Shown here piece after piece: positions 1-64,000 of a DNA stretch of 64,000 bases. A model generated the notes under the pieces. It saw only the letters and a program-made list of their open reading frames with translations, did not search any database and had not been told where the DNA came from. Each line of letters starts with the position of its first letter. Positions within the stretch are counted from its first letter, which is position 1. The DNA comes from Synechococcus sp. CBW1108. GTDB lineage: Bacteria; Cyanobacteriota; Cyanobacteriia; PCC-6307; Cyanobiaceae. Position numbers and translations under genes: made by a program. The stretch lies in assembly GCF_015840335.1 (NCBI RefSeq), contig NZ_CP060395.1, positions 434,001 through 498,000 on the forward strand, in the 5' to 3' direction.

Positions 1-216
1 CGCACCTTGGCAGCCTTTAGACGACTCACACTCCCTGCCCAAGGGCAGCGGCGGCTGACACTTGCCATTCCAATGCGCCAGCTTGCCTGTTTCGATCCGG
101 CGCGGGATGCCTTCGTGCTCGAAGCTGGCGTTCACAGGCTGGTGGTGGCCAGCCATGCGGAGGATCCGGGCCTGGCGGTAGACGTTGAGCTGCAGGAGGC
201 GGTGCTGGGCCCCTGA
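1..216 (+). CDS. Glycoside hydrolase family 3 C-terminal fragment (partial)
   Basis: The reading frame is open from the first base and ends at the TGA at 214-216, so only the last 71 residues are in the window. They read like the fibronectin-III-like C-terminal domain of GH3 beta-glucosidases: a basic-hydrophobic strand (RTLAAFRRLTLPAQGQRR), then the LTLAIPMRQLACFDP strand, then a strand around FVLEAGVHRLVVASHAED. In this family the domain packs against the catalytic domains, which lie outside the window. The family call rests on the strand pattern alone, so the substrate cannot be stated. Confidence 0.6.
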   Translation, partial: RTLAAFRRLTLPAQGQRRLTLAIPMRQLACFDPARDAFVLEAGVHRLVVASHAEDPGLAVDVELQEAVLGP

Positions 217-233
217 GCTCCAACCCCTGAGCT
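210..233. repeat. Short tandem duplication, 14-bp period
   Basis: CCCCTGAGCT occurs at 210-219 and again at 224-233, across the stop codon of the GH3 fragment. It is one of several 11-20 bp tandem duplications in the spacers of this window. Confidence 0.6.
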
Positions 234-276
234 GCAGGCCCTAATCAGAACTGATTTGGCTTGACGAACCAACCTC

Positions 277-1356
277 TCAGCGAAAGGGCGGCGACTGGAC
301 CAATCCCCCCTGAACCGAGAGCCGATTCAGCCCCCGCTCAAGCCCCAGGCTTGAACGGGGGCCCACGTTGCGCTCCAGCAGTTCGCCGTAATTGCCCACG
401 GCCGCCACGGCCCGGGCGGCGAAATCGGCCGGCAGGCCCAGCTGGCGACCCAGTTCCCCCTCCACACCCAGCAGGCGGCGCAGCTCAGCCGCTCCCGGCC
501 GGGAGCGGCCCTCCCGCATAAGAGTGGCCACATTGGCCTGGCTGAGACCCAGCTCCTCGGCCCTAATCAGGGCAAAGACAATCCAGCGCACGGCGTCACT
601 CCAGGCAGGGTCAACCTGGGCAGTGACAGGAGCCAACGGTTCCTTGCTCAGCAGCTCCGGCAGCAGCCCATGGGCCCTGGGATCGGCAAACAGGCTGCGG
701 CGGGCCGCCAGGCCAGTTCGGTCGCTCGTAATCGCGCTGCAGCGGCCTCTCTGATAGGCGTAGAAGGCTTGATCCGCATCCTGAAAGCGCAGCGGTTGAA
801 AGGCGAGCCCCAGTTGCCGCATGCGGTCGCTCATGACCGACTCGTTGGTGGATCCCCCCACAACGCAGATCGGCCGACCCGCCAGATCTGGCAGTGATCG
901 CACCCCTCCACTGGCTGGAACCATCACCCCACCGGCGTCGTAATAGACGATCGGGGCAAAGCTGAGCGCGTTACCTCCGGGAGCGTCCCGGGTGAGCGCC
1001 AGGGTGGTGTTGCGCGACAACAGATCCACCTCGCCGCTGGCGAGGGCCGCAAAGCGCTCGTTGCTACTAAGCGGGCGCAACTCCAGTTTTGCCCCATCCC
1101 CCAGCACGGAGGCCGCCACGGCTTTGCAGATGTCAACATCGAGGCCGGTGTAGACCCCATTGGCCTGCAGGGCACTGAAGCCGGGCAGCTGGCCATTGAT
1201 GCCGCAGATGAGTCGGCCGCGGGAGCGGATCTGGGCCATGCGAGCACTGACAACAGCACCGGCGTCGCTGGCCTTGTCCTTGGCGCACGATGCCAACAGG
1301 GCCGTCAGCAAGCCCAGCAGCAGGGCAGAGGCCAACCCCCTGGAGGAAACTGGCAT
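277..1356 (-). CDS. Orphan amino-acid ABC transporter substrate-binding lipoprotein (AapJ/BztA-like)
   Basis: This is a periplasmic binding protein for polar or general L-amino acids, 359 residues from the chosen ATG at 1356. The frame is open upstream to 1470, but the lipoprotein signal (hydrophobic run ending LLASC) begins only here. Family blocks visible are the GRLICGINGQLPGF N-lobe start, GLDVDICKAVAASVLGD and LLSRNTTLALTRDAPGGN. It is a paralogue of the binding protein at 9731-10786 and shares most of these blocks. No permease or ATPase gene adjoins it, so it probably feeds the AapQMP complex encoded 6-9 kb away, or it is a leftover duplicate. That partnership is inference. Confidence 0.85.
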   Translation of the reverse strand: MPVSSRGLASALLLGLLTALLASCAKDKASDAGAVVSARMAQIRSRGRLICGINGQLPGFSALQANGVYTGLDVDICKAVAASVLGDGAKLELRPLSSNERFAALASGEVDLLSRNTTLALTRDAPGGNALSFAPIVYYDAGGVMVPASGGVRSLPDLAGRPICVVGGSTNESVMSDRMRQLGLAFQPLRFQDADQAFYAYQRGRCSAITSDRTGLAARRSLFADPRAHGLLPELLSKEPLAPVTAQVDPAWSDAVRWIVFALIRAEELGLSQANVATLMREGRSRPGAAELRRLLGVEGELGRQLGLPADFAARAVAAVGNYGELLERNVGPRSSLGLERGLNRLSVQGGLVQSPPFR

Positions 1357-1460
1357 CACTGGTTCCCGCGCCGCAGCTGCACGCCCCTGACCACCAGCGC
1401 CCAGCCATGAATTGGCCTCCACTACGGCGCCAATCATGTTGGGGAGGCCTTCAACAAACG

Positions 1461-1482
1461 GCTGGCTCAAGGCTGGCTCAAG
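1461..1482. repeat. Short tandem duplication, 11-bp period
   Basis: GCTGGCTCAAG is repeated exactly at 1461-1471 and 1472-1482, in the spacer between the divergent binding protein and ktrB genes. Confidence 0.7.
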
Positions 1483-1533
1483 AGAAAATCCTGGATTCCA
1501 GGGTGATTAGGCTAAACGTGGCTAACCAATTCC

Positions 1534-2985
1534 ATGCGGCTGCACATCCCAGAGAAGGTTCCAATTCCGAGTGCTCCCGCGCCCACCCAGCCGGCCCTCT
1601 CCCCCTGGAACAACCTGCTGAGATGGCGGCAGCAACTCACCGTGCCCCAGTTCACGGTCGTCACCGGCGCCCTGGTGATCGTGATCGGCACCGTGGTGCT
1701 GGCCAGCCCGCTCTGCTCCAGCGATGACGTGGGGCTGTGGCAGGCCCTGTTCACCGTAACCTCCGCCATCACGGTGACCGGCTTATCGATCATTGACGTG
1801 AGCCGCGACCTCACCGCCTTCGGCCAGGTGACCCTGGCCGCCCTGATCATCATGGGCGGCCTGGGGCTGATGGCGATCACCACCTTTTTGCAGGGTTTCG
1901 TGCAGGGCCACTCGGGCCTGCGCCACCGGCTGGACAAGGGCCGCGCCCTGGACGAATTCGGCGTTGGCGGCATTGGCCCCACCTTCAACAGCATCCTGAT
2001 TACGGGTTTTTGTGTGATGGGCCTCGGCACGGTGGTGCTGTATGTCTTTGGTTTCGCCGACATCAGCAATCCTCTGCAAAGGTTCTGGGCGGCCCTGTTC
2101 CACTGCATCAGCGCTTACAACAACGCCGGCTTCGGCCTCTGGAGCGACAACCTGGTGGGCTACCGCGACAATCCTGTGGTGAACGGCGTTATTGCCGCGC
2201 TGATCGTGGTGGGCGGGATTGGCTGGCGCGTAATCAACGACCTGTGGAGCAACCGAAATCGGCTGCAGAAGCTGCGCAGGCTCAGCCTCCACACCCGGCT
2301 GGTGCTGCGCAGCACCGTGTTGCTGATCGGCTTCGGCGCCATTGGACTGCTGTTCACCGAGCACTTCGCCACCGGTGGGGTGATGGAGAAACTCCAGTGG
2401 TGGCAGTCGATCCAGGTGACCCTGTTCCAGTCGATCACGGCCCGCACCGCCGGCTTCAACACCGTGCCGCTTTCGATCCAAACCTTCTCAGATGCCGGCC
2501 TGCTGCTCTTGATCGTGCTGATGTTTATCGGCGCCAGCCCGGGCGGCACCGGCGGCGGCATCAAGACCACCACCTTCGCCACCCTGATGGGGGCCACCCG
2601 CTCCACCCTGCAGGGGAGGGAAAAAGTGGTGATCCACCGGCGCCAGATTCCCGACACCGTGGTGCTGCGCGCCGTGGGGGTAACCGTGGCATCGGCGATC
2701 TTCGTGATCCTGATGGCCCTGCTGCTGGGGCTGGGCCCGACCACCTCAGGAGAACCGACCCGCACCAGCTTCAACTTCCTGGAAAAGCTGTTCACTTGCA
2801 TGTCGGCCTTCGGCACCGTGGGCCTGGATCTGGGGGTGACAGCCCAGCTGAACCGCTGGGGCCAGCTGGTGCTGATGGTGGGCATGTTTGTCGGCAGACT
2901 GGGGATCCTGCTGCTGCTTTCAGCCATCTATGGCAGCCGGCCCCAACCGCGTGTGGGTTATCCCCGCGAAGAGCTCTACATCTGA
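1534..2985 (+). CDS. ktrB: Potassium/sodium uptake protein KtrB (TrkH/NtpJ family)
   Basis: This is the pore subunit of a K+ uptake system, 483 residues, in the inner membrane. It has the four pseudo-repeats of the Trk/Ktr/HKT superfamily; filter-type loops are visible as TVTSAITVTGLS (about residue 75), CISAYNNAGFGLWSD (about 190), SITARTAGFNTVPL (about 300) and CMSAFGTVGLDLGV (about 418). The glycine-rich gate region GASPGGTGGGIKTTTF is intact. The N-terminus carries a Pro-rich cytosolic leader of about 30 residues. It is followed after 11 bp by ktrA, so the two form an operon. In cyanobacteria Ktr-type systems supply K+ during osmotic adaptation. Confidence 0.93.
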   Translation: MRLHIPEKVPIPSAPAPTQPALSPWNNLLRWRQQLTVPQFTVVTGALVIVIGTVVLASPLCSSDDVGLWQALFTVTSAITVTGLSIIDVSRDLTAFGQVTLAALIIMGGLGLMAITTFLQGFVQGHSGLRHRLDKGRALDEFGVGGIGPTFNSILITGFCVMGLGTVVLYVFGFADISNPLQRFWAALFHCISAYNNAGFGLWSDNLVGYRDNPVVNGVIAALIVVGGIGWRVINDLWSNRNRLQKLRRLSLHTRLVLRSTVLLIGFGAIGLLFTEHFATGGVMEKLQWWQSIQVTLFQSITARTAGFNTVPLSIQTFSDAGLLLLIVLMFIGASPGGTGGGIKTTTFATLMGATRSTLQGREKVVIHRRQIPDTVVLRAVGVTVASAIFVILMALLLGLGPTTSGEPTRTSFNFLEKLFTCMSAFGTVGLDLGVTAQLNRWGQLVLMVGMFVGRLGILLLLSAIYGSRPQPRVGYPREELYI

Positions 2986-2996
2986 GGCGTGATCCG

Positions 2997-3701
2997 ATGA
3001 CCAGTTGGTGGCAGTGGAACACCTCCGAAGAGGCATCTAGGGGCGGATTCGCAGTGATCGGCGTGGGGCGCTTTGGCTCGGCCGTGTGCAGCGAACTGGC
3101 CAAGGCCGGGGCGGAGGTGCTGGCCATCGATGCCAGCCAGCGGGCCATCGATGAACTGCGCCAGATCCACCCGGCCATTGAGGCCAGGGTGGTGGACTGC
3201 ACAGACGAGGAAGCCCTGCGTGCCGCCGGCGTGCTCGACATGAACACCGTGGTGGTGGCCATGAGCGAACCGATCGAAGTCAGTGTCACGGCCACCCTGA
3301 TCGTCAAGGACGGCGCCGGGACCCAGGTCAAGCAGGTGATTGCCCGCGCCACCAGTGATCTGCACATGAAGATGCTGCAGCGAGTGGGGGCCGATCGGGT
3401 GGTGTTCCCCTCAAAGATGGAGGGTCAGCGGTTGGGGATGGAACTTGTGCGACCCAATTTGCTGGAGCGGCTGAGGCTCGATGACCGCAACAGTATTGAG
3501 GAGATCAGGGTGCCGGCGGCCTTCATCGGTCAATCCTTACGCGACATCAACCTGCGCAAGAACTACAACGTCAGCGTGCTGGCCGCCGGCCCCGACAACC
3601 ACCTCACCGTTAATCCCCCTGCCTCCCATGTGCTCGAGGCGGGCGAACTGCTGGTGGTGATGGGCGCCAGCGAGGCCCTGGCTGCCCTGCCCGGCAGCTG
3701 A
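2997..3701 (+). CDS. ktrA: KtrA regulatory subunit (TrkA-N/TrkA-C, RCK domain)
   Basis: This is a cytosolic nucleotide-binding gating ring subunit, 234 residues. The frame is open far upstream, but the start is the ATG at 2997, 11 bp after ktrB. The Rossmann motif GVGRFGSAV lies at about residues 19-27, with the second-strand acid in VLAIDAS. The RCK_N domain runs to about residue 140. A TrkA_C domain follows, from ERLRLDDRNSIEEIRVPAAF to the end. Length and domain order match KtrA. It controls the conductance of KtrB in response to nucleotide binding. Confidence 0.93.
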   Translation: MTSWWQWNTSEEASRGGFAVIGVGRFGSAVCSELAKAGAEVLAIDASQRAIDELRQIHPAIEARVVDCTDEEALRAAGVLDMNTVVVAMSEPIEVSVTATLIVKDGAGTQVKQVIARATSDLHMKMLQRVGADRVVFPSKMEGQRLGMELVRPNLLERLRLDDRNSIEEIRVPAAFIGQSLRDINLRKNYNVSVLAAGPDNHLTVNPPASHVLEAGELLVVMGASEALAALPGS

Positions 3702-3729
3702 TCAGCTATCTGATCAAATATCAGTGGGC

Positions 3730-3780
3730 CGAATCGGAAGATTCGAGAAACCATGGCCTGAGCATATTTTTCGGCTCAGG
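3730..3780. terminator. Two hairpins between convergent ktrA and DedA genes
   Basis: CGAATC-GGAA-GATTCG (3730-3745) is a perfect 6-bp stem with a GNRA tetraloop. CCTGAGC...GCTCAGG (3757-3780) is a 7-bp stem with a T-rich loop. They lie in and next to the 74-bp convergent spacer and probably end transcripts from both sides. Neither has a strong T tract after it, so termination is an inference. Confidence 0.45.
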
Positions 3781-4426
3781 ACCTATGGTGTCTGCTCCAG
3801 TGCCGGAAGCCAAACCAGCAAAGGCCTACCAGCAAGCCAATCCCCGCCAATTGCATCAACAACTCCGTGAAGGGCTGAAGCCGCGCCGCGACCATGGCGT
3901 ATCCATTGCCCAATGCCTTGCCCGCCAGCGTGAGCAGCAGGATCCACAGCAAACTGCCGGCGGTTGTCCAGGCCAGAAACAGTGGCTGGGGCATCAGCTC
4001 AATGCCAGCCGGCAGCGAGACAAGCGTGCGTACACCCGGAATGATCCGGCCCCAGAACACCACCGCTACCCCATGGCGATTAAACCAACTGCGGCTGCGG
4101 GCCAGATCCTCAGGCCGAAGCCCCATCCAGCGTCCATGGCGCTGGAGCCAGTGCTCCAGACGCTGCTCATTGATCAACCGACCGATCCCGTACCAGAACC
4201 AGGCCCCCAAAACGGTGCCAATCAGACCGGCCAACAGCGTTGGCACGAGCTGGAGCTTGCCTTGCTGAATCAGGAACCCGGCCAGAGGCATCACCACCTC
4301 TGAAGGAATCGGGGGCACGAGGTTTTCCAGCAGCATCACGAGGGCGATGGCGCCATAACCGATCCACGGGTTGGCTTCAACCGCTGCAAGCAGCAGGGAA
4401 GGAATCTGCTGTAATAAGGTATCCAT
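3776..4426 (-). CDS. DedA family membrane protein
   Basis: This is a DedA/SNARE-associated (VTT) family integral membrane protein, 216 residues. Family landmarks are ENLVPPIPSEVVMPLAGF (about residues 34-51), with the acidic and proline residues of the re-entrant loop, and FWGRIIPGVRTLVSLPAG (about 124-141), with the conserved arginines. A final hydrophobic segment ends in a basic tail. Members of this family are linked to undecaprenyl-phosphate or phospholipid recycling and membrane homeostasis. The exact substrate cannot be read from the sequence. The gene is convergent with ktrA and appears monocistronic. Confidence 0.9.
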   Translation of the reverse strand: MDTLLQQIPSLLLAAVEANPWIGYGAIALVMLLENLVPPIPSEVVMPLAGFLIQQGKLQLVPTLLAGLIGTVLGAWFWYGIGRLINEQRLEHWLQRHGRWMGLRPEDLARSRSWFNRHGVAVVFWGRIIPGVRTLVSLPAGIELMPQPLFLAWTTAGSLLWILLLTLAGKALGNGYAMVAARLQPFTELLMQLAGIGLLVGLCWFGFRHWSRHHRS

Positions 4427-4563
4427 GGGCTAAGAGCCAAAACACTGATAGAGGACAAATCGCTGCTGGCCAGCCGTTACATAGGCGCTGAATCTTTTCT
4501 ACCTCAAAATAAATTTTTCCATGCGCTGACCCAACCTATGCAAGCCCATCCCATCTCTTTGGT

Positions 4564-4797
4564 TCAGTTTGTGTCCAACCCACCAGGCTTGGATGACTCC
4601 TGTTGGGCGGACATGTCTACCCCCAACTCCTTGCAGGTAGCAATTGGGTCAACATTAGGTGCCACGCCAAGGGCCTTGCGCAGGGCATCCATCTGGCCGA
4701 TCGACTGGAGATCAAGCGAGACGGCGGCCTGCTGGCAAGCCAACAGCCAGCTGCAAACCAGAAAAATTATGCCGATGCGCCATGGGGACCCCAACAA
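4564..4797 (-). CDS. Small lipoprotein, unknown function
   Basis: This is a 77-residue protein with a hydrophobic N-terminus ending in the lipobox LLAC, so it should be lipidated and membrane-tethered. The mature part is about 58 residues and hydrophilic, with one further Cys in DPIATCKELGVDMS. I do not recognise the family. The only in-frame starts upstream of the signal are TTG codons at 4797 and 4794. That, and the small size, make the call tentative. It is flanked by DedA (same strand, 137 bp downstream) and a divergent permease. Confidence 0.5.
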   Translation of the reverse strand: MLGSPWRIGIIFLVCSWLLACQQAAVSLDLQSIGQMDALRKALGVAPNVDPIATCKELGVDMSAQQESSKPGGLDTN

Positions 4798-4924
4798 GTT
4801 GATCCAGCCAGCGTAGGAAAAGCTCCCTGGGCGTCAGCGCGCAAGCAGGGGCCGAATGCCAGCAAGGCCAGGCGCTATTCCCGATAGGTTAACAGGCATA
4901 TCCTCGAGGTCAGCCTGATTTTCA

Positions 4925-6730
4925 ATGACTGACTTTCTTGCCGCCCTGCTCCAACCCGGCGCCCTGACAACCCTGCTGGTGCTAGCCGCGTCAATCGTGC
5001 TGTTCGTGACCGGCTGGCTGGCTCCGGAGATCACTGGACTACTGGCGGCAGCCCTGCTCATGGTGGGCGGCGTGCTCAAGCCCAGCGAGGCGGTGGAGGG
5101 CTTCGGCAGCCCTGCCCTCATTACCCTGATGGGCCTTTTTGCGCTCTCCGCCGGCCTATTTCGCAGCGGCGGTCTGGATCGTCTGCGCGCCCTGATCGGC
5201 TCCGACGCGGTGCGCAGCCCGAAGCGCATGATCGCGGTGATGGTGGCGGCGGTCGCTCCAGTGTCGGCGTTTGTCCCCAATACCCCGATCGTGGCGAGCC
5301 TGTTGCCGGTGGTGGAGGGCTGGTGCCAGCGCCGCGGCGTCTCTCCGTCCAAGGTGCTGCTGCCGCTCTCGTTTGCCACTGTGCTGGGCGGCACGATGAC
5401 CCTGCTGGGTAGTTCGGTGAACCTGCTGGCCAGTGAGGTGAGCAGCAAGCTGGGCTATGGCGCCTTCGGGTTGTTTGACTTCACCCCGATCGGAATAGGG
5501 GTATGGCTGGTGGGGAGCTTGGTGATGGTGCTGCTGGCTGATCGCTTCCTGCCGGATCGGGGCCGCAATGATGACGATCTGCTCGCCGATCTCTCCAGCA
5601 GCGGCTATCTCACCGAGGTGAAGATTCCGGCGGGCTCTGAACTGATCGGCCAGTCGTTGCATGGCAGCCGCCTCCAGCGGCGCTTCGATGTCGACGTGCT
5701 GGAGCTGCATCGTGCCAGCGAACGCTTTCTGCCGCCCCTGGCTGACCGCACTCTGATGCTGGGAGATCGACTGCTGCTGCGCTGCAGCCGTGAAGACCTG
5801 CTGCGCCTCCAGCAGGAACACACCGTGATTCTCGCTCCGATGCCGGAGGAGCAGATCCTTCCCGATCAGCAAAACAACCAACGCCTGGTGGAGGTTCTGC
5901 TGCCCTCCGGCTCCACCCTGGCCGGGGATTGCCTGCGGGATCTGCGCTTCCGCCAGCGCTACAACGTCACGGTGCTGGCCCTGCGACGCGGCAACGCAGT
6001 TCTGCGGGAGCGCCTGGGACGGGCAGCGCTGCGCGAGGGGGATGTGCTGCTGCTGCAGGGCCCGAAGGATGCCATCCGCGGCCTGCAGGCCAACAACGAT
6101 CTGGTGGTGCTGGAGCAACTGGAAAAGGATCTACCCACGGTGAGCCGCAAGTGGGTTGCCCTGTTGATCGCCGCACTGGTGCTCCTACTGCCGAGCCTCG
6201 AGATCATTCCCCTGGTGGCGGCGGTGTTGCTAGGCACTGTGGCGATGGTCGCCACAGGATGCCTGCGCCCCGGAGACCTGCAGCGGGCCATCCGGCTCGA
6301 CGTGATCCTGTTGCTCGGTTCCCTGGGGAGCTTCAGCGAGGCCCTCGAAAAAACAGGTCTGGCCGCCGCCCTGGCCCAGGGATTACTGGCAGGGCTGCAC
6401 GACTGGCCGGTGTATGCGGCGCTGCTGGTGGTGTTCCTGTTCACCACCCTGCTCACCGAGGTGATGAGTAACGCCGCCACCGTGGCCATGGTGATTCCGA
6501 TCGCCGGTCAGCTGGCCCAGGGGCTTGACCAGCCACCCATGGCATTCATATACGCCGTGCTATTCGGCGCCAGCCAGAGCTTTCTGAGCCCGGTTGGCTA
6601 CCAGACCAACTTGATGGTGTTCGGCCCGGGCCGCTACCGCTTCCTCGACATCGCCCGCTACGGCTTCCCGCTCACCATCGCCATGACCGTAACGGTGCCC
6701 TGGCTGATCTGCCGCTGGTTCGGCCTCTGA
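4925..6730 (+). CDS. SLC13/DASS-type permease with central TrkA-C domains
   Basis: This is a 601-residue inner-membrane carrier of the divalent anion:Na+ symporter group. The N-terminal half has about five or six hydrophobic helices, including the family signature around FVPNTPIVASLLPVV. Residues about 215-300 and 305-395 are two RCK_C/TrkA-C-like regulatory domains (each with a GDRLLLR or GDVLLLQG strand). The C-terminal half resumes the transporter fold, with EVMSNAATVAMVIPIAGQLA and GYQTNLMVFGPG. This architecture is common for putative sulfate or dicarboxylate carriers in cyanobacteria. The substrate is not decided by the sequence. Confidence 0.88.
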   Translation: MTDFLAALLQPGALTTLLVLAASIVLFVTGWLAPEITGLLAAALLMVGGVLKPSEAVEGFGSPALITLMGLFALSAGLFRSGGLDRLRALIGSDAVRSPKRMIAVMVAAVAPVSAFVPNTPIVASLLPVVEGWCQRRGVSPSKVLLPLSFATVLGGTMTLLGSSVNLLASEVSSKLGYGAFGLFDFTPIGIGVWLVGSLVMVLLADRFLPDRGRNDDDLLADLSSSGYLTEVKIPAGSELIGQSLHGSRLQRRFDVDVLELHRASERFLPPLADRTLMLGDRLLLRCSREDLLRLQQEHTVILAPMPEEQILPDQQNNQRLVEVLLPSGSTLAGDCLRDLRFRQRYNVTVLALRRGNAVLRERLGRAALREGDVLLLQGPKDAIRGLQANNDLVVLEQLEKDLPTVSRKWVALLIAALVLLLPSLEIIPLVAAVLLGTVAMVATGCLRPGDLQRAIRLDVILLLGSLGSFSEALEKTGLAAALAQGLLAGLHDWPVYAALLVVFLFTTLLTEVMSNAATVAMVIPIAGQLAQGLDQPPMAFIYAVLFGASQSFLSPVGYQTNLMVFGPGRYRFLDIARYGFPLTIAMTVTVPWLICRWFGL

Positions 6731-6752
6731 TCCGTCTGACCTTCGAGCGGAA

Positions 6753-7499
6753 CTAGCCGATCTGCCTGAGGAACTGCTTGCTGCGCTCGTGCTGGGGGTT
6801 GTTGAAAAACTGCTCCGGCGGAGCGATCTCCACCACCACCCCCCCATCCATCAGCACCACCCGGTGGGCCACCTGACGGGCAAAGCGCACCTCGTGGGTC
6901 ACCACCACCATGGTCATGCCGTCCTGGGCCAGGCCCTGCATCACCTCCAGCACCTCCTGCACCATCTCGGGGTCGAGGGCGCTGGTGGGCTCATCGAAGA
7001 GCATGACCCGCGGCTCCATGCAGAGCGAGCGGGCGATCGCCACCCGCTGCTGCTGGCCGCCGGAGAGCTGGCCTGGATATTTGTGGGCCTGCTCGGCGAT
7101 GCCCACCCGATCGAGCAGCTCGAGGGCGCGGCGCTGCACCGCCTGCTTGGGAAGCTTGCGCACCAGCACCGGCGCCAGGGTGAGGTTTTCGAGCACGCTG
7201 AGGTGGGGGAAGAGGTTGAACTGCTGGAACACCATCCCCACCTCGCGGCGCACGGCGTCGATTTGGCGCAGGTCATCACTGAGGGGGATGCCATCCACCT
7301 CGATCGAGCCCTGCTGGAAATCCTCCAGGGCATTGAAAGTGCGCAGGAAGGTGCTCTTGCCTGAACCCGAGGGTCCCATGATCACCACCACCTCGCCCTG
7401 GTGCACGGTGAGGTCCACCCCCCGCAGGGCATGGAAGCCATTGGGATACCACTTCTCGACCCGGCGGGCCTCGATCATCACGGCTGCAGGGGTGGTCAT
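6753..7499 (-). CDS. aapP: Amino-acid ABC transporter ATP-binding protein
   Basis: This is the cytosolic ATPase of a polar/general amino-acid importer, 248 residues. The Walker A is GPSGSGKST (about residue 42), the signature [16 protein letters not shown] (about 143), the Walker [14 protein letters not shown] and the switch His in VVTHEVRFA. Its start overlaps the stop of the preceding permease by 4 bp (ATGA), giving the operon order binding protein, permease, permease, ATPase. Length and motifs match GlnQ/AapP/BgtA. It is convergent with the SLC13 gene. Confidence 0.95.
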
Positions 7500-8740
7500 C
7501 GGGAAGGGGCGAGGTTTGGATTGAGACGGGTTTCAAGGGCCCGGCTGCCCAGGCCCAGGGCGGCGCAGCAGCACCAGAACAGCACCGCCAGCACGAGATA
7601 GACCTCCGCATTGCGGCCCAGGAAGGCCGGATTGGCCATCACCGTACGGGCGGTACCCAACAAGTCCAGCAGGCCGATCAGGGAGAGCAAGGTGGTGTCC
7701 TGAAGCAGGGTTATGAACTGGCCCACGGTGGCGGGCAGGGCCACCCTCATGGCCTGGGGCAGCACCACGTGGATCAGGGCAAACGGCATTGACAGCCCCA
7801 GGGAGCGGGCCGCCTCCAGCTGGCCCGCCGGTACGGCGGCCAAGCCGGAGCGCACCGCTTCGGCCACATAGGCGGCCGCAAAGAAGGTGAGCACCCAGGC
7901 TGCCCGCCAGACCCGATCCGGGGCCAGACCGCCGGGCAGCAGGAAGCCGAGGATGTTCTGGCCCAGAAACAGCAGGGTGATCAGGGGCGCGCCGCGGATG
8001 AACTCGATGTAGAGCAGCGAGCCCCAGCGCGGTAGGGGCAAGGTGCTGAGCCGCCCCAGGGCCAGCAGCACCCCCAGGGGGAAACAGAGCAGGATCGCAA
8101 AGGTGGCCATCAGCAGGGTGAGCAGCAGCCCGCCCCAGTCGGAGGGCGCCACCTGCACGAGCCCGAGGCCGCCGCTGATCAGCACCATCCCCACCAGGTA
8201 GAGCAGGGGCCAGATCAACGGAATCAGCCGCCGAACCAGGGGGGAAAGGGCCTGGCCCCAGCGGCCGGCGGCCCAGCGGGCCAGCAGCAGCAGGGCGGTG
8301 ATGGCCCACCAGCGCAGCTGGATAGCCAGGGTTAACTGGAGTGCCAGGGGGCTCCAGAGGGCGAGCAGCACCAGAACCGCCGCGGCCCAGCGGTCATTTC
8401 CGGGCCACAGGGTGGGGGAAGATCCGGAGCGTCCGGAGCGGGACCATGCCCGCAGCAGGCCCCAGCTGAGCCCGGTGGCAAGGGCCAGCAGGGTGGTGAG
8501 CAACCAGAGGCGCCACTGCTGCTCCAGCGGGTAGCGCCCCACCGCAAACAGGGTGCTGTTGGCGCTGATCACCGTCCACTGGGCCTGGAACAGGGCCCAC
8601 CTGGCCAGGCCCAGGGCCGCTGCCACCAGGAAGCCGAGCAGGGCAATGGAGATGAGGCCATCGAGGCGACTGCCGAATAGTTCGCGGCGCAGCCACTGCC
8701 AGGGCCCTGGGCGAAGCGTCACAGGAGGTGCAGGGGCCAT
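7496..8740 (-). CDS. aapM: Amino-acid ABC transporter permease, second subunit
   Basis: This is an inner-membrane permease of 414 residues from the ATG at 8740. The frame runs open upstream through the previous gene, but that part is a shadow. The last 210 residues carry the HisM-type domain with the coupling EAA loop ([22 protein letters not shown]). The long N-terminal part, with about four extra hydrophobic helices, is typical of AapM/BztC rather than of short GlnP-type permeases. The start lies 2 bp after the aapQ stop, and the end overlaps aapP by 4 bp. Confidence 0.92.
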
Positions 8741-8742
8741 CT

Positions 8743-9705
8743 TCAGCGCTCCTTGAGTTGCACGAGGCCGTTGAGGCCGTTCATCAGGGCTGAGATCACC
8801 AGGTCGATCACCAGATAGGAGCCCAGCAGGATCAGCATCACCTCCACGGCCCGGCCGGTCTGGTTGAGGGTGGTTTCCGAGACGGAATAGAGGTCGGTGA
8901 AGCCACAGGCCACGGCCAGCGAGGAGTTCTTGGCCAGGGAGATGTACTGGCTGTTGAGACCGGGCACGATCACCCGCAGGGCCTGGGGCAAAACGATGCG
9001 TTTTAGGGTAAGCAGGGGGGTGAACCCCAGGGAGCTGGCCGCCTCCCACTGCCCCTTGGGCACCGAAGCAATGCCGCCCCGCACCACCTCAGCGATGAAG
9101 GCGGCGGTGTACACCACCAGCCCCGTGAGCAGGGCCCCAAATTCGACGGTGAAGCGCAGGGAGGCCTGCCAAACCCCATTCACCAGTTGGGGATCCCCCA
9201 GAAACAGCCCAGACTTGGCCAGCACCAGCCCCGGCAGCTGGATCGCATCGGTGCCATTAGGCAAGGCCAGGAATACCACGAAATACCAGAAGATCAGCTG
9301 CAGTAGCAGGGGGATATTGCGAATCACCTCCACATACACCCGGGCCAGGCCCCGCAGCAGCCCATTGCTGCTGAAGGAGGCGGTGCCGATCAGGGTGCCC
9401 AGCACAGTGGCCCCCACCAAGCCTGCAATCACAACCCGCAGGGTGTTGACAAGCCCCGCCAGCATGGCCCACCAGTAGGGAAGGCTGGCATCAAAGGGCA
9501 GGATTGTTTCGGCCAGATCGAATCCCGCCGGTTGGCCCAACCAGCTCCAGCTGAGCAGCAGGCCCCGGGCGGTGAGATTGAGCAGCAGGTTGGTGAGCAG
9601 GAAGGCCACCACCACTCCCACCGCCAGGGCCACCACCCCCTGGACCAGCCAGGGCAGGTAGCGGCGATTGCGCCACCAGGGGGGGGCTGAAGATCGGCTG
9701 GTCAT
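8743..9705 (-). CDS. aapQ: Amino-acid ABC transporter permease, first subunit
   Basis: This is an inner-membrane permease of 320 residues. It has an N-terminal helix, an inserted periplasmic segment, then the HisM-type domain starting near WAMLAGLVNTLRV. The coupling loop WEAASSLGFTPLLTLKRIVL is clear. Residues 100-130 carry the typical VYVEVIRNIPLLLQLIFWY motif. It lies 25 bp after the binding-protein gene and 2 bp before aapM, so it is part of one four-gene operon. Confidence 0.93.
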   Translation of the reverse strand: MTSRSSAPPWWRNRRYLPWLVQGVVALAVGVVVAFLLTNLLLNLTARGLLLSWSWLGQPAGFDLAETILPFDASLPYWWAMLAGLVNTLRVVIAGLVGATVLGTLIGTASFSSNGLLRGLARVYVEVIRNIPLLLQLIFWYFVVFLALPNGTDAIQLPGLVLAKSGLFLGDPQLVNGVWQASLRFTVEFGALLTGLVVYTAAFIAEVVRGGIASVPKGQWEAASSLGFTPLLTLKRIVLPQALRVIVPGLNSQYISLAKNSSLAVACGFTDLYSVSETTLNQTGRAVEVMLILLGSYLVIDLVISALMNGLNGLVQLKER

Positions 9706-9730
9706 GGCAACGAACCGGAGCTCAACGCCC

Positions 9731-10786
9731 TCACAGGAAAGGCGGCGAGTACATCAGGCCACCTTTGAGCCATTGCTGGTTGACACCTCGCTCGAGCTTG
9801 AGGGGCGAGCCCTGACCCACATTGCGCTCAAACACCTCGCCGTAGTTCCCCACGGCCTTCACGGTTTTGACAACGAAATCGGCGGGCAGGCCGAGCTGCT
9901 TGCCAAGGTCGCCATCGACGCCGAGGAAACGGCGTAGCTGGGCCAGGTTCTTGTTGGCTTTGGCCTCAGCCAGCTTGGCGTCGATGTTGGCGGCGGTGAT
10001 GCCCATTTCCTCGGCCTGGATAAGGCTGTAGACCACCCAGCGGACGGCATCGGCCCAGGCCGGATCGGCATTGATGGTGGCGGGGTTGAGGGGCTCCTTG
10101 CTCAACATATCTGGGAGCAGGAGGTGCTCTGCGGGGTTGGGGAAGCCGGTTCGCTTAGCGGCCAGCTGGGAGCGGTCAGAGGTGACAGCCACGCAACGAC
10201 CCTGCAGATAGGCTGCAAAGGTCTGATCCCCAGACTGGAACTTCAGCGGCGTGTAGGTGGCATTGAGCTCCCGCATCCGGTCGGCCAGGTTGAGCTCTGT
10301 GGAGGTTCCTGTCTCCACACAGATCGGCTTGCCGGCAACGTCTTTGAGGGATTTGATCCCGCTGCTGGCGGGCACCATCACGGCCTGGCCGTCAAAGAAG
10401 GTGGTGGGTGCAAAGGCAAGGGCGTTGCCGCCAGGCGCATCGCGGCTGAGGGTCATGGTGGTGTTGCGGGAGAGCAGATCCACTTCCCCGCTGCCCAGGG
10501 CCGCAAAGCGCTCGGTGGAGCTGAGGTCGCGGTAGGTCACCTTGGCGGGATCACCCAGCACCGCAGCAGCCGTGGCCTTGCAGATGTCGACGTCCAAGCC
10601 GCTGTAACGACCGTCAGATCCCACAAAACTGAAGCCCGGCAGCTTGCCATCCACGCCGCAGTTGAGAGTGCCCCGGCCCTTAATTGCCGCCATCTTCTGG
10701 CTCTGGATGCCGCTGCCATCGCCGGCGCAGCCCCCCAAGGCCAGGGCGGCGAGCAGGGGGATGGTGAAAGTGAACCTGGCCGGCAT
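9731..10786 (-). CDS. aapJ: Amino-acid ABC transporter substrate-binding lipoprotein
   Basis: This is the first gene of the amino-acid importer operon, 351 residues. The signal ends LGGC, so the protein is a lipoprotein tethered on the periplasmic side. Family blocks are GTLNCGVDGKLPGF, GLDVDICKATAAAVLGD and LLSRNTTMTLSRDAPGGN. The C-terminal lobe has GNYGEVFERNVG, the ending typical of AapJ/BztA. In cyanobacteria the equivalent N-II type system takes up acidic and neutral polar amino acids. That substrate range is inferred from the family. Confidence 0.93.
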   Translation of the reverse strand: MPARFTFTIPLLAALALGGCAGDGSGIQSQKMAAIKGRGTLNCGVDGKLPGFSFVGSDGRYSGLDVDICKATAAAVLGDPAKVTYRDLSSTERFAALGSGEVDLLSRNTTMTLSRDAPGGNALAFAPTTFFDGQAVMVPASSGIKSLKDVAGKPICVETGTSTELNLADRMRELNATYTPLKFQSGDQTFAAYLQGRCVAVTSDRSQLAAKRTGFPNPAEHLLLPDMLSKEPLNPATINADPAWADAVRWVVYSLIQAEEMGITAANIDAKLAEAKANKNLAQLRRFLGVDGDLGKQLGLPADFVVKTVKAVGNYGEVFERNVGQGSPLKLERGVNQQWLKGGLMYSPPFL

Positions 10787-10837
10787 CAGGAAGCTCTTGT
10801 TTTGGGCAGTTTGCCAGCAGTGGCCGCCAAGATTTGT

Positions 10838-11902
10838 TCAGGCGGGGCGCTGCAGCCGCCAGCGCAGCATCTGCCAAACCAAAAACACCAGCACCAAAGG
10901 CACCACAACCACCAGAACCACAAACCGGAATTCATCCTGGGCCGTGGTCAAGGTCTCGGAGAGCACCTGCTCAGCTAAGTAGAGCCCGTAGAGGCCCACC
11001 AGGATGCCCCCCTCCAGTCGGGTCACCACCCCCCGGGTCCAGAGGATGGGCAGCAGGGCCAGGGTGGTGAGCACCATCACCGGCAGATCCCGGCTGATCA
11101 CCACCGGATCCACCAGCAACCCCTCGCCGGAGAAGACGCCGCAAACCCCCAGGATCACCAGCTGGTTGAGCAGGTTGCTGCCCACCACGTTGCCGATGGC
11201 CAGATCGGCCTTGCCGCGGTAGGCCGCCACCAGCGAGGTCACCAGCTCCGGCATCGAGGTGCCGGCTGAAACGATTGTCAGGCCGATCACGGTCTCGGTG
11301 ACGCCCAGGCCGATGGCCGCCGCAGTGGCGCCCTTGACTAGCACCTGGGATCCGACCACCAACAGCACCAGGCCGCCGGCAAGCTTCGCAGCGGCGACGG
11401 CAGGGGTGGCGCGGTCGGCCTCATCAAAGTCGCCTTCCTCACCGGGATACTTGGTGGCGGTGTTCATCTCCCAGATCAGGTTGATCGCGGTGCCCACCAG
11501 CAGGGCCAGGCCTGCCTGCCAGGTGAGCCGCCCCCCGGAGGCCATGCCCCACACCGCCATCGAAACGCCCAGCAGCAGGGGCACGTCCCTCTTTACCAGA
11601 CGACTTTTGACCCGCAGCGGCACCACCAGGGCGCTGAGGCCAAGCACCACCATCACATTGAAGATGTTGCTGCCCACCACGTTGCTCACGGCGATGGCAT
11701 CACCATCTTGAAAAGTGGAGATCAGGCTCACGAACAACTCCGGCGCACTGGTGCCCAGGGAAACCACCGTGAGGCCGATCACGATCTGCGGAACCCCCAG
11801 CAAAAGGGCCAGGGCCGAGGACCCAGCCACAAAAAGTTCACCGCCACCAAACAGGAGCACGATGCCCAGAAGGATTTCCAGGGCACTGGGCAGGAAATTC
11901 AT
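10838..11902 (-). CDS. CaCA family cation exchanger (YrbG-like)
   Basis: This is an inner-membrane Ca2+/cation:Na+ or H+ antiporter, 354 residues. It has the two inverted alpha-repeats of the family: SLGTSAPELFVSLIST with AVSNVVGSNIFN in the first half, and SAGTSMPELVTSLVAAY with AIGNVVGSNLLNQ in the second. About ten hydrophobic helices are visible. An acidic cytosolic loop (PGEEGDFDEADRATP) separates the halves. The gene lies 51 bp upstream of, and on the same strand as, aapJ; a shared transcript is possible but not shown. Confidence 0.92.
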   Translation of the reverse strand: MNFLPSALEILLGIVLLFGGGELFVAGSSALALLLGVPQIVIGLTVVSLGTSAPELFVSLISTFQDGDAIAVSNVVGSNIFNVMVVLGLSALVVPLRVKSRLVKRDVPLLLGVSMAVWGMASGGRLTWQAGLALLVGTAINLIWEMNTATKYPGEEGDFDEADRATPAVAAAKLAGGLVLLVVGSQVLVKGATAAAIGLGVTETVIGLTIVSAGTSMPELVTSLVAAYRGKADLAIGNVVGSNLLNQLVILGVCGVFSGEGLLVDPVVISRDLPVMVLTTLALLPILWTRGVVTRLEGGILVGLYGLYLAEQVLSETLTTAQDEFRFVVLVVVVPLVLVFLVWQMLRWRLQRPA

Positions 11903-11981
11903 CAGTAGTTGACGCCGATCGGGCGCGGAGTGGGTTGATTCTGAAGGGTTACATGAACGTGGTTTTTGCCGGGGTCCTGAG

Positions 11982-12016
11982 CCCTAGCCTGAAGCCTTAA
12001 CCCCTAGCCTGAAGCC
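11982..12016. repeat. Short tandem duplication, 20-bp period
   Basis: CCCTAGCCTGAAGCC occurs at 11982-11996 and 12002-12016, in the divergent spacer between the CaCA exchanger and the Nif11-type gene. Confidence 0.7.
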
Positions 12017-12046
12017 ACAATCCCTGCCCAGCCCGAGGCACCCTGG

Positions 12047-12319
12047 ATGGAACTGGACCCTAATGCCAGCGAACTGAATATCCTGTTCACATTCCTGGGC
12101 CGGATTCAACAGGATCAAGCCCTCCGAGACCAGCTCAATGAGGTGATCACAGCCCCCGATGTGGTGGCGATTGCAGCTGCCGGGGGCTTCTGTTTCAAGA
12201 CAAGCACCCTGCTGGACCTGTTTGAGCGCTGCAACGAAGCGCCCCTGGCCCGCCAAGGGCTGATGGATGAGAAATTGATTCGGGTCTATCTCCAGCGGGA
12301 GCGACTGCTGGCCGCTTAG
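12047..12319 (+). CDS. Nif11-domain small protein
   Basis: This is a 90-residue protein. Residues about 12-58 match the Nif11 (nitrogen-fixation-11-like) pattern: FLGRIQQDQALRDQLNEV, then APDVVAIAAAGGF. In other cyanobacteria this domain occurs both in stand-alone proteins and as the leader of Nif11-class RiPP precursors. Here the C-terminus (LARQGLMDEKLIRVYLQRER) has no Gly-Gly cleavage site or Cys-rich core, and no modification enzyme is nearby, so a precursor role is unlikely. The function is unknown. A second Nif11 domain occurs at 22596-23126, fused to a cupin. Confidence 0.75.
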   Translation: MELDPNASELNILFTFLGRIQQDQALRDQLNEVITAPDVVAIAAAGGFCFKTSTLLDLFERCNEAPLARQGLMDEKLIRVYLQRERLLAA

Positions 12320-12792
12320 CCCATGGGTTGGGGCATGCAGGGCATCAACGCTGGCCCAGCAACTCCTCCCAGGTGAGCAGCTGGGCCGGAGGTTTGCCCT
12401 GGGGGCGCTGGCTGAGGGAGCAGCTCGGATAGCTTGCCCGGCCGGTATGGGAGGGAGGGCGAGCCACGGTCAATGAAAACGAAATTGCGGATGAAGGAGG
12501 GGGGAACATGGAAGGTTCAACTGATATGGACTGCGCACCGAAACATTGTGATTCCACCATCTGGCAGACATTCGGAGGGAGTGATGTTGCTATGGGAATT
12601 TTGCCCTTCGCGGTTGCAAGGGGCAAATAATTCCAAACAGCAATCCTGGGAATCAGGCTTGGAGGCCCCCTGGAAGCGAAGGGGGCGCGGGTGCTGATGT
12701 CCGGCGTGCGCGGACATGGCCCGCCGGCTTCTGCCGAACCATGCAACCCTAGCTCTTCTGATGCTCCAGAGCCAATGTTGCGTGAAAACCAG
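12320..12792. other. 473-bp spacer with three successive hairpins, no convincing gene
   Basis: No ORF here looks coding; the 133-residue frame on the minus strand is proline/serine-rich and without a start context. Three stems occur in a row: TTGCCC...GGGCAA at about 12601-12626, extended by GAATT/AATTC; GCCCCCT-N8-AGGGGGC at 12665-12686; and ATGTCCG-N7-CGGACAT at 12697-12717. On the minus strand they follow the tRNA-Leu gene. They could be part of an unannotated RNA or tRNA 3' trailer structures. Confidence 0.4.
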
Positions 12793-12876
12793 TGGGGGCA
12801 GGGGGACTTGAACCCCCACAGCCTTGCAGCCTGCGGATTTTAAGTCCGCTGCGTCTACCAATTCCGCCATGCCCCC
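12793..12876 (-). tRNA. tRNA-Leu (UAA anticodon), no intron
   Basis: Read on the minus strand, the 84-nt gene starts GGGGGCATGGCGGAATTGG. It has a 7-bp acceptor stem (GGGGGCA/TGCCCCC), discriminator A at 12793, a long variable arm, a T loop GTTCAAG and an anticodon loop CTTAAAA with TAA at 12842-12840. CCA is not encoded (CT follows). In many cyanobacteria this gene carries a group I intron in the anticodon loop; here the loop is uninterrupted. Confidence 0.95.
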
Positions 12877-12896
12877 TACCCGGCCATCCTAAATTG

Positions 12897-13175
12897 ATGG
12901 CAACACGAAGGTTTGCCGTGCAGCTGCCCGGGTTTCTTCAATCCGTTTCGCCTGATCTGCTGCTGGTGCTGGTGGCCTATGCCCTGATCGCAGGCGCCTA
13001 CCTGGTGGCAGTGCCCCTGCTGCTCTACGCCTGGATGATCAAGCGTTGGACGGTGATGGGCAAGCTCGAGCGCTTCGGGGTCTACGGCTTGGTGTTCCTG
13101 TTTTTCCCTGGTCTGATCCTGTTTGCTCCCTTCATCAACCTGCGCATGGCAGGCCAGGGCGACGTGCTCTCGTGA
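12897..13175 (+). CDS. ndhL: NAD(P)H dehydrogenase (NDH-1) subunit L
   Basis: This is a small membrane subunit of the cyanobacterial NDH-1 complex in the thylakoid, used in respiration and PSI cyclic electron flow. From the ATG at 12897 it has 92 residues, with two hydrophobic helices ([20 protein letters not shown] and [17 protein letters not shown]) and the typical link [22 protein letters not shown] at 12918 is an alternative start closer to the usual length. The gene overlaps the next one by 4 bp (GTGA). The order ndhL-DUF3007-trpA is recurrent in cyanobacteria. Confidence 0.93.
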
Positions 13176-13513
13176 CCAACGGTCGGGCCCTGCTGCTGGC
13201 CCTGGGGGTTTTTGGCTTGGGGGGCGGCGGTTACTGGCTTTTTCAGGCCGGGGGCTTTGAGGGCTTTTCTGCTGGTATCGCCGCCTCTGCCCTGCTGATG
13301 GTGCTGGTGCTCGCCTGGACGGGCAGCTACCTATTTCGGGTGGTCACAGGCAAAATGACCTTTATCCAGCAGCGGCGCCAATACCGCGAGGCTTACGACG
13401 CCCTCACCACTGAGGCTCTGCAGCGCAAGTTTGATGCCCTCAGCCCTGAAGAGCAGGAGCGCCTGCTACGCGAAACGGGCCAGCTGCCAGAAGCTCCCCA
13501 GGGCGAGACATAG
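13172..13513 (+). CDS. DUF3007 membrane protein
   Basis: This is a 113-residue protein starting at the GTG at 13172, which overlaps the ndhL stop. Two hydrophobic helices ([20 protein letters not shown] and [20 protein letters not shown]) precede a conserved [20 protein letters not shown] segment and an acidic C-terminus with [10 protein letters not shown]. This matches the cyanobacterial/plastid DUF3007 family. Its position beside ndhL suggests a thylakoid or NDH-related role, which is inference. Confidence 0.88.
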
Positions 13514-13542
13514 GCTCACTGGCCGAAACTCCTCTAGCTGCT

Positions 13543-14370
13543 GTGTCTGCTGCTTTGTCTGCCGCCCCCACCCAAATCCAGCAGCGTTTCAGCTCCCTTC
13601 GCCAACGGGGACACTGTGCCCTGATGCCGTTTTTGATGGCGGGCGATCCTGATCTGGCCCACACCAGGGCCAGCCTGCTGGCCCTGCAGGCCAATGGCGC
13701 CGACCTGGTGGAGCTAGGCATTCCTTATAGCGATCCCTTGGCCGATGGACCGGTAATTCAGGCCGCTGCCAGCCGAGCCCTGAAGGCTCGCACCACTCCA
13801 GCCGGGGTGCTGGAGATGCTCAGCTCCCTCAAGGGTGAACTCACCATGCCGGTGGTGCTGTTCACCTACAGCAACCCCTTGCTCAACCGCGGCATGGAAG
13901 CCTTCTGTGCCGCCGCCGCCGCCGCCGGAGCCGCCGGCTTGGTGGTGCCCGACCTACCCCTTGAAGAGGCCGAGAAACTCTCAGCAATCGCAGCAGCTGC
14001 CGGCCTCGATCTGGTGCTGCTAGTGGCGCCCACCACGCCAGCCGAGCGCATGGGAAGAATCCATCAGGCCAGCCGCGGCTTCACCTACCTGGTGAGCGTC
14101 ACCGGCGTGACCGGGGTGCGCACGAACCTTGAGTCCCGGGTGGGCGATCTGGTGGGCCAACTCAAGACCCTGGGAGATACGCCAATCGCCGTGGGCTTTG
14201 GCATTTCCGGTCCCGAACAAGCCCGTCAGGTGCGCGACTGGGGCGCCGATGGGGCAATTGTGGGCAGTGCCCTCGTGAAAGTGATGGCGGCCGCCCATGG
14301 CCAGCAGGCCGATGTTGCCGCCGCGGCCGGGCGCTTCTGCGCCGAGCTGCGGGCCGGGCTCGACGCTTAA
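13543..14370 (+). CDS. trpA: Tryptophan synthase alpha chain
   Basis: This protein cleaves indole-3-glycerol phosphate to indole for TrpB. It has 275 residues from the GTG at 13543, 29 bp after the DUF3007 stop. The catalytic Glu lies in [20 protein letters not shown] and the Asp in this same loop. [24 protein letters not shown] (loop 6) and [11 protein letters not shown] (phosphate-binding) are all present. Length is normal for the family. No trpB lies in the window. Confidence 0.97.
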
Positions 14371-14511
14371 GCCCCGAGCAGGCTGCAGGGATTTCCCCTC
14401 ATGCTGTTTTCCCCCGCCTGCGAGCGCAACAAAGGGCCGATCCTTCGGTCTCGAGCGCCTAGCCGATCTGCCCCTGCCGGCCAACAATCGAATGCTGGTG
14501 CTCGAGCGTCG

Positions 14512-15399
14512 ATGAACGAGGCAACCAATTTATTCAGCGCGGTGGCCGCGGCCTATGCCCGCCACCGGATCACCTACCCCGCTGCCTTCTTCGAGCTCTT
14601 CCTGGGCCGCCTGATCAGCAACCCCCTGGTGTGGGACTGTGGCTGCGGCAGCGGTCAGGCCGCAATCGACCTAGCCACCGCCGGTGCCCGGGTGATTGCC
14701 ACAGACGCCAGTGCGGCCCAGCTCGCAGCCGCCCGCCCCCACCCCCGCATCAGCTACCAGCTCGCTGAGGCATGCAGCAGTGGCCTGGACAGCGCCAGCG
14801 TCGACGGGGTGCTGGTGGCGGCCGCAGTGCACTGGTTCGCCGGCGACGCTTTCAACACCGAAGTGCGGCGAGTGTGCAAATCAGGGGCTGTGGTGGCCTG
14901 GATTGGCTACCTGCCGTTGCGCTTGGCGGATCCACGGCTCCAGTCATCACTGGATGGGTTCCACTGCGTCACGCTGGCCCCCTGGTGGCCCGCCGAGCGC
15001 CGCTGGGTGGAGCAGAGCTACGCCGGCCTGGCATTCCCAGCTGAAGAGTGGCCGTTTCCTACGGGGCTATGGATCGAACGCCACTGGACCCTGGCCGAAC
15101 TGATCGCCCATATCGGCACCTGGTCAGCGGTGCAGCGCAGCCGAGAGGCCGGCAGCGATCCACTCCCCAACCTTCAGGCTGAACTTGCGGGCCTGTGGCC
15201 CGAGATGGGTCAGGCTGCGCTGCTGGTGCGCTGGCCCTTCATGGGTCGCTGGGGCCAGCTGAGGCCACCAGGCCCCTCAGGCCGTCGAACAGGCGATCCA
15301 AGGCTTCCGCCAGTTGGGGCCCATCCAGCAGGCCATAGCTCAGCCGCAGCACCGGCCCGCCGGCCCGGGCCGGATCTAGGCCGAAGCTTTCCCCACTGA
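14512..15399 (+). CDS. SAM-dependent class I methyltransferase
   Basis: This is a 295-residue protein from the ATG at 14512. Motif I is VWDCGCGSGQAAIDLA (about residue 41), the post-I acid VIATDASAAQL, and VDGVLVAAAVHWF follows as motif II. It resembles the Methyltransf_11 group that includes trans-aconitate-type enzymes; the substrate is unknown. The family fold should end near LVRWPFMGRWGQL, about residue 250. The last 45-50 residues are a Pro/Arg/Ala-rich tail read antisense through the end of the aminotransferase gene, which suggests loss of an earlier stop. Confidence 0.8.
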   Translation: MNEATNLFSAVAAAYARHRITYPAAFFELFLGRLISNPLVWDCGCGSGQAAIDLATAGARVIATDASAAQLAAARPHPRISYQLAEACSSGLDSASVDGVLVAAAVHWFAGDAFNTEVRRVCKSGAVVAWIGYLPLRLADPRLQSSLDGFHCVTLAPWWPAERRWVEQSYAGLAFPAEEWPFPTGLWIERHWTLAELIAHIGTWSAVQRSREAGSDPLPNLQAELAGLWPEMGQAALLVRWPFMGRWGQLRPPGPSGRRTGDPRLPPVGAHPAGHSSAAAPARRPGPDLGRSFPH

Positions 15400-16477
15400 G
15401 GGCCGCCAGCCCGTACTCCCGCACCAGGCGCCGCATCAGGGTGTCTCCTGTCAACGTGCCGGCAGCGGCCCTATCCAGCTGGAGCAGGCCATAGAAGGCG
15501 CCATCGGGATTGGCCAACAACTGCACCGGCAGGCCCCCGTAGCGCGCTTCGGCCACGGCCGCCAGGAGCTGCCGGCGGCGGTCGGCCAGGCCGGCAATCC
15601 GGGGCGCGCACCAGCTGGGTCCGGCCCTCAAGGCGGCAAGAGCCCCATGCTGGGTCAACCGCGGTGGACAGATCAGCACCGTGTCCTGCACCTTTTGTAA
15701 GGCCGGCAACAAGGGGGCGGGTACGGCCATGTAGCCAAGCCGCCAACCGGCCATGCCATAGGCCTTCGAGAGGGAATGGAGCGACACGGTGTGGGCCGCA
15801 CTGCCGCTCTGGGACCCAGCACTCCAATGGGGCTCGCCGCCATGGACAAACAGCTCATAGGCCTCATCGCTGATGTGCAACAGGCCGTGCATGGCACAAA
15901 GTCGATTGATCGCCGCCAGCACAGCCGCCGGAATCACCACCCCACTGGGATTGTTGGGCGACACGGTGACGATGGCGCGGGTGCGAGGAGTGATCGCCGC
16001 AGCCAGGCGCTGGGGATCGGGGATGGCACCGCCTTCCACCAGCACCGGAACGGCGCCAGCGAGCTGCACCGCCATCACATGGTTGAAGTAATAGGGCAGC
16101 GGCAGAATCACCTCACTGGGCCCAGCTGGCGAGCCCTCGGCAATCACCTGAACAACTGCGCTGAAGGCCATGTTGCTGCCCGCTGTAACCAGCACCGCGG
16201 CCCCATCGAGGTCGAGCCCGTTCTGGCTCAGGAGCTTGGTGCTGACTGCCTCCAACAAGGGCGAATCCCCCTGCAGGGCGCCATAGCGATGCAGCTCAGG
16301 CCCACCAGCTGCCAGCGCCTCGGCCACGGCCCTGGGGACGGTCTCGGGCGGGTCCCACCCCACCATGCCCTGGGCAAGGGAGAGGCAGCCCGGGCTTTGG
16401 CGCACCAGGGCAGCCAGCTCCGGGATCACCGGGCTGAGCACCCCCTGGAGACGAAGGCTTGGCCCTGGTGGTGCCAA
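15239..16477 (-). CDS. PLP-dependent aminotransferase, class I/II
   Basis: This is a 412-residue fold-type I aminotransferase. The PLP lysine lies in SLHSLSKAYGMAGWRLGY (about residue 245), preceded by the conserved SPNNPSGVV and ISDEAYELFV (Asp/Tyr cofactor contacts). The C-terminal arginine for the substrate carboxylate is in VLRLSYG. The only start reaching the full N-terminus is TTG at 16477. It is closest to the aspartate/kynurenine/methionine aminotransferase group; the true substrate is open. It overlaps the methyltransferase convergently by 161 bp. Confidence 0.88.
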   Translation of the reverse strand: MAPPGPSLRLQGVLSPVIPELAALVRQSPGCLSLAQGMVGWDPPETVPRAVAEALAAGGPELHRYGALQGDSPLLEAVSTKLLSQNGLDLDGAAVLVTAGSNMAFSAVVQVIAEGSPAGPSEVILPLPYYFNHVMAVQLAGAVPVLVEGGAIPDPQRLAAAITPRTRAIVTVSPNNPSGVVIPAAVLAAINRLCAMHGLLHISDEAYELFVHGGEPHWSAGSQSGSAAHTVSLHSLSKAYGMAGWRLGYMAVPAPLLPALQKVQDTVLICPPRLTQHGALAALRAGPSWCAPRIAGLADRRRQLLAAVAEARYGGLPVQLLANPDGAFYGLLQLDRAAAGTLTGDTLMRRLVREYGLAALSGESFGLDPARAGGPVLRLSYGLLDGPQLAEALDRLFDGLRGLVASAGPSDP

Positions 16478-16482
16478 GGGGC

Positions 16483-16785
16483 TCAGAGGTTGTATTTGGC
16501 CGTCGACTGCTTCACGCAGGTGGTCTTGGCCTGATCCAGGCTCTGGCCCTTTTTGAGCATGCCATTGGCCACGCAGGTGCAGGTGTCATTGACCATGCCG
16601 GCAGGCGGGGTCTTACCAGCCTTCTGGAAATCGGCCTGCATGGCACTGGAGCATTTGCCAACAATGATCTGTTGCATCATGTTGGCGTGGGCCGGGGCCG
16701 CCACCAGGGCGGCACTGGCGCAGGCGAAAAGGAGGGGCAGGCGAAGAATGGAGCCAGGGCTGGACATGGAGGCGGGGCTGGGCAT
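16483..16785 (-). CDS. Small secreted Cys-containing protein
   Basis: This is a 100-residue protein from the ATG at 16785, or 94 from the ATG at 16767. A signal peptide (ILRLPLLFACASAALVAAPAHA) is followed by a mature part of about 65 residues with four cysteines in the pattern KCSSAM...DTCTCVANGM...TTCVKQ. The spacing resembles small periplasmic proteins in which Cys pairs form disulfides. I do not recognise a named family. It ends 5 bp upstream of the aminotransferase start, so the two are likely cotranscribed. Confidence 0.7.
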   Translation of the reverse strand: MPSPASMSSPGSILRLPLLFACASAALVAAPAHANMMQQIIVGKCSSAMQADFQKAGKTPPAGMVNDTCTCVANGMLKKGQSLDQAKTTCVKQSTAKYNL

Positions 16786-16849
16786 GAAGGGAGCTGAGAT
16801 CGGAGCGAACCGGGTAAAAGCCCAGCCTGGTTCCAGTCTTACCACCGCG

Positions 16850-16879
16850 GGCGGGTTCCTGAGGATTAGGCGGGTTCCT
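16850..16879. repeat. Short tandem duplication, 19-bp period
   Basis: GGCGGGTTCCT occurs at 16850-16860 and 16869-16879, in the divergent spacer upstream of the YciI-like gene. Confidence 0.65.
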
Positions 16880-16911
16880 AAAGTATTGGGCGTTTCACTA
16901 GCCCATCTGCC

Positions 16912-17178
16912 ATGCGCTTCGTGCTCTGGGGCACCTACTGCGACGATGCCCTGACCAGGCGCGCCCCCTATCGGCAGGAGCACCTGGCAGCCCTGCAGCA
17001 ACTCAAGGATGCCGGCACCCTGGTAACCCTCGGCCCGACCGAGGGGAGCACCCACGTTTTCGGCATCTTCGAGGCAGAAAATCAGGAGCTGGTGGAAGCC
17101 ATCGTTAAGGGCGACGTCTACTGGCGCCATGGGATCTGGACTGAAGTGCAGATCTACCCCTGGATCCAGGCTTTCTGA
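16912..17178 (+). CDS. YciI-like protein
   Basis: This is an 88-residue alpha/beta-barrel-dimer protein. It has the family pattern: a first strand MRFVLWGTYCDDA, R17/R18 and HLAALQQLKDAG, then TLVTLGPTEGS and FGIFEAENQELVEAIVKGD, and finally the strand EVQIYPWIQAF. The typical catalytic His-Asp pair of YciI is partly conserved. The reaction is unknown. The gene is convergent with the cytochrome gene, with a 6-bp gap. Confidence 0.88.
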   Translation: MRFVLWGTYCDDALTRRAPYRQEHLAALQQLKDAGTLVTLGPTEGSTHVFGIFEAENQELVEAIVKGDVYWRHGIWTEVQIYPWIQAF

Positions 17179-17184
17179 AGCCAG

Positions 17185-17508
17185 TCAGCCCCGCGGCCAA
17201 TCGAGCAGGGCCTGCTGCCACACGTAGGCCGCCACGGCCTCGGCACCTGTCTCCCCGAGCACGGCCCCGTAGCCGGCCATCTGGCCCCGGCCAGCGACCG
17301 CGATCTCGAGGATCCCGGCGGGTCCATCGAGGCCATGTCGCTCGAGGGCTCCCAGCTTCAGGGTTTGCCCCCGACGAATGATGTTGCCGCCGTTGACATG
17401 GCAGCCGGCGCAATGGTTGCTGAACAATTCAGCGCCTGAGAGGCCTGCAGCTGGAGCCGGGGCAGCCCCAACCAGCAAGCCGATGGCAAGGGCGATCACC
17501 AGGGCCAT
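17185..17508 (-). CDS. Cytochrome c6-like c-type cytochrome
   Basis: This is a monoheme class I cytochrome of about 107 residues. A signal peptide (MALVIALAIGLLVGAAPAPA) targets it to the lumen or periplasm. The heme motif is CAGCH, in LFSNHCAGCHVNGGN. The distal Met ligand is probably in GRGQMAGYG. The ending AYVWQQALLDWPRG keeps the conserved aromatic positions of cytochrome c6. An in-frame GTG at about 17538 would extend the N-terminus by ten residues. It is likely an electron carrier between cytochrome b6f and a terminal acceptor, or a c6 variant of unknown partner. Confidence 0.85.
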   Translation of the reverse strand: MALVIALAIGLLVGAAPAPAAGLSGAELFSNHCAGCHVNGGNIIRRGQTLKLGALERHGLDGPAGILEIAVAGRGQMAGYGAVLGETGAEAVAAYVWQQALLDWPRG

Positions 17509-17595
17509 CGCCTGAACATGTTTCTGGCCCACCCTGAAAACCCTTGAACGGAGATTCCAGTGTGCTCCCACAGGCGCTAAAGAGGAGCCGGTGTC

Positions 17596-18831
17596 ATCCC
17601 AACCGCCCTGGCTTCCAGCCCTCTGCCACCCCTCACCCTGCTGCACAGCGCTGACTGGCAGATCGGCAAGCCCTATGGCCGGGTCCAGGACCCGGACAAA
17701 CGGGCCCTCCTGCGCCAGGTGCGGCTCCAGGCCATCGGCCGGATCGCAACCCATGCCGCCAGCACGGGAGCCGATTTGGTGGCGGTGGCCGGAGATCTGT
17801 TCGACTCCCCCACCCCCGGCAGAGCCGATGTGAGTGCCGTGTGTGCCGCCATCGGCTCCATCCCCTGCCCAGTGCTGGTGATCCCGGGCAACCACGACCA
17901 CGGCGGCCCTGGCAGCGTCTGGCATAGCCCCTACTTCCAGGCAGAGCAACTGCGCCGCGCCGCCAACCTTCAGGTGCTGCTGGAGCCCGCACCGTTGGGA
18001 CTCGAAGCGGCAGTGATCCTTCCCTGCCCGCTGCTGCGGCGCAGCGACAGCGCCGATCCCTGCGGTTGGCTCCACACGGTCAACTGGGCCCAGCTGCCGG
18101 CGGACAAGCCCCGGGTTGTGATCGCCCATGGCTCGGTGCACGGCTTCGCTGCCCCCGATCTCGACAGGAGCAGCGACGGCGCCAACAACCGGCTGCGCCT
18201 CGAGGGGCCCTGGCTGGACCAGGTGGACTACGTCGCCCTGGGGGACTGGCACGGGGTCAAGCAGGTTGCCGCAAAGGTTTGGTATAGCGGCAGCCCCGAA
18301 CCGGACCGCTTCCCCCGCAGCCCTGACTACCGCTCCGGGGTGGTGTTGCAGGCCCGGATCAGCAGGGGGCTGAACCCCGAGGTCACCCCCCTGGACACCG
18401 GGGTGCTGAGCTGGCATCCCCTGCGGGTGGAGTTGCACCAGGATGGCGATCTAGACCGGCTTGAAGATCAGCTGGATGCCCTGCTCGGCGGCCGGATTGG
18501 CAGCGATCTGCTGCTGCTGGAGGTGGGCGGCAGCCTCAGCCTGGCCGGCCACCGCCGCTATGGGGCCCTGCTCGAGCGCCTGGAAGCCCAGCTGCTGCGG
18601 CTCAAACTGCGGGGCCGTTGCGAAGCCGCTCCCGGCGAGGCTGAGCTGGCCGAACTCACCCAGCGCCCCTGTGATCCGCTGGTGGCCCGCGTGGCCGGGG
18701 AACTGCAGCAGGCAATCGCCACCGGCGCAGGAATCTGCGACGAAGCTCTCGGCGCCAATGGGTTGGATCCAGCCCTGTTGCGTCTTGCCCTCTGTGAGCT
18801 GCACCAAACCGTTGGGCAGCTGCAGGGCTGA
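17596..18831 (+). CDS. SbcD/YhaO-like metallophosphoesterase nuclease with non-canonical start
   Basis: This is a calcineurin-like phosphoesterase of about 411 residues, predicted as the nuclease partner of the next gene. Motifs are HSADWQIGKPYGRV (about residue 17; Gln sits where Mre11 has the second His), VAGDLFDSP, PGNHDHGGP, IAHGSVHGF and LGDWHG. The conserved first motif lies upstream of the first ATG/GTG/TTG in frame (GTG at 17719). An in-frame TAA at 17578-17580 leaves no standard start between. A strong Shine-Dalgarno AGAGGAG (17581-17587) sits 8 nt before ATC at 17596, chosen here; a GTG at 17591 is in another frame. Either ATC/CTG is used or there is a 1-nt error. Confidence 0.8.
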   Translation: MPTALASSPLPPLTLLHSADWQIGKPYGRVQDPDKRALLRQVRLQAIGRIATHAASTGADLVAVAGDLFDSPTPGRADVSAVCAAIGSIPCPVLVIPGNHDHGGPGSVWHSPYFQAEQLRRAANLQVLLEPAPLGLEAAVILPCPLLRRSDSADPCGWLHTVNWAQLPADKPRVVIAHGSVHGFAAPDLDRSSDGANNRLRLEGPWLDQVDYVALGDWHGVKQVAAKVWYSGSPEPDRFPRSPDYRSGVVLQARISRGLNPEVTPLDTGVLSWHPLRVELHQDGDLDRLEDQLDALLGGRIGSDLLLLEVGGSLSLAGHRRYGALLERLEAQLLRLKLRGRCEAAPGEAELAELTQRPCDPLVARVAGELQQAIATGAGICDEALGANGLDPALLRLALCELHQTVGQLQG

Positions 18832-18833
18832 CC

Positions 18834-21542
18834 ATGCGCCTGCTCCATGCCAGCTTGCGCCAGGTGCGCCTCCATCAGCATCTGGAGCTGCGCTTTGATC
18901 CCCATTTCACCCTGCTGGGCGGCGCCAACGAGGCCGGCAAAAGCACGGTGGTAGAGGCCCTGCATAAGGTTCTCTTCCTGCGGGCAAGTGCCACCGGCCG
19001 GGCGGTGGACGAGCTGCGCTCACGCCTGCACAGCGGCCTGCCGGAAATTGCAGTGGGCTTCGAGGCGGCCGGAGCCCGATGGGAGCTGCGCAAACGCTTT
19101 TCCGGCGCCAGTGGCACCTGCCAGCTGGGCAGCGACGGCGGCGTAGCCCTCCAGGGGGCTGCCGCCGAGGAGCAATTGGCCCGCCTGCTGGGCGTGGAGG
19201 GGCCGATTGAGGGCCGCAGGCACGGCCAGTTGCCCCAGCGCTGGGGCCACCTCTGGGTGCGTCAGGGAGAGTCGGGCAGCAACCTGCTGGCCGGCCCAGG
19301 CGAGGCCTATGACCTCAAATCCCTGGTGCAGCAGTTACAGCTACGGGGGGCCGCAGCGGCCCTGGAATCGCCCCTGGATCGGCTGGTGGGGGAGCAGCTG
19401 CAAGCCAGGCTGGATTTGCAATTCACCGCCACGGGCAAGGTGAAGGCCGGCTCCCCCCTGGCCGAGGCGCGGCAGCGCTGCCAGGAGGCCCACTCAGCCC
19501 TGGAACAGGCCCAGGGCCACCGGGCTGAGCTGGAATCGGCCATGGAGCAACTGCAGCGGATCGGCGCAAGGCTGCAGGCCATCGACACGGTGGAAAGGCC
19601 CCGGCTGAGGCGGGCCAGCCAACTGGCGGGCCAGCTCCGCCTGCGCCAGGCCCAGATCGGCCCCCTGCAGCAACAATTTGCCCAGTTGGAGCTGGCCCTG
19701 GCTGAGCAGCAGGCCCTCCAGCAGCAAGGCCTCAACCTGGAGGCCCAACAGCAGGCCTGGCAGCAGCAGCTGGCCAGCCTGCTGGAGGAGCAAACCACCC
19801 ACCAAGCCGGCTGCCGAGCTGGGGAGCTGGCCCTGCTGGAGCTCGATGGCCAGCAGCGGGAGCTGGCAGGGCGGCTTGAGCTGGCCCAGCAACTGCTCGA
19901 CCTCGCCAGCCTTGAGGAGGAAGCCCGGCAGCTGAACGCTCACCAACAGCAGTTCGAGCAACTTCAACGGGATGCCCAGCTGTGCAAGCAACGTCTGCTG
20001 GAGCTGGCACCGATCGATCAGGAAACGGTCCGGGCCCTCAGACAGGCGGAACAACAGCTGGCCCAGGCCCAGGCCCGCAGCCAGGCAATGGCCACCGCCG
20101 TTGCCCTGCTCGATGCCGACCAAGCGGTGACGGTAGGGGGCCAGCCACTCCTGCCGGGTGAAACCCTGCAACTCAGCCGCGCCGCCGAGCTCAGCATCGG
20201 CAGCGGCGTGCGGCTGCGAATCAGCCCTGGTGGGGGCAAGGCAAACCTGGAAGCAGCTGAAGCGCTGGAGGCCCGTGCCCAGTCCCTGCTCAACCTGCAG
20301 CAGCAGGCCGGGGTCGGCAGCAGCGAGGCTGCTGAGCAGATTGCGGGGCAACGCCAGGAGCTGGAGCGGGAACTGGCCCGCCTGCGCCAGGCAGCTGGCG
20401 CCATCCCCTGGAGCCGGCTCAGCGAGCAGATCGGCGCCCTCGAACCCCGGCGAGAGCGCCTGCTGCGCCATCTCGATCGCCATCGGCAGCTGCGCCTAGC
20501 CATCGCCCAGGAGGAGGGACTGCCAGACCAGAGGGAAAGCCTGGAAAGCTGGCTGGATGCACTGCGGCACCAGAGCAGCCAGGCAGGCCTGCTCCGCCAG
20601 CAGCTAGAAGCTGGGCTGCAAGCAAGGCGCCAACAGCTGGCCGATCGGATCGCTGCCTGCAGCCAACTGGAAAGGCAGCTAGCCGAGCTCGGCGGCTCCC
20701 TCGCCCCATTGAAGCAACGGCAGCTGGCCCTCGAAAAGCTCCACGGCACCCAGGCAGCCCTTGCAGCAGACCTGGAACACCGCAGGCAAGAGCTGCACAT
20801 CCAGGCGGGCGAGCTAGACGAGCTGCAGGAATCCCTGCGGGAACTTTTACCGGAAGCCTGCGCCGCCAGCCAGCCCGCTCACGGCAAGGAAAACTGGATC
20901 GAGGAGCTGATCCAGCAACTCGATGCCGAAAAGGATGGCCTGCTCACCAGCCGCGGCCAGAACGAGCAACTATGTCTAAGCCACAGCGTTGAAGATCCGG
21001 CCGCAGCGGTTGAACAATGCCTCGCCAGGCTGGAGAGCGCCCAGGGTGAGCGGGAAGCCATCGAACGCCAGACCCTGGCCCTGCAGATCCTGCAATCGCT
21101 ATTTCACAAAGCCCGGCAGGAATTCTCCCAGCGCTATCGCGAACCCCTGGAGGAGGCGATTGGTCCCTACCTTGAGGATCTGGGCAGCAGGGATCAACAG
21201 GTTCGGCTTGATTTTGATCCGAAGCGCGGCTTTGGCGATTTCGAGCTGCAACAGGGCATGCAGCGCTATGGCTTTGAGCAGCTCAGTGGGGGCATGCGCG
21301 AACAGCTGGCCACGGCCCTGAGGCTGGCCCTGGCCGAGGTGCTGCTGCCTGGTTACGACGGTTGCCTGCCGTTGATCTTTGACGACGCCTTCACCAACAG
21401 CGACCCCAGGCGCCTGGGGGGGCTGCATCGCATGCTCGGGCGGGGGCTGGCAAAGGGAGCGCAGATCATCCTGCTGTCCTGCAATCCGGCGGACTATCAG
21501 GAATTCGCAACTAAAAACGGCAGCGTGATCACGCTGCCGTAG
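18834..21542 (+). CDS. YhaN/SbcC-like AAA ATPase with long coiled coil
   Basis: This is a 902-residue SMC/Rad50-type ATPase. Walker A is GGANEAGKST (about residues 29-38), the signature FEQLSGGMREQ lies near 817, and Walker B LIFDDAF near 847-853. Between them about 600 residues are Gln/Leu/Arg-rich coiled coil. No CxxC zinc hook is visible, which favours YhaN over SbcC. It starts 2 bp after the metallophosphoesterase gene, so the pair should form a nuclease/ATPase complex acting on DNA ends. The pairing is inferred from order and family. Confidence 0.88.
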   Translation: MRLLHASLRQVRLHQHLELRFDPHFTLLGGANEAGKSTVVEALHKVLFLRASATGRAVDELRSRLHSGLPEIAVGFEAAGARWELRKRFSGASGTCQLGSDGGVALQGAAAEEQLARLLGVEGPIEGRRHGQLPQRWGHLWVRQGESGSNLLAGPGEAYDLKSLVQQLQLRGAAAALESPLDRLVGEQLQARLDLQFTATGKVKAGSPLAEARQRCQEAHSALEQAQGHRAELESAMEQLQRIGARLQAIDTVERPRLRRASQLAGQLRLRQAQIGPLQQQFAQLELALAEQQALQQQGLNLEAQQQAWQQQLASLLEEQTTHQAGCRAGELALLELDGQQRELAGRLELAQQLLDLASLEEEARQLNAHQQQFEQLQRDAQLCKQRLLELAPIDQETVRALRQAEQQLAQAQARSQAMATAVALLDADQAVTVGGQPLLPGETLQLSRAAELSIGSGVRLRISPGGGKANLEAAEALEARAQSLLNLQQQAGVGSSEAAEQIAGQRQELERELARLRQAAGAIPWSRLSEQIGALEPRRERLLRHLDRHRQLRLAIAQEEGLPDQRESLESWLDALRHQSSQAGLLRQQLEAGLQARRQQLADRIAACSQLERQLAELGGSLAPLKQRQLALEKLHGTQAALAADLEHRRQELHIQAGELDELQESLRELLPEACAASQPAHGKENWIEELIQQLDAEKDGLLTSRGQNEQLCLSHSVEDPAAAVEQCLARLESAQGEREAIERQTLALQILQSLFHKARQEFSQRYREPLEEAIGPYLEDLGSRDQQVRLDFDPKRGFGDFELQQGMQRYGFEQLSGGMREQLATALRLALAEVLLPGYDGCLPLIFDDAFTNSDPRRLGGLHRMLGRGLAKGAQIILLSCNPADYQEFATKNGSVITLP
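21512..21540 (-). terminator. Intrinsic terminator of the cyAbrB gene inside the YhaN-like CDS
   Basis: A perfect 24-nt palindrome fills 21517-21540 (half-site ACGGCAGCGTGA). Read on the minus strand it is followed directly by TTTTTAG (complement of 21511-21517). It lies 60 nt downstream of the cyAbrB stop. It also encodes the last eight codons of the YhaN-like protein on the other strand. Confidence 0.8.
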
Positions 21543-21600
21543 GTGCCGGGCTGCCGGAGCCCAGCCAAGATTGGGTGCGGCCCGAGGGCGAGCCGGCAAA

Positions 21601-21966
21601 TCACTCTTCGTCTTCGTCGGCCGAGCCGGCAGGAATCAGGCGGATCTGTTTACGGCCCAGCTTGATCTCAAATTCGTCGCCGGGCTTGAGGTCGAGCAGG
21701 GCCGTATAGGCCTTGCCGATCAACAGGTTGCCATTGCCCTGCACCGTGGCCACATAACTAAGCTTGCGCCCGCCCTTGCCGACCTTGCCGGTGCTGCCGA
21801 GGTCGACGCCCTTGGCCTCGAGCAGGGCCTCGTAGAAAGCCGTGAAATTGAGCCGTTCTCCGCCGTCCTTCTTATTTGAAACATAGCCGCAGGAGCGGAC
21901 GATCTCCGATTTACCCACATCGCCGAGCTCTTTGACCTTGGCAAGCAGTTCAGATCCTATCAGCAT
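21601..21966 (-). CDS. cyAbrB-type transcriptional regulator
   Basis: This is a 121-residue DNA-binding protein of the cyanobacterial AbrB class. The N-terminal half (LLAKVKELGDVGKSEIVRSCGYVSNKKDG) is the clade-specific part. The AbrB-like swapped-hairpin domain lies at the C-terminal end: RKLSYVATVQGNGNLLIGKAYTALL and PGDEFEIKLGRKQIRL. An acidic tail follows. Proteins of this family globally tune nitrogen and carbon metabolism genes. It has its own terminator downstream and appears monocistronic. Confidence 0.93.
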   Translation of the reverse strand: MLIGSELLAKVKELGDVGKSEIVRSCGYVSNKKDGGERLNFTAFYEALLEAKGVDLGSTGKVGKGGRKLSYVATVQGNGNLLIGKAYTALLDLKPGDEFEIKLGRKQIRLIPAGSADEDEE

Positions 21967-22035
21967 TGATTTAGGGGATTAGGGGAATGAAAGGGCCTGG
22001 CCCAGTGATTACATTCAGAATGTACACCATGGCCA

Positions 22036-22563
22036 GTGCTTGCCAACCCATTGAAATCAATTCCAATCCAGAAGACTCCCCCCTGCCTACGTGTGCTGGT
22101 TGAGAGCGATCTAGATCAGCTCAAAGAGGTGTATCGCGATGCCGTGATCACCCAGGCCAAGCCCCTTTACAGCTCCGCCCAGATTGGCGCCTGGTCAAAC
22201 CATGCCCACCGGAGTCATTTTCTGGCCAAGGCACTTATCAGGGGGTATGGCCTGGCCAGCTGTAACCCCACTGATGCTGGGGTGGTGGAAGCCTTTGGCC
22301 TGCTCGATCCAATCGAACGGCTCTCCCTGCTCTACTGCCGTGGCCGCTCCTGTCGCCAGGGCCGGAGCGGGTCAATACTTGTAGGCCTGGAAAACCATGC
22401 CTTGCAACAGGGCTGCCAGCTGTTGCACACCGAAGCGAGTCAATTGTCGAAGCCGCTGTTGCTGCGGATGGGCTGGCAGATCGACCACGAAGAAAGGGTG
22501 ATCTTTGCAGGCGAGGCCTTCCTTCGATGGCGGATGATCAAATCCTTAAACCAGCCCATCTGA
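22036..22563 (+). CDS. GNAT family N-acetyltransferase
   Basis: This is a 175-residue acetyltransferase starting at GTG 22036. It opens with the usual first strand and helix (LRVLVESDLDQLKEVYRDAV). The acetyl-CoA binding segment is RSCRQGRSGSILVGLENHAL, with the Arg/Gln-x-x-Gly-x-Gly/Ser pattern. The C-terminal strand region LHTEASQLSKPLLLRMGWQ is typical. The acceptor is unknown. Thirty-two bases separate it from the Nif11-cupin gene, so the two are probably cotranscribed. Confidence 0.75.
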   Translation: MLANPLKSIPIQKTPPCLRVLVESDLDQLKEVYRDAVITQAKPLYSSAQIGAWSNHAHRSHFLAKALIRGYGLASCNPTDAGVVEAFGLLDPIERLSLLYCRGRSCRQGRSGSILVGLENHALQQGCQLLHTEASQLSKPLLLRMGWQIDHEERVIFAGEAFLRWRMIKSLNQPI

Positions 22564-22595
22564 GGGCTGGGCAACCCAAAGGTGGAGGTAGACAG

Positions 22596-23126
22596 GTGGC
22601 TGAAGCCCAGCTGCAGCAATTTCTCGAAAAGGTACGCCAGCTGAATGGCTTCATCGATCTCAGCGAGATCGACCCCGGCCTACGCCAGGAGCTGACGGAC
22701 TGCAGCACCCACCAAGCGGTCGTGGCCCTGGCCCGCAGTCGGGGCTTTGAGATAGGCCAGCGCTGGGGGGAAAAGACTCCCGCCGCCCCAGACCCTCCCA
22801 ACCTGCTCACCCAGGCCTGCCCGGCCGCTGGAGAAGAGCGCAGCGAAGTGCTGCTCAAGCTGTCCAGCTGGCGCCTGGAGCGAATCCATTCCTGCCAGGC
22901 ATGCAGCCCACCAGACTTTTGGTATGACCAGGCCGAGCACGAATGGGTGGTGTTGCTCCAGGGCAGCGCCCAGATCCAGCTTGAAGGGGAGGATCGGCCG
23001 CGGGAGCTATGCCAGGGCGACAGCCTGCTGATATCGGCCCACCGCCGTCACCGGCTGGTTTCTACGGATCCCGATCCCGGATCCATCTGGCTGGCCCTGT
23101 TCTGGCACCAGGCCTGCGAAGGTTGA
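22596..23126 (+). CDS. Nif11-cupin fusion protein
   Basis: This is a 176-residue protein starting at GTG 22596, chosen because GGAGGT at 22584-22589 sits 6 nt upstream; the frame is open back to 22527. Residues about 3-55 form a Nif11 domain (LQQFLEKVRQLNGFIDLSEI, HQAVVALARSRGFEIGQRWG). Residues about 85-175 form a small cupin (RIHSCQACSPPDFWYDQAEHEW, then VVLLQGSAQIQLEGE, GDSLLISAHRRHRLVSTD), with His residues positioned for a metal. Stand-alone cupins of this type occur in phosphomannose-isomerase-like proteins. The fusion is unusual and its function unknown. It overlaps the convergent PsiE-like gene by 65 bp. Confidence 0.75.
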   Translation: MAEAQLQQFLEKVRQLNGFIDLSEIDPGLRQELTDCSTHQAVVALARSRGFEIGQRWGEKTPAAPDPPNLLTQACPAAGEERSEVLLKLSSWRLERIHSCQACSPPDFWYDQAEHEWVVLLQGSAQIQLEGEDRPRELCQGDSLLISAHRRHRLVSTDPDPGSIWLALFWHQACEG

Positions 23127-23553
23127 GGCTGCGCATCAACCAGAAGGCGGCGGCCAGGGCCAGGACGGCAATGCCAAGACCAGCTAGAAGCTGGGGCTTG
23201 TTCTCGGAACCGGGGGGCAGCACGATCACCTTCCTCGCCACCGCTGTCATGGCGGTGAGCAAGACCAGTTCAATCTGCACCACATGGCGGCGCAGGTAGG
23301 AGATGATGTTCTGAAGCACCTCCCCGGCGATCAAGAGGGTGAGCAGATCACCCAAAACCAGGTTGAGCTTGCTGGCAAGCCAAGGAGTACCTGGCTGGCT
23401 GAGGGCCAGGATCACTGTGCCGATCAGCTGAATGGTGGCGGCGGCCATCACCACCAGCAGCACCAGGCCAAGCACCTTGGCCAGGGCCTGCTCGCTGCGG
23501 TCCACCAAGTTGAGGTAGGTGTTGTCCTCAAAAAAGCGACGCAGCCTGGTCAT
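23062..23553 (-). CDS. PsiE-like (phosphate-starvation-inducible E) membrane protein
   Basis: This is a 163-residue protein with four hydrophobic helices. The family core is visible in NLVDRSEQALAKVLGLVLLV, LNLVLGDLLTLLIAGEVLQN and HVVQIELVLLTAMTAVARKV. The last 25 residues, after LRRPGARTGPAR, are basic and overlap the cupin gene on the other strand. PsiE-type proteins are induced by phosphate limitation in enterobacteria; no such regulation can be read here. Confidence 0.85.
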   Translation of the reverse strand: MTRLRRFFEDNTYLNLVDRSEQALAKVLGLVLLVVMAAATIQLIGTVILALSQPGTPWLASKLNLVLGDLLTLLIAGEVLQNIISYLRRHVVQIELVLLTAMTAVARKVIVLPPGSENKPQLLAGLGIAVLALAAAFWLMRSLNLRRPGARTGPARWIRDRDP

Positions 23554-23577
23554 GGATGGGTAGAATTGATTGTTGTA

Positions 23578-23838
23578 TTAATTTTTGAACTGGTCATAGA
23601 TCGGTTTGGCCTGGGTATCGCTGGGGGAATTTTCCAGCTGGGTATCACAAGTGATCGATCCATCCGGCCCGGTGACGCAGTTTTTGGCCTTCACCTTGGT
23701 GGAGGGCCCCACGGAACTGCCCGGGCCCACCAGAAAGCTCTCCGCCTGGGCAAGAGCAGGAGTACCTCCAACCATCCCTAGCAGGGCAATGACACCAGTG
23801 AGGATCAGGTTCTGGCAGAGAGAGCCAATGGGAGGCAT
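23578..23838 (-). CDS. Small secreted protein
   Basis: This is an 86-residue protein with a signal peptide (LILTGVIALLGMVGGTPALAQA). The mature part is about 56 residues with two cysteines in KNCVTGPDGSITCDTQLENS, which probably form a disulfide. The ending SPSDTQAKPIYDQFKN looks like a conserved tail, but I cannot name the family. It lies 24 bp upstream of the PsiE-like gene on the same strand. Confidence 0.65.
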   Translation of the reverse strand: MPPIGSLCQNLILTGVIALLGMVGGTPALAQAESFLVGPGSSVGPSTKVKAKNCVTGPDGSITCDTQLENSPSDTQAKPIYDQFKN

Positions 23839-23878
23839 CGCGGGATCAGTGCTGGCTGATTCAGTCTGGCGGGAAAGC

Positions 23879-24211
23879 TCAGGATTGTTGGTCTTGACGT
23901 ATCTCCTGCAACAGCAGATCCAGCTGCCCTAGGGAAGCCTCCAAGCCCGGCAGCCCATCGGCGTCCGACTCAAAGACTCCATCCTCGCTCTGCCAGAGAT
24001 CTTCAATAGCGCAAAGCTGTTCGGCCAGGCCCGCCAGCCCCAAACGGCCGTAAGTTCGTTGCAGCACATCGAGCAGCACGGGCATGCGTATCGAGCTGGC
24101 ATGGAGCGCCCGGCGCAGGTCCGCCTGGGTGCGCCCGGTGTGCCTTAGCCAATCCTTGATGAACCCCTGCAGATCCTCAAGCTGGTCGCCGGTAAGGGTG
24201 GCCTGCGCCAT
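23879..24211 (-). CDS. Conserved hypothetical, possible cryptic helix-turn-helix
   Basis: This is a 110-residue protein from the ATG at 24211, which overlaps the stop of the YkvA-like gene by one base (TGATG), so the two are translationally coupled. It is helical and acidic. The part WLRHTGRTQADLRRALHASSIRMPVLLDVL resembles a DNA-binding helix-turn-helix but is too weak to assign. No family is recognised. Confidence 0.65.
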   Translation of the reverse strand: MAQATLTGDQLEDLQGFIKDWLRHTGRTQADLRRALHASSIRMPVLLDVLQRTYGRLGLAGLAEQLCAIEDLWQSEDGVFESDADGLPGLEASLGQLDLLLQEIRQDQQS

Positions 24212-24588
24212 CAGCGATTCATGGGGAACCAGCGATCCAACCGACGCTGGGCTCGCATCCTGACAGCCGGAGTGCGGTGTCTGGCGCAGAGCCCAAGCAG
24301 GGCCGTCACTGCCACCAGATCGTCGCTGAAACCCGCAACAGGGATGAAATCGGGAATCAGATCCAGGGGCACCAGCAGGTAGGTGAGGGCCGCCAATACC
24401 GTGAACTTGGCCGTGACAGGGGTGTCGGGGTCGAGCAGAAGCTCCAGACATTCCAGCGCCGGGCGGGCGATGGTGCGACCGGCACGGCGCAGCAATTTCA
24501 GCAGCAACGCCTCATCCACCACGGTGCTGTCGAGCACCTGGGCGTCTACGGATTCGCTCATGGCCAGCACGGCAACCAACAGCGCCAT
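24211..24588 (-). CDS. YkvA/DUF1232 family protein
   Basis: This is a 125-residue protein. The family core is VTAKFTVLAALTYLLVPLD followed by LIPDFIPVAGFSDDLVAVT, a short membrane-associated hairpin. An in-frame ATG at 24561 (MSESVDAQ) may be the true start, since the nine residues before it are only hydrophobic. The role is unknown. It lies 18 bp downstream of the sigma factor gene and is coupled to the next gene. Confidence 0.85.
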   Translation of the reverse strand: MALLVAVLAMSESVDAQVLDSTVVDEALLLKLLRRAGRTIARPALECLELLLDPDTPVTAKFTVLAALTYLLVPLDLIPDFIPVAGFSDDLVAVTALLGLCARHRTPAVRMRAQRRLDRWFPMNR

Positions 24589-24606
24589 TCAAAGCCCAAG
24601 CGGGAG

Positions 24607-25530
24607 CTAGTCGACCACCACCAACCCACTCTCAATGCCGGTTTTCCGCAACTTGGCCAGGGCCCGTTGCACCACCTGGCGGCAATACTCACGGCTGCAA
24701 TCCAGTTGCCGCGCCACTTCGGCCAGGGTGCGCCACCCATGGCTGCTGTCGAGGCCGAAGCGCAGCATCAGCACGGCGCGCTCCTTGGCGGTGAGGTTGG
24801 CCCGGTCCAGCAGGGTCCACACCATGGCAGTGCGTTCAGCCAACTCCGCCCGCTCCATCGGTGCCAACTCCGGGCTGGGCAGCACATCCACCAATTCGGA
24901 GGGATCGGATTTCGACTTCACCACACCCTGCAGGCTGACGGTGATGCTGCGCAGTTCACAGCCGAGCAGGTCTTCCACCTCCTGGAGCGGCAGATCCATC
25001 GCCTGGGCGAGATGGGCTGGCCCGGGAGCCGCGCCATTTGCCTGGAGGTAGCGAGCCTTGGCAGCGCGGAGCTTGGTGAGCTTTTCGTTCACATTCACCG
25101 GGATGCGAATCGTGCGGCTCTGGGTAGACAAGGCCCGATTGAGACCCTGACGAATCCACCAGTAGGCGTAGGTGCTGAACCGGTGTCCCCTGGTGGGGTC
25201 GTATTTCTCAACGGCACGGGTCAGGCCCAGGGTGCCTTCCTGGATCAGATCCAGCAGATCGAGGCCCTTGTTCTGGTAGCGCTTGGCCAGATTTACCACC
25301 AACCGCAAGTTGGCGGTGATCATCTGATTTTTGGCCCGCTCGCCGGTCTTGAGGGTCCTGCGTTCAAGGTCGTCATAGGCACAGGCAGGGCCACTGCCGC
25401 CGGCTTCGCGGCAACGCTCCTGCAGCTGGGCCATGGCCTGCACCCGGCGACCCAGGGTCAGCTCCTGATCCGGTGTGAGCAATTGATGGCGGCCAATTTC
25501 ACCGAGAAAGGCGCTCAGGGAGCTCGCCAT
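24607..25530 (-). CDS. Group 2-type sigma-70 factor
   Basis: This is a 307-residue alternative sigma factor from the ATG at 25530. Region 1.2 is FLGEIGRHQLLTPDQELTLG. Regions 2.1-2.4 follow, with NLRLVVNLAKRYQNKGLDLL, QEGTLGLTRAVEKYDP and the -10 recognition FSTYAYWWIRQGLNRAL. Region 3 follows. Region 4.2 reads EVARQLDCSREYCRQVVQRA, with EYCRQVV where most sigma-70s have ERVRQIE. No long 1.1 region is present, which fits group 2. Its target promoters are unknown. Confidence 0.93.
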   Translation of the reverse strand: MASSLSAFLGEIGRHQLLTPDQELTLGRRVQAMAQLQERCREAGGSGPACAYDDLERRTLKTGERAKNQMITANLRLVVNLAKRYQNKGLDLLDLIQEGTLGLTRAVEKYDPTRGHRFSTYAYWWIRQGLNRALSTQSRTIRIPVNVNEKLTKLRAAKARYLQANGAAPGPAHLAQAMDLPLQEVEDLLGCELRSITVSLQGVVKSKSDPSELVDVLPSPELAPMERAELAERTAMVWTLLDRANLTAKERAVLMLRFGLDSSHGWRTLAEVARQLDCSREYCRQVVQRALAKLRKTGIESGLVVVD

Positions 25531-25676
25531 GGTTGACCGAAGCGGTGTTTTTAAGCTAGGGGCAATCCGCAGCCGCAATCAAACCAGCAGAAAAGCTTCC
25601 AACTTGCCGGCCTCCTCCATCAAGGTTGATCAGCCAGCACGATTGGTTAGCGTTACGTGCAATTGCCCGCTCCAGC

Positions 25677-26168
25677 ATGCCTGGCCTAGCCGCCATTCCA
25701 CCTGAGGTGCTTTCCCGGGCCGGGGTGGCCTACGTGCACTACCTCAGCTTCATGCTCTGCTTCGGAGCCCTGGTGCTGGAGCGGCGGCTGATCAAGGCGA
25801 ATCCCAGCAAGGCCGATGCCACCTTGATGGTGATCACCGATGTGGTGTACGGCCTGGCCGCCCTGGCCCTGCTGGTTAGTGGGATTTTACGGGTGCTCTA
25901 CTTCGGCCAGGGCAGCGATTTTTATACGGAGAATCCACTCTTCTGGTGGAAAGTAGGTATCTATCTCGGGGTGGGCGGCCTGTCGTTGTACCCCACCGTC
26001 ACCTACATCCTCTGGGCCATTCCGCTGCGCAAGGGTGAACTGCCCCAGGTGAGCGAAGCCCTCGCCGGCCGCCTGGCCTGGATCCTCAACATCGAGCTGG
26101 TGGGCTTTGCCCTGGTGCCCCTGCTGGCCACCCTGATGGCCCGCGGTGTGGGACTTCCGGCCAGCTGA
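25677..26168 (+). CDS. DUF2214 membrane protein
   Basis: This is a 163-residue protein from the ATG at 25677; a TTG at 25626 would add 17 residues. Four hydrophobic helices are visible. Family landmarks are YVHYLSFMLCFGALVLERRL near the N-terminus and GILRVLYFGQGSDFYTENPL, FWWKVGIYLGVGGLSLYPT in the middle. The fold suggests a small four-helix membrane protein with conserved His. Its function is not known. It is followed after 6 bp by the zincin-like gene. Confidence 0.85.
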   Translation: MPGLAAIPPEVLSRAGVAYVHYLSFMLCFGALVLERRLIKANPSKADATLMVITDVVYGLAALALLVSGILRVLYFGQGSDFYTENPLFWWKVGIYLGVGGLSLYPTVTYILWAIPLRKGELPQVSEALAGRLAWILNIELVGFALVPLLATLMARGVGLPAS

Positions 26169-26174
26169 GGGGGA

Positions 26175-26834
26175 GTGGTTCGGATCTGGGGCGCCATTTT
26201 CCTGGTGGCCAGCCTTTGGCTGCTGCCAGCACCTGCGCCAGCCGAGCAAGGCAAGGGAGCCGCTGGTGACTATCGCCACCGGCTCGAGCCCACCCCCCAT
26301 GGCTGGCCGCGGCTGCGCCAGTGGTGCGTCTGGATTGAGCCCGTTGCCGCAATCGGCCCCGCAGCCCGCTGGGATCAGGCCTGGCTCAAAGCCGTGGAAG
26401 CCGCCCTGGCCAGCTGGGGGGAACTGGTGGCCATCAGCCGGGCTGGGAGCCCTGAACAGGCCCAGGTGAAGCTGCTGCGGCGCCGACCACCCCTGCAGGG
26501 CGGCAGGGCCAGCCATGGTCGCGCCGAACTGGAACTGGCTTCGGTACAACGGGGCGGCGAAACCCTGCTCGAGCCTCGGGTGCGGGTGAGCATCAGCCCT
26601 GGCCAGCGGGCTGAGGCCATCCAGGCCACAGCCCTCCACGAGCTGGGCCATGCCTTTGGCCTCTGGGGCCACAGCGACCAACCCCTAGACGCCATGGCGG
26701 CGGTGCCGGGGCCGACGCCGATCCTGGCCCTAACGGGCCGGGATCGGGCCACCTTTCTGTGGCTTCAACAGCAGCCTGGGCTAGGGGGCCAGGAAGGCAC
26801 TGCCGATCCAGGCCAGGCCCCTTGTGGCCCATGA
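26175..26834 (+). CDS. Secreted zincin-type metalloprotease-like protein
   Basis: This is a 219-residue protein starting at GTG 26175 with a signal peptide (IWGAIFLVASLWLLPAPAPA). The zinc motif ALHELGHAFGLWGHS (about residues 154-168) is a full HExxHxxGxxxH, as in matrixin/metzincin enzymes. The Met-turn may be LDAMAAVPG. The segment before it, about residues 45-150, has beta strands and a LASVQRGGE turn consistent with a small catalytic domain. The substrate is unknown. It is probably periplasmic or exported. Confidence 0.82.
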   Translation: MVRIWGAIFLVASLWLLPAPAPAEQGKGAAGDYRHRLEPTPHGWPRLRQWCVWIEPVAAIGPAARWDQAWLKAVEAALASWGELVAISRAGSPEQAQVKLLRRRPPLQGGRASHGRAELELASVQRGGETLLEPRVRVSISPGQRAEAIQATALHELGHAFGLWGHSDQPLDAMAAVPGPTPILALTGRDRATFLWLQQQPGLGGQEGTADPGQAPCGP

Positions 26835-26923
26835 CGTTGTCTGTCGTTCAGGGAGCCCTCCCGCCCAACCGGCGGCCAGTTCGCATACGTTTCCCAGTAC
26901 CCAGATCCCCCCATCGCTAGCCA

Positions 26924-27688
26924 ATGCCCCTCCCCGTTCTGGCCACCAAACCACTGACCAACAGCGCCCGAGTGTCCAGCTTCCTGGCCAGCGGTGAGGA
27001 AACCCCAAGGCAAAGTGACACGGCCTGCCTATCAAGGGACCGCGCCGCCGCCGATGGGCTGATCGAGCAAGCTTATCGGCAGATTTACTTCCACGCCTTC
27101 AAAGTTGATCGGGATGCGGTGCTGGAGTCGCAGCTGCGTTCAGGCCAGATCAGCACCCGCGATTTCATTCGTGCCCTACTGCTCTCGGATAAATTCACGC
27201 GGGATTTCTACCGCTGTAACAGCAATTACCGGGTAGTGGAACAGGTCGTTGGGCGCGTGCTCGGTCGACCGGTACATGGCCAATCCGAGCGCATCGCCTG
27301 GTCAATCGTGATCGCCGAACAGGGCCTGCCAGCTTTTGTGGATGCCCTGCTGAATTCGCCGGAATACCTGGGCGCCTTCGGCGACAACCTGGTGCCTTTC
27401 CAGCGCTCAAGGGTGCTGCCCGGTCACTCAGCCGGCACCATGCCTTTCAACCAACAGGCTCCGCGCTACGACGCCTACTGGCGCGACACCATGGCCCGTC
27501 GGGCACCGGCCGGGGGGACCCCCTGGGGGGTGGGGTCGGGCTGGGCCCGGCCGCAGTGGCTGGCCAACCAACCCACCCCTGCCGTGCAAAAAATCTGGCA
27601 ATACGGCGTGGCGACAGGGGGGTTTGTGGTTACGGGGCTGGTGCTCTGGATCGCAGCCGCCATGCTGAGCACGGCAGGCCAGGGCTGA
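26924..27688 (+). CDS. cpcL: Membrane-anchored phycobilisome rod linker, CpcL (CpcG2) type
   Basis: This is a 254-residue linker. The N-terminus MPLPVLATKPLTNSARV is CpcG-like. The PBS linker domain covers about residues 45-170: LIEQAYRQIYFHAFKVDRDA, LESQLRSGQISTRDFIRALL, NSNYRVVEQVVGRVLGRP and IVIAEQGLPAFVDALLNSPE. Instead of the CpcG core-binding tail, the last 28 residues hold one hydrophobic helix (GVATGGFVVTGLVLWIAAAM). That is the hallmark of CpcL, which attaches phycocyanin rods to PSI/NDH-1 without an allophycocyanin core. No other phycobilisome gene is in the window. Confidence 0.88.
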   Translation: MPLPVLATKPLTNSARVSSFLASGEETPRQSDTACLSRDRAAADGLIEQAYRQIYFHAFKVDRDAVLESQLRSGQISTRDFIRALLLSDKFTRDFYRCNSNYRVVEQVVGRVLGRPVHGQSERIAWSIVIAEQGLPAFVDALLNSPEYLGAFGDNLVPFQRSRVLPGHSAGTMPFNQQAPRYDAYWRDTMARRAPAGGTPWGVGSGWARPQWLANQPTPAVQKIWQYGVATGGFVVTGLVLWIAAAMLSTAGQG

Positions 27689-27693
27689 TGGTC

Positions 27694-28401
27694 TCAGTCG
27701 CGGCGGGGTGCCCCCCGCCGCGACGCCAGCACCTGCTGCACCTGGCGCCAACTGACGCCGTGGTGGGCCAGGGCCACCTGCAGGTGGAAAACCATATCGG
27801 CTGCCTCGCCAGCGATCTCGTTGGCGTTGGCGTCCTTGCAGGCCATCACGAATTCGGCAGTTTCCTCACCGATCTTTTTGAGGATGCGGTTATCACCACC
27901 CTCCAGCAGCTTGTTGGTGTAGCTGCCGGGCTCGGGCCGGTCGCGCCTGCCCTCAATCACCCGCATCAGCTCGGTGCAAGCGTCGGCTGGGGGCTGGGCG
28001 GCCCCCGGGCCCCCACCACTGGGGGTGGGGCCCTCGTCAAAGAAACAGCTGCGGGCGCCGGTGTGGCAGGCCCGATCGCCGCTCTGCTCAATCGTGAGCA
28101 ACAGCACATCGGCGTCACAGTCGTAACGCAGGCCCTTCAAGACCTGCGTGTGGCCGCTGGTGGCCCCCTTGTGCCACAGCTCCTGGCGAGAGCGACTCCA
28201 ATAGTGCACCTCGCCGCTGGCGAGGGTGCGCTCGATCGCCTCACGGTTCATCCAGGCCACCATCAACACGGCGCCATCGAGCCAGTCCTGGGCAACGGCG
28301 GGGATCAGGCCTTTCTCATTAAAGTGAAGCGTGGCGGCTAGAGAGCCACAAAAGCCAGGATCCGGGGGCTGAAATGATTGCTGCAAGGGCTGCTGATCCA
28401 T
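27694..28401 (-). CDS. hisI: Bifunctional phosphoribosyl-AMP cyclohydrolase/phosphoribosyl-ATP pyrophosphatase
   Basis: This protein carries out steps 2 and 3 of histidine biosynthesis (HisIE fusion). It has 235 residues from the ATG at 28401. The N-terminal cyclohydrolase has [33 protein letters not shown] and the zinc/Mg ligands of [11 protein letters not shown] and [11 protein letters not shown]. After a Pro/Gly-rich linker, the C-terminal pyrophosphatase (MazG-like) has [20 protein letters not shown] and [13 protein letters not shown]. Both parts are intact. It converges with cpcL with a gap of only 5 bp. Confidence 0.96.
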
Positions 28402-28442
28402 CTCTGTCCTGAATCTTCCCGCACAATCCGCCAACCAAGGGG

Positions 28443-28904
28443 ATGACCGCCGCCTTCACCTGTTCGAAGACCTTCAGCGGCTACCCCTGCTGCCATCGCC
28501 AATGGCGCCATAGCGGCCACTGCCGCTTCGTGCATGGCTACAGCCGCAGCTTCAGTTTCTGGTTCAGGGCCGGGAGCCTTGACGAGAACGGATTTGTGGT
28601 CGACTTCTCCAGCCTGAGCGCCCTGGAGGCTCAACTGGCGGAGCAATTTGACCACACCTTCCTGGTCAATGCCGACGATCCACAACTCGCCACCTGGCGG
28701 GATCTCCACGCCCAGGGCGCCCTGGATCTACGGGTCATGGATAACGTCGGCATGGAAGCGAGCGCAAAACTCGTTTGGGGCTGGGCCAACGCGTTGCTGC
28801 ATGAGCGCGATGGCGGACGCAGTTGCTGCTGGAAAACCGAAGCCCGCGAAAATATGAAAAATGCCGCCTGCTACGAGGAGCTACCTGAGTGGTTCAGGGG
28901 CTGA
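28443..28904 (+). CDS. 6-pyruvoyl-tetrahydropterin synthase/QueD family protein
   Basis: This is a 153-residue T-fold protein. It has [17 protein letters not shown] at the N-terminus, [13 protein letters not shown] at about residues 25-37, [12 protein letters not shown], and FDHTFLVN (about 70). QueD/PTPS enzymes use three His for zinc; the usual HGH pair is HGY here, so one ligand is changed. The C-terminus has catalytic-type Glu in KTEAREN. It may be a divergent QueD or a folate/pterin enzyme. The genes on both sides are adjacent: hisIE is divergent at 42 bp, and MerR converges with no gap. Confidence 0.8.
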
Positions 28905-29339
28905 TCAACCCCGAGCAGATGGCTCAGGCTTGACGCCCCCGCACTCCTGCCAGCTGGTGAGCAAACGCGCCAACTCAGCTTTCATCGCCTGGAGCTCCTC
29001 GAGGCGTGCATCGATGGAGGTCATCTTGGCAGCGATGCTGTCTTTTAACACCAAACAATTACAGACACCCGCACGGCGCACCTCCAGGATCCGCGCCAGC
29101 TCCGCGATCGGCACATCCATCGAGCGAAGGGCCCGGATAATCTCCAATTCCACCAGACTCTCACCACTGAACACTCGATAGCCACCTTCAGATCGGGCCG
29201 TATTCAGCAAACCCTGATCACAATAAAAGCGAATAGTTTTCACCGACAAGCCGGATCGCCTGGCCACTTCACCAATGCGAAGCCCCGGAGCTTGGCGGGC
29301 AGAGTCATCGGGCCGGCGCACCATCAATAAACCCTCCAT
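28905..29339 (-). CDS. MerR family transcriptional regulator
   Basis: This is a 144-residue regulator. The winged HTH is GLRIGEVARRSGLSVKTIRF, with YCDQGLLNTARSEGGYRVF, followed by a dimerisation helix (IAAKMTSIDARLEELQAMKA). The effector end has Cys in AGVCNCLVLKDS and SWQECGG, in the places where metal-sensing MerR proteins (CueR/ZntR/CadR-like) bind their ligand, so it may respond to a metal ion. No adjacent efflux gene is present; the divergent region now holds an IS insertion, so a target may have been lost. Confidence 0.88.
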   Translation of the reverse strand: MEGLLMVRRPDDSARQAPGLRIGEVARRSGLSVKTIRFYCDQGLLNTARSEGGYRVFSGESLVELEIIRALRSMDVPIAELARILEVRRAGVCNCLVLKDSIAAKMTSIDARLEELQAMKAELARLLTSWQECGGVKPEPSARG

Positions 29340-29862
29340 CAGCTAGACACCTTGAGATTTTATCCAGAGCCTTGAACGACAGGCGCATATCCCTCCAGCA
29401 ACCACCTCTAACTGGAGATATGTGTTAGCCTTGGCTTTGGCTCCATCTGTCGATTAGCGCCCATGTTGAAGCGCTCCCTCAATCTGGCCGCGGTAACACC
29501 CGGTGGCCTACGCCACACTGGCGGAAGCGGAGAAAGCCGCGAGCTGCATTTCAACTGCAGCGCATCCCAACGCTGGGCCTTGCTCCACCTCAACACAAAG
29601 CCATGGGCCTAATTCTTAGCCTCTTCCTTATCAGTTCCAGCCCACTTACCATATCAACACTTTCTCCCACAACGGCAAAAATATCAATAAATTATTCAAA
29701 TGAAACCAGCCATTTCGTCGCCCATACTTCTGAGCTACTAGCCTGCGGCGGCGGCGGATCAGGCTCCTATCGCAAACCCCCGAGGCCAGGCCATGGGAAA
29801 CCTGGGGATTCGGCACATCCGAGGGGAGCCCAGCCAACCAGCACCAACACTAAGCCAGTCCA
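29340..29862. other. 523-bp MerR upstream region, partly AT-rich, with a dyad
   Basis: CTCCAG at 29393-29398 and CTGGAG at 29412-29417 form a dyad (flanked by ATAT on both sides) 54 bp upstream of merR. That is a candidate operator for an absent or decayed divergent gene. A 49-codon ORF starts at 29463 and a 90-codon ORF at 29603; neither has family features. The stretch 29600-29740 is much more AT-rich than the rest of the window, which hints at foreign or decayed DNA. Confidence 0.4.
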
Positions 29863-29870
29863 AACAAACA
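29863..29870. repeat. Target-site duplication, left copy
   Basis: AACAAACA directly precedes the left inverted repeat of the insertion sequence. The same 8 bases follow its right end at 30901-30908. Confidence 0.88.
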
Positions 29871-30900
29871 CTTGATTACCCAGCTCGCTCCGCGCACCGC
29901 GAGCCTGGGCCGTAGACTGGTACGCACATACCAGTTCAGTCATGGCGCGCAACGTCATCCAGTTCCAGAAAGGCCTTTCACTGCCTGACTTCCAGCGGCT
30001 CTACGGCACCGAGGTGCAATGTGAGGCTGCTTTGGAGAAGGCGCGCTGGCCCGGTGGGTTCCGCTGTCCCCGCTGCAATGGCCATGAGCATGGGCTGGTC
30101 TATGGCCGCAGGCTCAAGCGCTATCAGTGCCGCAGCTGCGGCCATCAGGCCACGCTCACGGCTGGCACGATCATGCAGGCCACGAAATTGCCTCTGACCA
30201 CCTGGTTTCTGGCCTTTTACATGATCGGGCAGGCCAAAACAGGGATCTCCTCGCTGGAGCTCAGCCGCCACCTGGGCGTGAACTACGACACCGCCTGGCT
30301 GCTGCACCACAAGATTCTGCGGGCGATGGCTGATCGGGAGGAGGCTTACCTGCTGCGGGGAAAAGTCCAGATCGATGATTCCTACCTCGGCGGAGAACTG
30401 CCGGGCGGCAAGGCAGGTCGGGGTTCAGAGAACAAGATCCCCATCGTCGCGGCCGTCTCCTTGAATGAGGCGGGCCGGCTGATTCACGCCAGGATCACAG
30501 CCGTGAGTGGCTTCAGCTCAGAGGCCATCGCTGAGTGGGCCAAGCGCCATCTGGCGCCCGGCAGTCAGGTGCTCTCCGATGGCCTGGCCTGCTTTCGTGC
30601 CGTGACCACGGCAGGCTGCAGCCATCACGCCATCGTCACCGGTGGGAAGCACCCAAACGACTTGCCGCAGTTCCGTTGGATCAACACCGTGCTGGGCAAC
30701 CTCAAGACCGGCTTCAACGGCACCTTCCACGCTTTCAATTTCGACAAGTACGCCAGGCGCTACCTGGGCGGCTTCTGCTTCCGGTTCAACCGGCGCTTCT
30801 CGATGGTTGCGATGACTGATCGCATTGCCAATGCGGTCTGTTGCTGCATGCCCTGCACGGAGCGGGATCTCAGGGTTGCGGAGGCTTATGGGTAATCAAG
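29871..30900 (+). mobile_element. IS1595-family insertion sequence, complete
   Basis: The element is 1030 bp. The terminal inverted repeats are CTTGATTACCCA at 29871-29882 and its complement at 30889-30900 (12 of 12). They are flanked by perfect 8-bp direct repeats, AACAAACA. It holds one intact transposase gene whose TAA stop lies inside the right inverted repeat. The structure indicates recent, probably still active, transposition. Confidence 0.93.
29942..30895 (+). CDS. IS1595-family transposase (ISXO2-like)
   Basis: This is a 317-residue transposase. The N-terminal zinc ribbon has C42-x2-C45 and C63-x2-C66 (RCPRCNGHEHG, YQCRSCGHQ). The catalytic domain follows: VQIDDSYLGG (Asp about 145), QVLSDGLACF (Asp 213) and RWINTVLGNLKTGFNGT. 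The third active-site residue there is an Asn (248), as in the DDN branch of the family. It is full length and unbroken. Confidence 0.95.
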   Translation: MARNVIQFQKGLSLPDFQRLYGTEVQCEAALEKARWPGGFRCPRCNGHEHGLVYGRRLKRYQCRSCGHQATLTAGTIMQATKLPLTTWFLAFYMIGQAKTGISSLELSRHLGVNYDTAWLLHHKILRAMADREEAYLLRGKVQIDDSYLGGELPGGKAGRGSENKIPIVAAVSLNEAGRLIHARITAVSGFSSEAIAEWAKRHLAPGSQVLSDGLACFRAVTTAGCSHHAIVTGGKHPNDLPQFRWINTVLGNLKTGFNGTFHAFNFDKYARRYLGGFCFRFNRRFSMVAMTDRIANAVCCCMPCTERDLRVAEAYG

Positions 30901-30908
30901 AACAAACA
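30901..30908. repeat. Target-site duplication, right copy
   Basis: AACAAACA follows the right inverted repeat and matches 29863-29870 exactly. Confidence 0.88.
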
Positions 30909-30947
30909 TGAATTCAGGCCAAACCTGACTTCAGCTAAAGAGCAAGG

Positions 30948-30975
30948 GCCCCGACAACTTATTGCCGGGGCTTTT
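30948..30975 (+). terminator. Hairpin with TTTT tail
   Basis: GCCCCGACAA (30948-30957) pairs with TTGCCGGGGC (30962-30971), 9 of 10 positions, followed by TTTTA. It terminates plus-strand transcription leaving the IS. The stem also lies 11-38 nt downstream of the porin stop on the minus strand and may serve both directions. Confidence 0.65.
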
Positions 30976-30985
30976 AGTCTTACAA

Positions 30986-32617
30986 CTAGAATTTAAATGT
31001 CGTTTTAACCAGAGCCCCAAGGGAACTGAAGCCTTGTCCTTCGGGAGTTCTTTGCCCCAATGGACGACTTAGATAAAACAGGGCGGGCGTAATACTGATA
31101 TTATCTGTGACCTGGAACTTGTACCACCATTCCCACACATAGTTGCTGTCATCAGGGTCAACCCCGCCGGTCAGCGATGTTGCAAATACGGCTTGTCCAA
31201 CGGCAAAACCAAAATCATTGCCCTTAACAAATACATCCGTCCACTGTAACCCCACCATCCAGGATTGACTGACACTGGGTCTCCCTATCGTAGAAACGCC
31301 ATAGCTTGTGCTGTTGATACCCCAGCCCAGACTCACAGAAGGCATCCAGCCACTTTCTAGTGGCTGCCAAAAGGCACTTATACCGAACGCATTGGTTTCA
31401 GCACCAACTGCTTCTCCATGGTCGATGGAGATATGCACAAGTGGAGTAGTACCTGGGACAAACTGGGTGAGTGGTTGCACATATGACCAAATCGCAGCCA
31501 GGCCCCACTGCTCTTGTTGATAACCGATCTGCACACTTGCGATGGCACCAGACTCAGTGGTGAAGAGCCCTTTTGTCGAATCCGAGCCAAGGGCTGAAAC
31601 ATAGTTTGCACTCACACTCCAGCCATTATTTTGCCACCACAGGCCAGCACCGGCGCCAAGATTTTTGCTATAGGCAGCTGGTGCACCGTTAACTGTAAAG
31701 ATGTTTAGGACCGTATCAGCAGGATAGACGCTGGGCCAGAGCGCCAGCATGTCTTCTTGGCCGACACGCGCCCCCACCGTGGCGGTGAATTGATTGCCGA
31801 TGGGGAATTGGTAGAAGAGCTTGTCAATGCCCACAATATTGGGGCCCGTATCTTCTTCAAAAGCAATTTCTAGCTCTGCGGAATTTCCGAGAGCATGGGG
31901 CTCTCCGCCGAAGACGCTAGTGGCAAAGTTGCCGGCACGAAGATTTGTGCGCAGCAGATCCTTGCCCGTAAAGCTAGTATCGAAAGTGAGTTGTAAATCA
32001 TAATTAAAAGTTACATTTTCAGGGAGCGCGACTGGCTGGCCCCGATAATCCCGAATATTATTTTTACCGCTGCCTGAATAGACAATGCCCCCCACAACAA
32101 ACGTCGCCAGGCCAGAAAGCTTTGTGGTAATGGAGAATTGCTGGGCCTCCAATGTGCCCACCTTGGCCTCGAGACCATCTACGCGGCCCTTGAGCACGGC
32201 GAGTTCTTTTTTGAACTCATCCATCAACCGTTGCAGCTCGTCGGTCACCTCGGTGACTCGATCGAGGCAGGCGTTGAGCAGGGCTGCCGCTTCGTAGCGG
32301 GTCATGGCCTGGCCGCCCTTGTAGGTGCCGTCGGGATAGCCCGCCACGCAACCGTATTTCTCCACCAAGTTGGTGAGGGCCTGATAGGCCCAGTCGCTGG
32401 GGCGCAGGTCGGAGAACTGGTTGACGCTGGTCACCTGATTTTTGGATCGCCAGGCCTTGAGCTCGTCAATCTCCTGCTGCTCCATGTAGTCATTGATGGT
32501 CTCACGACTATTGAGCGAAGCCAGTTCAGCCGCGGTTGCAGGTGCAGGGGCGACCAAAGACTGGAAAGGCGTGGCGGCCAAAAGAAGTGGCGATAAGACT
32601 AAACGGAGCAGCGGCAT
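30986..32617 (-). CDS. SLH-domain carbohydrate/ion porin (SomA/OprB type) 1
   Basis: This is an outer-membrane porin, 543 residues from the ATG at 32617 (GTG at 32656 is also in frame). It has a signal peptide ending ATAAE. The periplasmic SLH domain is at about residues 55-110 (FSDLRPSDWAYQALTNLVEK, GYPDGTYKGGQAMTRYEAA). A coiled coil is at 115-150 (DELQRLMDEFKKELAVLKGR). An OprB-type barrel ends in an aromatic strand, LGALVKTTFKF. The first 150 residues are nearly identical to the porin at 48317, whereas the barrel is closest to the porin at 45145, so this gene looks like a recombinant of the two. Confidence 0.92.
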   Translation of the reverse strand: MPLLRLVLSPLLLAATPFQSLVAPAPATAAELASLNSRETINDYMEQQEIDELKAWRSKNQVTSVNQFSDLRPSDWAYQALTNLVEKYGCVAGYPDGTYKGGQAMTRYEAAALLNACLDRVTEVTDELQRLMDEFKKELAVLKGRVDGLEAKVGTLEAQQFSITTKLSGLATFVVGGIVYSGSGKNNIRDYRGQPVALPENVTFNYDLQLTFDTSFTGKDLLRTNLRAGNFATSVFGGEPHALGNSAELEIAFEEDTGPNIVGIDKLFYQFPIGNQFTATVGARVGQEDMLALWPSVYPADTVLNIFTVNGAPAAYSKNLGAGAGLWWQNNGWSVSANYVSALGSDSTKGLFTTESGAIASVQIGYQQEQWGLAAIWSYVQPLTQFVPGTTPLVHISIDHGEAVGAETNAFGISAFWQPLESGWMPSVSLGWGINSTSYGVSTIGRPSVSQSWMVGLQWTDVFVKGNDFGFAVGQAVFATSLTGGVDPDDSNYVWEWWYKFQVTDNISITPALFYLSRPLGQRTPEGQGFSSLGALVKTTFKF

Positions 32618-32814
32618 GCAACAAATCAATCGGGGCAACTTGAGGCCAGACCTCACCCGAACAACGGCATCGAATCAACAAAACGCCGCTGCCAGGCAGC
32701 CGAGTGCCACAAGGTGCAGCAATAGTGCCTCAACCTTTCTGTAAGCATGTGTTAATGGAGAGTTCGATGAGCATTTCAGGACAGAGCTCGCCGCCCAAGC
32801 GCCTCCGGCCGGGC

Positions 32815-32868
32815 TCAGGTTGATTGGAGGATGTTGGCGTCGATCACCAGCCGTTTGCGTTCTGCCAT
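32815..32868 (-). pseudogene. PIN-domain toxin stump
   Basis: The ATG at 32868 overlaps the antitoxin stop (TGATG) and opens a 17-codon frame, MAERKRLVIDANILQST, that ends at TGA 32815-32817. RLVIDANIL is the opening strand and first catalytic Asp of VapC-like PIN ribonucleases. The rest of the toxin is missing, so this is a remnant created by deletion or frameshift. Confidence 0.72.
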
Positions 32869-33080
32869 CAGGCGTGGGCCTGTTGCTGCTGGGCTCGCCT
32901 CCAGTCCTTGAAGTCAGCAGCCAGCTCCTCTTCTGTCAGGCCTAGCCGCTGCAGCTCGTTTTGCATCAACCGACCCGCTTCCAGCAGTCGCTCGTGCTCA
33001 CTGAGATCTGACTTCTGGGGCAGGGGCACATAGAGCCCAACGGTGCGGCCATGGCGCGTGACCTCGATCGGGGTGGCCAT
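32868..33080 (-). CDS. Phd/YefM-type antitoxin, now orphan
   Basis: This is a 70-residue protein from the ATG at 33080. The N-terminus MATPIEVTRHGRTVGLYVPL is the usual Phd/PHD-like DNA-binding fold. The C-terminal LTEEELAADFKDWRRAQQQQ would wrap the toxin. The partner PIN toxin gene, coupled by TGATG, is reduced to 17 codons. The antitoxin is intact and could still autoregulate or buffer a homologous toxin elsewhere. Confidence 0.75.
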   Translation of the reverse strand: MATPIEVTRHGRTVGLYVPLPQKSDLSEHERLLEAGRLMQNELQRLGLTEEELAADFKDWRRAQQQQAHA

Positions 33081-33086
33081 TTCCAA

Positions 33087-33413
33087 GTGGGATGCCAGGC
33101 GCGCCCGCCCTCCCCTACCTCGACTGCGAGGTGCTGCTCAACACCCGCAGCCGCAAGGTCTGCATGACCTGCCACTGGTCTTGATCGGCTCACCCGCATC
33201 GAACTCACTGGCGGCGGCATTGAGTCGCAGGTGCGGGATCTGGAGGGCCAACGGCACCAGCAGCAGAGCGTTCCCAAGCGCCAGGTGATCGTCATCGGGG
33301 CTGGCGTCCACTACACCATCTATTACCCCGGCACTGATCGCTTTGACTTTCTTACCGCCGGCAGCAGGCCCCTGCAGCGGGCGCGGGGGTTTGCGTGACG
33401 GCACGGCTCACCA
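33087..33413 (+). pseudogene. Decayed gene remnant, unrecognised
   Basis: Two coding-looking pieces lie in different frames. The first reads LPYLDCEVLLNTRSRKVCMT and stops at TGA 33183. The second starts in another frame near 33171 and runs to TGA 33396-33398, reading RLTRIELTGGGIESQVRDL and QVIVIGAGVHYTIYYPG. A single frameshift near 33180 would join them. No start is clear and I do not recognise the family. Confidence 0.35.
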
Positions 33414-34382
33414 TCAGAAGCGGAAGGTCACCCCCGTGCCGATGTGGTGCTGCCAGCCACGGCCCCAACCATCGCCCCCTTGGCTGCTGTAGATCGGCTT
33501 CCAGTGGGCGAACAAGACTGTGCCGGGACTCACAGGCACTTCCAGTGCCAACTCACCACCCCAGTCGGTGCGGCTGGAAAGGCCTGAGTAGCTGCCGGGG
33601 CTATAGAAACGCGGCCCCCCAGTAAGGGTCACATTGAGCTTGTCCACATTGAATCCAAAGCCCAGCCATGGGTCTGTGTAGTTGCCAATGTAGGTGCCAT
33701 CAGATTCCCAGCCCGTTCGATTTTCTAGGGATAGAAAAAAGCCATCGGCAATGGTTTCGAGGCCATCGCCCAGGGCAAAATTCACATCGCCATCCCCCAA
33801 GGCCCACACCACGCCAACCCCCACCTCATTCTTGAGACCCTTGATGTCTTCCCCCTGGTTGCGGGTGACGTAATAAGGCTTCCATTCGGCCATGAACGAG
33901 AGACGATCGTTCGGGGCATAGCGGGCCTGCAGCTGCCCCTTAATGTCGACGCGCTGGAAAGGGGCACCGCCATGGCCCTCCTCTACATCGTGCTCCGCGT
34001 CATCGTGATCGTCGTGGTCGTCGTGATCATCGTGTTGATGCACCCGGCCATAGAAATGTTCAGCTTCCCCCCACACAAAGGCCGGGCCGACCATGGCTTC
34101 GATGGCAAAACTGCCCCGATTGGGCAGCCCCCACTCCATCACCACACCAACCAGGCCATCGATGGCGTAGTGGCGGGGACGATCCTCCAGGTTGTTTTCC
34201 AGGCCGGCATGGCCCTCGATGGTGAGCACCGGGGCCATTTGAAATTCGCCGGGAGCCAACTCAGCGCCGCCGGCGGCGCCATGGGCCCGCACCGGAGCGG
34301 GCAAGGCGCAGGCCAGGGCAATCCCAGCGGGGGCCAGCAGAAAAAGCGGCAGCGCCAACGGGGATGGGCGAAACAAAGGCAT
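33414..34382 (-). CDS. His/Asp-rich outer-membrane beta-barrel protein (zinc-linked)
   Basis: This is a 322-residue exported protein from the ATG at 34382. The signal is MPLFRPSPLALPLFLLAPAG, ending near PVRAHG. The body alternates short amphipathic strands and ends with the aromatic barrel signature HIGTGVTFRF. A loop at about residues 109-133 is extremely rich in His and Asp (HQHDDHDDHDDHDDAEHD), a plausible zinc trap or filter. It lies 74 bp downstream of znuA1 on the same strand and is probably in its operon and under the same Zur control. A role in zinc passage over the outer membrane is inferred. Confidence 0.75.
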   Translation of the reverse strand: MPLFRPSPLALPLFLLAPAGIALACALPAPVRAHGAAGGAELAPGEFQMAPVLTIEGHAGLENNLEDRPRHYAIDGLVGVVMEWGLPNRGSFAIEAMVGPAFVWGEAEHFYGRVHQHDDHDDHDDHDDAEHDVEEGHGGAPFQRVDIKGQLQARYAPNDRLSFMAEWKPYYVTRNQGEDIKGLKNEVGVGVVWALGDGDVNFALGDGLETIADGFFLSLENRTGWESDGTYIGNYTDPWLGFGFNVDKLNVTLTGGPRFYSPGSYSGLSSRTDWGGELALEVPVSPGTVLFAHWKPIYSSQGGDGWGRGWQHHIGTGVTFRF

Positions 34383-34456
34383 GGCTGATGCAGGCAAAAC
34401 TGGGGTATTGGAAGCTGGGGTGTTGGGCGCGGTGGGGGCTGATGCGGCGACCCGGG

Positions 34457-35401
34457 TCAGCGGATGGCAGCCCAGCGCTGGGCGAGCTGGTCGGCAGCGG
34501 CGCGATCGCAACGACCGCCCTGGCCATCTACGAAGGTGCAGACATTGCCCGTGGCGGTCTGCACGGTGGAGCGCCCTGGCGCCAGGCCATCGGCCACCAG
34601 GGGGGTGGGATTCACCGGCACCCCGCTACTGCGACTTACCCGCCGCAGGGTTTTCGACACCGGCGATGATTCGGCGAACAGCTGACGGGTGCCCGATTCC
34701 CTAATCGCCTTGGTCATCGCGGCGAGAGTGGCGGGCCGCAGCACGCCCGCAGTTGTGTAGGCATCCAGCAGGGGCAATTCCCGGATGCCGTAACGCCGCG
34801 CAAAGCTGCTGAATGCACGGTGTTCAGTAACCAGAACTCTTGTGGACTCGGGCACAGTGCGGATCTGAGCACCTGTCCAGGTGCCGAGCCCATCCAACAC
34901 AGCGCGAGCAGCTTGGCTGCGCTGCCGCACGCCCGAAGCTGCGCTACGTGGCAATCGTGCGATCAAACGATCTTCCACCACTGACACCATGGCGGCGACC
35001 TGGCTGCTGTTGTGCCATACGTGCGGATCACGGCCGGGGCTTTCCGGCACAGCCAGCTCCGCCACCGCCACCCGCGGAGCCGAGCTCTTCACCCGTTGCA
35101 GGGCAGGGGTAAGTCCATAGCCATTGACCAGCACCAACTTGGCCTCGGCCAGGGCCTGGCGATCCCGGGGGCGCAGGACCGCCTGATGGGGATCGGCGCC
35201 GGCCGGGATCAGGCAGAGCACCCTCACCTGCTCGGCAGCGAGGGTGCGGGTGAGGTCACAGAGCACACCATCAGCGGCTACCACCATCGGAGCCGGGGCA
35301 GCAGCTGCAGGGGGCAGGCAGGCAAGCAGGGCGACGAGAGCCGACGCCGGCGCACCCAGCAGCCCCGGTCGACACACCCGACTGACAAAAACCACGGACA
35401 T
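34457..35401 (-). CDS. znuA: Zinc ABC transporter substrate-binding protein (ZnuA), copy 1
   Basis: This is a periplasmic zinc-binding protein of cluster A-I, 314 residues from the ATG at 35401. A further ATG at 35440 lies inside the candidate Zur box, so it is less likely. The signal ends PAAAAPA. Metal ligands sit in PAGADPHQAVLRP (first His), RDPHVWHNSS (second), VTEHRAFSSFARRYG (third) and an acid near LVADGLAPG. The usual His-rich loop is absent; copy 2 at 44110 has it. It is transcribed away from znuC/znuB of the same system. Confidence 0.92.
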   Translation of the reverse strand: MSVVFVSRVCRPGLLGAPASALVALLACLPPAAAAPAPMVVAADGVLCDLTRTLAAEQVRVLCLIPAGADPHQAVLRPRDRQALAEAKLVLVNGYGLTPALQRVKSSAPRVAVAELAVPESPGRDPHVWHNSSQVAAMVSVVEDRLIARLPRSAASGVRQRSQAARAVLDGLGTWTGAQIRTVPESTRVLVTEHRAFSSFARRYGIRELPLLDAYTTAGVLRPATLAAMTKAIRESGTRQLFAESSPVSKTLRRVSRSSGVPVNPTPLVADGLAPGRSTVQTATGNVCTFVDGQGGRCDRAAADQLAQRWAAIR

Positions 35402-35424
35402 CAGCACCCTGCAGCACAAGCGAA

Positions 35425-35439
35425 TGATAACGATTCTCA
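35425..35439. promoter_or_regulatory. Candidate Zur box between znuA1 and znuC1
   Basis: The sequence is TGATAACGATTCTCA (reverse TGAGAATCGTTATCA), a 7-1-7 dyad like known Zur boxes. It lies between the divergent znuA1 and znuC1 starts, 28 bp from the latter. A matching element occurs at 44058-44072 before znuA2. Confidence 0.72.
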
Positions 35440-35466
35440 TTCATTGCCAGGCACAATGGGTGCCAC

Positions 35467-36138
35467 ATGGGGCGCCGGCCCCGCTGTTTCTTGGCTCCGC
35501 CCGTGGATGCGCCCTTGCTTCAGGCTCGCCAGCTCGCCTTTGGCTACGCCAAAACCGCCGTTCTGCGGTCCATCAACCTGGATGTCACGAAGGGTTCATG
35601 CACCCTGATACGGGGTGACAACGGGGCCGGCAAATCAACCCTGCTGCAGCTGCTGCAAGGCAAATTGCAGCCCACCGCAGGCTGGGTGCGCCTATGCGGG
35701 CGCCCCCTAAAGGGCCAGCGGAGGCGACTGGCCCTGGTGCCCCAGGCCCCAAGCCTGCGCTGGCACTACCCAATCACCCTGGCCGGCCTGGTGGGCCTGG
35801 GCTGCGGCGGCCACCCCCAACGCAGCCACACCGCCCTGGAGCAGGTGGGTCTGGCCGCCTTGGCCAAAGCCCCGATCGCAAGCCTCTCGGGCGGCCAGCG
35901 ACAACGGGCCCTGATTGCCCGCGCCCTGGCCCGTCAGGCGGCCGTGCTGCTGCTCGATGAACCCTTTGCCTGCCTTGACAACCGCAGCCGCGAGCAGCTG
36001 GGCGGCCTGATCCAGGCGCTGGCGGCTGATGGAACGGCGGTGGTTCTTACCGCCCACGGGGATCTACCAAGCAGCCTGGAGCAGGTGCCGCAAATGCATC
36101 TGGAGCAAGGCCAGCTGGGGCCAGGGGATCGGCAATGA
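35467..36138 (+). CDS. znuC: Zinc ABC transporter ATP-binding protein (ZnuC), copy 1
   Basis: This is a 223-residue cytosolic ATPase. Walker A is RGDNGAGKSTLLQLL (about residue 55), the signature SLSGGQRQRALIARAL (about 142), the Walker B VLLLDEPFACLD and the His in VVLTAHGDL. The N-terminus MGRRPRCFLAPPVDAP is longer than usual and may be trimmed to a later start. It overlaps the permease gene by 4 bp and is divergent from znuA1. Confidence 0.92.
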   Translation: MGRRPRCFLAPPVDAPLLQARQLAFGYAKTAVLRSINLDVTKGSCTLIRGDNGAGKSTLLQLLQGKLQPTAGWVRLCGRPLKGQRRRLALVPQAPSLRWHYPITLAGLVGLGCGGHPQRSHTALEQVGLAALAKAPIASLSGGQRQRALIARALARQAAVLLLDEPFACLDNRSREQLGGLIQALAADGTAVVLTAHGDLPSSLEQVPQMHLEQGQLGPGDRQ

Positions 36139-36938
36139 ACGTGTTGATGGAGCCCTGGTGGCTGATTCCCTTCCTCCTGGCCGGGCTGTGTGGCCTGGTG
36201 TGCCCCCTGCTGGGCACGCTGTTGGTGGTGCAGCAACGAGTGCTCACCACGAATCTGATGGCCTACGCCGTATTGCCCGGCGTCGTGATAGCCAAGGCCC
36301 TGGGCTGGCCGGAGCTGCTGGGGGGCATGGGCGGGGCCATGGGTGCGGTGCTCCTGGCCGAGCTGCTGATAGCGGGCCGCCCCTCCGGCAGCGGCCAGGC
36401 GGAGGCCGTGCTCAACACCGTGTTGGCCGCCAGCCTCGGACTGGGGGTGCTCCTGGTCCAGGGCCTGGAATTGCCGGTGGATCTCGATGGCCTGCTGTTC
36501 GGCGATCTGCTGGTGGCAGGCCCCGCAGACCTGCTGCGCCTGCTAGCGGCCCTGGCCCTACTCCTTCTCGTGCTGCGGCTGCGCTTCCACCAGCTGCAGT
36601 GGCTGGGGCTCGACCCGGAGGGCGCCGCTGAGATCGAACTGCCGCTGCGCGGCCTGCGGCTTATGATGGCCGCTCTCACGGTCCTGGTCGTAGTCAGTGC
36701 CACCGCCGCCGTGGGCCTAGCCCTGGTGATGGCGCTGATCTGCGCCCCTTCTCTGGCAGTTCTTTCACGCGCCCAGAGCTTGGCGCAGGCCCTACGCCTG
36801 GTAGCCGGGCTGGGCGTGGTGGTGGGCGTCACCGGCTGCGGCCTAGCGCTGGGATTCAACCTGCCTCCCGGGCCCCTGATGGCTTGCTTCTGCTTGCCAC
36901 TGCTGTGGCTGAAGCCAGCACCCCGCTCCTGGGACTGA
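36135..36938 (+). CDS. znuB: Zinc ABC transporter permease (ZnuB), copy 1
   Basis: This is a 267-residue ABC-3 family permease with about eight hydrophobic helices. Signatures are GLVCPLLGTLLVVQQRVLTT, AYAVLPGVVIAKALG, EAVLNTVLAASLGLGVLLV and VVVSATAAVGLALVMALICA. The gene is preceded by znuC with a 4-bp overlap. It is followed on the same strand, after 81 bp, by the permease gene of the unusual zinc-linked operon. Confidence 0.92.
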   Translation: MNVLMEPWWLIPFLLAGLCGLVCPLLGTLLVVQQRVLTTNLMAYAVLPGVVIAKALGWPELLGGMGGAMGAVLLAELLIAGRPSGSGQAEAVLNTVLAASLGLGVLLVQGLELPVDLDGLLFGDLLVAGPADLLRLLAALALLLLVLRLRFHQLQWLGLDPEGAAEIELPLRGLRLMMAALTVLVVVSATAAVGLALVMALICAPSLAVLSRAQSLAQALRLVAGLGVVVGVTGCGLALGFNLPPGPLMACFCLPLLWLKPAPRSWD

Positions 36939-37019
36939 GCTGGCTCACCAGCAGCGCCGCCAGCAGCTCGGCAGCGGGAACGGGGCTGGAGCAGGCCATG
37001 GCCAGGCTGGGTCGGACCC

Positions 37020-38048
37020 TTGCCCCTCTGCCCCTTGGGCGCCGGCGACCTGGGCTTGGCCGGCGATGATGCTTGCAACCGCAGATCTTGCTTGGCTTGG
37101 CTGGCCACCGCCTGGGCCATTTTTCAGGGCCTGCTCGTCGAAGCCCTGCCCTTTCTGCTGATCGGGGTGGCAATTGCCAGCCTGGCCCGCTGGCTAGCCC
37201 CTGGGGGCCGGTGGATGCAGAAGCTGCCCCGCCACCCGGTGCTGGGGCCCTTGACCGGGGCTGCCCTGGGTTTTGCCCTGCCCGCCTGCGAGTGCGGCAA
37301 CGTGCCGGTGGCCCGGCGACTCCTGGCTGGCGGTGCCCCCCTGGGCACCGCCCTGGGCTTTCTGTTTGCCGCACCGGTACTCAACCCGATCGTGCTGGCC
37401 AGCACCTGGGTCGCCTTCCCCAACCAGGCCTGGCTGCTGGCGGCCCGCCCAGGCGGAGCCCTGCTGCTGTCCCTGCTGCTGGCCAGCGTGCTGCCCCTGC
37501 TGCCTGAAACAGCTCTGCTCGACCCGGCCCTGCTGGAGGAACGGCGGCTCAACCAGCCCCTGGCGGAGGTGGGCCTGCTGGAGCGGCGCACGGGCCTGGT
37601 CGGCCCCGCGACGCCAAAGGCGCTACCGGACAAGACGCCCCGGCCACCCCTGCAGGAGGTGCTGCAGCACGGCAGCCGCGAGTTTCTGGATCTGGCGGTG
37701 CTGCTGGTGCTGGGCTGCGCGATCGCCGCCACGGTGCAGACCCTGCTACCCCGCAGCTGGCTGCTGGCGGTGGGGGGAGCCCCCACCCTCTCGGTGCTCA
37801 GCTTGATGCTGCTGGCGGTCGTGGTTTCGGTGTGCTCCAGCGTGGATGCCTTTCTCGCCCTGGGATTCGCCGCCCAGATCACCCCCGGGGCCCTGTTTGC
37901 CTTTCTGGTGCTCGGCCCGGTGGTTGACCTGAAGTTGCTCGGGCTGCTCCGCGTGCTGCTCCGGCCAAAGGCAATCGCCCTCACCAGTGCCGCTGCAGCG
38001 GTGACCGTCCTGGTGCTGGGGCAATGGATCAACTTGCTGCTGCTGTGA
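37020..38048 (+). CDS. YraQ/ArsP-type (UPF0718) permease
   Basis: This is a 342-residue permease with about eight or nine hydrophobic helices. The diagnostic Cys motif is PACECGNVPVARRLLAGGAP (about residues 90-109), followed by FLFAAPVLNPIVLAST. A second set is SVCSSVDAFLALGFAAQ and GPVVDLKLLGLLRVLL. The start is a TTG at 37020 with no ATG nearby, so the first 25 residues are uncertain. It is in an operon with the TIGR03943 protein, as in Bacillus ycgR-ycgQ; such pairs are proposed metal or metalloid exporters. Its place beside znuCB suggests a zinc role (inference). Confidence 0.85.
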   Translation: MPLCPLGAGDLGLAGDDACNRRSCLAWLATAWAIFQGLLVEALPFLLIGVAIASLARWLAPGGRWMQKLPRHPVLGPLTGAALGFALPACECGNVPVARRLLAGGAPLGTALGFLFAAPVLNPIVLASTWVAFPNQAWLLAARPGGALLLSLLLASVLPLLPETALLDPALLEERRLNQPLAEVGLLERRTGLVGPATPKALPDKTPRPPLQEVLQHGSREFLDLAVLLVLGCAIAATVQTLLPRSWLLAVGGAPTLSVLSLMLLAVVVSVCSSVDAFLALGFAAQITPGALFAFLVLGPVVDLKLLGLLRVLLRPKAIALTSAAAAVTVLVLGQWINLLLL

Positions 38049-38704
38049 TGACCGCTCTCTGCCTCGCCCTATGGGGGATCGTGCTGCTGGGCAGCAGCCT
38101 CAGCGGGCGGCTGGATCTGCTGTTGCGGGGGGTGTTCCACCCCCTGGTGGGCTTCAGCGGTGTGGTGTTGCTGGTGCTGGCCGGCGCCCAGCTGAAAGGC
38201 GCCTGGGGGCAGGGCCGGCGGCCAGGCGCCCCCAGGGGCTGGTGGCTGGGCGCCGCAGTCGCCCTACTGGTGCTGGCAATCCCGCCCAACCCCTCCTTCA
38301 GCGACCTCGCCACCAACCGGCCGGCCGAACTGGGCCAGGAGGAGGCCCTTAACTTTGTATTGCCTCCTGCCCAGCGCAGCCTCACCGACTGGGTCCGGTT
38401 GCTACGCAGCCAGCCAGACCCCGGTCTCTATGAGGGGGATCAGGTGCGGATCAGCGGATTTGTCTGGCCCCAGAAGGGCGACCAGCCCCAGTTGGCCCGC
38501 CTGCTGGTGCGCTGCTGTCTGGCCGATGCCACGCCGGTGGGCCTGCCGGTGCGCTGGCCCCCGGGCCAGGTGCCCAAGGCCGATCGCTGGCTGGCGGTGC
38601 GGGGCACCATGGCGGTGGAAGAGCACTACGGCCAGAAGCGCAATGTGGTGGTGGCGGAGCGAATCGCCGCCATTCCCCGGCCCAGACGGCCGCTGGAGCC
38701 ATGA
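38048..38704 (+). CDS. TIGR03943 (DUF1980-like) membrane protein
   Basis: This is a 218-residue protein starting at ATG 38048, which overlaps the permease stop (TGATG). Two or three hydrophobic helices near the N-terminus (LALWGIVLLGSSLSGRLDLLL, GVVLLVLAGAQL) are followed by a periplasmic domain with YEGDQVRISGFVWPQ, ARLLVRCCLADATPVGLPVR and a closing GTMAVEEHYGQKRNVVV strand. The CC pair in this motif is typical of the family. It is the probable partner of the YraQ-type permease. Confidence 0.85.
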   Translation: MTALCLALWGIVLLGSSLSGRLDLLLRGVFHPLVGFSGVVLLVLAGAQLKGAWGQGRRPGAPRGWWLGAAVALLVLAIPPNPSFSDLATNRPAELGQEEALNFVLPPAQRSLTDWVRLLRSQPDPGLYEGDQVRISGFVWPQKGDQPQLARLLVRCCLADATPVGLPVRWPPGQVPKADRWLAVRGTMAVEEHYGQKRNVVVAERIAAIPRPRRPLEP

Positions 38705-40023
38705 AAAGGTTGGGCCCCAACCCGGTGGGCCTCGTGCTGGCAGCGGGCATCGCCCTGGCCCTGCTTCAGCAACAACTGCTGCTGCGCCGGCCACCCCGCC
38801 TGCTGGAGCTGAGGTCCACCACGGCCAGCTCGGGCCCCGCGGCCCTGGATCTGCGCTTCAGCCGGCCGATGCAGCGCTCCAGCCTGGAGCGCTCCAGTGC
38901 CCTGGCACCCCAGCTGAAAAGCACCTGGCTGGGGGAAGGCAACCCCCTGCGCCTGCTGCTGCTACCCCAGCAGACCATCCGCGGCCCGCTGCAGCTGCTG
39001 CTGGCGGGGATCGACCGCCGCGGCCTGCCACTCCAGCGCCAGCGCTGGCACTGGGACCCCCGGCCCCGGCTGCTGGCGGTGGTGCCGGTGTCCGGAGGGG
39101 AGCAACTGCAACTGCAGCAACGGGATGGGCGCTGGCAGGCCCTGGGCCCGGTGTGGCCCCAGCTGGCCAACGTGCTGCCCCTCGGTGACGGCTCCGGTGT
39201 GGCGCTGCTCAGCGGGGATGGCAAGGGCGCTCACAAACTTTGGCTGTTGCCACTGGAGCAACAAAATTTGGTGCGCGAACCCAGCAGCCTGCGCAACCCG
39301 ATCTCGGGGAAGCTCACACCCCTCCTTGATCAGCCCCTGCTGTTTGCCCACCTGAGCAGCAATCGCCGCGGCGACCTGCTGGTGCAGGCATCGACCACGG
39401 CCCTGGAGCCTGGCCAGACCCTGCTGATCAGCTCAAGCGGCAAGCGGCGACGCCTGGACCAGGCCGCCTCCGGGCCGATTCAGCTGCTGCCGGAAGGAGG
39501 CGCCATGGTGGTGCCGGAGCTGGAGGGGCTGACCCTGTACTCCCTTCCCAGCGAACCAGGGCGCCGCCAGGTGCTGCCGGGCAGCCGCGAGCTGAGCAGC
39601 TTCTGTCCGGTGAGCGGCCGGGCCCTGCTGGTGCGCCACTGGCCCGATTACACGCGCTCCCTGGAGCTGGTGGAACCCGGCCAGCCGCCCCGGCAACTCT
39701 GGATCGGCGGCGAGGCCGTGCTGGCCAGCGCCTGTGACCGGGGAGGTGAGCGGGTGTGGCTGGTCATCAGCGACTGGCGCCAGGGCGCCCAGCCCCAGTT
39801 GCTGGCCCTGGATCGCCGCGGCCTGCTGCAGCGTCAACGCTCGCTCGCCGGCTGGGAGGTGGAGCCCGGCAGCGCCATGGCCTTTGATCCCACTCGCCAG
39901 CTGCTGCTGCTGACCCTGCGCAACCGCGATGGTGCCAAGCCAGTGCTGATCGATGGCCACAGCCTGGGGCTCCAGCCCCAGGCCAAATCGGTGCGCCTGG
40001 CCCTGTGGCTACCGGCGGGCTGA
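38701..40023 (+). CDS. Membrane-anchored Big_5/propeller-like protein, unknown function
   Basis: This is a 440-residue protein starting at ATG 38701, overlapping the TIGR03943 stop by 4 bp. One N-terminal helix (LVLAAGIALALLQQQLLL) anchors it in the membrane. Residues about 36-108 look like an Ig-type Big_5 fold (LDLRFSRPMQRSSLERSSA, LLLLPQQTIRGPLQLLLAGI). Residues 118-440 hold repeated beta-propeller-like blades (GSGVALLSGDG, LLFAHLSSNRRG, VWLVISDWRQGAQP). No name can be given. Being last in a znuCB-permease-TIGR03943 operon, it is a candidate accessory of zinc handling. Its 3' end overlaps znuB2 by 15 bp convergently. Confidence 0.7.
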   Translation: MKRLGPNPVGLVLAAGIALALLQQQLLLRRPPRLLELRSTTASSGPAALDLRFSRPMQRSSLERSSALAPQLKSTWLGEGNPLRLLLLPQQTIRGPLQLLLAGIDRRGLPLQRQRWHWDPRPRLLAVVPVSGGEQLQLQQRDGRWQALGPVWPQLANVLPLGDGSGVALLSGDGKGAHKLWLLPLEQQNLVREPSSLRNPISGKLTPLLDQPLLFAHLSSNRRGDLLVQASTTALEPGQTLLISSSGKRRRLDQAASGPIQLLPEGGAMVVPELEGLTLYSLPSEPGRRQVLPGSRELSSFCPVSGRALLVRHWPDYTRSLELVEPGQPPRQLWIGGEAVLASACDRGGERVWLVISDWRQGAQPQLLALDRRGLLQRQRSLAGWEVEPGSAMAFDPTRQLLLLTLRNRDGAKPVLIDGHSLGLQPQAKSVRLALWLPAG

Positions 40024-40821
40024 GGATCTGGCTGCCCCCAGGGCCGCAAACGGCAGCAGAGCCATACAGAGCACGCCGATCAGGGGCCCGGGCGGCAAGT
40101 TCACCGCCGGCTGGATAGCCAGCAGAAAACCGGCTCCGCTGATCGCCATCCCCACCAGGGCCGAACGCCCAAGGGCCTGGCGCAGGCTGGACGCGCCTGC
40201 CAGGGCCAGCAGGGCCGGAGCCCCCATCAGGGCGATCACCAGCACCACCCCCACCGCCGTCATGGCACTCACCACAATGAAGGCAGTCACCAGGGTGAGC
40301 AACAGCCGCAGCCGCCGCACCGGCAGGCCGGCCCCGGCAGCGCCGAGGGGATCCACCCCCAGATACACGTAATGGGAATAGCGAAGGGCAATCAAGGCCA
40401 GAACCGCCGCCAGCGCCAGCAGGCTGCGCAACAGGTCGGCCGGCGCGGCGGCCAACAGGTCGCCAAACAGCACCGCCTCCAGATCCACGCGGATGTGAAG
40501 GAGGGGAATCAACAGCACCCCCAGGCCGAGAAACCCGGCCAGCACCGTGTTGAGCACCGCCTCATCGCCCCCCTCCCCGGGGCGATCGCCCCGGCTGAGC
40601 CGCTCCGCCAGCAGGGCTCCAGCCACCCCAGTGATCACTCCCCCCAGGCCGGGATCCAGCCGCAGGGCCACTGCCAGCGCCAGGCCCGGCAACACCGCAT
40701 GGGAGACAAGATTGGCCAGAAACAGCCGCCGCTGCACCAAAAGCATGGTGCCCGCCAGGGGACAGAGCCCACCGATCACCAGGGCCAGCAGCAGGGGCAG
40801 CAGCCACCAGAGACTCTCCAT
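40009..40821 (-). CDS. znuB: Zinc ABC transporter permease (ZnuB), copy 2
   Basis: This is a 270-residue ABC-3 permease from the ATG at 40821 (the frame is open upstream to 41154). Blocks are IGGLCPLAGTMLLVQRRLFL, SHAVLPGLALAVALRLD, EAVLNTVLAGFLGLGVLLIP, LEAVLFGDLLAAAPADLL and VSAMTAVGVVLVIALMGAP. It belongs with znuC2 (41254-41949), but the zur gene lies on the opposite strand between the two, which is an unusual arrangement. The transcript from znuC2 to znuB2 would run antisense through zur. Confidence 0.93.
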   Translation of the reverse strand: MESLWWLLPLLLALVIGGLCPLAGTMLLVQRRLFLANLVSHAVLPGLALAVALRLDPGLGGVITGVAGALLAERLSRGDRPGEGGDEAVLNTVLAGFLGLGVLLIPLLHIRVDLEAVLFGDLLAAAPADLLRSLLALAAVLALIALRYSHYVYLGVDPLGAAGAGLPVRRLRLLLTLVTAFIVVSAMTAVGVVLVIALMGAPALLALAGASSLRQALGRSALVGMAISGAGFLLAIQPAVNLPPGPLIGVLCMALLPFAALGAARSSARR

Positions 40822-40855
40822 AGGATCAATCCACCTCGCCCCAGCCGGATTGGCC

Positions 40856-41257
40856 ATGTCCACCCAGGTTGCCGCCCCAAGCGATCGCCAGCAGCTGTTG
40901 CTGGCTGCGTTGAGCCAAGCCGACCGGGAACTCTCCGGCCAAGAGCTGCACGCCCTGCTGCGCCAGGGGGCCCAACCGATGGGCCTGGCCACGGTATACA
41001 GACACCTGCGCCAACTGCAGCAGCGGGGCCTGATCCGCTGCCGCCATCTGCCCAGTGGGGAGGCCCTCTTCGCACCCACCGATCGGGACGAACACCACCT
41101 CACCTGCATTGATTGCGGCACCACGGTGGTGCTGGAGTGCTGTCCGATGCCCAAGGTGCACCTCCACCAGGAGCAGGCAGAGGGCTTCCAATTGCTCTTC
41201 CATACGTTGGAGTTCTTCGGGCTCTGCCAGAGCTGGCAACAACGCCAGGCCAGCTAA
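40856..41257 (+). CDS. zur: Fur-family zinc uptake regulator (Zur)
   Basis: This is a 133-residue regulator from the ATG at 40856. The winged HTH is DRELSGQELHALLRQGAQPM with GLATVYRHLRQLQQRGLIRC. The metal domain has His80/His81, C84-x2-C87 (LTCIDCGTTVV) and C95/C96. The second structural CxxC of the family is reduced to a single Cys124 (FGLCQSW). Zinc genes on all sides make it Zur rather than Fur or PerR. The starts of zur and znuB2 are divergent and only 34 bp apart, and its end overlaps znuC2 by 4 bp. Confidence 0.9.
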   Translation: MSTQVAAPSDRQQLLLAALSQADRELSGQELHALLRQGAQPMGLATVYRHLRQLQQRGLIRCRHLPSGEALFAPTDRDEHHLTCIDCGTTVVLECCPMPKVHLHQEQAEGFQLLFHTLEFFGLCQSWQQRQAS

Positions 41258-41949
41258 CCGCAGCAGTGGTTGCCCACCCGCAGGTCGCCAAGGGCGTGAC
41301 GCACCTCTGCCGGTGTGCCCTCGGCGAGCAGGCAACGATCGAGCACCAGCACCCGGTCATAGGCGTCGAGGTCGCTGCCCCAGTCGTGGCTGCTCACCAG
41401 CAGGGTGAGGCCGGCATCGCGCAGCTGGCCCATCACCTTGAGCAGCTCGGTGCGGGAGGGGGGATCGATGGCCGCGCAGGGCTCATCAAGCAGCAGCAGG
41501 CGGGCCGGCTGCACCAGGGTGCGGGCCAGCAGGGCCCGCTGCTGCTGGCCGCCTGAAAGTTGATCCAGACGCCGGCCAGCCAAGCCCGCCAAACCCACCC
41601 GCTGCAGGGCTGCCTCCACATCACAACAGCCAGGGCGATGGGCCGCCAACCGGCCGAGGGCCACCAGCTCGCGCACGGTGATGGGAAAATTCCAGGCGAT
41701 CTCCCCCCGCTGGGGCATCAGGGCCAACTGCTGTCGCGCCAGGGACGGCGTCAACTCCTGCCCATCGAGCCGGATCGAACCACACTCGATCGGCAGCTGA
41801 CCCTCGATGGCCTGTAGCAAGGTGCTTTTGCCGGCGCCGTTAGGGCCCACCAGGGCGGTGAGGGTGCCGGGCTCGAGCGCGAAGTTGACGCCCTCAAGAG
41901 CCAGATCGGAGCCACGGCGCACACGCAGCTGGCTCACCTCAAGGGACAC
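41254..41949 (-). CDS. znuC: Zinc ABC transporter ATP-binding protein (ZnuC), copy 2
   Basis: This is a 231-residue ATPase starting at GTG 41949. Walker A is LVGPNGAGKSTLLQAI (about residue 34), the signature [17 protein letters not shown] (about 133), Walker B LLLLDEPCAAIDPPSR and the switch His in LLVSSHDWGSD. It ends HALGDLRVGNHCCG, with a Cys pair near the end that could bind metal. It belongs with znuB2 further downstream. No clear Zur box is seen in the 88 bp upstream. Confidence 0.93.
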   Translation of the reverse strand: MSLEVSQLRVRRGSDLALEGVNFALEPGTLTALVGPNGAGKSTLLQAIEGQLPIECGSIRLDGQELTPSLARQQLALMPQRGEIAWNFPITVRELVALGRLAAHRPGCCDVEAALQRVGLAGLAGRRLDQLSGGQQQRALLARTLVQPARLLLLDEPCAAIDPPSRTELLKVMGQLRDAGLTLLVSSHDWGSDLDAYDRVLVLDRCLLAEGTPAEVRHALGDLRVGNHCCG

Positions 41950-42037
41950 GCTCGGCCTTCCACCCAGCCCCGAACCTAACTAGGCCTCTGCACCAAAGCC
42001 CGCGCCCGAAGATGGAGCTCCCCTCACCCCCACAGCG

Positions 42038-43150
42038 ATGATCCGCTCCCGCGCCGCCGTTGCCTGGGCCCCGGGCCAGCCCCTGGAGGTCACCGAGATC
42101 GATGTGGCCCCGCCCCATGCCGGTGAGGTGCTGCTACGGGTGGTGGCCACCGGCGTGTGTCACACCGACGCTTACACCCTTTCAGGCGCCGATCCCGAGG
42201 GCCTGTTCCCAGCCGTGCTGGGCCACGAGGGAGGCGCCATCGTGGTGGAGATCGGCCCCGGTGTCACCTCGGTCGCCGTGGGCGACCACGTGATCCCCCT
42301 GTACACGCCGGAGTGCGGCAGCTGCAAATTCTGCCGCTCTGGCAAGACCAACCTCTGCCAAGCGATCCGCACCACCCAGGGCCAGGGGGTGATGCCCGAT
42401 GGCACCAGCCGTTTGTTCAAAGACGGCCGGATGCTGCACCACTACATGGGCACCTCCACCTTTTCTGAGTACACCGTGCTGCCGGAGATCGCCGTGGCCA
42501 AGATCAACAAAGCGGCCCCCCTGGAGAAGCTGTGCCTGCTGGGTTGCGGCGTCACCACCGGCATCGGCGCCGTGCGGCACACCGCCAAGGTGGAACCCGG
42601 CAGCACTGTGGCTGTCTTCGGGCTGGGCGGCATTGGGCTGGCGGTGGTGATCGGCGCGGTGATGGCCGGCGCCGCGCGGATCATCGGCATCGATGTGAAC
42701 CCGGAGAAATTCGCCATCGCCCACCAGCTCGGCGCCACCGACTGCATCAATCCCCGCGAGTTCGACGCTCCGATCCAGCAGGTGATCCTCGAGCTCACCG
42801 AAGGCGGGGTGGATTACTCCTTTGAATGCATCGGCAACGTTGAGGTGATGCGCGCCGCCCTAGAGAGTTGCCACAAGGGCTGGGGCGAGTCGACGATCAT
42901 CGGCGTGGCTGGCGCCGGCGAGGAGATCAGCACCCGGCCCTTCCAGCTCGTCACCGGGCGAGTGTGGCGCGGCTCGGCCTTCGGAGGCGTGAAGGGCCGC
43001 AGCCAGCTGCCGGGATTTGTGGAGGAATTCCAACAGGGCCTGATTCCCCTCGACACCTTCATCACCCACACCATGGGGCTCGAGCAGATCAACCACGCCT
43101 TTGAGCTGATGCAGCAGGGCAAGAGCATCCGCTCAGTGATCCATTTCTGA
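42038..43150 (+). CDS. frmA: S-(hydroxymethyl)glutathione dehydrogenase (class III alcohol dehydrogenase)
   Basis: This protein oxidises the glutathione adduct of formaldehyde. It has 370 residues. Zinc ligands: catalytic Cys in [16 protein letters not shown], His in [14 protein letters not shown], and the distal structural set in [17 protein letters not shown]. The NAD fold is [20 protein letters not shown]. The end [10 protein letters not shown] is typical of AdhC/FrmA. It is a zinc enzyme within the zinc island. It is followed by frmB after 22 bp. Confidence 0.97.
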
Positions 43151-43172
43151 GCCCCCGCTCTGCCTGATCGCC

Positions 43173-44036
43173 ATGCTCGAACTATTGGTCGAAAACCGCT
43201 GCTTTGCTGGCTTGCATCGCCGCTACCGCTTCCACTCCCGTGAGCTGGCAAGCGACACGGTGTTTGCTGTGTTCTTGCCGCCCCAAGCCCTCGAGGGGGC
43301 CCGGGTGCCGGTTCTTTACTGGCTCTCAGGCCTCACCTGCACAGACGAAAACGTCATGCAGAAGGCCGGCGCCCAGCGGCTGGCCGCCGAGTTGGGTCTG
43401 GCCCTGGTGGCGCCCGACACCAGCCCCCGCGGCGAAAAGGTTCCTTCTGATCCCGAAGGCAGCTGGGACTTCGGCCACGGCGCCGGCTTCTATGTGGATG
43501 CCAGCCAGGCGCCCTGGAGCCGGCACTACCGCATGCACAGCTACGTAACCGTGGAACTGCCGGAGCTGGTGGAGGCCCAGCTGCCGATCAACAACCGGCG
43601 CGGCATCAGCGGCCACTCCATGGGAGGCCACGGCGCCCTGGTGGGTGCCATGCGCCATCCAGGCCGTTACTCCTCTGTCTCTGCCTTGGCTCCGATCGCC
43701 AATCCCGCCCGCTGCCCGTGGGGCCAGAAGGCTTTCAGCTATCTGCTGGGCAGCGACCACCAAACCTGGCAGGCCTGGGACGCCAGCGCGCTGCTCACTG
43801 CCGGCCGGGGACCGGTGGGTCCAGATGGCCGGCCCCTGCCGCTGCTGGTGGACCAGGGCAGTGCCGATCCGTTCCTCGCCAGCGAGCTCCAACCCGAGGC
43901 CCTGGAAGCCGCCGCTACAGCCAGCGACCATCCCCTAACCCTGCGGCACCAGGCCGGCTATGACCACAGCTTTTTCTTCGTGTCCAGCTTCATTGACGAC
44001 CACCTGCGCCACCACGCCGCAGCCCTGCTGAGCTGA
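43173..44036 (+). CDS. frmB: S-formylglutathione hydrolase
   Basis: This protein hydrolyses S-formylglutathione to formate and glutathione. It has 287 residues. The alpha/beta-hydrolase nucleophile Ser lies in RGISGHSMGGHGALV (about residue 148), the acid in LLVDQGSADPFL (about 228) and the His in GYDHSFFFVSSF (about 263). The oxyanion segment is YWLSGLTCTDENVMQKAG. It completes the formaldehyde pathway with frmA. An esterase-D-type protein of this length is the usual partner. Confidence 0.96.
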   Translation: MLELLVENRCFAGLHRRYRFHSRELASDTVFAVFLPPQALEGARVPVLYWLSGLTCTDENVMQKAGAQRLAAELGLALVAPDTSPRGEKVPSDPEGSWDFGHGAGFYVDASQAPWSRHYRMHSYVTVELPELVEAQLPINNRRGISGHSMGGHGALVGAMRHPGRYSSVSALAPIANPARCPWGQKAFSYLLGSDHQTWQAWDASALLTAGRGPVGPDGRPLPLLVDQGSADPFLASELQPEALEAAATASDHPLTLRHQAGYDHSFFFVSSFIDDHLRHHAAALLS

Positions 44037-44057
44037 GAGCGGGTAGAAGACCGGCAG

Positions 44058-44072
44058 CGAGAACCATTATCG
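44058..44072. promoter_or_regulatory. Candidate Zur box upstream of znuA2
   Basis: CGAGAACCATTATCG shares GAGAA-N3-TTATC with the reverse of the box at 35425 and keeps the 7-1-7 dyad form. It lies 38 bp upstream of the znuA2 start. The operon would be znuA2 plus the SLH porin. Confidence 0.62.
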
Positions 44073-44109
44073 TTCCAGCATCCCTAGGCCTGGCTGCTCT
44101 GCGCCCGTG

Positions 44110-45126
44110 ATGCACCGATTCCACTCTCTCCACTGGACGGTCACCAGCGTTGCCCTGGCAGGGGCCCTGGCCTTGCAGGCCTGCCAGCCAGTCCGCCCCC
44201 CAGAGGTGATCGCCGCCGATGGCGTTCTTTGCGACATCACCCAACGCCTGGCCGCAGGCGATCTGCGGGTGAGCTGCCTATTGCAGCCGGGCGACGACCC
44301 CCATCAATTCCGGCTGACGCCCCAGCAGAGCCGGGAGCTCAGCCAGGCCCAGCTGGTGCTGATCAACGGCTACGGCCTCACCCCAGCCCTGGCCAGCGCG
44401 GACAAGCCGGGAACAAGCAAGACCAAAACCGTGGCCGTAGCCGAGCTGTCCGTACCCAACAGCCCCGTCCTGGAGGCAGAGCCACCGGCCGCCGATTCCC
44501 ACCAGCCCCACGAGCACCTCGATGCGGCAGGCCATGCGCATGGCGATCGGGATCCCCATGTGTGGCACGATCCCCAACAGGCGGCCGCCCTGGTGACGGA
44601 GGTAGCCCGCCAACTCAGCCAGCTCAAACCCGCTGCCCAGGAGCGCATCACCGCCCGGGCCAAGGCGATGACGGCAACGCTGCAGCAGCTCGACGCCTGG
44701 AACCGCAAACAACTGGCCACCATTCCCGCCGCCACGCCCCTGGCCACGGGCCACCGGGCCTTTGCCAGCCTGGCCCGGGCCTACGGACTGCAGGAGCTGG
44801 CGGTGGTGGATGCCACCAGCAGCAGCGCAAACCTGCGCCCCCAGGCGTTCCAGGCCGTGGTGGAGCGTTTGCGGCGCGAGCGGGTGCCGATGCTGTTCGC
44901 CGAACAGCTGCCGGCGGACAAGGCGCTGCAGCGGGTCAGCAGCCTCAGCGGTGTGCCCATCGCCGCCGAGCCGCTGGTGGCCGATGGCCTCGCACCGGAA
45001 CCTGGCGGCAACGGCAACCTGGTGGCCACCCTCACCGCCAACACCTGCCTGATCGTCAACGGCCTGGGCGGCCGCTGCGACCCATCCGGCGAGCAGGCCC
45101 TGAACCAGCGCTGGAAAGCCATCTAA
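44110..45126 (+). CDS. znuA: Zinc ABC transporter substrate-binding lipoprotein (ZnuA), copy 2
   Basis: This is a 338-residue protein from the ATG at 44110 (GTG at 44107 adds one residue). The signal ends in a lipobox, ALQAC. Ligand motifs are QPGDDPHQFRLTP, DPHVWHDPQQAAALV, LATGHRAFASLARAYG and VADGLAPE. A His-rich loop, DSHQPHEHLDAAGHAHGDRD, precedes the second ligand and is the classic zinc-collecting loop of ZnuA. A Cys pair (NTCLIVNGLGGRCD) near the end is also seen in copy 1. Confidence 0.93.
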   Translation: MHRFHSLHWTVTSVALAGALALQACQPVRPPEVIAADGVLCDITQRLAAGDLRVSCLLQPGDDPHQFRLTPQQSRELSQAQLVLINGYGLTPALASADKPGTSKTKTVAVAELSVPNSPVLEAEPPAADSHQPHEHLDAAGHAHGDRDPHVWHDPQQAAALVTEVARQLSQLKPAAQERITARAKAMTATLQQLDAWNRKQLATIPAATPLATGHRAFASLARAYGLQELAVVDATSSSANLRPQAFQAVVERLRRERVPMLFAEQLPADKALQRVSSLSGVPIAAEPLVADGLAPEPGGNGNLVATLTANTCLIVNGLGGRCDPSGEQALNQRWKAI

Positions 45127-45144
45127 ACAGAACCAATCCAATCA

Positions 45145-46659
45145 ATGGACATTCGCGCCTCATTGATAATCCCATCGACTGCCCTGGCGCTACTGGCGCC
45201 CCTGGTGGCCAGCGCCACCGAGGCCAATCTCGAGGCACTGCACCGCCATGCAATTCACCGCTATGCCGCTGCTCCCCCGGGCGCTGAACAGATCACCAGC
45301 ATCAGCGAGTTCACCGATCTGCGCCCCACCGACTGGGCCTATCAGGCCCTGACCAACCTGGTGGAGAAATACGGCTGCGTCGCCGGCTACCCGAATGGCA
45401 CCTTCAGAGGTGGCCAAGCCATGACCCGCTTCGAGGCCGCCGCCCTGCTCAACGCCTGTCTCGATCGGGTCACTGAAGTGACCGACACGCTCAAGGGCCT
45501 GATGGCCGAGTTCAAGCAGGAACTGGCCGTGCTCAAGGGCCGCACAGATGGCCTCGAAGCAAAAGCGGGCCAAATCGAGGCCAGCCAGTTCTCCACCACC
45601 ACCAAGCTCTCTGGCCTGGCCACCTTCATGGTGGGTGGGGTGAGCAACAATCCCGCCGGTGAGCGGGTCACGTTCAACTACGACCTGCAGCTCAACCTCG
45701 ACACCAGCTTCACCGGCAAGGATCTGCTGCGCACGGTGCTGCGGGCCGGCAACTTTGACACCACGCGCAACGCCTTCAACATCGGCCTGTCCACCCTGGA
45801 GATCGCCTTTCAGGAAGAGGGAGGCCCCGACGTGGTGGGCATCGACAAGATCTTTTACCAGTTCCCGCTTGGGCAGTCTCCGATCGGTGGCCAGTTCACC
45901 GCCACCCTCGGCGGCCGGGTGGGTCAGGAAGACATGCTCGCCCTCTGGCCCAGCGCCTACCCCAGCGACACCATCCTCAACGTGCTCACCCTCAACGGTG
46001 CACCGCTGGCCTACAACAAAAACCTCGGCCCCGGTTTTGGCCTCTGGTGGCAAGACAACGGCTGGAGCGTGAGCGCCAATTACGTGGCGGGCAATGGGGC
46101 CGATTCCTCCCAGGGCCTGTTCAGCAGCACGTCAGCAGGCACCAGCACCGTGCAGCTGGGCTACGGCCAGGAAAACTGGGGCATCGCGGCGATCTATTCC
46201 TATGTCGAGGCCGGTGTGGCTGTGCCCGGTGCCACCCCGTTCATCACCACCCAGATCGAGGAGAACGGCGTCAACACCAATGCCTTTGGCATCAGCGGCT
46301 TCTGGCAGCCGGCCGAGAGCGGCTGGCTGCCCTCGATCAGCGCTGGTTACGGCGTCAACGGCAGCTCCGGCTCAGACCTGCGCACCAGCCAGTCGTGGAT
46401 GGTGGGCCTGCAGTGGAACGATGTGCTGGCGGAGGGCAACAGCTTTGGCATGGGGGTGGGCCAACCCGCCTTTGCCACCGCTACCCGCAATGGGGCGGCC
46501 AGCGAATCCGGCGTGTGGGCTTGGGAGTGGTGGTACCAGTGGCAGGTCAGCGATTCCATCTCCGTGACCCCGGCAATCTTCGTGCTCAACAATCCGGGGG
46601 GGAATCAAGCAGGCGGCAACCAGGTCGGCGCCCTGATCAAAACCAGCTTCCGGTTCTGA
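45145..46659 (+). CDS. SLH-domain porin 2, in the znuA2 operon
   Basis: This is a 504-residue outer-membrane porin, 18 bp after znuA2 and so in the same operon. A signal peptide ends near ASATEA. The SLH domain is at about residues 51-105 (EFTDLRPTDWAYQALTNLVE, GYPNGTFRGGQAMTRFEAA). A coiled coil follows (LKGLMAEFKQELAVLKGRTD). The barrel, with DMLALWPSAYPSDTILNVLT and YNKNLGPGFGLWWQDNGWSV, ends GALIKTSFRF. Co-location with znuA2 behind a candidate Zur box suggests a porin for zinc entry; that role is inferred. Confidence 0.92.
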   Translation: MDIRASLIIPSTALALLAPLVASATEANLEALHRHAIHRYAAAPPGAEQITSISEFTDLRPTDWAYQALTNLVEKYGCVAGYPNGTFRGGQAMTRFEAAALLNACLDRVTEVTDTLKGLMAEFKQELAVLKGRTDGLEAKAGQIEASQFSTTTKLSGLATFMVGGVSNNPAGERVTFNYDLQLNLDTSFTGKDLLRTVLRAGNFDTTRNAFNIGLSTLEIAFQEEGGPDVVGIDKIFYQFPLGQSPIGGQFTATLGGRVGQEDMLALWPSAYPSDTILNVLTLNGAPLAYNKNLGPGFGLWWQDNGWSVSANYVAGNGADSSQGLFSSTSAGTSTVQLGYGQENWGIAAIYSYVEAGVAVPGATPFITTQIEENGVNTNAFGISGFWQPAESGWLPSISAGYGVNGSSGSDLRTSQSWMVGLQWNDVLAEGNSFGMGVGQPAFATATRNGAASESGVWAWEWWYQWQVSDSISVTPAIFVLNNPGGNQAGGNQVGALIKTSFRF

Positions 46660-46715
46660 GCCAGGGGCGATGGCGCCCTTCCTAGGGTCAACTCAATTCG
46701 GCAGCTCCCAACTCA

Positions 46716-47798
46716 ATGACCGCCAGCGCCAGCGAATCCAACGTGATGGCAGCAGCCCCCACAGGCCTGCCGGTAACCATCCTCACCGGCTTCCTGGGGG
46801 CGGGGAAAACCACCCTGCTCAACCACATCCTCAGCAACCAGCAGGGCCTGAAAACGGCCGTGCTGGTGAATGAATTTGGCGAGATCGGCATCGACAACGA
46901 CCTGATCGTCGCCACCGGTGAAGACATGGTCGAGCTGAGCAATGGCTGCATTTGCTGCTCGATCAACGGCGAGCTCCTCGAGGCCGTCTATCGAATCCTG
47001 GATCGCCCCGAGCCGGTCGACTATTTGGTGGTGGAGACCACCGGCCTGGCCGACCCCCTGCCGGTGGCCATGACCTTCCTGGGCAGCGACCTGCGCGATG
47101 CCACCAGGCTCGACTCGATCATCACCCTGGTGGATGCGGAAAACTTCAGCGCCGAGCTGCTGGAAGGAGAGGTGGCCCGAGCCCAGATCGTCTACAGCGA
47201 CATGCTGCTGCTCAACAAGTGCGACCTGGTGAGCGAAGAGCGCCTGAGCGCCCTGGAGACCCAGCTGCGTGAGCTCAAAACCGACGCCCGCATCCTCCGC
47301 TCGGTGAAGGGGGAGGTGCCCCTACCCCTGCTGCTGAGTGTGGGCCTGTTTGAAAGCGACAAGATCGTGGCCCAGCAGCTGTCCAGCCCCGAGCCGGAAG
47401 ACCACAGCGCCTGCGATCACGACCATGGCCACTGCGAGCACGAACATGAACACTCCCACGAGCACGCCGCCCATCCCGACCATGCCGCGATAGAGGGCTA
47501 CACCTCGCTGTCGTTTGCGGCCGACGGTCCCTTTGCCCTGCGCAAATTCCAGAACTTCCTCGACAATCAGCTGCCCGCCGAGGTGTTTCGCGCCAAGGGG
47601 ATCCTCTGGTTTAACGAGAGCGAGCGGCGGCACGTGTTCCACCTGGCCGGCAAGCGCTTCTCAATCGACGACTCCAACTGGCCCGACGCCACCCGCAAGA
47701 ACCAGATCGTGCTGATCGGCAAGAACCTCAACCACGACCAAATCCGCCGCCAGCTGCAGCTCTGCGTTGCCAAGAATGCCGGTAAGGGCTTCGCCTGA
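46716..47798 (+). CDS. COG0523 (CobW/ZNG1-type) metallochaperone GTPase
   Basis: This is a 360-residue G3E GTPase. Walker A is GFLGAGKTTLL (about residues 25-35), CxCC (GCICCSI, about 77-83), the Walker B region VVETTGLADP and the base motif LNKCD. A His-rich stretch at about residues 230-257 (HDHGHCEHEHEHSHEHAAHP) precedes a CobW_C domain. The His-rich insert and the zinc island around it make a zinc-delivery role (ZNG1 group) likely over cobalamin synthesis. It lies 56 bp after the porin. Confidence 0.93.
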   Translation: MTASASESNVMAAAPTGLPVTILTGFLGAGKTTLLNHILSNQQGLKTAVLVNEFGEIGIDNDLIVATGEDMVELSNGCICCSINGELLEAVYRILDRPEPVDYLVVETTGLADPLPVAMTFLGSDLRDATRLDSIITLVDAENFSAELLEGEVARAQIVYSDMLLLNKCDLVSEERLSALETQLRELKTDARILRSVKGEVPLPLLLSVGLFESDKIVAQQLSSPEPEDHSACDHDHGHCEHEHEHSHEHAAHPDHAAIEGYTSLSFAADGPFALRKFQNFLDNQLPAEVFRAKGILWFNESERRHVFHLAGKRFSIDDSNWPDATRKNQIVLIGKNLNHDQIRRQLQLCVAKNAGKGFA

Positions 47799-47847
47799 GC
47801 AGAAGCCGGCCAACCTGGCTAGGGTGCTGTTAGCAAATCTTGACGCT

Positions 47848-47991
47848 ATGGCTGAACTGATTCTCTGCTCTGGCGTACTTGCCCTCTTCGGTCTGGCCTT
47901 GTGGCTCACCACCGACTCCGATGACGACAACGGCGGCGGTGGCTTGATGCAGCCGGTTTTGGTGCCCGTGCCCGTGCGCCGCCACCACTAA
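47848..47991 (+). CDS. Small membrane protein
   Basis: This is a 47-residue protein from the ATG at 47848. One hydrophobic helix (LILCSGVLALFGLALWLTT) is followed by an acidic-glycine turn (DSDDDNGGGG) and a Pro/Val-rich basic tail (VLVPVPVRRHH). The layout suggests a single-pass protein. It lies 49 bp after the COG0523 gene. No family name is known to me, but its compact composition looks coding. Confidence 0.6.
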   Translation: MAELILCSGVLALFGLALWLTTDSDDDNGGGGLMQPVLVPVPVRRHH

Positions 47992-48007
47992 CCCTGGCTG
48001 AAACCTG

Positions 48008-48175
48008 CTAATCCTCCAGGAAAGCTGGATCAAACAGCAGGCCCATCTGTTGATCACAGCTCAGCAAGGCCGATCTCTTACGCAACAGGGACATCACCCG
48101 AGTCACCGTTGAACGGGTCGAGCCCACCAGTTCAGAGAGTCGCCGGTGGGAGAGGGCCAAGAAAAGCTGAAGCCA
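48008..48175 (-). pseudogene. C-terminal stump of a Crp/Fnr-family regulator
   Basis: The frame ends at TAG 48008-48010 and is bounded upstream by two TGA codons (48176-48181). It reads LALSHRRLSELVGSTRSTVT and RVMSLLRKRSALLSCDQQM, which is the recognition helix-turn-helix of Crp/Fnr/NtcA proteins. The cyclic-nucleotide-binding fold is absent. The fragment is 3' debris of a regulator gene just upstream of SLH porin 3. A full-length family member is at 53871-54467. Confidence 0.7.
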
Positions 48176-48316
48176 TCATCAAGAGGGCACACCACAGCAC
48201 GTGACTTTTGATACCTGGATTTGAATCAAGATCTTGCGCCTTGGCGGGCAGGATCCAATAGAAGAGAACCCAGTTGATTCCTTTGGGAATCCACTTACTT
48301 CTGTTGTGAGGAGTTC

Positions 48317-49888
48317 ATGAATCCGTTCCAGCGCATGCTGCTGGCACCAGCCGCCCTTGGCTTGGTGCTTCCTGCCGTGATCGCCCCTGAAACCGCAGCC
48401 GCGGCTGAATTGGGGTCGCCGAATGGCCGCGAGGCCATCAATGACTACATGGAGCAGCAGGAAATTGACGAGCTCAAGGCCTGGCGTTCCCGCAACCAGG
48501 TCACCAGCGTCAACCAGTTTGCCGATGTGCGCCCCACCGACTGGGCCTATCAGGCTCTCTCCAACTTGGTGGAGAAGTACGGCTGCGTGGCCGGCTATCC
48601 CAATGGCACCTATAAGGGCGGGCAGCCCATGAGCCGTTTTGAGGCGGCCGCCCTGCTCAACGCCTGCCTCGATCGGGTCACCGAGGTAACCGATGAGCTG
48701 CAACGGCTGATGGACGAGTTCAAAAAAGAACTCGCCGTGCTCAAAGGCCGCGTCGATGGCCTCGAGGCCAAGGTTGGCACCCTGGAGGCCCAGCAGTTCT
48801 CCACCACCACCAAGCTCAAAGGTGAGGTGAACTTTATCCTCGGTGGTGTGCCTGATTACGACGGCAATACCACCGGCAACCAAGACCGCACCACCTTCAA
48901 CTACGACCTCCGTCTCAACCTCGATACCAGCTTCACCGGTAAGGATCTGCTGAAAACTCGCCTGCGCTCCGCCAATTTCACCGCCGCCAGCCCCTTCAAC
49001 GCCGGCGACAGCCTCTTCAAACTAGATAAGGCCTCCAGCACCAATGCGGGTACCGGCGGCATCAATGGGCTCGACACCATCACCATCGATCGCCTCTATT
49101 ACCAGTTCCCGGTCGGCAAGCAGTTCACCCTTACCGCCGGCGCGCTAATGCGCAACACCGAAACCCTTGCCTTCATTCCCACCGCCTACCGCTCCCAGCT
49201 GCTCGACTTCTTCTCCGTTGCCGGCACACCGGGCGTGTACAACAAGGCAACCGGAGCTGGCTTTGGGGCGGTGTGGAAGCAATCCGTGGCCAAAGGTAAG
49301 GGCTTCTGGAATACCTCCGTCAACTTCATCGCCCAGGACGGAGAACTCTCCACATCCGGCATCTTTGACAGCGCGGGCAAGCTCAACACCACCGCCCAGC
49401 TCGGTTACAAGGGACCCAACTGGGGCGCTGCTGTTGCCTACCGCAACGGCACCACCGGCACCCGCACGATCAATGCCAACGGCACCGCCTTTAACTCGCT
49501 GGTGAATGACCAGATCTCCAACAACTTCTCCATCGCCGGCTTCTGGCAACCACCCAACACCGGAATAATCCCCTCCATCAGCGCCAGCTACGGCTTCACC
49601 GATATCAGCGGGGGAAGCGGTGGCGCGGCCAACTCCCAGTCCTGGTCGGTTGCGCTGCAGTGGGACGATGCCTTTGTCAAGGGTAATTCTGCCGGCATCG
49701 CCATCGGCCAGAACCCCAGTGCCGGCCCTGCCGTGGAGGATCCCCTCTCCCTGGAGCTGTTCTACAAGTTCCAGGTGACCGACAACATCTCGATCACTCC
49801 GGGGCTCTTCTACATCTCCAATAACTCCAACCAGGTCAACGACAAAGACCTCTGGGGAGGCGTGATCCTAACCCAGTTCCGCTTCTGA
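48317..49888 (+). CDS. SLH-domain porin 3, next to futA
   Basis: This is a 523-residue outer-membrane porin. A signal peptide ends near ETAAAAE. The SLH domain (about residues 60-115; FADVRPTDWAYQALSNLVEK, GYPNGTYKGGQPMSRFEAA) and coiled coil (DELQRLMDEFKKELAVLKGR) are almost the same as in porin 1. The barrel differs (LMRNTETLAFIPTAYRSQLL, FSVAGTPGVYNKATGAGFG) and ends GGVILTQFRF. It lies directly upstream of futA, with a stem-loop between. An iron-linked role is inferred from position only. Confidence 0.92.
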   Translation: MNPFQRMLLAPAALGLVLPAVIAPETAAAAELGSPNGREAINDYMEQQEIDELKAWRSRNQVTSVNQFADVRPTDWAYQALSNLVEKYGCVAGYPNGTYKGGQPMSRFEAAALLNACLDRVTEVTDELQRLMDEFKKELAVLKGRVDGLEAKVGTLEAQQFSTTTKLKGEVNFILGGVPDYDGNTTGNQDRTTFNYDLRLNLDTSFTGKDLLKTRLRSANFTAASPFNAGDSLFKLDKASSTNAGTGGINGLDTITIDRLYYQFPVGKQFTLTAGALMRNTETLAFIPTAYRSQLLDFFSVAGTPGVYNKATGAGFGAVWKQSVAKGKGFWNTSVNFIAQDGELSTSGIFDSAGKLNTTAQLGYKGPNWGAAVAYRNGTTGTRTINANGTAFNSLVNDQISNNFSIAGFWQPPNTGIIPSISASYGFTDISGGSGGAANSQSWSVALQWDDAFVKGNSAGIAIGQNPSAGPAVEDPLSLELFYKFQVTDNISITPGLFYISNNSNQVNDKDLWGGVILTQFRF

Positions 49889-49899
49889 TCATCAGCCCG

Positions 49900-49927
49900 C
49901 TTCGGCGTAGCAATTGTTACGCCGAAG
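49900..49927 (+). terminator. Strong stem-loop downstream of porin 3
   Basis: CTTCGGCGTA (49900-49909) and TACGCCGAAG (49918-49927) form a perfect 10-bp stem with an 8-nt loop, 12 bp after the porin stop. ACTCCCTTTG follows, without a clear T tract, so it may be a partial terminator or mRNA 3' stabiliser between porin 3 and futA. Confidence 0.55.
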
Positions 49928-50024
49928 ACTCCCTTTGATCACGCAGCTGCAGCCCAACAAATCCGTAGCTTGAAACCACTGCCTGCATCCCTTGCGTGCT
50001 TGGACGCCGATTTTCCATAACACC

Positions 50025-51071
50025 ATGAGACCCCTGTTTTTCCGCGATCTCAGCATTCCGATCGGCATGGGCGCCTTGGCAGCCACCACCCTGGCTAGCG
50101 CCATTGGTGTAGCTAGCCTCGCCCAGGCTGGGCCCAAAGACGTCAACGTCTACTCCGGGCGCCACTACAACACCGACAAACAGCTCTACGCCGAGTTCAC
50201 CCGTCGCACCGGCATCAGGGTCAATCTGCTGGAAGGAAAGGACGATGAATTGATCCAGCGTCTGCGCAGCGAAGGCAGCAAGAGCAAGGCCGACCTGCTG
50301 GTGCTGGTAGATGCCGCACGGGTCTACCGGGCCCAGGAGCTGGGCTTGTTCCAAACCATCCGCTCCGCCGAACTCAACAAGGACGTGCCTGCCAACCTGC
50401 GGGACCCGGCCGGCCGCTGGTTTGCGCTCACCCGCCGGGCACGGCCGGTGATGGTGAACCCAGCCCTGGTCAATCCCAAGTTGATCCGCACCTACGCCGA
50501 TCTCAGCCGCAGCGAACTCAAGGGCAAGCTCTGCCTGCGCAACCGGGCAAGTGTGTACAACCAATCACTCACAGCCGACGAACTGGTGCGGCGCGGCAAG
50601 CCAGCCACCCAGCAATGGATTAAGGGAATGGTGGCCAACGTCAAAGAGCCGCTGTTCACATCTGACACCCCGATGCTGCGCGCCGTCGGCCTGGGCCAAT
50701 GTGGGGCGGCGATCGCGAACCAGTACTACCTGGCCCGCATGTTGCGGGGTGACAATGGGGCTGATCGCGCAGCGGCCGCCAAGGTGAAGGTGGTGTGGCC
50801 CAATCCCACCCACATCAACATCACCGCCGGGGGTGTGACCAACAGCGCCAGAAACCCTGAAGGTGCACGCAAGCTGCTGGAATTCCTCGCCTCGCCCAGC
50901 TCCGGCGAGGGCTATGCCTCGGCCAACGACGAGTATCCGCTCAAAGGCTGGGGCAACAATCCCACCCTGAAGGCCTTCGGCACGTTCAAGGCGTCATCAG
51001 TCTCGATGGAGCAATTGGGGAGGCGCAACCGCGAGGCGGTGGAGCTGATGGCACAAGCTGGCTGGAAATAG
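50025..51071 (+). CDS. futA: Fe3+ ABC transporter substrate-binding protein
   Basis: This is a periplasmic ferric iron-binding protein, 348 residues from the ATG at 50025. The signal has a twin-arginine-like spacing but only one Arg (MRPLFFRDLSIPIG), ending near SLAQAG. The ligand Tyr cluster typical of FutA/FbpA is visible in VNVYSGRHYNTDKQLY (first), RASVYNQSLTAD, and GAAIANQYYLARML (the Tyr pair, about residue 235). The ending matches the family. It is followed by the permease gene after 24 bp. No ATPase (FutC) gene is in the window. Confidence 0.94.
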   Translation: MRPLFFRDLSIPIGMGALAATTLASAIGVASLAQAGPKDVNVYSGRHYNTDKQLYAEFTRRTGIRVNLLEGKDDELIQRLRSEGSKSKADLLVLVDAARVYRAQELGLFQTIRSAELNKDVPANLRDPAGRWFALTRRARPVMVNPALVNPKLIRTYADLSRSELKGKLCLRNRASVYNQSLTADELVRRGKPATQQWIKGMVANVKEPLFTSDTPMLRAVGLGQCGAAIANQYYLARMLRGDNGADRAAAAKVKVVWPNPTHINITAGGVTNSARNPEGARKLLEFLASPSSGEGYASANDEYPLKGWGNNPTLKAFGTFKASSVSMEQLGRRNREAVELMAQAGWK

Positions 51072-51095
51072 GGCCTGGAGGCGATTTCGATTTTG

Positions 51096-52646
51096 ATGCA
51101 GACGGCAGCTACCAGCCCTGCAGCCGCCAGTGCTCCACCGCCCCGCGCGAGCCGCTGGATTCTGGTGGGCGGGGTTGTGTTGGTGAGCCTGCTGGCCCTG
51201 GCCCCCCTGCTCAGCTTGCTGGGCGGTGCCCTCTTTGGCGAAGGGCCTGGCGGCCTAGCCCTGGGTGTCGATGGGGTTGAGCAGATGCGAGGAACCCTGT
51301 TGCTCGTCGCCGGAGAAGGCTTTCTCGGGGCCATTTTGGGCACGGCCATCGGCTGGCTCACGGCGGTCTGCCGCTTCCCTGGACGCCGCTGGCTGCGCAT
51401 CGCCCAGTTGGTGCCTATGGCCTTTCCGGCCTATCTGCTGGCCGCCAGCCTGATCGACTGGGCCAGTTATCGGGGGCTGCGCATCCACGGCCTCGGCTGG
51501 GCCGTGCTGCTGCTCACCCTGGCCAACTACAGCTATGTCTTCTTGCTCAGCACCGAAAGCTTCTCCGTCAGTGGCCGGCGGCTGCTCGAGGCCAGTCGCA
51601 GCCTGGGTGTGGGGCCCTGGTCCAGCTTCTTTCGGGTGGCGCTACCCATCGCCCTGCCCTCCATCGGCGCTGGTGTGGCCCTCAGCGCCATGGAGGTGGT
51701 GAATGAATTGGGCGCCGTACGCCTGCTGGGGGTGCCCAGCCTCTCGGCCGGAATCCTCGATCGCTGGCAGGTGGATGGCAACCCCCAGGGGGCGGCCCTG
51801 CTCTCCTTGGCGGCGCTGGCGATCGTCGCCCTGTTGATCACAGGCGAGCGGCTGCTCCGCCAGCGCAGCCGCCGCTGGAACCTCGAGGGCCGTGACGCTG
51901 CCGAACACGTTTGGCAGCTGCGGGGCTGGCGGGCCCTGCTGGCCCAGCTGGTGACGGCCCTGCCCCCGCTCTGCGCCCTGGCGATCCCGGTGCTGTGGGT
52001 CCAGCAGGGCTGGCAAGCCCTGGCGGCAGAGTCGATCGGGGAACTCACCCAGCTCGCCAGCCGCAGCCTCGGCTTGGCGCTGCTGGCGACAGGGCTCACC
52101 GGCATGGGCGCGCTGCTGCTGGCCATCTGCCGCCGCTGGAGCCCCCAACCCCTCGTGCAGCAGCTCAGCTTCCTGGCCGGCCTGGGCTACGCCATCCCCG
52201 GCAGCGTGCTGGCCCTGGGCCTGATTGTGCTGGGAGGACCGCTGGGAATTAGTCCGGTGCTGCTGCTGCTGTGGGGCTACGGCGACCGCTTCATGGCCGT
52301 TTCCAAACAGGGGCTTGATGCCGGCCTGGAGCGCATTCCTCCAAGCATCGACGAAACGGCCGCCAGCCTTGGCTGCAACTGGCAGGGGGTGCTCCGCCGC
52401 ATTCACCTACCGCTCCTGAGGGGCCCACTGCTGGTGGGCAGCCTGCTGGTTTTTGTCGATGTGGTGAAGGAACTGCCGATCACGCTGGCCCTGCGTCCCT
52501 TCGACTTCGACACCCTGGCGGTGCGGGTGTTTCAGTACGCCAGCGATGAACGGGTGGGGGCAGCCATGGCCCCGGCGCTACTGATCATGGCGCTTGGCTT
52601 GGTTGCAGCCCTCGCCCTGGTGCCGACGCTTGAGCGGCGGGACTGA
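51096..52646 (+). CDS. futB: Fe3+ ABC transporter permease
   Basis: This is an inner-membrane permease, 516 residues, fused from two six-helix halves as in FutB/FbpB. Coupling loops are LLEASRSLGVGPWSSFFRVA (about residue 165) and DETAASLGCNWQGVLRRIHL (about 420). The final part VVKELPITLALRPFDFDTLA is the conserved end of ferric-iron permeases. The start is ATG 51096; a TTG three bases upstream is less likely. The ATPase needed is elsewhere in the genome. Confidence 0.94.
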   Translation: MQTAATSPAAASAPPPRASRWILVGGVVLVSLLALAPLLSLLGGALFGEGPGGLALGVDGVEQMRGTLLLVAGEGFLGAILGTAIGWLTAVCRFPGRRWLRIAQLVPMAFPAYLLAASLIDWASYRGLRIHGLGWAVLLLTLANYSYVFLLSTESFSVSGRRLLEASRSLGVGPWSSFFRVALPIALPSIGAGVALSAMEVVNELGAVRLLGVPSLSAGILDRWQVDGNPQGAALLSLAALAIVALLITGERLLRQRSRRWNLEGRDAAEHVWQLRGWRALLAQLVTALPPLCALAIPVLWVQQGWQALAAESIGELTQLASRSLGLALLATGLTGMGALLLAICRRWSPQPLVQQLSFLAGLGYAIPGSVLALGLIVLGGPLGISPVLLLLWGYGDRFMAVSKQGLDAGLERIPPSIDETAASLGCNWQGVLRRIHLPLLRGPLLVGSLLVFVDVVKELPITLALRPFDFDTLAVRVFQYASDERVGAAMAPALLIMALGLVAALALVPTLERRD

Positions 52647-52681
52647 AGCCCAGACCCGCCAAGCCCTCCTCGCATCCCCTC

Positions 52682-52822
52682 CTAATCCCGGCCGCAGCGG
52701 CACTTGCCGCCCTTCCACTTCGAGCATTTGCTTTGCTTGCACCCCTTGTGCTTGTCGGCGCTGGGTCCCCGCTTCCCCAGGGGGGGCGGGGTGTCGTGAC
52801 AGGGGCCAAGGGGTGCGGCCAT
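52682..52822 (-). CDS. 46-residue Cys/Lys-rich microprotein
   Basis: This is a 46-residue ORF from ATG 52822 to TAG 52682. The tail DKHKGCKQSKCSKWKGGKCR then CGRD has four Cys, in C-x4-C and C-x-C spacing, and many Lys, like a metallothionein or zinc-knuckle fragment. The N-terminal half is Pro/Gly-rich with one more Cys and a His (GPCHDTPPP). It lies in the 348-bp gap between futB (36 bp from its stop) and the ferritin gene, on the opposite strand. The composition is strongly non-random, but there is no supporting homology I can name. Confidence 0.55.
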   Translation of the reverse strand: MAAPLGPCHDTPPPLGKRGPSADKHKGCKQSKCSKWKGGKCRCGRD

Positions 52823-52994
52823 GCTGGAAACCTCAATCGGAAGCTTGGGATTGGTTCCAGCCTATGGATCGCCCACCCCCCTTGGGCCAGTGTGATCGAT
52901 CCCTGCGGCCCCTGTTACGGGCCGTTGTGCCATTTGTGACGTCAAGCAATCGGGAAGCCATCGCTACTGTCAGGCCAGTTGCAACGCTGAGCCG

Positions 52995-53570
52995 ATGGAG
53001 CAATCCAACATCGCCACCCATGCAGTGGCCACTGGTCCGGCCGGCCGGGCCATGGCCCAACCGATGGACGCCAGCTTGCTGGAGGGATTGCAACAGCACC
53101 TCACCATGGAACGCCAGGCCAGCACGGCCTACTGGGCCATGGCGATCTGGTTTGGAGAACGGGAACTGCGGGGCTTCTGCGAATACCTCAAAGGGGAAGC
53201 CGGTAATGAGCAACAGCATGCCGCCCAGCTGGCCGACTACCTGCTGGCCCGCGGCCAGACCGTATCTCTTGAGGCGTTAGCCGCGCCAATGCAGCAATGG
53301 CGCAATGCCGAAGAGATCTTTGCTGCCATTTTCCAGTTGGAAGCCGACGTCACCAGCTCGTTGCAACAGCTCTACGTCATGGCGGAGCGGGCCTCAGATG
53401 TGCGCTCCACCGTGTTCCTCGATCCAATGGTGCAGGGTCAGATCGCTTCCGAACATGAGGCCGCCCACCTGCTCGGCCGGATCCGTTTTGCCCAGACCAA
53501 CCCTGCAGCCATGCTGGTGATCGATGGCGAACTGAGCGAGGGCAAACATGCCCCAGCTTCTCTGGCCTAA
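52995..53570 (+). CDS. Ferritin
   Basis: This is a 24-mer type non-heme ferritin subunit, 191 residues, for iron storage in the cytosol. The four-helix bundle carries the diiron ligands: a Glu in HLTMERQASTAYWAMAIWF, E-x2-H in LKGEAGNEQQHAAQLADYL, a Glu in FQLEADVTSSLQQL, and a Glu in IASEHEAAHLLGRI. An extra 20-residue N-terminal extension (ATHAVATGPAGRAM) is less conserved. An 8-bp palindrome, TGACGTCA, lies at 52937-52944 upstream. Confidence 0.94.
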   Translation: MEQSNIATHAVATGPAGRAMAQPMDASLLEGLQQHLTMERQASTAYWAMAIWFGERELRGFCEYLKGEAGNEQQHAAQLADYLLARGQTVSLEALAAPMQQWRNAEEIFAAIFQLEADVTSSLQQLYVMAERASDVRSTVFLDPMVQGQIASEHEAAHLLGRIRFAQTNPAAMLVIDGELSEGKHAPASLA

Positions 53571-53571
53571 T

Positions 53572-53862
53572 TCAGCAGGCCAGGGGACGTCGGGTCAGCT
53601 CATCGAGGAAGGCGACGGCAAGATTGTCCCGCACGGCCCTGGTGCGGGACAGCTGCTTGGCGCTGGCCTGGAGCTCTAGGCGGCGACCCTGCAGAAGCTG
53701 GAGCTCCTGCTGCAGGCGGTCCACCAAACCCTCCTCGCGGCAGCGGCCGATGTCACCGACCACCTGCCGGGCGCGGCAACGTAACCGGTCGGCTTCCCGG
53801 CAGAGGCTGGCGACCAGGCTCTCCGATGGTGGGGAGCTACTTGGGGGGATCGGACTGGGCAT
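53572..53862 (-). CDS. Small helical protein next to the Crp-like gene
   Basis: This is a 96-residue protein. After a Pro/Ser-rich start (MPSPIPPSSSPPSESL) it is helical, with LVASLCREADRLRCRARQVV and GLVDRLQQELQLLQGRRLEL. It may form a coiled coil. No family is recognised. It is 8 bp downstream of the Crp-like gene on the same strand and ends within 1 bp of the convergent ferritin gene. Confidence 0.6.
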   Translation of the reverse strand: MPSPIPPSSSPPSESLVASLCREADRLRCRARQVVGDIGRCREEGLVDRLQQELQLLQGRRLELQASAKQLSRTRAVRDNLAVAFLDELTRRPLAC

Positions 53863-53870
53863 GGCAGAAC

Positions 53871-54467
53871 TCAGGCCGCAGCCAGGGGAGCAGTTTCAAT
53901 CAATTCCGGGGCCAGGCGCATGCCGGGTTCACCGACCGGAGCCTCGATCAAGCGGGCCTGACGGATGCGGGAAATCAGGCGGGTGGTCGTGACCCGAGTG
54001 GTGCCGATCAATTCACCGATGCGCTCATGGGTGAGACGGAAGGGCAGATCACACCAACTTCCGCAACGGCGCCCCAAGCGGCGAACCAGCAGCCCGAACA
54101 GGGCATGCAGGCGCTGCTCGGCGCTGCCCAGGTGGCGGATGCGCAAGAGCTGCAGGGTCCATTCGTTCACGGCATCAAACCCTTCACCCTGACGGGGTTC
54201 GGCATCGCTGCGGAAACTCAAGGGGGTGAGGGCCTCGACGCAGACGCCCTCACTGCAGAGGCGATCCGTACAGAGCTGGTCGCCGGCCTGCAGGAAGGCG
54301 AGGGTCATGCCCTCTGTCTCCTCACAGGGGCAATAGACACGGGCCACCCCCTCGAGCACCTCGATGCAGCTGCCACTCGGCCCGCGAGCCGGATCCAGCA
54401 GCACGGTCTGACCTGCCGGCATGCGCACGGCAGGGGCGGGATCGTCGGGAAGGAAGCGAAAACTCAT
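53871..54467 (-). CDS. Crp/Fnr-family regulator, Cys-rich
   Basis: This is a 198-residue regulator from ATG 54467 (TTG at 54473 adds two residues). An N-terminal cNMP-type fold (QTVLLDPARGPSGSCIEVLE, GMTLAFLQAGDQLCTDRLCS) is followed by a dimer helix and a C-terminal HTH: LPFRLTHERIGELIGTTRVT and TTRLISRIRQARLIE. Nine or more Cys (YCPCEE, LCTDRLCSEGVCVEAL, RRCGSWCDL) are unusual and could bind metal or a cluster. It adjoins ferritin and fut genes, so iron control is a possible role. A 17-bp dyad at 54489-54505 lies just upstream. Confidence 0.85.
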   Translation of the reverse strand: MSFRFLPDDPAPAVRMPAGQTVLLDPARGPSGSCIEVLEGVARVYCPCEETEGMTLAFLQAGDQLCTDRLCSEGVCVEALTPLSFRSDAEPRQGEGFDAVNEWTLQLLRIRHLGSAEQRLHALFGLLVRRLGRRCGSWCDLPFRLTHERIGELIGTTRVTTTRLISRIRQARLIEAPVGEPGMRLAPELIETAPLAAA

Positions 54468-54795
54468 GGCCAAAGGGGAGGGGGCCTATTGCGAATGACT
54501 CGCAACCTAAACAAGCCCCCGCCCCTTTTGCAAGCGATTCTCAGTAACAACTGTCAATTGCAACCGGGCTTGGCGCGGGTGACACCCCAGCTCGGCTGCA
54601 CAAAAGCCCCAAAGATGGAGCCGTAACTGGCTAGAGCCAGTCACTGATTGCGTTTTTTGCCAACTTTTACTGCCAGGGCAACATCATGTTGCTGCAGATC
54701 CATGCTTTGTGGCCCTACGCAACAGGCCGCTGCCAAATAGCTTCGCCCTGGTCAAGATATGGTTGTTTCCCACCAATGCTGGGGAGTACTTATTC
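54468..54795. other. 328-bp divergent regulatory region
   Basis: The region separates the Crp-like gene from the secreted pair at 54796. It holds the dyad at 54489-54505 and a further GAGAATCG element (reverse of CGATTCTC at 54535-54542) that resembles half of the Zur/Fur-type boxes. No coding frame is convincing here; the frame open from 54709 lacks a signal peptide until the ATG at 54796. Confidence 0.45.
54489..54505. promoter_or_regulatory. Perfect dyad, candidate operator for the Crp-like regulator
   Basis: TTGCGA-ATGAC-TCGCAA is a perfect 6-bp inverted repeat with a 5-bp spacer, 22 bp upstream of the Crp-like start. Position and symmetry suit autoregulation. Confidence 0.55.
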
Positions 54796-55317
54796 ATGGT
54801 GAACCGCAAGATTCTGCCCAGCTGGCCCTGCCGCCGGATCGGCCTGCTGGCCGCAGCTGCCACAGGTTTAGCTGCAACCGCCTTAGCTGCAGCTCCCGCC
54901 CTGGCCCAGTCGGACACGCTCTACAAACTCGACACCAAGTGCAGCGTCAAGGGCGGGGCACCCCAGGCTTGCGTCATTGAGGCCGTCAACGAGGGCAGCG
55001 CCACCCTCTACCGCCACATCATCGGCAAAACCGTGGAGACGATCCGCGTCACCGACAGCCCCGTGCGGATGAGTGTCTGGGTCGAGGGCACCAAAACCTG
55101 GAAAAACCTAGACAACGCAGCGGCGCGCTTTTCCACCAACACGATCTGCTTCAACGGTCGGGATCTCTGTGCCATCAACCCCAACTACCTCAACAGCGTT
55201 AGGGAAGATCGTCCCGACACCACCGCCGGCCGGGATCTGATCAAGGTGCAGTTTGGCGCCGACGGCCGGATCAACCTCACCTGCTACGACGACGGCTGCA
55301 AGGGGATCGGCCAATGA
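54796..55317 (+). CDS. Secreted protein with six cysteines, unknown family
   Basis: This is a 173-residue exported protein from ATG 54796. The signal is RRIGLLAAAATGLAATALAA, ending near PALAQ. The mature part has six Cys: KCSVKGGAPQACVIEAVNEG, TICFNGRDLCAINPNYLNS and LTCYDDGCKGIG, likely three disulfides. I cannot name the family. It overlaps the next gene by 4 bp (ATGA), so the two are coupled and may act together at the surface. Confidence 0.75.
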   Translation: MVNRKILPSWPCRRIGLLAAAATGLAATALAAAPALAQSDTLYKLDTKCSVKGGAPQACVIEAVNEGSATLYRHIIGKTVETIRVTDSPVRMSVWVEGTKTWKNLDNAAARFSTNTICFNGRDLCAINPNYLNSVREDRPDTTAGRDLIKVQFGADGRINLTCYDDGCKGIGQ

Positions 55318-56309
55318 GAAACTCCCTAAACGGCCCCCTGGCGGGATTCGGCCTGGTGTTGGCCGGTGCGATGACAGGTGTAATGGCCCTGCCCATGGGG
55401 GCAGCCCTGGCCTTTGAGCGCCCCTTGGCGGAGAACAGCACCGCCGCCCTGTTCGACCAACTGGTGGCTCGCGGTGGGGGTGGCGGCCGCGCTGGCGGTG
55501 GCGGCCGTTTGGGTGGCGCCGGTGGTGGAGGTGGCGGTCGCAAGGCCGGCGGCCACAGCGGCTTCAGCAACAGCGGCCCCGGACTTAACCGCGGCTCCAC
55601 CAAGCCCGCAGGGGGTTGGAGCACCAGGGCCCAAATGGGCGGGAGACCATCTCTCAATCGCCCCGCAGCGTCGACCCGTCCGGCCGCCGCCAACCGTCAG
55701 GCAGCGGGGTCTCGCCCCGGCGGCTCAATCGGCAGCGGTGACCGCATGGCCACTCGGGACAAACCCGCAACCCGCGACCTGAAACGGGATGGCAACCGCA
55801 GCATCAGCCGGGATGTGAACAGGAACGTGAACAGGGATGTCAATCGCAACGTAAACCGCGATATCAATCGGAACTGGAGCCGCAACGTCAACCGCGTCAA
55901 CACCTATCCCGGCTGGGCCCGGCCCGGTTGGGGGGTGGCTCGGCCCTGGAACCACGGCTGGTATGGCGGCTGGAGCACCCCTCCGAGCTGGGGTTGGTGG
56001 AGCGCGCGGGCTGCAACCTGGGGAATCGCCAGCCTGACCACCGCAGCCATCATTAACAACGCCGTCAGCAACGCCATTGACGCCCACAACGACTACATTG
56101 TTGTGGCCAACACGAACTTCGAGTTGCTCTACGGAACGGTCCAACCGACGAGCAGCGATTCGGTCAGCTTCGTGATCAAGGTGGACGGCTCTGAGTACCA
56201 GCTCAATGCCAACTGCAAGCGTGGCACCATCAATGGCCAAGACCCCAACAGTGCCGCTGAAGCCGAGCTGCTCAATGCCGCCTGCCAGGTGGCCTACGGG
56301 TCGGCCTGA
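55314..56309 (+). CDS. Gly-rich secreted protein with DVNRN repeats
   Basis: This is a 331-residue exported protein. A signal peptide (LAGFGLVLAGAMTGVMALP) precedes a Gly-rich part (RGGGGGRAGGGGRLGG), a low-complexity Pro/Arg region, and about seven tandem units of the type NRDVNRN (about residues 165-195). A hydrophobic stretch (TWGIASLTTAAIINNAVSNA) follows, then a C-terminal domain with YIVVANTNFELLYGTVQPTS, ANCKRGTINGQDP and LLNAACQVAYG. The repeat region suggests a structural or surface role. Terminated by the hairpin at 56347. Confidence 0.75.
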   Translation: MRNSLNGPLAGFGLVLAGAMTGVMALPMGAALAFERPLAENSTAALFDQLVARGGGGGRAGGGGRLGGAGGGGGGRKAGGHSGFSNSGPGLNRGSTKPAGGWSTRAQMGGRPSLNRPAASTRPAAANRQAAGSRPGGSIGSGDRMATRDKPATRDLKRDGNRSISRDVNRNVNRDVNRNVNRDINRNWSRNVNRVNTYPGWARPGWGVARPWNHGWYGGWSTPPSWGWWSARAATWGIASLTTAAIINNAVSNAIDAHNDYIVVANTNFELLYGTVQPTSSDSVSFVIKVDGSEYQLNANCKRGTINGQDPNSAAEAELLNAACQVAYGSA

Positions 56310-56346
56310 GGTTGCCACGCCGGGCTCAAGGCCCTGATGCTCTCGG

Positions 56347-56374
56347 GCCCGCGGAAAACTCCGCGGGCTTTTTT
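56347..56374 (+). terminator. Rho-independent terminator
   Basis: GCCCGCGG (56347-56354), loop AAAACT, CCGCGGGC (56361-56368), then TTTTTT. It ends the secreted-protein operon. Confidence 0.93.
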
Positions 56375-56451
56375 GCAGGTCAAAATCCAGCCAATCATCG
56401 CTGCAGAAACTCCTGAGCCCCTACTTAGTTCGCACAAGTCACCAACTATCA

Positions 56452-57285
56452 ATGCCAGCCAAGTTATTGCGCTTCTCGCAAAGTTCTGCCTTATCTGCAG
56501 CTGCCTGCCTCTGCATCGCAGCTACCCCTGCCAAGGCCGAGCCCTGGCGCAGCAGCGTCGAGCTCTATGGGCCAGTGCCCCTGAGGCTCGACACCACAAC
56601 CACGGTTGTAACCCAAAACAACCGCAGCGTGACCACTGAGGCCGTACTGAACCTGGACCAGGTTCTAGACAATCTCCAGTGGATTACGGCTGTACGAGGC
56701 AGTGTGGAAAAGGGTCGCTGGGGTGTGCTCACCGACCTGAGCTACACCAAGCTCGGCCAGGAGGAGGGGGCCACCACCCCCAACGGCTTGCTCACCGGCC
56801 GGGCGAGTGTGAATGTCAGCCAGGGCATCTACGACCTGGCAGTGCGCTATCGCTTTGGGGAGCCAGAGGCGGCGGTGGGCACAGCCGGACAATTCAGCCT
56901 GATCCCCTACGCCGGCATTCGCGTCATTGATGCCCAAATGGATGTGGCTGCCCAGGTTGATCTGGGCAACATTCTCAGCGTTCAACGACAGGGCAACTTC
57001 GGCCGCACCTGGGCCCAACCCCTGCTGGGCACCCAGGCCAGCCTGTTTCTCTCACCGCGGCTGCGGGCCTTTGCCCGCGCTGATATCGGTGGCTTTGGGC
57101 TGGGCGGCGCCAAAGATCTCTCCGGCAATGCCCAGATCGGCCTTGGCTACGCGATGGGCAACAGCACCGATCTGAACATTTCCTGGCGCTATTTCGGGCT
57201 TGATTACAATAATGGTGGCAATCCAGACAGTGGCTTCAGCAGCTACCAGAATGGCTTGGAAATTGGTTTGAAATTCTTCTTCTGA
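56452..57285 (+). CDS. Outer-membrane beta-barrel protein
   Basis: This is a 277-residue exported protein. A signal peptide (SALSAAACLCIAATPAKAEP) is followed by alternating strands of an OmpA/OmpW-type barrel, such as LQWITAVRGSVEKGRWGVLT, DLAVRYRFGEP, LIPYAGIRVIDAQ and LNISWRYFGLDYNNGG. It ends in an aromatic strand (NGLEIGLKFFF), the usual BAM-recognition signature. No specific function is visible. It is convergent with the FGE gene, with only 22 bp between them. Confidence 0.85.
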   Translation: MPAKLLRFSQSSALSAAACLCIAATPAKAEPWRSSVELYGPVPLRLDTTTTVVTQNNRSVTTEAVLNLDQVLDNLQWITAVRGSVEKGRWGVLTDLSYTKLGQEEGATTPNGLLTGRASVNVSQGIYDLAVRYRFGEPEAAVGTAGQFSLIPYAGIRVIDAQMDVAAQVDLGNILSVQRQGNFGRTWAQPLLGTQASLFLSPRLRAFARADIGGFGLGGAKDLSGNAQIGLGYAMGNSTDLNISWRYFGLDYNNGGNPDSGFSSYQNGLEIGLKFFF

Positions 57286-57307
57286 TCCCCATGGCCCTCG
57301 AGCAACG

Positions 57308-58279
57308 TCAACTCTGAGTGATATCCAAACTCTGAGTGATATTTAAGCCAGGCGGCCTGACGATACAGCGGAAGCCCATGTGGCTGGTGCTGGTGTCGAT
57401 CCCCTGAGCCATACGAGCCGCAGGCCGGTAGCGACGGCAATAACTGGGGGCACAGAGAAAGGAGCCGCCTTTCACCACCTTGCGCGGCGCGGCGCCGTGC
57501 TGGGAGCCGGGGTCGATGCTTGCCTGCTGACGGGCGCTCTGGGCCTCGGCGCAGCATCCGGCCGCCCCTGACTGATGGGGGCCATACCAGCTGTCGGTCC
57601 ATTCCCAAACGTTGCCGATCATGTCCACCAGGCCGTAGCCGTTGGCGGGGTACGCGCCGACTGGCGAGGTGAGCTCCCAGCCATCCAGGCAGCTGTTGTG
57701 ATGGGGGAAGTCACCCTGAAAGGTGTTGGCCACGGGCACGCCGCCGGGATGGAGTTCGTCGCCCCAGGCGTATTCGCAACCCTCCCGGCCGCCCCAGGCG
57801 GCCCGCTCCCACTCCTCCTCCGTGGGCAGTTGCTTGCCGATCCAGCTGGCGTAGGCCGCTGCATCGGCGTGGGCCACATGCACCACCGGGTGCTGGCCGC
57901 GGCCCTTGATTGAGCTGCCGGGGCCCTCGGGATGGCGCCAGCTGGCGCCGGGCACGTACTGCCACCAGCTGTAGTGGTTGGCCTGCCCTACGGGTCCGGC
58001 AGGTGGCACGAACACGATCGAGGCCGGGTGCAGCTGGGCCGGATCTGCATCGGGGTAGAGGGCCGAATCAGCGAAGCTCTCAGCCAGGGTTCGGTAGCTG
58101 GTGGCCTTCACAAACTTCAGGAACTGGGCATTGGTGACCGGGGCCCGATCGATCCAGAACCCCGCCAACTGCACCCGGTGGGCCGGCGCCTCCTCCGGAT
58201 AGTGCTGGTCAGAGCCCATCCAAAAAGAGCCCGCCGGAATCCACACCATGCCGGATGCCGGGGGCCGCTTCGAGGGCAT
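57308..58279 (-). CDS. Formylglycine-generating enzyme (SUMF1 family)
   Basis: This protein converts the active-site Cys of sulfatases to formylglycine. It has 323 residues. N-terminal MVWIPAGSFWMGSD and DRAPVTNAQFLKFV, QLPTEEEWERAAW, and GLVDMIGNVWEWTDSWYG are family landmarks. The catalytic Cys pair is C276/C281 (FLCAPSYCRRYRPAARMAQG), with GFRCIV following, as in aerobic FGE. The end carries a duplicated ITQS unit from an 18-bp DNA repeat. It lies 3 bp after the sulfatase gene. Confidence 0.95.
   Translation of the reverse strand: MPSKRPPASGMVWIPAGSFWMGSDQHYPEEAPAHRVQLAGFWIDRAPVTNAQFLKFVKATSYRTLAESFADSALYPDADPAQLHPASIVFVPPAGPVGQANHYSWWQYVPGASWRHPEGPGSSIKGRGQHPVVHVAHADAAAYASWIGKQLPTEEEWERAAWGGREGCEYAWGDELHPGGVPVANTFQGDFPHHNSCLDGWELTSPVGAYPANGYGLVDMIGNVWEWTDSWYGPHQSGAAGCCAEAQSARQQASIDPGSQHGAAPRKVVKGGSFLCAPSYCRRYRPAARMAQGIDTSTSHMGFRCIVRPPGLNITQSLDITQS
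57310..57342. repeat. 18-bp tandem duplication at the FGE C-terminus
   Basis: AACTCTGAGTGATAT occurs at 57310-57324 and 57328-57342. In frame it repeats the residues DITQS/NITQS at the end of the FGE protein. Confidence 0.75.
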
Positions 58280-58282
58280 GGA

Positions 58283-59794
58283 TCAGCCGCCGCCGCTGGC
58301 AGCCTGTTCGAGTTTTTCCATCACCCGCTCCAGAGAGAAGCTGGCCGCCTTCTGGCGGGGTGGGAACTCCACAAAGGTTTTGAGGAACTCGCCCACATAG
58401 GTCTGGGCCGGAACCAGGAGGAAGATGTGATCAAACATCCAGTCCCAGTAAGTGTTGGAGGTGATGTCGGCCCGCTCATATGGATCGGTGAGCAGGTTGA
58501 AAATCTTCGGCACCCGCAGCTCCACGAAGGGCTCGGCCCAGATCTGGCAAGTTCCCTGCTCCCGCTGCTCCTTGAACACAAACTTCCAGTTGTCGTAGCG
58601 CAGGCCCACCAGATCACCGTCGTCGGAGAAGTAGAAGAACTCCCGCCGCGGGCTCTTGTCGGCCTGGCCCGTCCAGTAGTCGAGCATGTTGTACCCATCC
58701 AAATGGATGTGGAAGGTCTTCTCGCCCACCTGATAGCCGGTTTTCAGCTTTTCCTTGATCTCCGGCTCGCCGGCGGCAGCAAGCAGGGTGGGCAGCCAGT
58801 CGAGGTGGCTGCAGATGCCGGTGATGTTGGTGCCGGCTGGAATCTTGCCAGGCCAGCGCACCATGGCCGGCACCCGGTAAGCCCCTTCCCAGTTGGTGTT
58901 CTTCTCGCTGCGGAAGGGAGTCATGCCGGCATCGGGCCAGCTATTCATGTGGGGGCCGTTGTCGGTGCTGTACATCACGATCGTGTCGTCGGTGATGCCC
59001 AGCTCATCGATTAGGTCGAGCATTTCGCCGATACATTCATCGTGATAGATCATCACGTCGTGATATTCCGACTGCCAGCGGCCGCTGCGGCCCACATCCT
59101 GCGGGCGCGCGTAGGTGCGGAAGTGCATGTGGGTGGTGTTGAACCACACGAAGAAGGGCTCCCCAGACGCCACCGCATCGCGGATAAATCGCTCGGCCTC
59201 CGCCATAAATTCATCGTCGGCGGTTTCCATCCGCTTGCGGGTGAGCGCTCCGGTGCTCTCGATCCGCTGGCTGCCATCGCCATTGGCCCAGCTGTGGAGC
59301 ACGCCGCGGGGTGCGAAGCGCTTGCGGAAGTTGGGGAACTCGGGGTCATCCTCTTTGGGGTAGTCACGCAGCTCGGGCTCCTCCTCGGCGTTGAGGTGGT
59401 AGAGGTTGCCGAAGAATTCGTCAAAGCCGTGCATCGTCGGCAGGTGTTCGTCGCGGTCGCCGAAGTGGTTCTTGCCGAACTGGCCAGTGCGGTAGCCCTG
59501 GGGCTTTAGCAGCTCGGCGATGGTGGGATCTTCGTCCTTGAAGCCCTGCTCGGCGCCCGGCAGGCCCACCTTGGAGAGGCCGGTGCGGAAGACGCTCTGC
59601 CCGCTGATGAAGGCGGCGCGGCCGGCGGTACAGCTCTGCTCAGCGTAGTAGTGGACAAACTTGGCCCCTTCATTTGCCACCCGGTCGATGTTGGGGGTCT
59701 GGTACCCCATCAGTCCGTGGCTGTAGCAGCTCAGGTTGCTCTGGCCGATGTCATCGCCCCAGAGGATGAGGATGTTGGGCTTTCCGTTCGGCAT
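58283..59794 (-). CDS. Arylsulfatase (type I sulfatase)
   Basis: This is a 503-residue alkaline-phosphatase-fold sulfatase from ATG 59794. Metal ligands D14/D15 lie in ILILWGDDIGQSN. The modification motif CxAxR is C55-TAGR (QSCTAGRAAFISG). YSTDNGPHMNSWPDAG (about residue 290) supplies the other metal residues. The chosen start leaves no signal peptide; the frame is open for a further 43 residues, but these do not form a clear signal either, so a cytosolic enzyme is likely. The next gene encodes its FGE. Confidence 0.94.
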   Translation of the reverse strand: MPNGKPNILILWGDDIGQSNLSCYSHGLMGYQTPNIDRVANEGAKFVHYYAEQSCTAGRAAFISGQSVFRTGLSKVGLPGAEQGFKDEDPTIAELLKPQGYRTGQFGKNHFGDRDEHLPTMHGFDEFFGNLYHLNAEEEPELRDYPKEDDPEFPNFRKRFAPRGVLHSWANGDGSQRIESTGALTRKRMETADDEFMAEAERFIRDAVASGEPFFVWFNTTHMHFRTYARPQDVGRSGRWQSEYHDVMIYHDECIGEMLDLIDELGITDDTIVMYSTDNGPHMNSWPDAGMTPFRSEKNTNWEGAYRVPAMVRWPGKIPAGTNITGICSHLDWLPTLLAAAGEPEIKEKLKTGYQVGEKTFHIHLDGYNMLDYWTGQADKSPRREFFYFSDDGDLVGLRYDNWKFVFKEQREQGTCQIWAEPFVELRVPKIFNLLTDPYERADITSNTYWDWMFDHIFLLVPAQTYVGEFLKTFVEFPPRQKAASFSLERVMEKLEQAASGGG

Positions 59795-59978
59795 GGCAAG
59801 GAAGGGGGCAACTGCACCTGCTTTGAGGATGGGGATAGGGGCTAGCCAGGGCGGGGGATCAATGCACTTCTTCACATGCACTTGGAGAGCTGGCCCTATA
59901 TCCCACAAAGGATATTTGCGCAAAAGTAAAAAATCAGCGCAAAGCGCAAGTCAGGCCTACAAGTAAGAGCCCCTCAAG

Positions 59979-60836
59979 TCAGCACCGCAAGCTGGCCTGC
60001 CAGCGCAGGAAAGGAATGGATAAAATAATTGTTATGACCAGGTAAACCAAAATTCCCAGCTTCACGGCCGGCACCCCGGGGGCATGGGTAGAAGCCAGCA
60101 ACAGGGCCAGGCCGGGATTGCGCATCGAGGTGACCAGGGCGAGGGTCACCCGTTGGCGGGGATCGGGATCCGCCAAGCCGTAACCCAGCGCCAGGCTGAA
60201 CAGCACCATGGCGGCCATCACCGGCAGGGCAACGGCGTTGGCGCCCACATAGGTCATCAGCAAGGGGCCTGCCTTGACCAGCAACAGCAACACCAGGGTC
60301 AGCAGCAGGACATTGGCGATGCGATCGAGGGGCAGCTCAATCCGCTTTGCCAGGCGGGGTGCAAAGCGACGCAGCAACAGGCCGAGCACCAGCGGCAGCA
60401 ACTGGGCAAGGGCAACCTGACCGGCCACATGACGGGGCTGGATGGCCCAGCCAGCAACACCGAACAGACGGGTGAACAGGAGCCCCAACAGGGGAATCGA
60501 GACGATGGCCAGCAGGGCAGCGGCCACCTGAAGCAGGGCCGCCAACGAGCGATCTCCTCCCTGCTTGGCGGCCTTGCGCATCAACAACGGCGCACTGGGG
60601 CAGACAGCCATCAGGGCAATGGCAAAGCGGGCCGGCTGGGGCAGGGCCAGGGTGGGCGACCACATCAGCAGCAGGGCCGTCAGGGGCACGAGCACACAGG
60701 TACCCACAAGGGCACGCAGGATCAGGCCCCGGTTCTGCTGCCAGCAGCTGAAACCCTCAAGTGGCAGGCCCACCCCAAGGGAAAACATGATGGCGAACAG
60801 GGTTGCAGAAGTCAGCTGGAAAGGGGTTGGCAGCAT
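59979..60836 (-). CDS. BASS-family (bile acid:Na+ symporter-like) carrier
   Basis: This is a 285-residue membrane carrier with about nine or ten hydrophobic helices. Family features are LFAIMFSLGVGLPLEGF near the N-terminus, MAVCPSAPLLMRKAAKQGGD and SMRNPGLALLLASTHAPG (the crossing-helix motifs). BASS proteins carry organic anions such as pyruvate or sulfonates. It lies 184 bp upstream of the sulfatase on the same strand; a role in bringing in a sulfated or organic anion substrate is possible but inferred. Confidence 0.85.
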   Translation of the reverse strand: MLPTPFQLTSATLFAIMFSLGVGLPLEGFSCWQQNRGLILRALVGTCVLVPLTALLLMWSPTLALPQPARFAIALMAVCPSAPLLMRKAAKQGGDRSLAALLQVAAALLAIVSIPLLGLLFTRLFGVAGWAIQPRHVAGQVALAQLLPLVLGLLLRRFAPRLAKRIELPLDRIANVLLLTLVLLLLVKAGPLLMTYVGANAVALPVMAAMVLFSLALGYGLADPDPRQRVTLALVTSMRNPGLALLLASTHAPGVPAVKLGILVYLVITIILSIPFLRWQASLRC

Positions 60837-60860
60837 CTCAGAAGGTCCGGGTTTTAAAGC

Positions 60861-61235
60861 TCACCCGCCGAATGCGACCAGCGCCAACGCCGTCACCCCG
60901 ATCAGGGTGATCAGCACAGCGGTGGCTGCCGCCAGCTGGGGCTTGTCGCGGTAGACGTAGTCGTCGTGCTGCAGGCGGCGCAATTCGCGGCGGTACTGGA
61001 CCGTGGCGCCCGCCATCGCCAGCACTCCCGTGACCACAAAGGCCGCGGCTACCAGCTGGACTCCCCGCTGGGCTTGCAGCTCACCTCCGGTCAGGGCGCG
61101 ATCGATCGCAGCAATGATCTTGTCGAGACCGAAGCCGAAACTGATCAACGACAGACAGGTGCGGATCCAGGCCATCAGGGTGCGTTCGGCCGCATCCCGG
61201 TTGCGTTGCTTGGCCAGTTCGTTGGTGAGATTCAT
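60861..61235 (-). CDS. YidH/DUF202 membrane protein
   Basis: This is a 124-residue protein. The family core is QRNRDAAERTLMAWIRTCLS, with LISFGFGLDKIIAAID, then two hydrophobic helices (AAFVVTGVLAMAGATVQY, AATAVLITLIGVTALALV). The short N-terminal Arg-rich motif is typical of DUF202. Its function is unknown. Its start overlaps the stop of the DUF1622 gene by 4 bp, so both form an operon. Confidence 0.92.
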   Translation of the reverse strand: MNLTNELAKQRNRDAAERTLMAWIRTCLSLISFGFGLDKIIAAIDRALTGGELQAQRGVQLVAAAFVVTGVLAMAGATVQYRRELRRLQHDDYVYRDKPQLAAATAVLITLIGVTALALVAFGG

Positions 61236-61618
61236 GGGCGCCCCTGCGGGCTGAGGGATCGATGGGATGCTTCGGCCTCCAAATCACGGGCCAAGAACAC
61301 ATTGAGCAAGGTGCGGATCACGGCCACCACGCCCAATTGCACCAAATGGGCTCCGGTGGGGGAAGTGGAGGTGGCGACGATGTCGGCCCCTAGCTGAAAC
61401 TCCAGAGCCATCGCCAACCAGCTGCCAAAGGTGAGCCTCACCGCCTGAAAAGCACTGGGGCCACGCCGCCGGGCACGCCAGGCCTGGCGCAGGGTGATCA
61501 ACAAACCAAGCACCACCGTGGCGAGCGAGAAGGCCTCAAGCACGCTGCGCAGGGCCATGGCCAGGGCCGCCAGGCCCTGATCAAAAACAAGCAAAAAGCC
61601 GGGCTCGGAGCTAGGCAT
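61232..61618 (-). CDS. DUF1622 membrane protein
   Basis: This is a 128-residue protein with three hydrophobic segments (VLEAFSLATVVLGLLITL, FGSWLAMALEFQLGADIVA, LVQLGVVAVIRTLLNVFLA). EFQLGADIVATSTSPT and VIRTLLNVFLARDLEAEA are the conserved DUF1622 segments. Function is unknown; it is coupled to the DUF202 gene (ATGA overlap). Confidence 0.92.
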   Translation of the reverse strand: MPSSEPGFLLVFDQGLAALAMALRSVLEAFSLATVVLGLLITLRQAWRARRRGPSAFQAVRLTFGSWLAMALEFQLGADIVATSTSPTGAHLVQLGVVAVIRTLLNVFLARDLEAEASHRSLSPQGRP

Positions 61619-61721
61619 CGATGGCCGCTGGCAAGCCTGGGTGCATTGGCTGTCCCAAACTAAGGAGCCCTGCCGATGCCGTCAGCTGGGCTGACGCATT
61701 TGCAAAATCCTGCGCGAGCCC

Positions 61722-62210
61722 CTACGCCGCCGCCGCACAGCTGGGACAGAGGGCCCGCACATTAAGCACACATTCCAACAAGCGGAAACCGTGATGCCCC
61801 GCAGCCTGCTCCCCGGCCTGAAGCACCGCCGGGGTCTCGAATTCCTCAGTGCGGCCGCAGCGGACACACACCAGATGGTGATGGTCGCGGTGGGCGTCAC
61901 TGGCCAGCTCAAAGCGGCGCCCACCCTCGGGCAGCTCCAGCTCCTGCAGCAGCCCCATGGAGCTCAGCAACCGCAGGGTGCGATACACGGTGGCGAGCGA
62001 CACCCGCTCCTCGCTACGCAGCAGGCGCTGGTGCACCTCTTCAGCACCCAGGTGGCTACCTTCACCAATGCGCTCAAACAGGGCCAACACCCGCTGCCGC
62101 TGGGGCGTTAGCCGCTGACCGCGATCGTGCAGGCTGGTGCGCAGGCCATCCCCACTAGCGGGAAGGGTTGGGGGGGGAAGCTGGGCTCCAGGGCTGAGTC
62201 GGGCAGTCAA
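61722..62210 (-). CDS. fur: Ferric uptake regulator Fur
   Basis: This is a 162-residue regulator whose only full-length start is TTG 62210. The HTH is QRLTPQRQRVLALFERIGEG with SLATVYRTLRLLSSMGLLQE. Metal sites: His110-112 (RDHHHLVCVRCG), C115-x2-C118 and C155-x2-C158 (ALCPSCAAAA). The C-terminal LQAGEQAAGHHGFRLLECVL pattern matches cyanobacterial Fur more than PerR or Zur. It represses iron-uptake genes in the iron-replete cell; the fut/ferritin block here is a natural target. Confidence 0.92.
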   Translation of the reverse strand: MTARLSPGAQLPPPTLPASGDGLRTSLHDRGQRLTPQRQRVLALFERIGEGSHLGAEEVHQRLLRSEERVSLATVYRTLRLLSSMGLLQELELPEGGRRFELASDAHRDHHHLVCVRCGRTEEFETPAVLQAGEQAAGHHGFRLLECVLNVRALCPSCAAAA

Positions 62211-62242
62211 AGGATGATCCCAGGCTTCTCAACAATAGGCGC

Positions 62243-62272
62243 AGTTGCGAAGAACTGATGTAGTTGCGAAGA
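62243..62272. repeat. Short tandem duplication, 19-bp period
   Basis: AGTTGCGAAGA occurs at 62243-62253 and 62262-62272, in the divergent spacer just before the dehydrogenase gene. Confidence 0.65.
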
Positions 62273-62278
62273 GGTGCC

Positions 62279-63199
62279 ATGAGTAAACCCCGGGCCGTCT
62301 TTCTCGATGCCCTCAGCTTGGGCCCGGTAGACCTGGCTCCCCTGGAGCGTCATGTCGAGCTGGTCTGCTGGCCGAGCACCCAGCCGGAGCTACGCCTGGA
62401 ACGACTGCAGGGAGCCGCGATCGCGATCACCAACAAGATCCGGCTGGATGGGGAGCTGTTGCGGCAACTGCCCCAGCTGCGGCTGATTTGCGCAGCCAGC
62501 ACCGGCACCGACCAGATCGATGGCCAGGCCTGCAGCGAGCTCGGCATCGCCGTGCGCAATGCAGGTCGCTACAGCACGGCCTCGGTGGTGCAGGTGACCT
62601 GGGCGTTGATCCTCGAGCTGGTCTGCGATCTGCAAACCCGGCGGCGCCAGGTGCTGCAGGGCGACTGGCAACGCAGCCCAGTCTTTTCGCTGGTGGAGCC
62701 GGAATTCGACGAACTGGCCGGCCGCACGCTCACGGTGGTGGGGGCCGGCACGATCGGCCGGGGCGTGGCCGCCGTTGCGGAGGCCTTTGGGATGGAGGTG
62801 CGGCTGATCACCAGCCGCAGCAGCGCCGGCGAACTCGAAGCGGCCCTGCGCCAGGCAGATGTGCTGAGCCTCCATGCCCCCCTCACACCGGCGACCCGGG
62901 GCCTGCTCAACGCCGAGCGGCTGGGCTGGTTGAAGTCCTCGGCGGTGCTGGTGAATCTGGGCCGGGGCGGCCTGATCGAGCTGCCAGTCCTGGTGGAGGC
63001 CCTAAGGAGAGGGGCATTGGCCGGAGCTGCCCTCGACGTGCTCGACAAGGAGCCCCCAGGCGACGAGTTGGATGCACTTAACGAGGTGCCAAATCTGATC
63101 CTGACCCCCCACATCGGCTGGGCTTCCCGCCAGGCCCGCCAGCGGTTGGTGGCCGCCCTGGCCGAGGCGCTGGAGAGCGAAATCGGGAGCTGGGGATGA
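62279..63199 (+). CDS. D-2-hydroxyacid dehydrogenase
   Basis: This is a 306-residue NAD(P)-dependent dehydrogenase from ATG 62279. The dinucleotide motif is VVGAGTIGRGVAAVAEAFGM. Catalytic residues: Arg in LVNLGRGGLIEL, Glu in DVLDKEPPGD, and His in LILTPHIGWASR. Substrate-side LICAASTGTDQID and NAGRYSTASVVQVTWALIL are family blocks. It is closest to glycerate/hydroxypyruvate dehydrogenases, so a photorespiratory or serine-related step is possible. The next gene follows 47 bp later on the same strand. Confidence 0.92.
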   Translation: MSKPRAVFLDALSLGPVDLAPLERHVELVCWPSTQPELRLERLQGAAIAITNKIRLDGELLRQLPQLRLICAASTGTDQIDGQACSELGIAVRNAGRYSTASVVQVTWALILELVCDLQTRRRQVLQGDWQRSPVFSLVEPEFDELAGRTLTVVGAGTIGRGVAAVAEAFGMEVRLITSRSSAGELEAALRQADVLSLHAPLTPATRGLLNAERLGWLKSSAVLVNLGRGGLIELPVLVEALRRGALAGAALDVLDKEPPGDELDALNEVPNLILTPHIGWASRQARQRLVAALAEALESEIGSWG

Positions 63200-63246
63200 C
63201 AGGCCGCAGCAGGGCACCAACACTGCAGGGAGTTCACGCCCCTGCC

Positions 63247-63828
63247 ATGACCCACTCCTATCCGCGCCTGCTCGGTTGCGTCATTGCCGCGGCCGTGGCC
63301 AGCGGTGGAGTATTCACCGCCCTGGCAGCACCCGCCAACCCCACTCGGGCCTCCCTACAGGGCGTCACCTTCACGGTGAGCAGCCAGGGGGAGGGCTCGG
63401 TGCGGCAGCTCACCATCGCCACCAGCGGTACCCCCCGGGCGATTGCCCCGATTCGGCAGGAAATTCTCGGCAGCGTCAGCGGCGTGGAGGTGGCCGACCT
63501 CGATGCCAACGGACTGCCCGAGGTGTACGTGTTCATTACCAGTGCCGGCAGCGGCAGCTACGGCTCGGTAGAGGCTTGGGCCCTGAACAAGGGGCGCCGC
63601 TCACTCTCCACGATTCACCTACCGGAGCTCACTGGCAAGGCGGCCGAGGGCTACCAGGGCCACGATGAATTCGCAGTGGTGGAGCTCAGCCTGGCCCGCC
63701 GATTCCCGATCTACCGCCCTGGCGATAGCAATGCCAAGCCCACTGGGGGCACCCGCCAGATCAGCTACAAGCTGGTACCGGGGGAGGCGAGCTGGCAGCT
63801 CAAGCCGGTGCGGGTCGACACCTATTGA
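63247..63828 (+). CDS. Secreted PliI-like protein
   Basis: This is a 193-residue exported protein from ATG 63247 (the frame is open upstream from 63196). A signal peptide (LLGCVIAAAVASGGVFTALA) precedes a beta-rich domain. ADLDANGLPEVYVFITSAGS and SYGSVEAWALNKGR, then GYQGHDEFAVVE and YRPGDSNAKPTGGTRQISYK are strongly reminiscent of PliI-type lysozyme inhibitors. The function as an inhibitor is inferred from that resemblance alone. Confidence 0.68.
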   Translation: MTHSYPRLLGCVIAAAVASGGVFTALAAPANPTRASLQGVTFTVSSQGEGSVRQLTIATSGTPRAIAPIRQEILGSVSGVEVADLDANGLPEVYVFITSAGSGSYGSVEAWALNKGRRSLSTIHLPELTGKAAEGYQGHDEFAVVELSLARRFPIYRPGDSNAKPTGGTRQISYKLVPGEASWQLKPVRVDTY

Positions 63829-63829
63829 G

Positions 63830-64000
63830 ATGGCCGGCCGTGCCTGGAGGCTGCTGGCAGGGGGTTTGCGCGCCACCCTGCTGGGGGTGGCGACCCTGCA
63901 GCCCCTGGGGGCCCATGCCAGGGGCGACAAACTGCAGGAGGCCATCGCCGCCTTTGAGCAGCGGGGCTTTGTGATCCGCCGGGAGCATCCCCGCTGCGCC
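63830..64000 (+). CDS. Secreted protein, N-terminal part (partial)
   Basis: The gene starts at ATG 63830, 1 bp after the previous stop, and runs off the window after 57 codons. The signal peptide is RAWRLLAGGLRATLLGVATL, ending near PLGAHA. GDKLQEAIAAFEQRGFVIRR begins the mature part. Too little is present to name a family. It should be coexpressed with the PliI-like gene. Confidence 0.7.
   Translation, partial: MAGRAWRLLAGGLRATLLGVATLQPLGAHARGDKLQEAIAAFEQRGFVIRREHPRCA

Follow-up and report, generated by a model that had tools for sequence, protein, structure and literature searches.

A basic, cysteine-rich microprotein is kept in picocyanobacteria of lakes and oceans mostly where ferritin is present, and ferritin is its partner. 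The gene came to light in a 64-kb stretch of Synechococcus DNA (the window), where it lies beside a ferritin gene. Among 400 genomes of the window's family, 264 carry both genes, 16 carry the microprotein without ferritin, 20 ferritin without the microprotein, and 100 neither (phi of 0.78; Fisher p of 7e-56, in statistics that ignore kinship). The same comparison among 251 good genomes, defined by completeness of at least 90% and contamination of at most 5%, gave 198 genomes with both genes, 6 with the microprotein only, 5 with ferritin only, and 42 with neither, and the phi of 0.86 in this set indicates that incomplete genomes do not create the co-occurrence. In the first 91 genomes, the corresponding counts were 57, 2, 3, and 29; two of the three genomes in the ferritin-only group are incomplete, one of which (G034) has a contig that stops 43 bases past the ferritin match. 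Completeness of at least 90% is reached by 6 of the 16 microprotein-only genomes and by 5 of the 20 ferritin-only genomes, with genus g56 holding 4 of the latter 5. In two genomes of about 65% completeness (G056 and G069), the microprotein gene adjoins a Crp gene and a ferritin match is absent. Physical linkage by itself could yield part of the co-occurrence. Three genomes of genus g35 (G284, G334, and G352) have 5 to 8 ferritin matches each, three of those in G284 being equal in score.

The coding frame and its conservation

As the original prediction had claimed, a 46-codon frame extends from an ATG at 52822 to a stop ending at 52682 (minus strand), opposite to futB, which ends before it in window numbering (52646, +), and to ferritin, which starts beyond it (52995, +) (Table 1). 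Its translation, MAAPLGPCHDTPPPLGKRGPSADKHKGCKQSKCSKWKGGKCRCGRD, contains the C-x4-C and C-x-C pairs described there (C28-x4-C33 and C41-x-C43) with W36-K-G-G in between, which gives an overall spacing of C-x4-C-x7-C-x-C; a fifth Cys (C8) is unconserved in an alignment of 18 members. The basic character also holds, with a pI of 9.7 and a net charge of +7 to +14 in 76 homologues. The iron genes, previously taken as a setting only, are confirmed as neighbors, but the association with ferritin turns out to be the main finding. The neighboring ferritin matches the solved structures 7pf9, 6gka, and 5ouw with E values of about 1e-55.

Table 1. Positions of the microprotein gene, its neighbors, and associated sequence elements (window coordinates, except for the locus in genome G258)
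Feature	Position	Strand	Basis
Microprotein gene, 46 codons plus stop	52682..52822	-	Frame calls, homologues, pN/pS
Conserved core C28-x4-C33-S-x-W-K-G-G-x-C41-x-C43	52694..52741	-	Invariant columns of alignment
GAGG, Shine-Dalgarno-like, 8 nt 5′ of the microprotein ATG	52831..52834	-	Sequence
CATAGGCT, putative -10-like element of the microprotein promoter	52859..52866	-	Kept in 4 same-lineage loci aligned (L001, L005, L006, L035)
GTTGTGCCATT, intergenic block between both start codons	52924..52934	.	4 aligned loci agree in 10 of 11 columns
FutA-like solute-binding protein	49992..51071	+	Pfam SBP families
FutB-like ABC permease, flank of the block	51093..52646	+	Pfam PF00528
Ferritin, SynFtn type, divergently transcribed from the microprotein	52995..53570	+	Pfam PF00210; best solved relatives 7pf9, 6gka, 5ouw
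H96, 96-aa frame, no family match above cut-off (Pfam, NCBIfam)	53572..53862	-	
Crp-family regulator, other flank	53871..54473	-	Pfam PF13545
Decayed microprotein locus L126	G258:C1:1616500-1623500		

Within the window, the pattern C-x4-C-x7-C-x-C occurs once in all six frames, and among 91 ATG frames of 40 to 60 aa the microprotein alone combines at least 10 K/R with at least 5 Cys. Conservation is a stronger argument than this rarity for a real gene rather than a chance frame. A one-sequence search of 149 relatives gave clear matches across the window's family, including four same-genus genomes having the microprotein, at 100, 76, 76, and 56% identity. A profile built from 18 members found the microprotein in 280 of the 400 genomes of this family (picocyanobacteria), spanning 49 of 59 genera, and in 204 of the 251 good genomes, mostly as one copy per genome. 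In a class-wide sample, 56 of 388 genomes matched, all 56 from the window's family; a weak match in G018 contains a stop and was left out of the loci read. A scan of named genomes yielded 57 loci, in records named Synechococcus, Cyanobium, Prochlorococcus, and Vulcanococcus and under a few other names. Spread beyond the family was rejected, the outside matches of the one-sequence search having E values of 0.005 or worse and being treated as chance, as was a phage origin, since none of 15 pattern-matching stretches in viral contigs encodes a microprotein relative.

The pN/pS ratio ranged from 0 to 0.62 over 24 microprotein pairs, was below 0.5 in 23 of them, and fell between 0.23 and 0.37 in five pairs among close relatives of the window, indicating that the gene is under purifying selection. 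Invariant columns of the 18-member alignment are M1, G6, K24, K26, C28, K32, C33, S34, W36, K37, G38, G39, C41, and C43. The N-terminal half is variable, which points to roughly the final 20 residues as the functional part. A set of 76 distinct microproteins, with start codons set by a scripted rule, has lengths of 29 to 51 aa and contains four Cys in 46 cases, five in 27, and six in 3. All 76 have the spacing C-x4-C-x7-C-x-C, although the extraction pattern fixed the later gaps and allowed 3 to 5 residues in the first, and the four Cys are partly imposed by this pattern and by the seed of the named-genome scan. The first pattern fits 29 of 30 family loci from the one-sequence search (L026 has T in place of S), and 56 of the 57 named loci fit as well, L076 being the exception. 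Thirteen weak or unusual matches were read free of the pattern, and 12 of them keep the four Cys (L129, L132, and L133 to L142), with one Gly replaced by Arg in L134 and the Lys after Trp replaced by Arg in L141; the remaining one, in G258, is decayed.

Five genomes have a shortened copy (L129, L133, L136, L138, and L140), about 27 residues long and exemplified by MPDKKKKKKCKKKKCSAWKGGKCICHG, that consists of little beyond the conserved core. In the four of these genomes for which the distance was measured (G070, G042, G150, and G074), the short copy lies away from ferritin; the fifth genome is G157. G150 also holds a longer copy (L139), which is beside its own ferritin.

The idea of a hidden gene is borne out by the conservation in 280 of 400 family genomes and by the signature of purifying selection. 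Stop codons or lost Cys in relatives had been named as the observation that would refute the prediction, and frame and Cys are generally kept; the exceptions are L076, G258, which is decayed and has no ferritin match, and L137, one of two copies in G074, which has no start codon in frame. In L076 (match 857-937, in a metagenome-derived genome), one of the four Cys is replaced, the stretch reading KGGTGRC. The notion that the frame is no gene and arose between genes by chance could draw on its small size and its lack of a match to any known family. Nevertheless, conservation in 49 of 59 genera, purifying selection, the fixed Cys spacing, and a Shine-Dalgarno-like sequence stand against it, and we reject it as next to impossible on account of conservation and selection. 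On the strength of these comparisons, the 46-codon frame is a conserved coding gene of a kind that ordinary gene finding can miss.

Arrangement with ferritin and joint absence

Ferritin lies within 1.1 kb of the microprotein in 48 of 59 genomes having the microprotein, at a distance of 40 to 1037 bases (median, 237.5), and these close pairs are divergent in 42 cases, convergent in 5, and on the same strand in 1. In the named loci, ferritin adjoins the microprotein in 38 of 57, head to head in 30 and tail to tail in 8. The eight tail-to-tail ferritins are 34 to 47% identical to that of the window, four of them at 34 to 37%, the range of the family's second ferritin type; thus, the pairing recurs in another arrangement. 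Several of the 19 named loci without an adjoining ferritin start at a contig end. In G076 and G086, each assembled as one contig, the distance between the two genes is 1.6 Mb and 59 kb or more, respectively, ferritin and the short-form microprotein are far apart in G070, and in Cyanobium-like loci the microprotein still sits between Crp and FutB while ferritin is gone from the spot. A link by position only is weakened by the distant pairs of G076 and G086 and by the tail-to-tail pairing with other ferritins.

In four genomes of the window's genus (G004, G005, G007, and G012), exactly the microprotein, ferritin, and H96 are missing and the order of the flanks is kept, FutA-FutB bordering the gap at one end and Crp-H202-H331-H277-SUMF at the other; only 36 to 60 bases lie between the matches to Crp and FutB. 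A tie to the Crp regulator instead of ferritin is disfavored: of 11 same-genus genomes that lack the microprotein-ferritin pair, 9 have Crp; the microprotein therefore follows ferritin, not Crp. G258 is assembled as one contig and gave no match to ferritin; in its decayed microprotein gene, a stop is read at the Trp codon and the two Gly are lost. H96 shares the strand of the Crp regulator, follows it downstream, and has its end 1 base away from that of ferritin. Absent together with ferritin and the microprotein in the four same-genus genomes, it is a second candidate ferritin-linked protein without a known family.

Promoter elements and Fur-box-like sites

Fur-box-like sites, taken as 15-mers with at least 10 of 14 matches to a palindromic Fur-box consensus, occur in 22 of 68 non-redundant microprotein upstream regions, against 3.5 expected and a maximum of 7 in 200 shuffles. 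Upstream of all 76 microproteins there are 24 such sites, 19 of them positioned at -41 to -35 from the ATG. Several are directly 3′ of a TATAAT-like element, a place where a repressor would block transcription. Among named records, the sites are found in Prochlorococcus, Vulcanococcus, and some Synechococcus or Cyanobium. In a subset of the named loci from which proteins already seen in the other genomes were left out, the microprotein did not exceed its neighbors, the rates being 6 of 39 for the microprotein, 5 of 30 for Crp, and 4 of 37 for ferritin; other genes gave 0 of 11 (FutA), 0 of 17 (FutB), 0 of 16 (H96), 0 of 14 (Fur/Zur-like gene), and 2 of 20 (cobW). The sites of control genes are unaligned in position, none reaching 11 of 14. 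Upstream of the microprotein in the window's lineage (L001, L005, L006, and L035), no Fur-box-like site was found. The comparison thus indicates a Fur-box-like site over the microprotein promoter in part of the family only, the window's lineage being excepted.

In that lineage, CATAGGCT is probably the -10-like element of the microprotein promoter, and the GTTGTGCCATT block is a possible candidate site for a regulator. Elsewhere in the window, a 15-mer at 35425-35439 matches the consensus at 12 of 14 positions and is the sole one reaching at least 11. Fur-box-like sites also precede the Crp regulator in some relatives (L057, L067, L072, and L075).

Candidate roles of the microprotein

Searches of Pfam returned no family for the window microprotein (E up to 1) or for the 18 members (E up to 0.1), NCBIfam gave no match to either, and PHROGs gave none to the two proteins searched. 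A profile search against solved structures returned 9cca (two sequences, one entry) at an E value of 1.1 over a short Lys/Cys stretch, which was taken as chance. In the open-access literature, no ferritin-linked microprotein of picocyanobacteria was found by title or start of abstract among the matches listed, and a text search for the motif string and a ferritin locus tag returned nothing.

Bfd (bacterioferritin-associated ferredoxin), one of the closest known systems, has its [2Fe-2S] ligands in the spacing C-x-C-x31-35-C-x2-C, spread over about 35 residues. In contrast, the microproteins have C-x4-C-x7-C-x-C, with the Cys within 16 residues, and at 46 aa the microprotein of the window is shorter than Bfd. 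Neither the window protein nor the 18 members match the Bfd profile PF04324 (Fer2_BFD). We do not file the microprotein as Bfd because it fails both the profile and the Cys spacing; it lies outside that family and may work like Bfd. The likeness is that of a small Cys protein encoded beside a ferritin-type gene (within 1.1 kb in 48 of 59 genomes and adjoining in 38 of 57 named loci), with a proposed role for stored iron; in the part of the family that has Fur-box-like sites, a link to Fur is possible. A further difference is the partner, a SynFtn-type or other ferritin to which heme binding is not attributed.

We tentatively favor, at somewhat under an even chance, a role as a ferritin partner that works like Bfd and helps to mobilize stored iron. 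Upon iron shortage, the basic four-Cys microprotein would be made. With a pI of 9.7 versus 4.9 for ferritin, it would dock on the acidic exterior of the ferritin cage, where a Cys-bound iron or iron-sulfur center would help to reduce or carry off stored iron. In other bacteria Bfd serves bacterioferritin in this way; here the task would fall to a smaller protein unrelated to Bfd. We infer both metal binding and ferritin docking. Metal binding, originally proposed along with nucleic-acid binding as an alternative, gains plausibility from the constant spacing of the four retained Cys; for nucleic-acid binding, the sole basis is the positive charge. The AlphaFold model of the microprotein is poor (mean pLDDT of 65), and with only a possible, low-confidence hairpin at residues 36 to 41 of the core it cannot support a docking or redox mechanism. 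Of 55 family genomes searched for PF04324, the Bfd domain, 54 gave no match and one gave a match within a 928-aa frame, and the Bfd role therefore looks vacant.

As described in passages of PMC7762939 and PMC12363616, Bfd is a small [2Fe-2S] protein whose electrons, passed to bacterioferritin, let stored iron out. Passages of the former add that Bfd adjoins bfr in many genomes yet is differentially expressed (PMC7762939), and passages of the latter that down-regulation of bfd accompanies Fur activity (PMC12363616). SynFtn-type ferritin is no heme bacterioferritin, so the Bfd electron path is not given here. The window's ferritin is of the same type as SynFtn of Synechococcus CC9311 (5ouw and related entries), which is portrayed in sections of PMC7762939 and PMC8743623 as unusual and perhaps stress-related; a partner protein is proposed here, whereas those sections name none for CC9311 SynFtn. 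Metatranscriptomes, as summarized in part of PMC9723758, have transcripts of CC9311-like ferritins higher under low iron and those of another group higher under high iron. A simple picture of release versus storage may therefore fail, and ferritin may have more than one role.

The co-occurrence and adjacency with ferritin, as well as the divergent arrangement, would equally be expected of a loading or iron-buffering chaperone that hands Cys-bound Fe2+ to ferritin or protects ferritin in oxidative stress, serving storage and not release, and the window's lineage, without a Fur-box-like site, fits such a protein. However, where that site is present it lies over the microprotein promoter and suggests expression at iron shortage, and a site made of Cys alone would be atypical for the delivery of loosely bound Fe2+, which leaves the chaperone unlikely in our estimation. 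We give similarly low credence to a zinc-knuckle-like peptide that would sense metal or iron, bind nucleic acid, and regulate the ferritin/futAB locus or iron mRNAs. The net charge of +7 to +14 in 76 sequences, the short C-x-C-G turn, the low-confidence predicted hairpin at residues 36 to 41, and the nearby Crp regulator are in keeping with such a peptide, but Pfam and NCBIfam gave no match to a zinc-ribbon or nucleic-acid-binding family, and FutB and Crp are present in four genomes without the pair, so that the microprotein follows ferritin and not the locus.

SmtA, the cyanobacterial metallothionein, is small and Cys-rich, with C-x-C. The microprotein resembles it in these respects and differs in having fewer Cys, in being very basic, in lacking a Pfam match, and in its tie to ferritin. 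A small metallothionein-like copper or zinc buffer, sharing the locus with a stress-induced ferritin by chance, would account for the C-x-C motif and would suit the up-regulation of SynFtn by copper reported in a section of PMC7762939. Against it are the conserved Cys, only four in number (46 of the 76 microproteins have four in total), the absence of a Pfam match, and the link to ferritin, unexpected for a copper buffer; we deem this role improbable. A review of small cyanobacterial proteins contains neither of the terms ferritin and iron in the portion covered by a term search (PMC7760959).

The Bfd-like ferritin partner extends to a broader proposal, which we advance with more caution: picocyanobacteria may use, instead of Bfd, an unrelated minimal protein, roughly 27 to 51 residues long and in essence a single loop with four Cys, to unlock ferritin iron. 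Such a protein would have evolved independently and would come and go with the ferritin gene, and the ferritin that it served would be no heme bacterioferritin. To our knowledge, the mechanism by which iron is returned from non-heme bacterial ferritins is not settled. Picocyanobacteria are among the most abundant phototrophs and often live in iron-limited places. If the proposal is true, a dedicated ferritin partner, easily missed and small enough for chemical synthesis, would open the release of iron from SynFtn-type ferritins to direct tests, and would show that iron genes of picocyanobacteria can go overlooked through their shortness.
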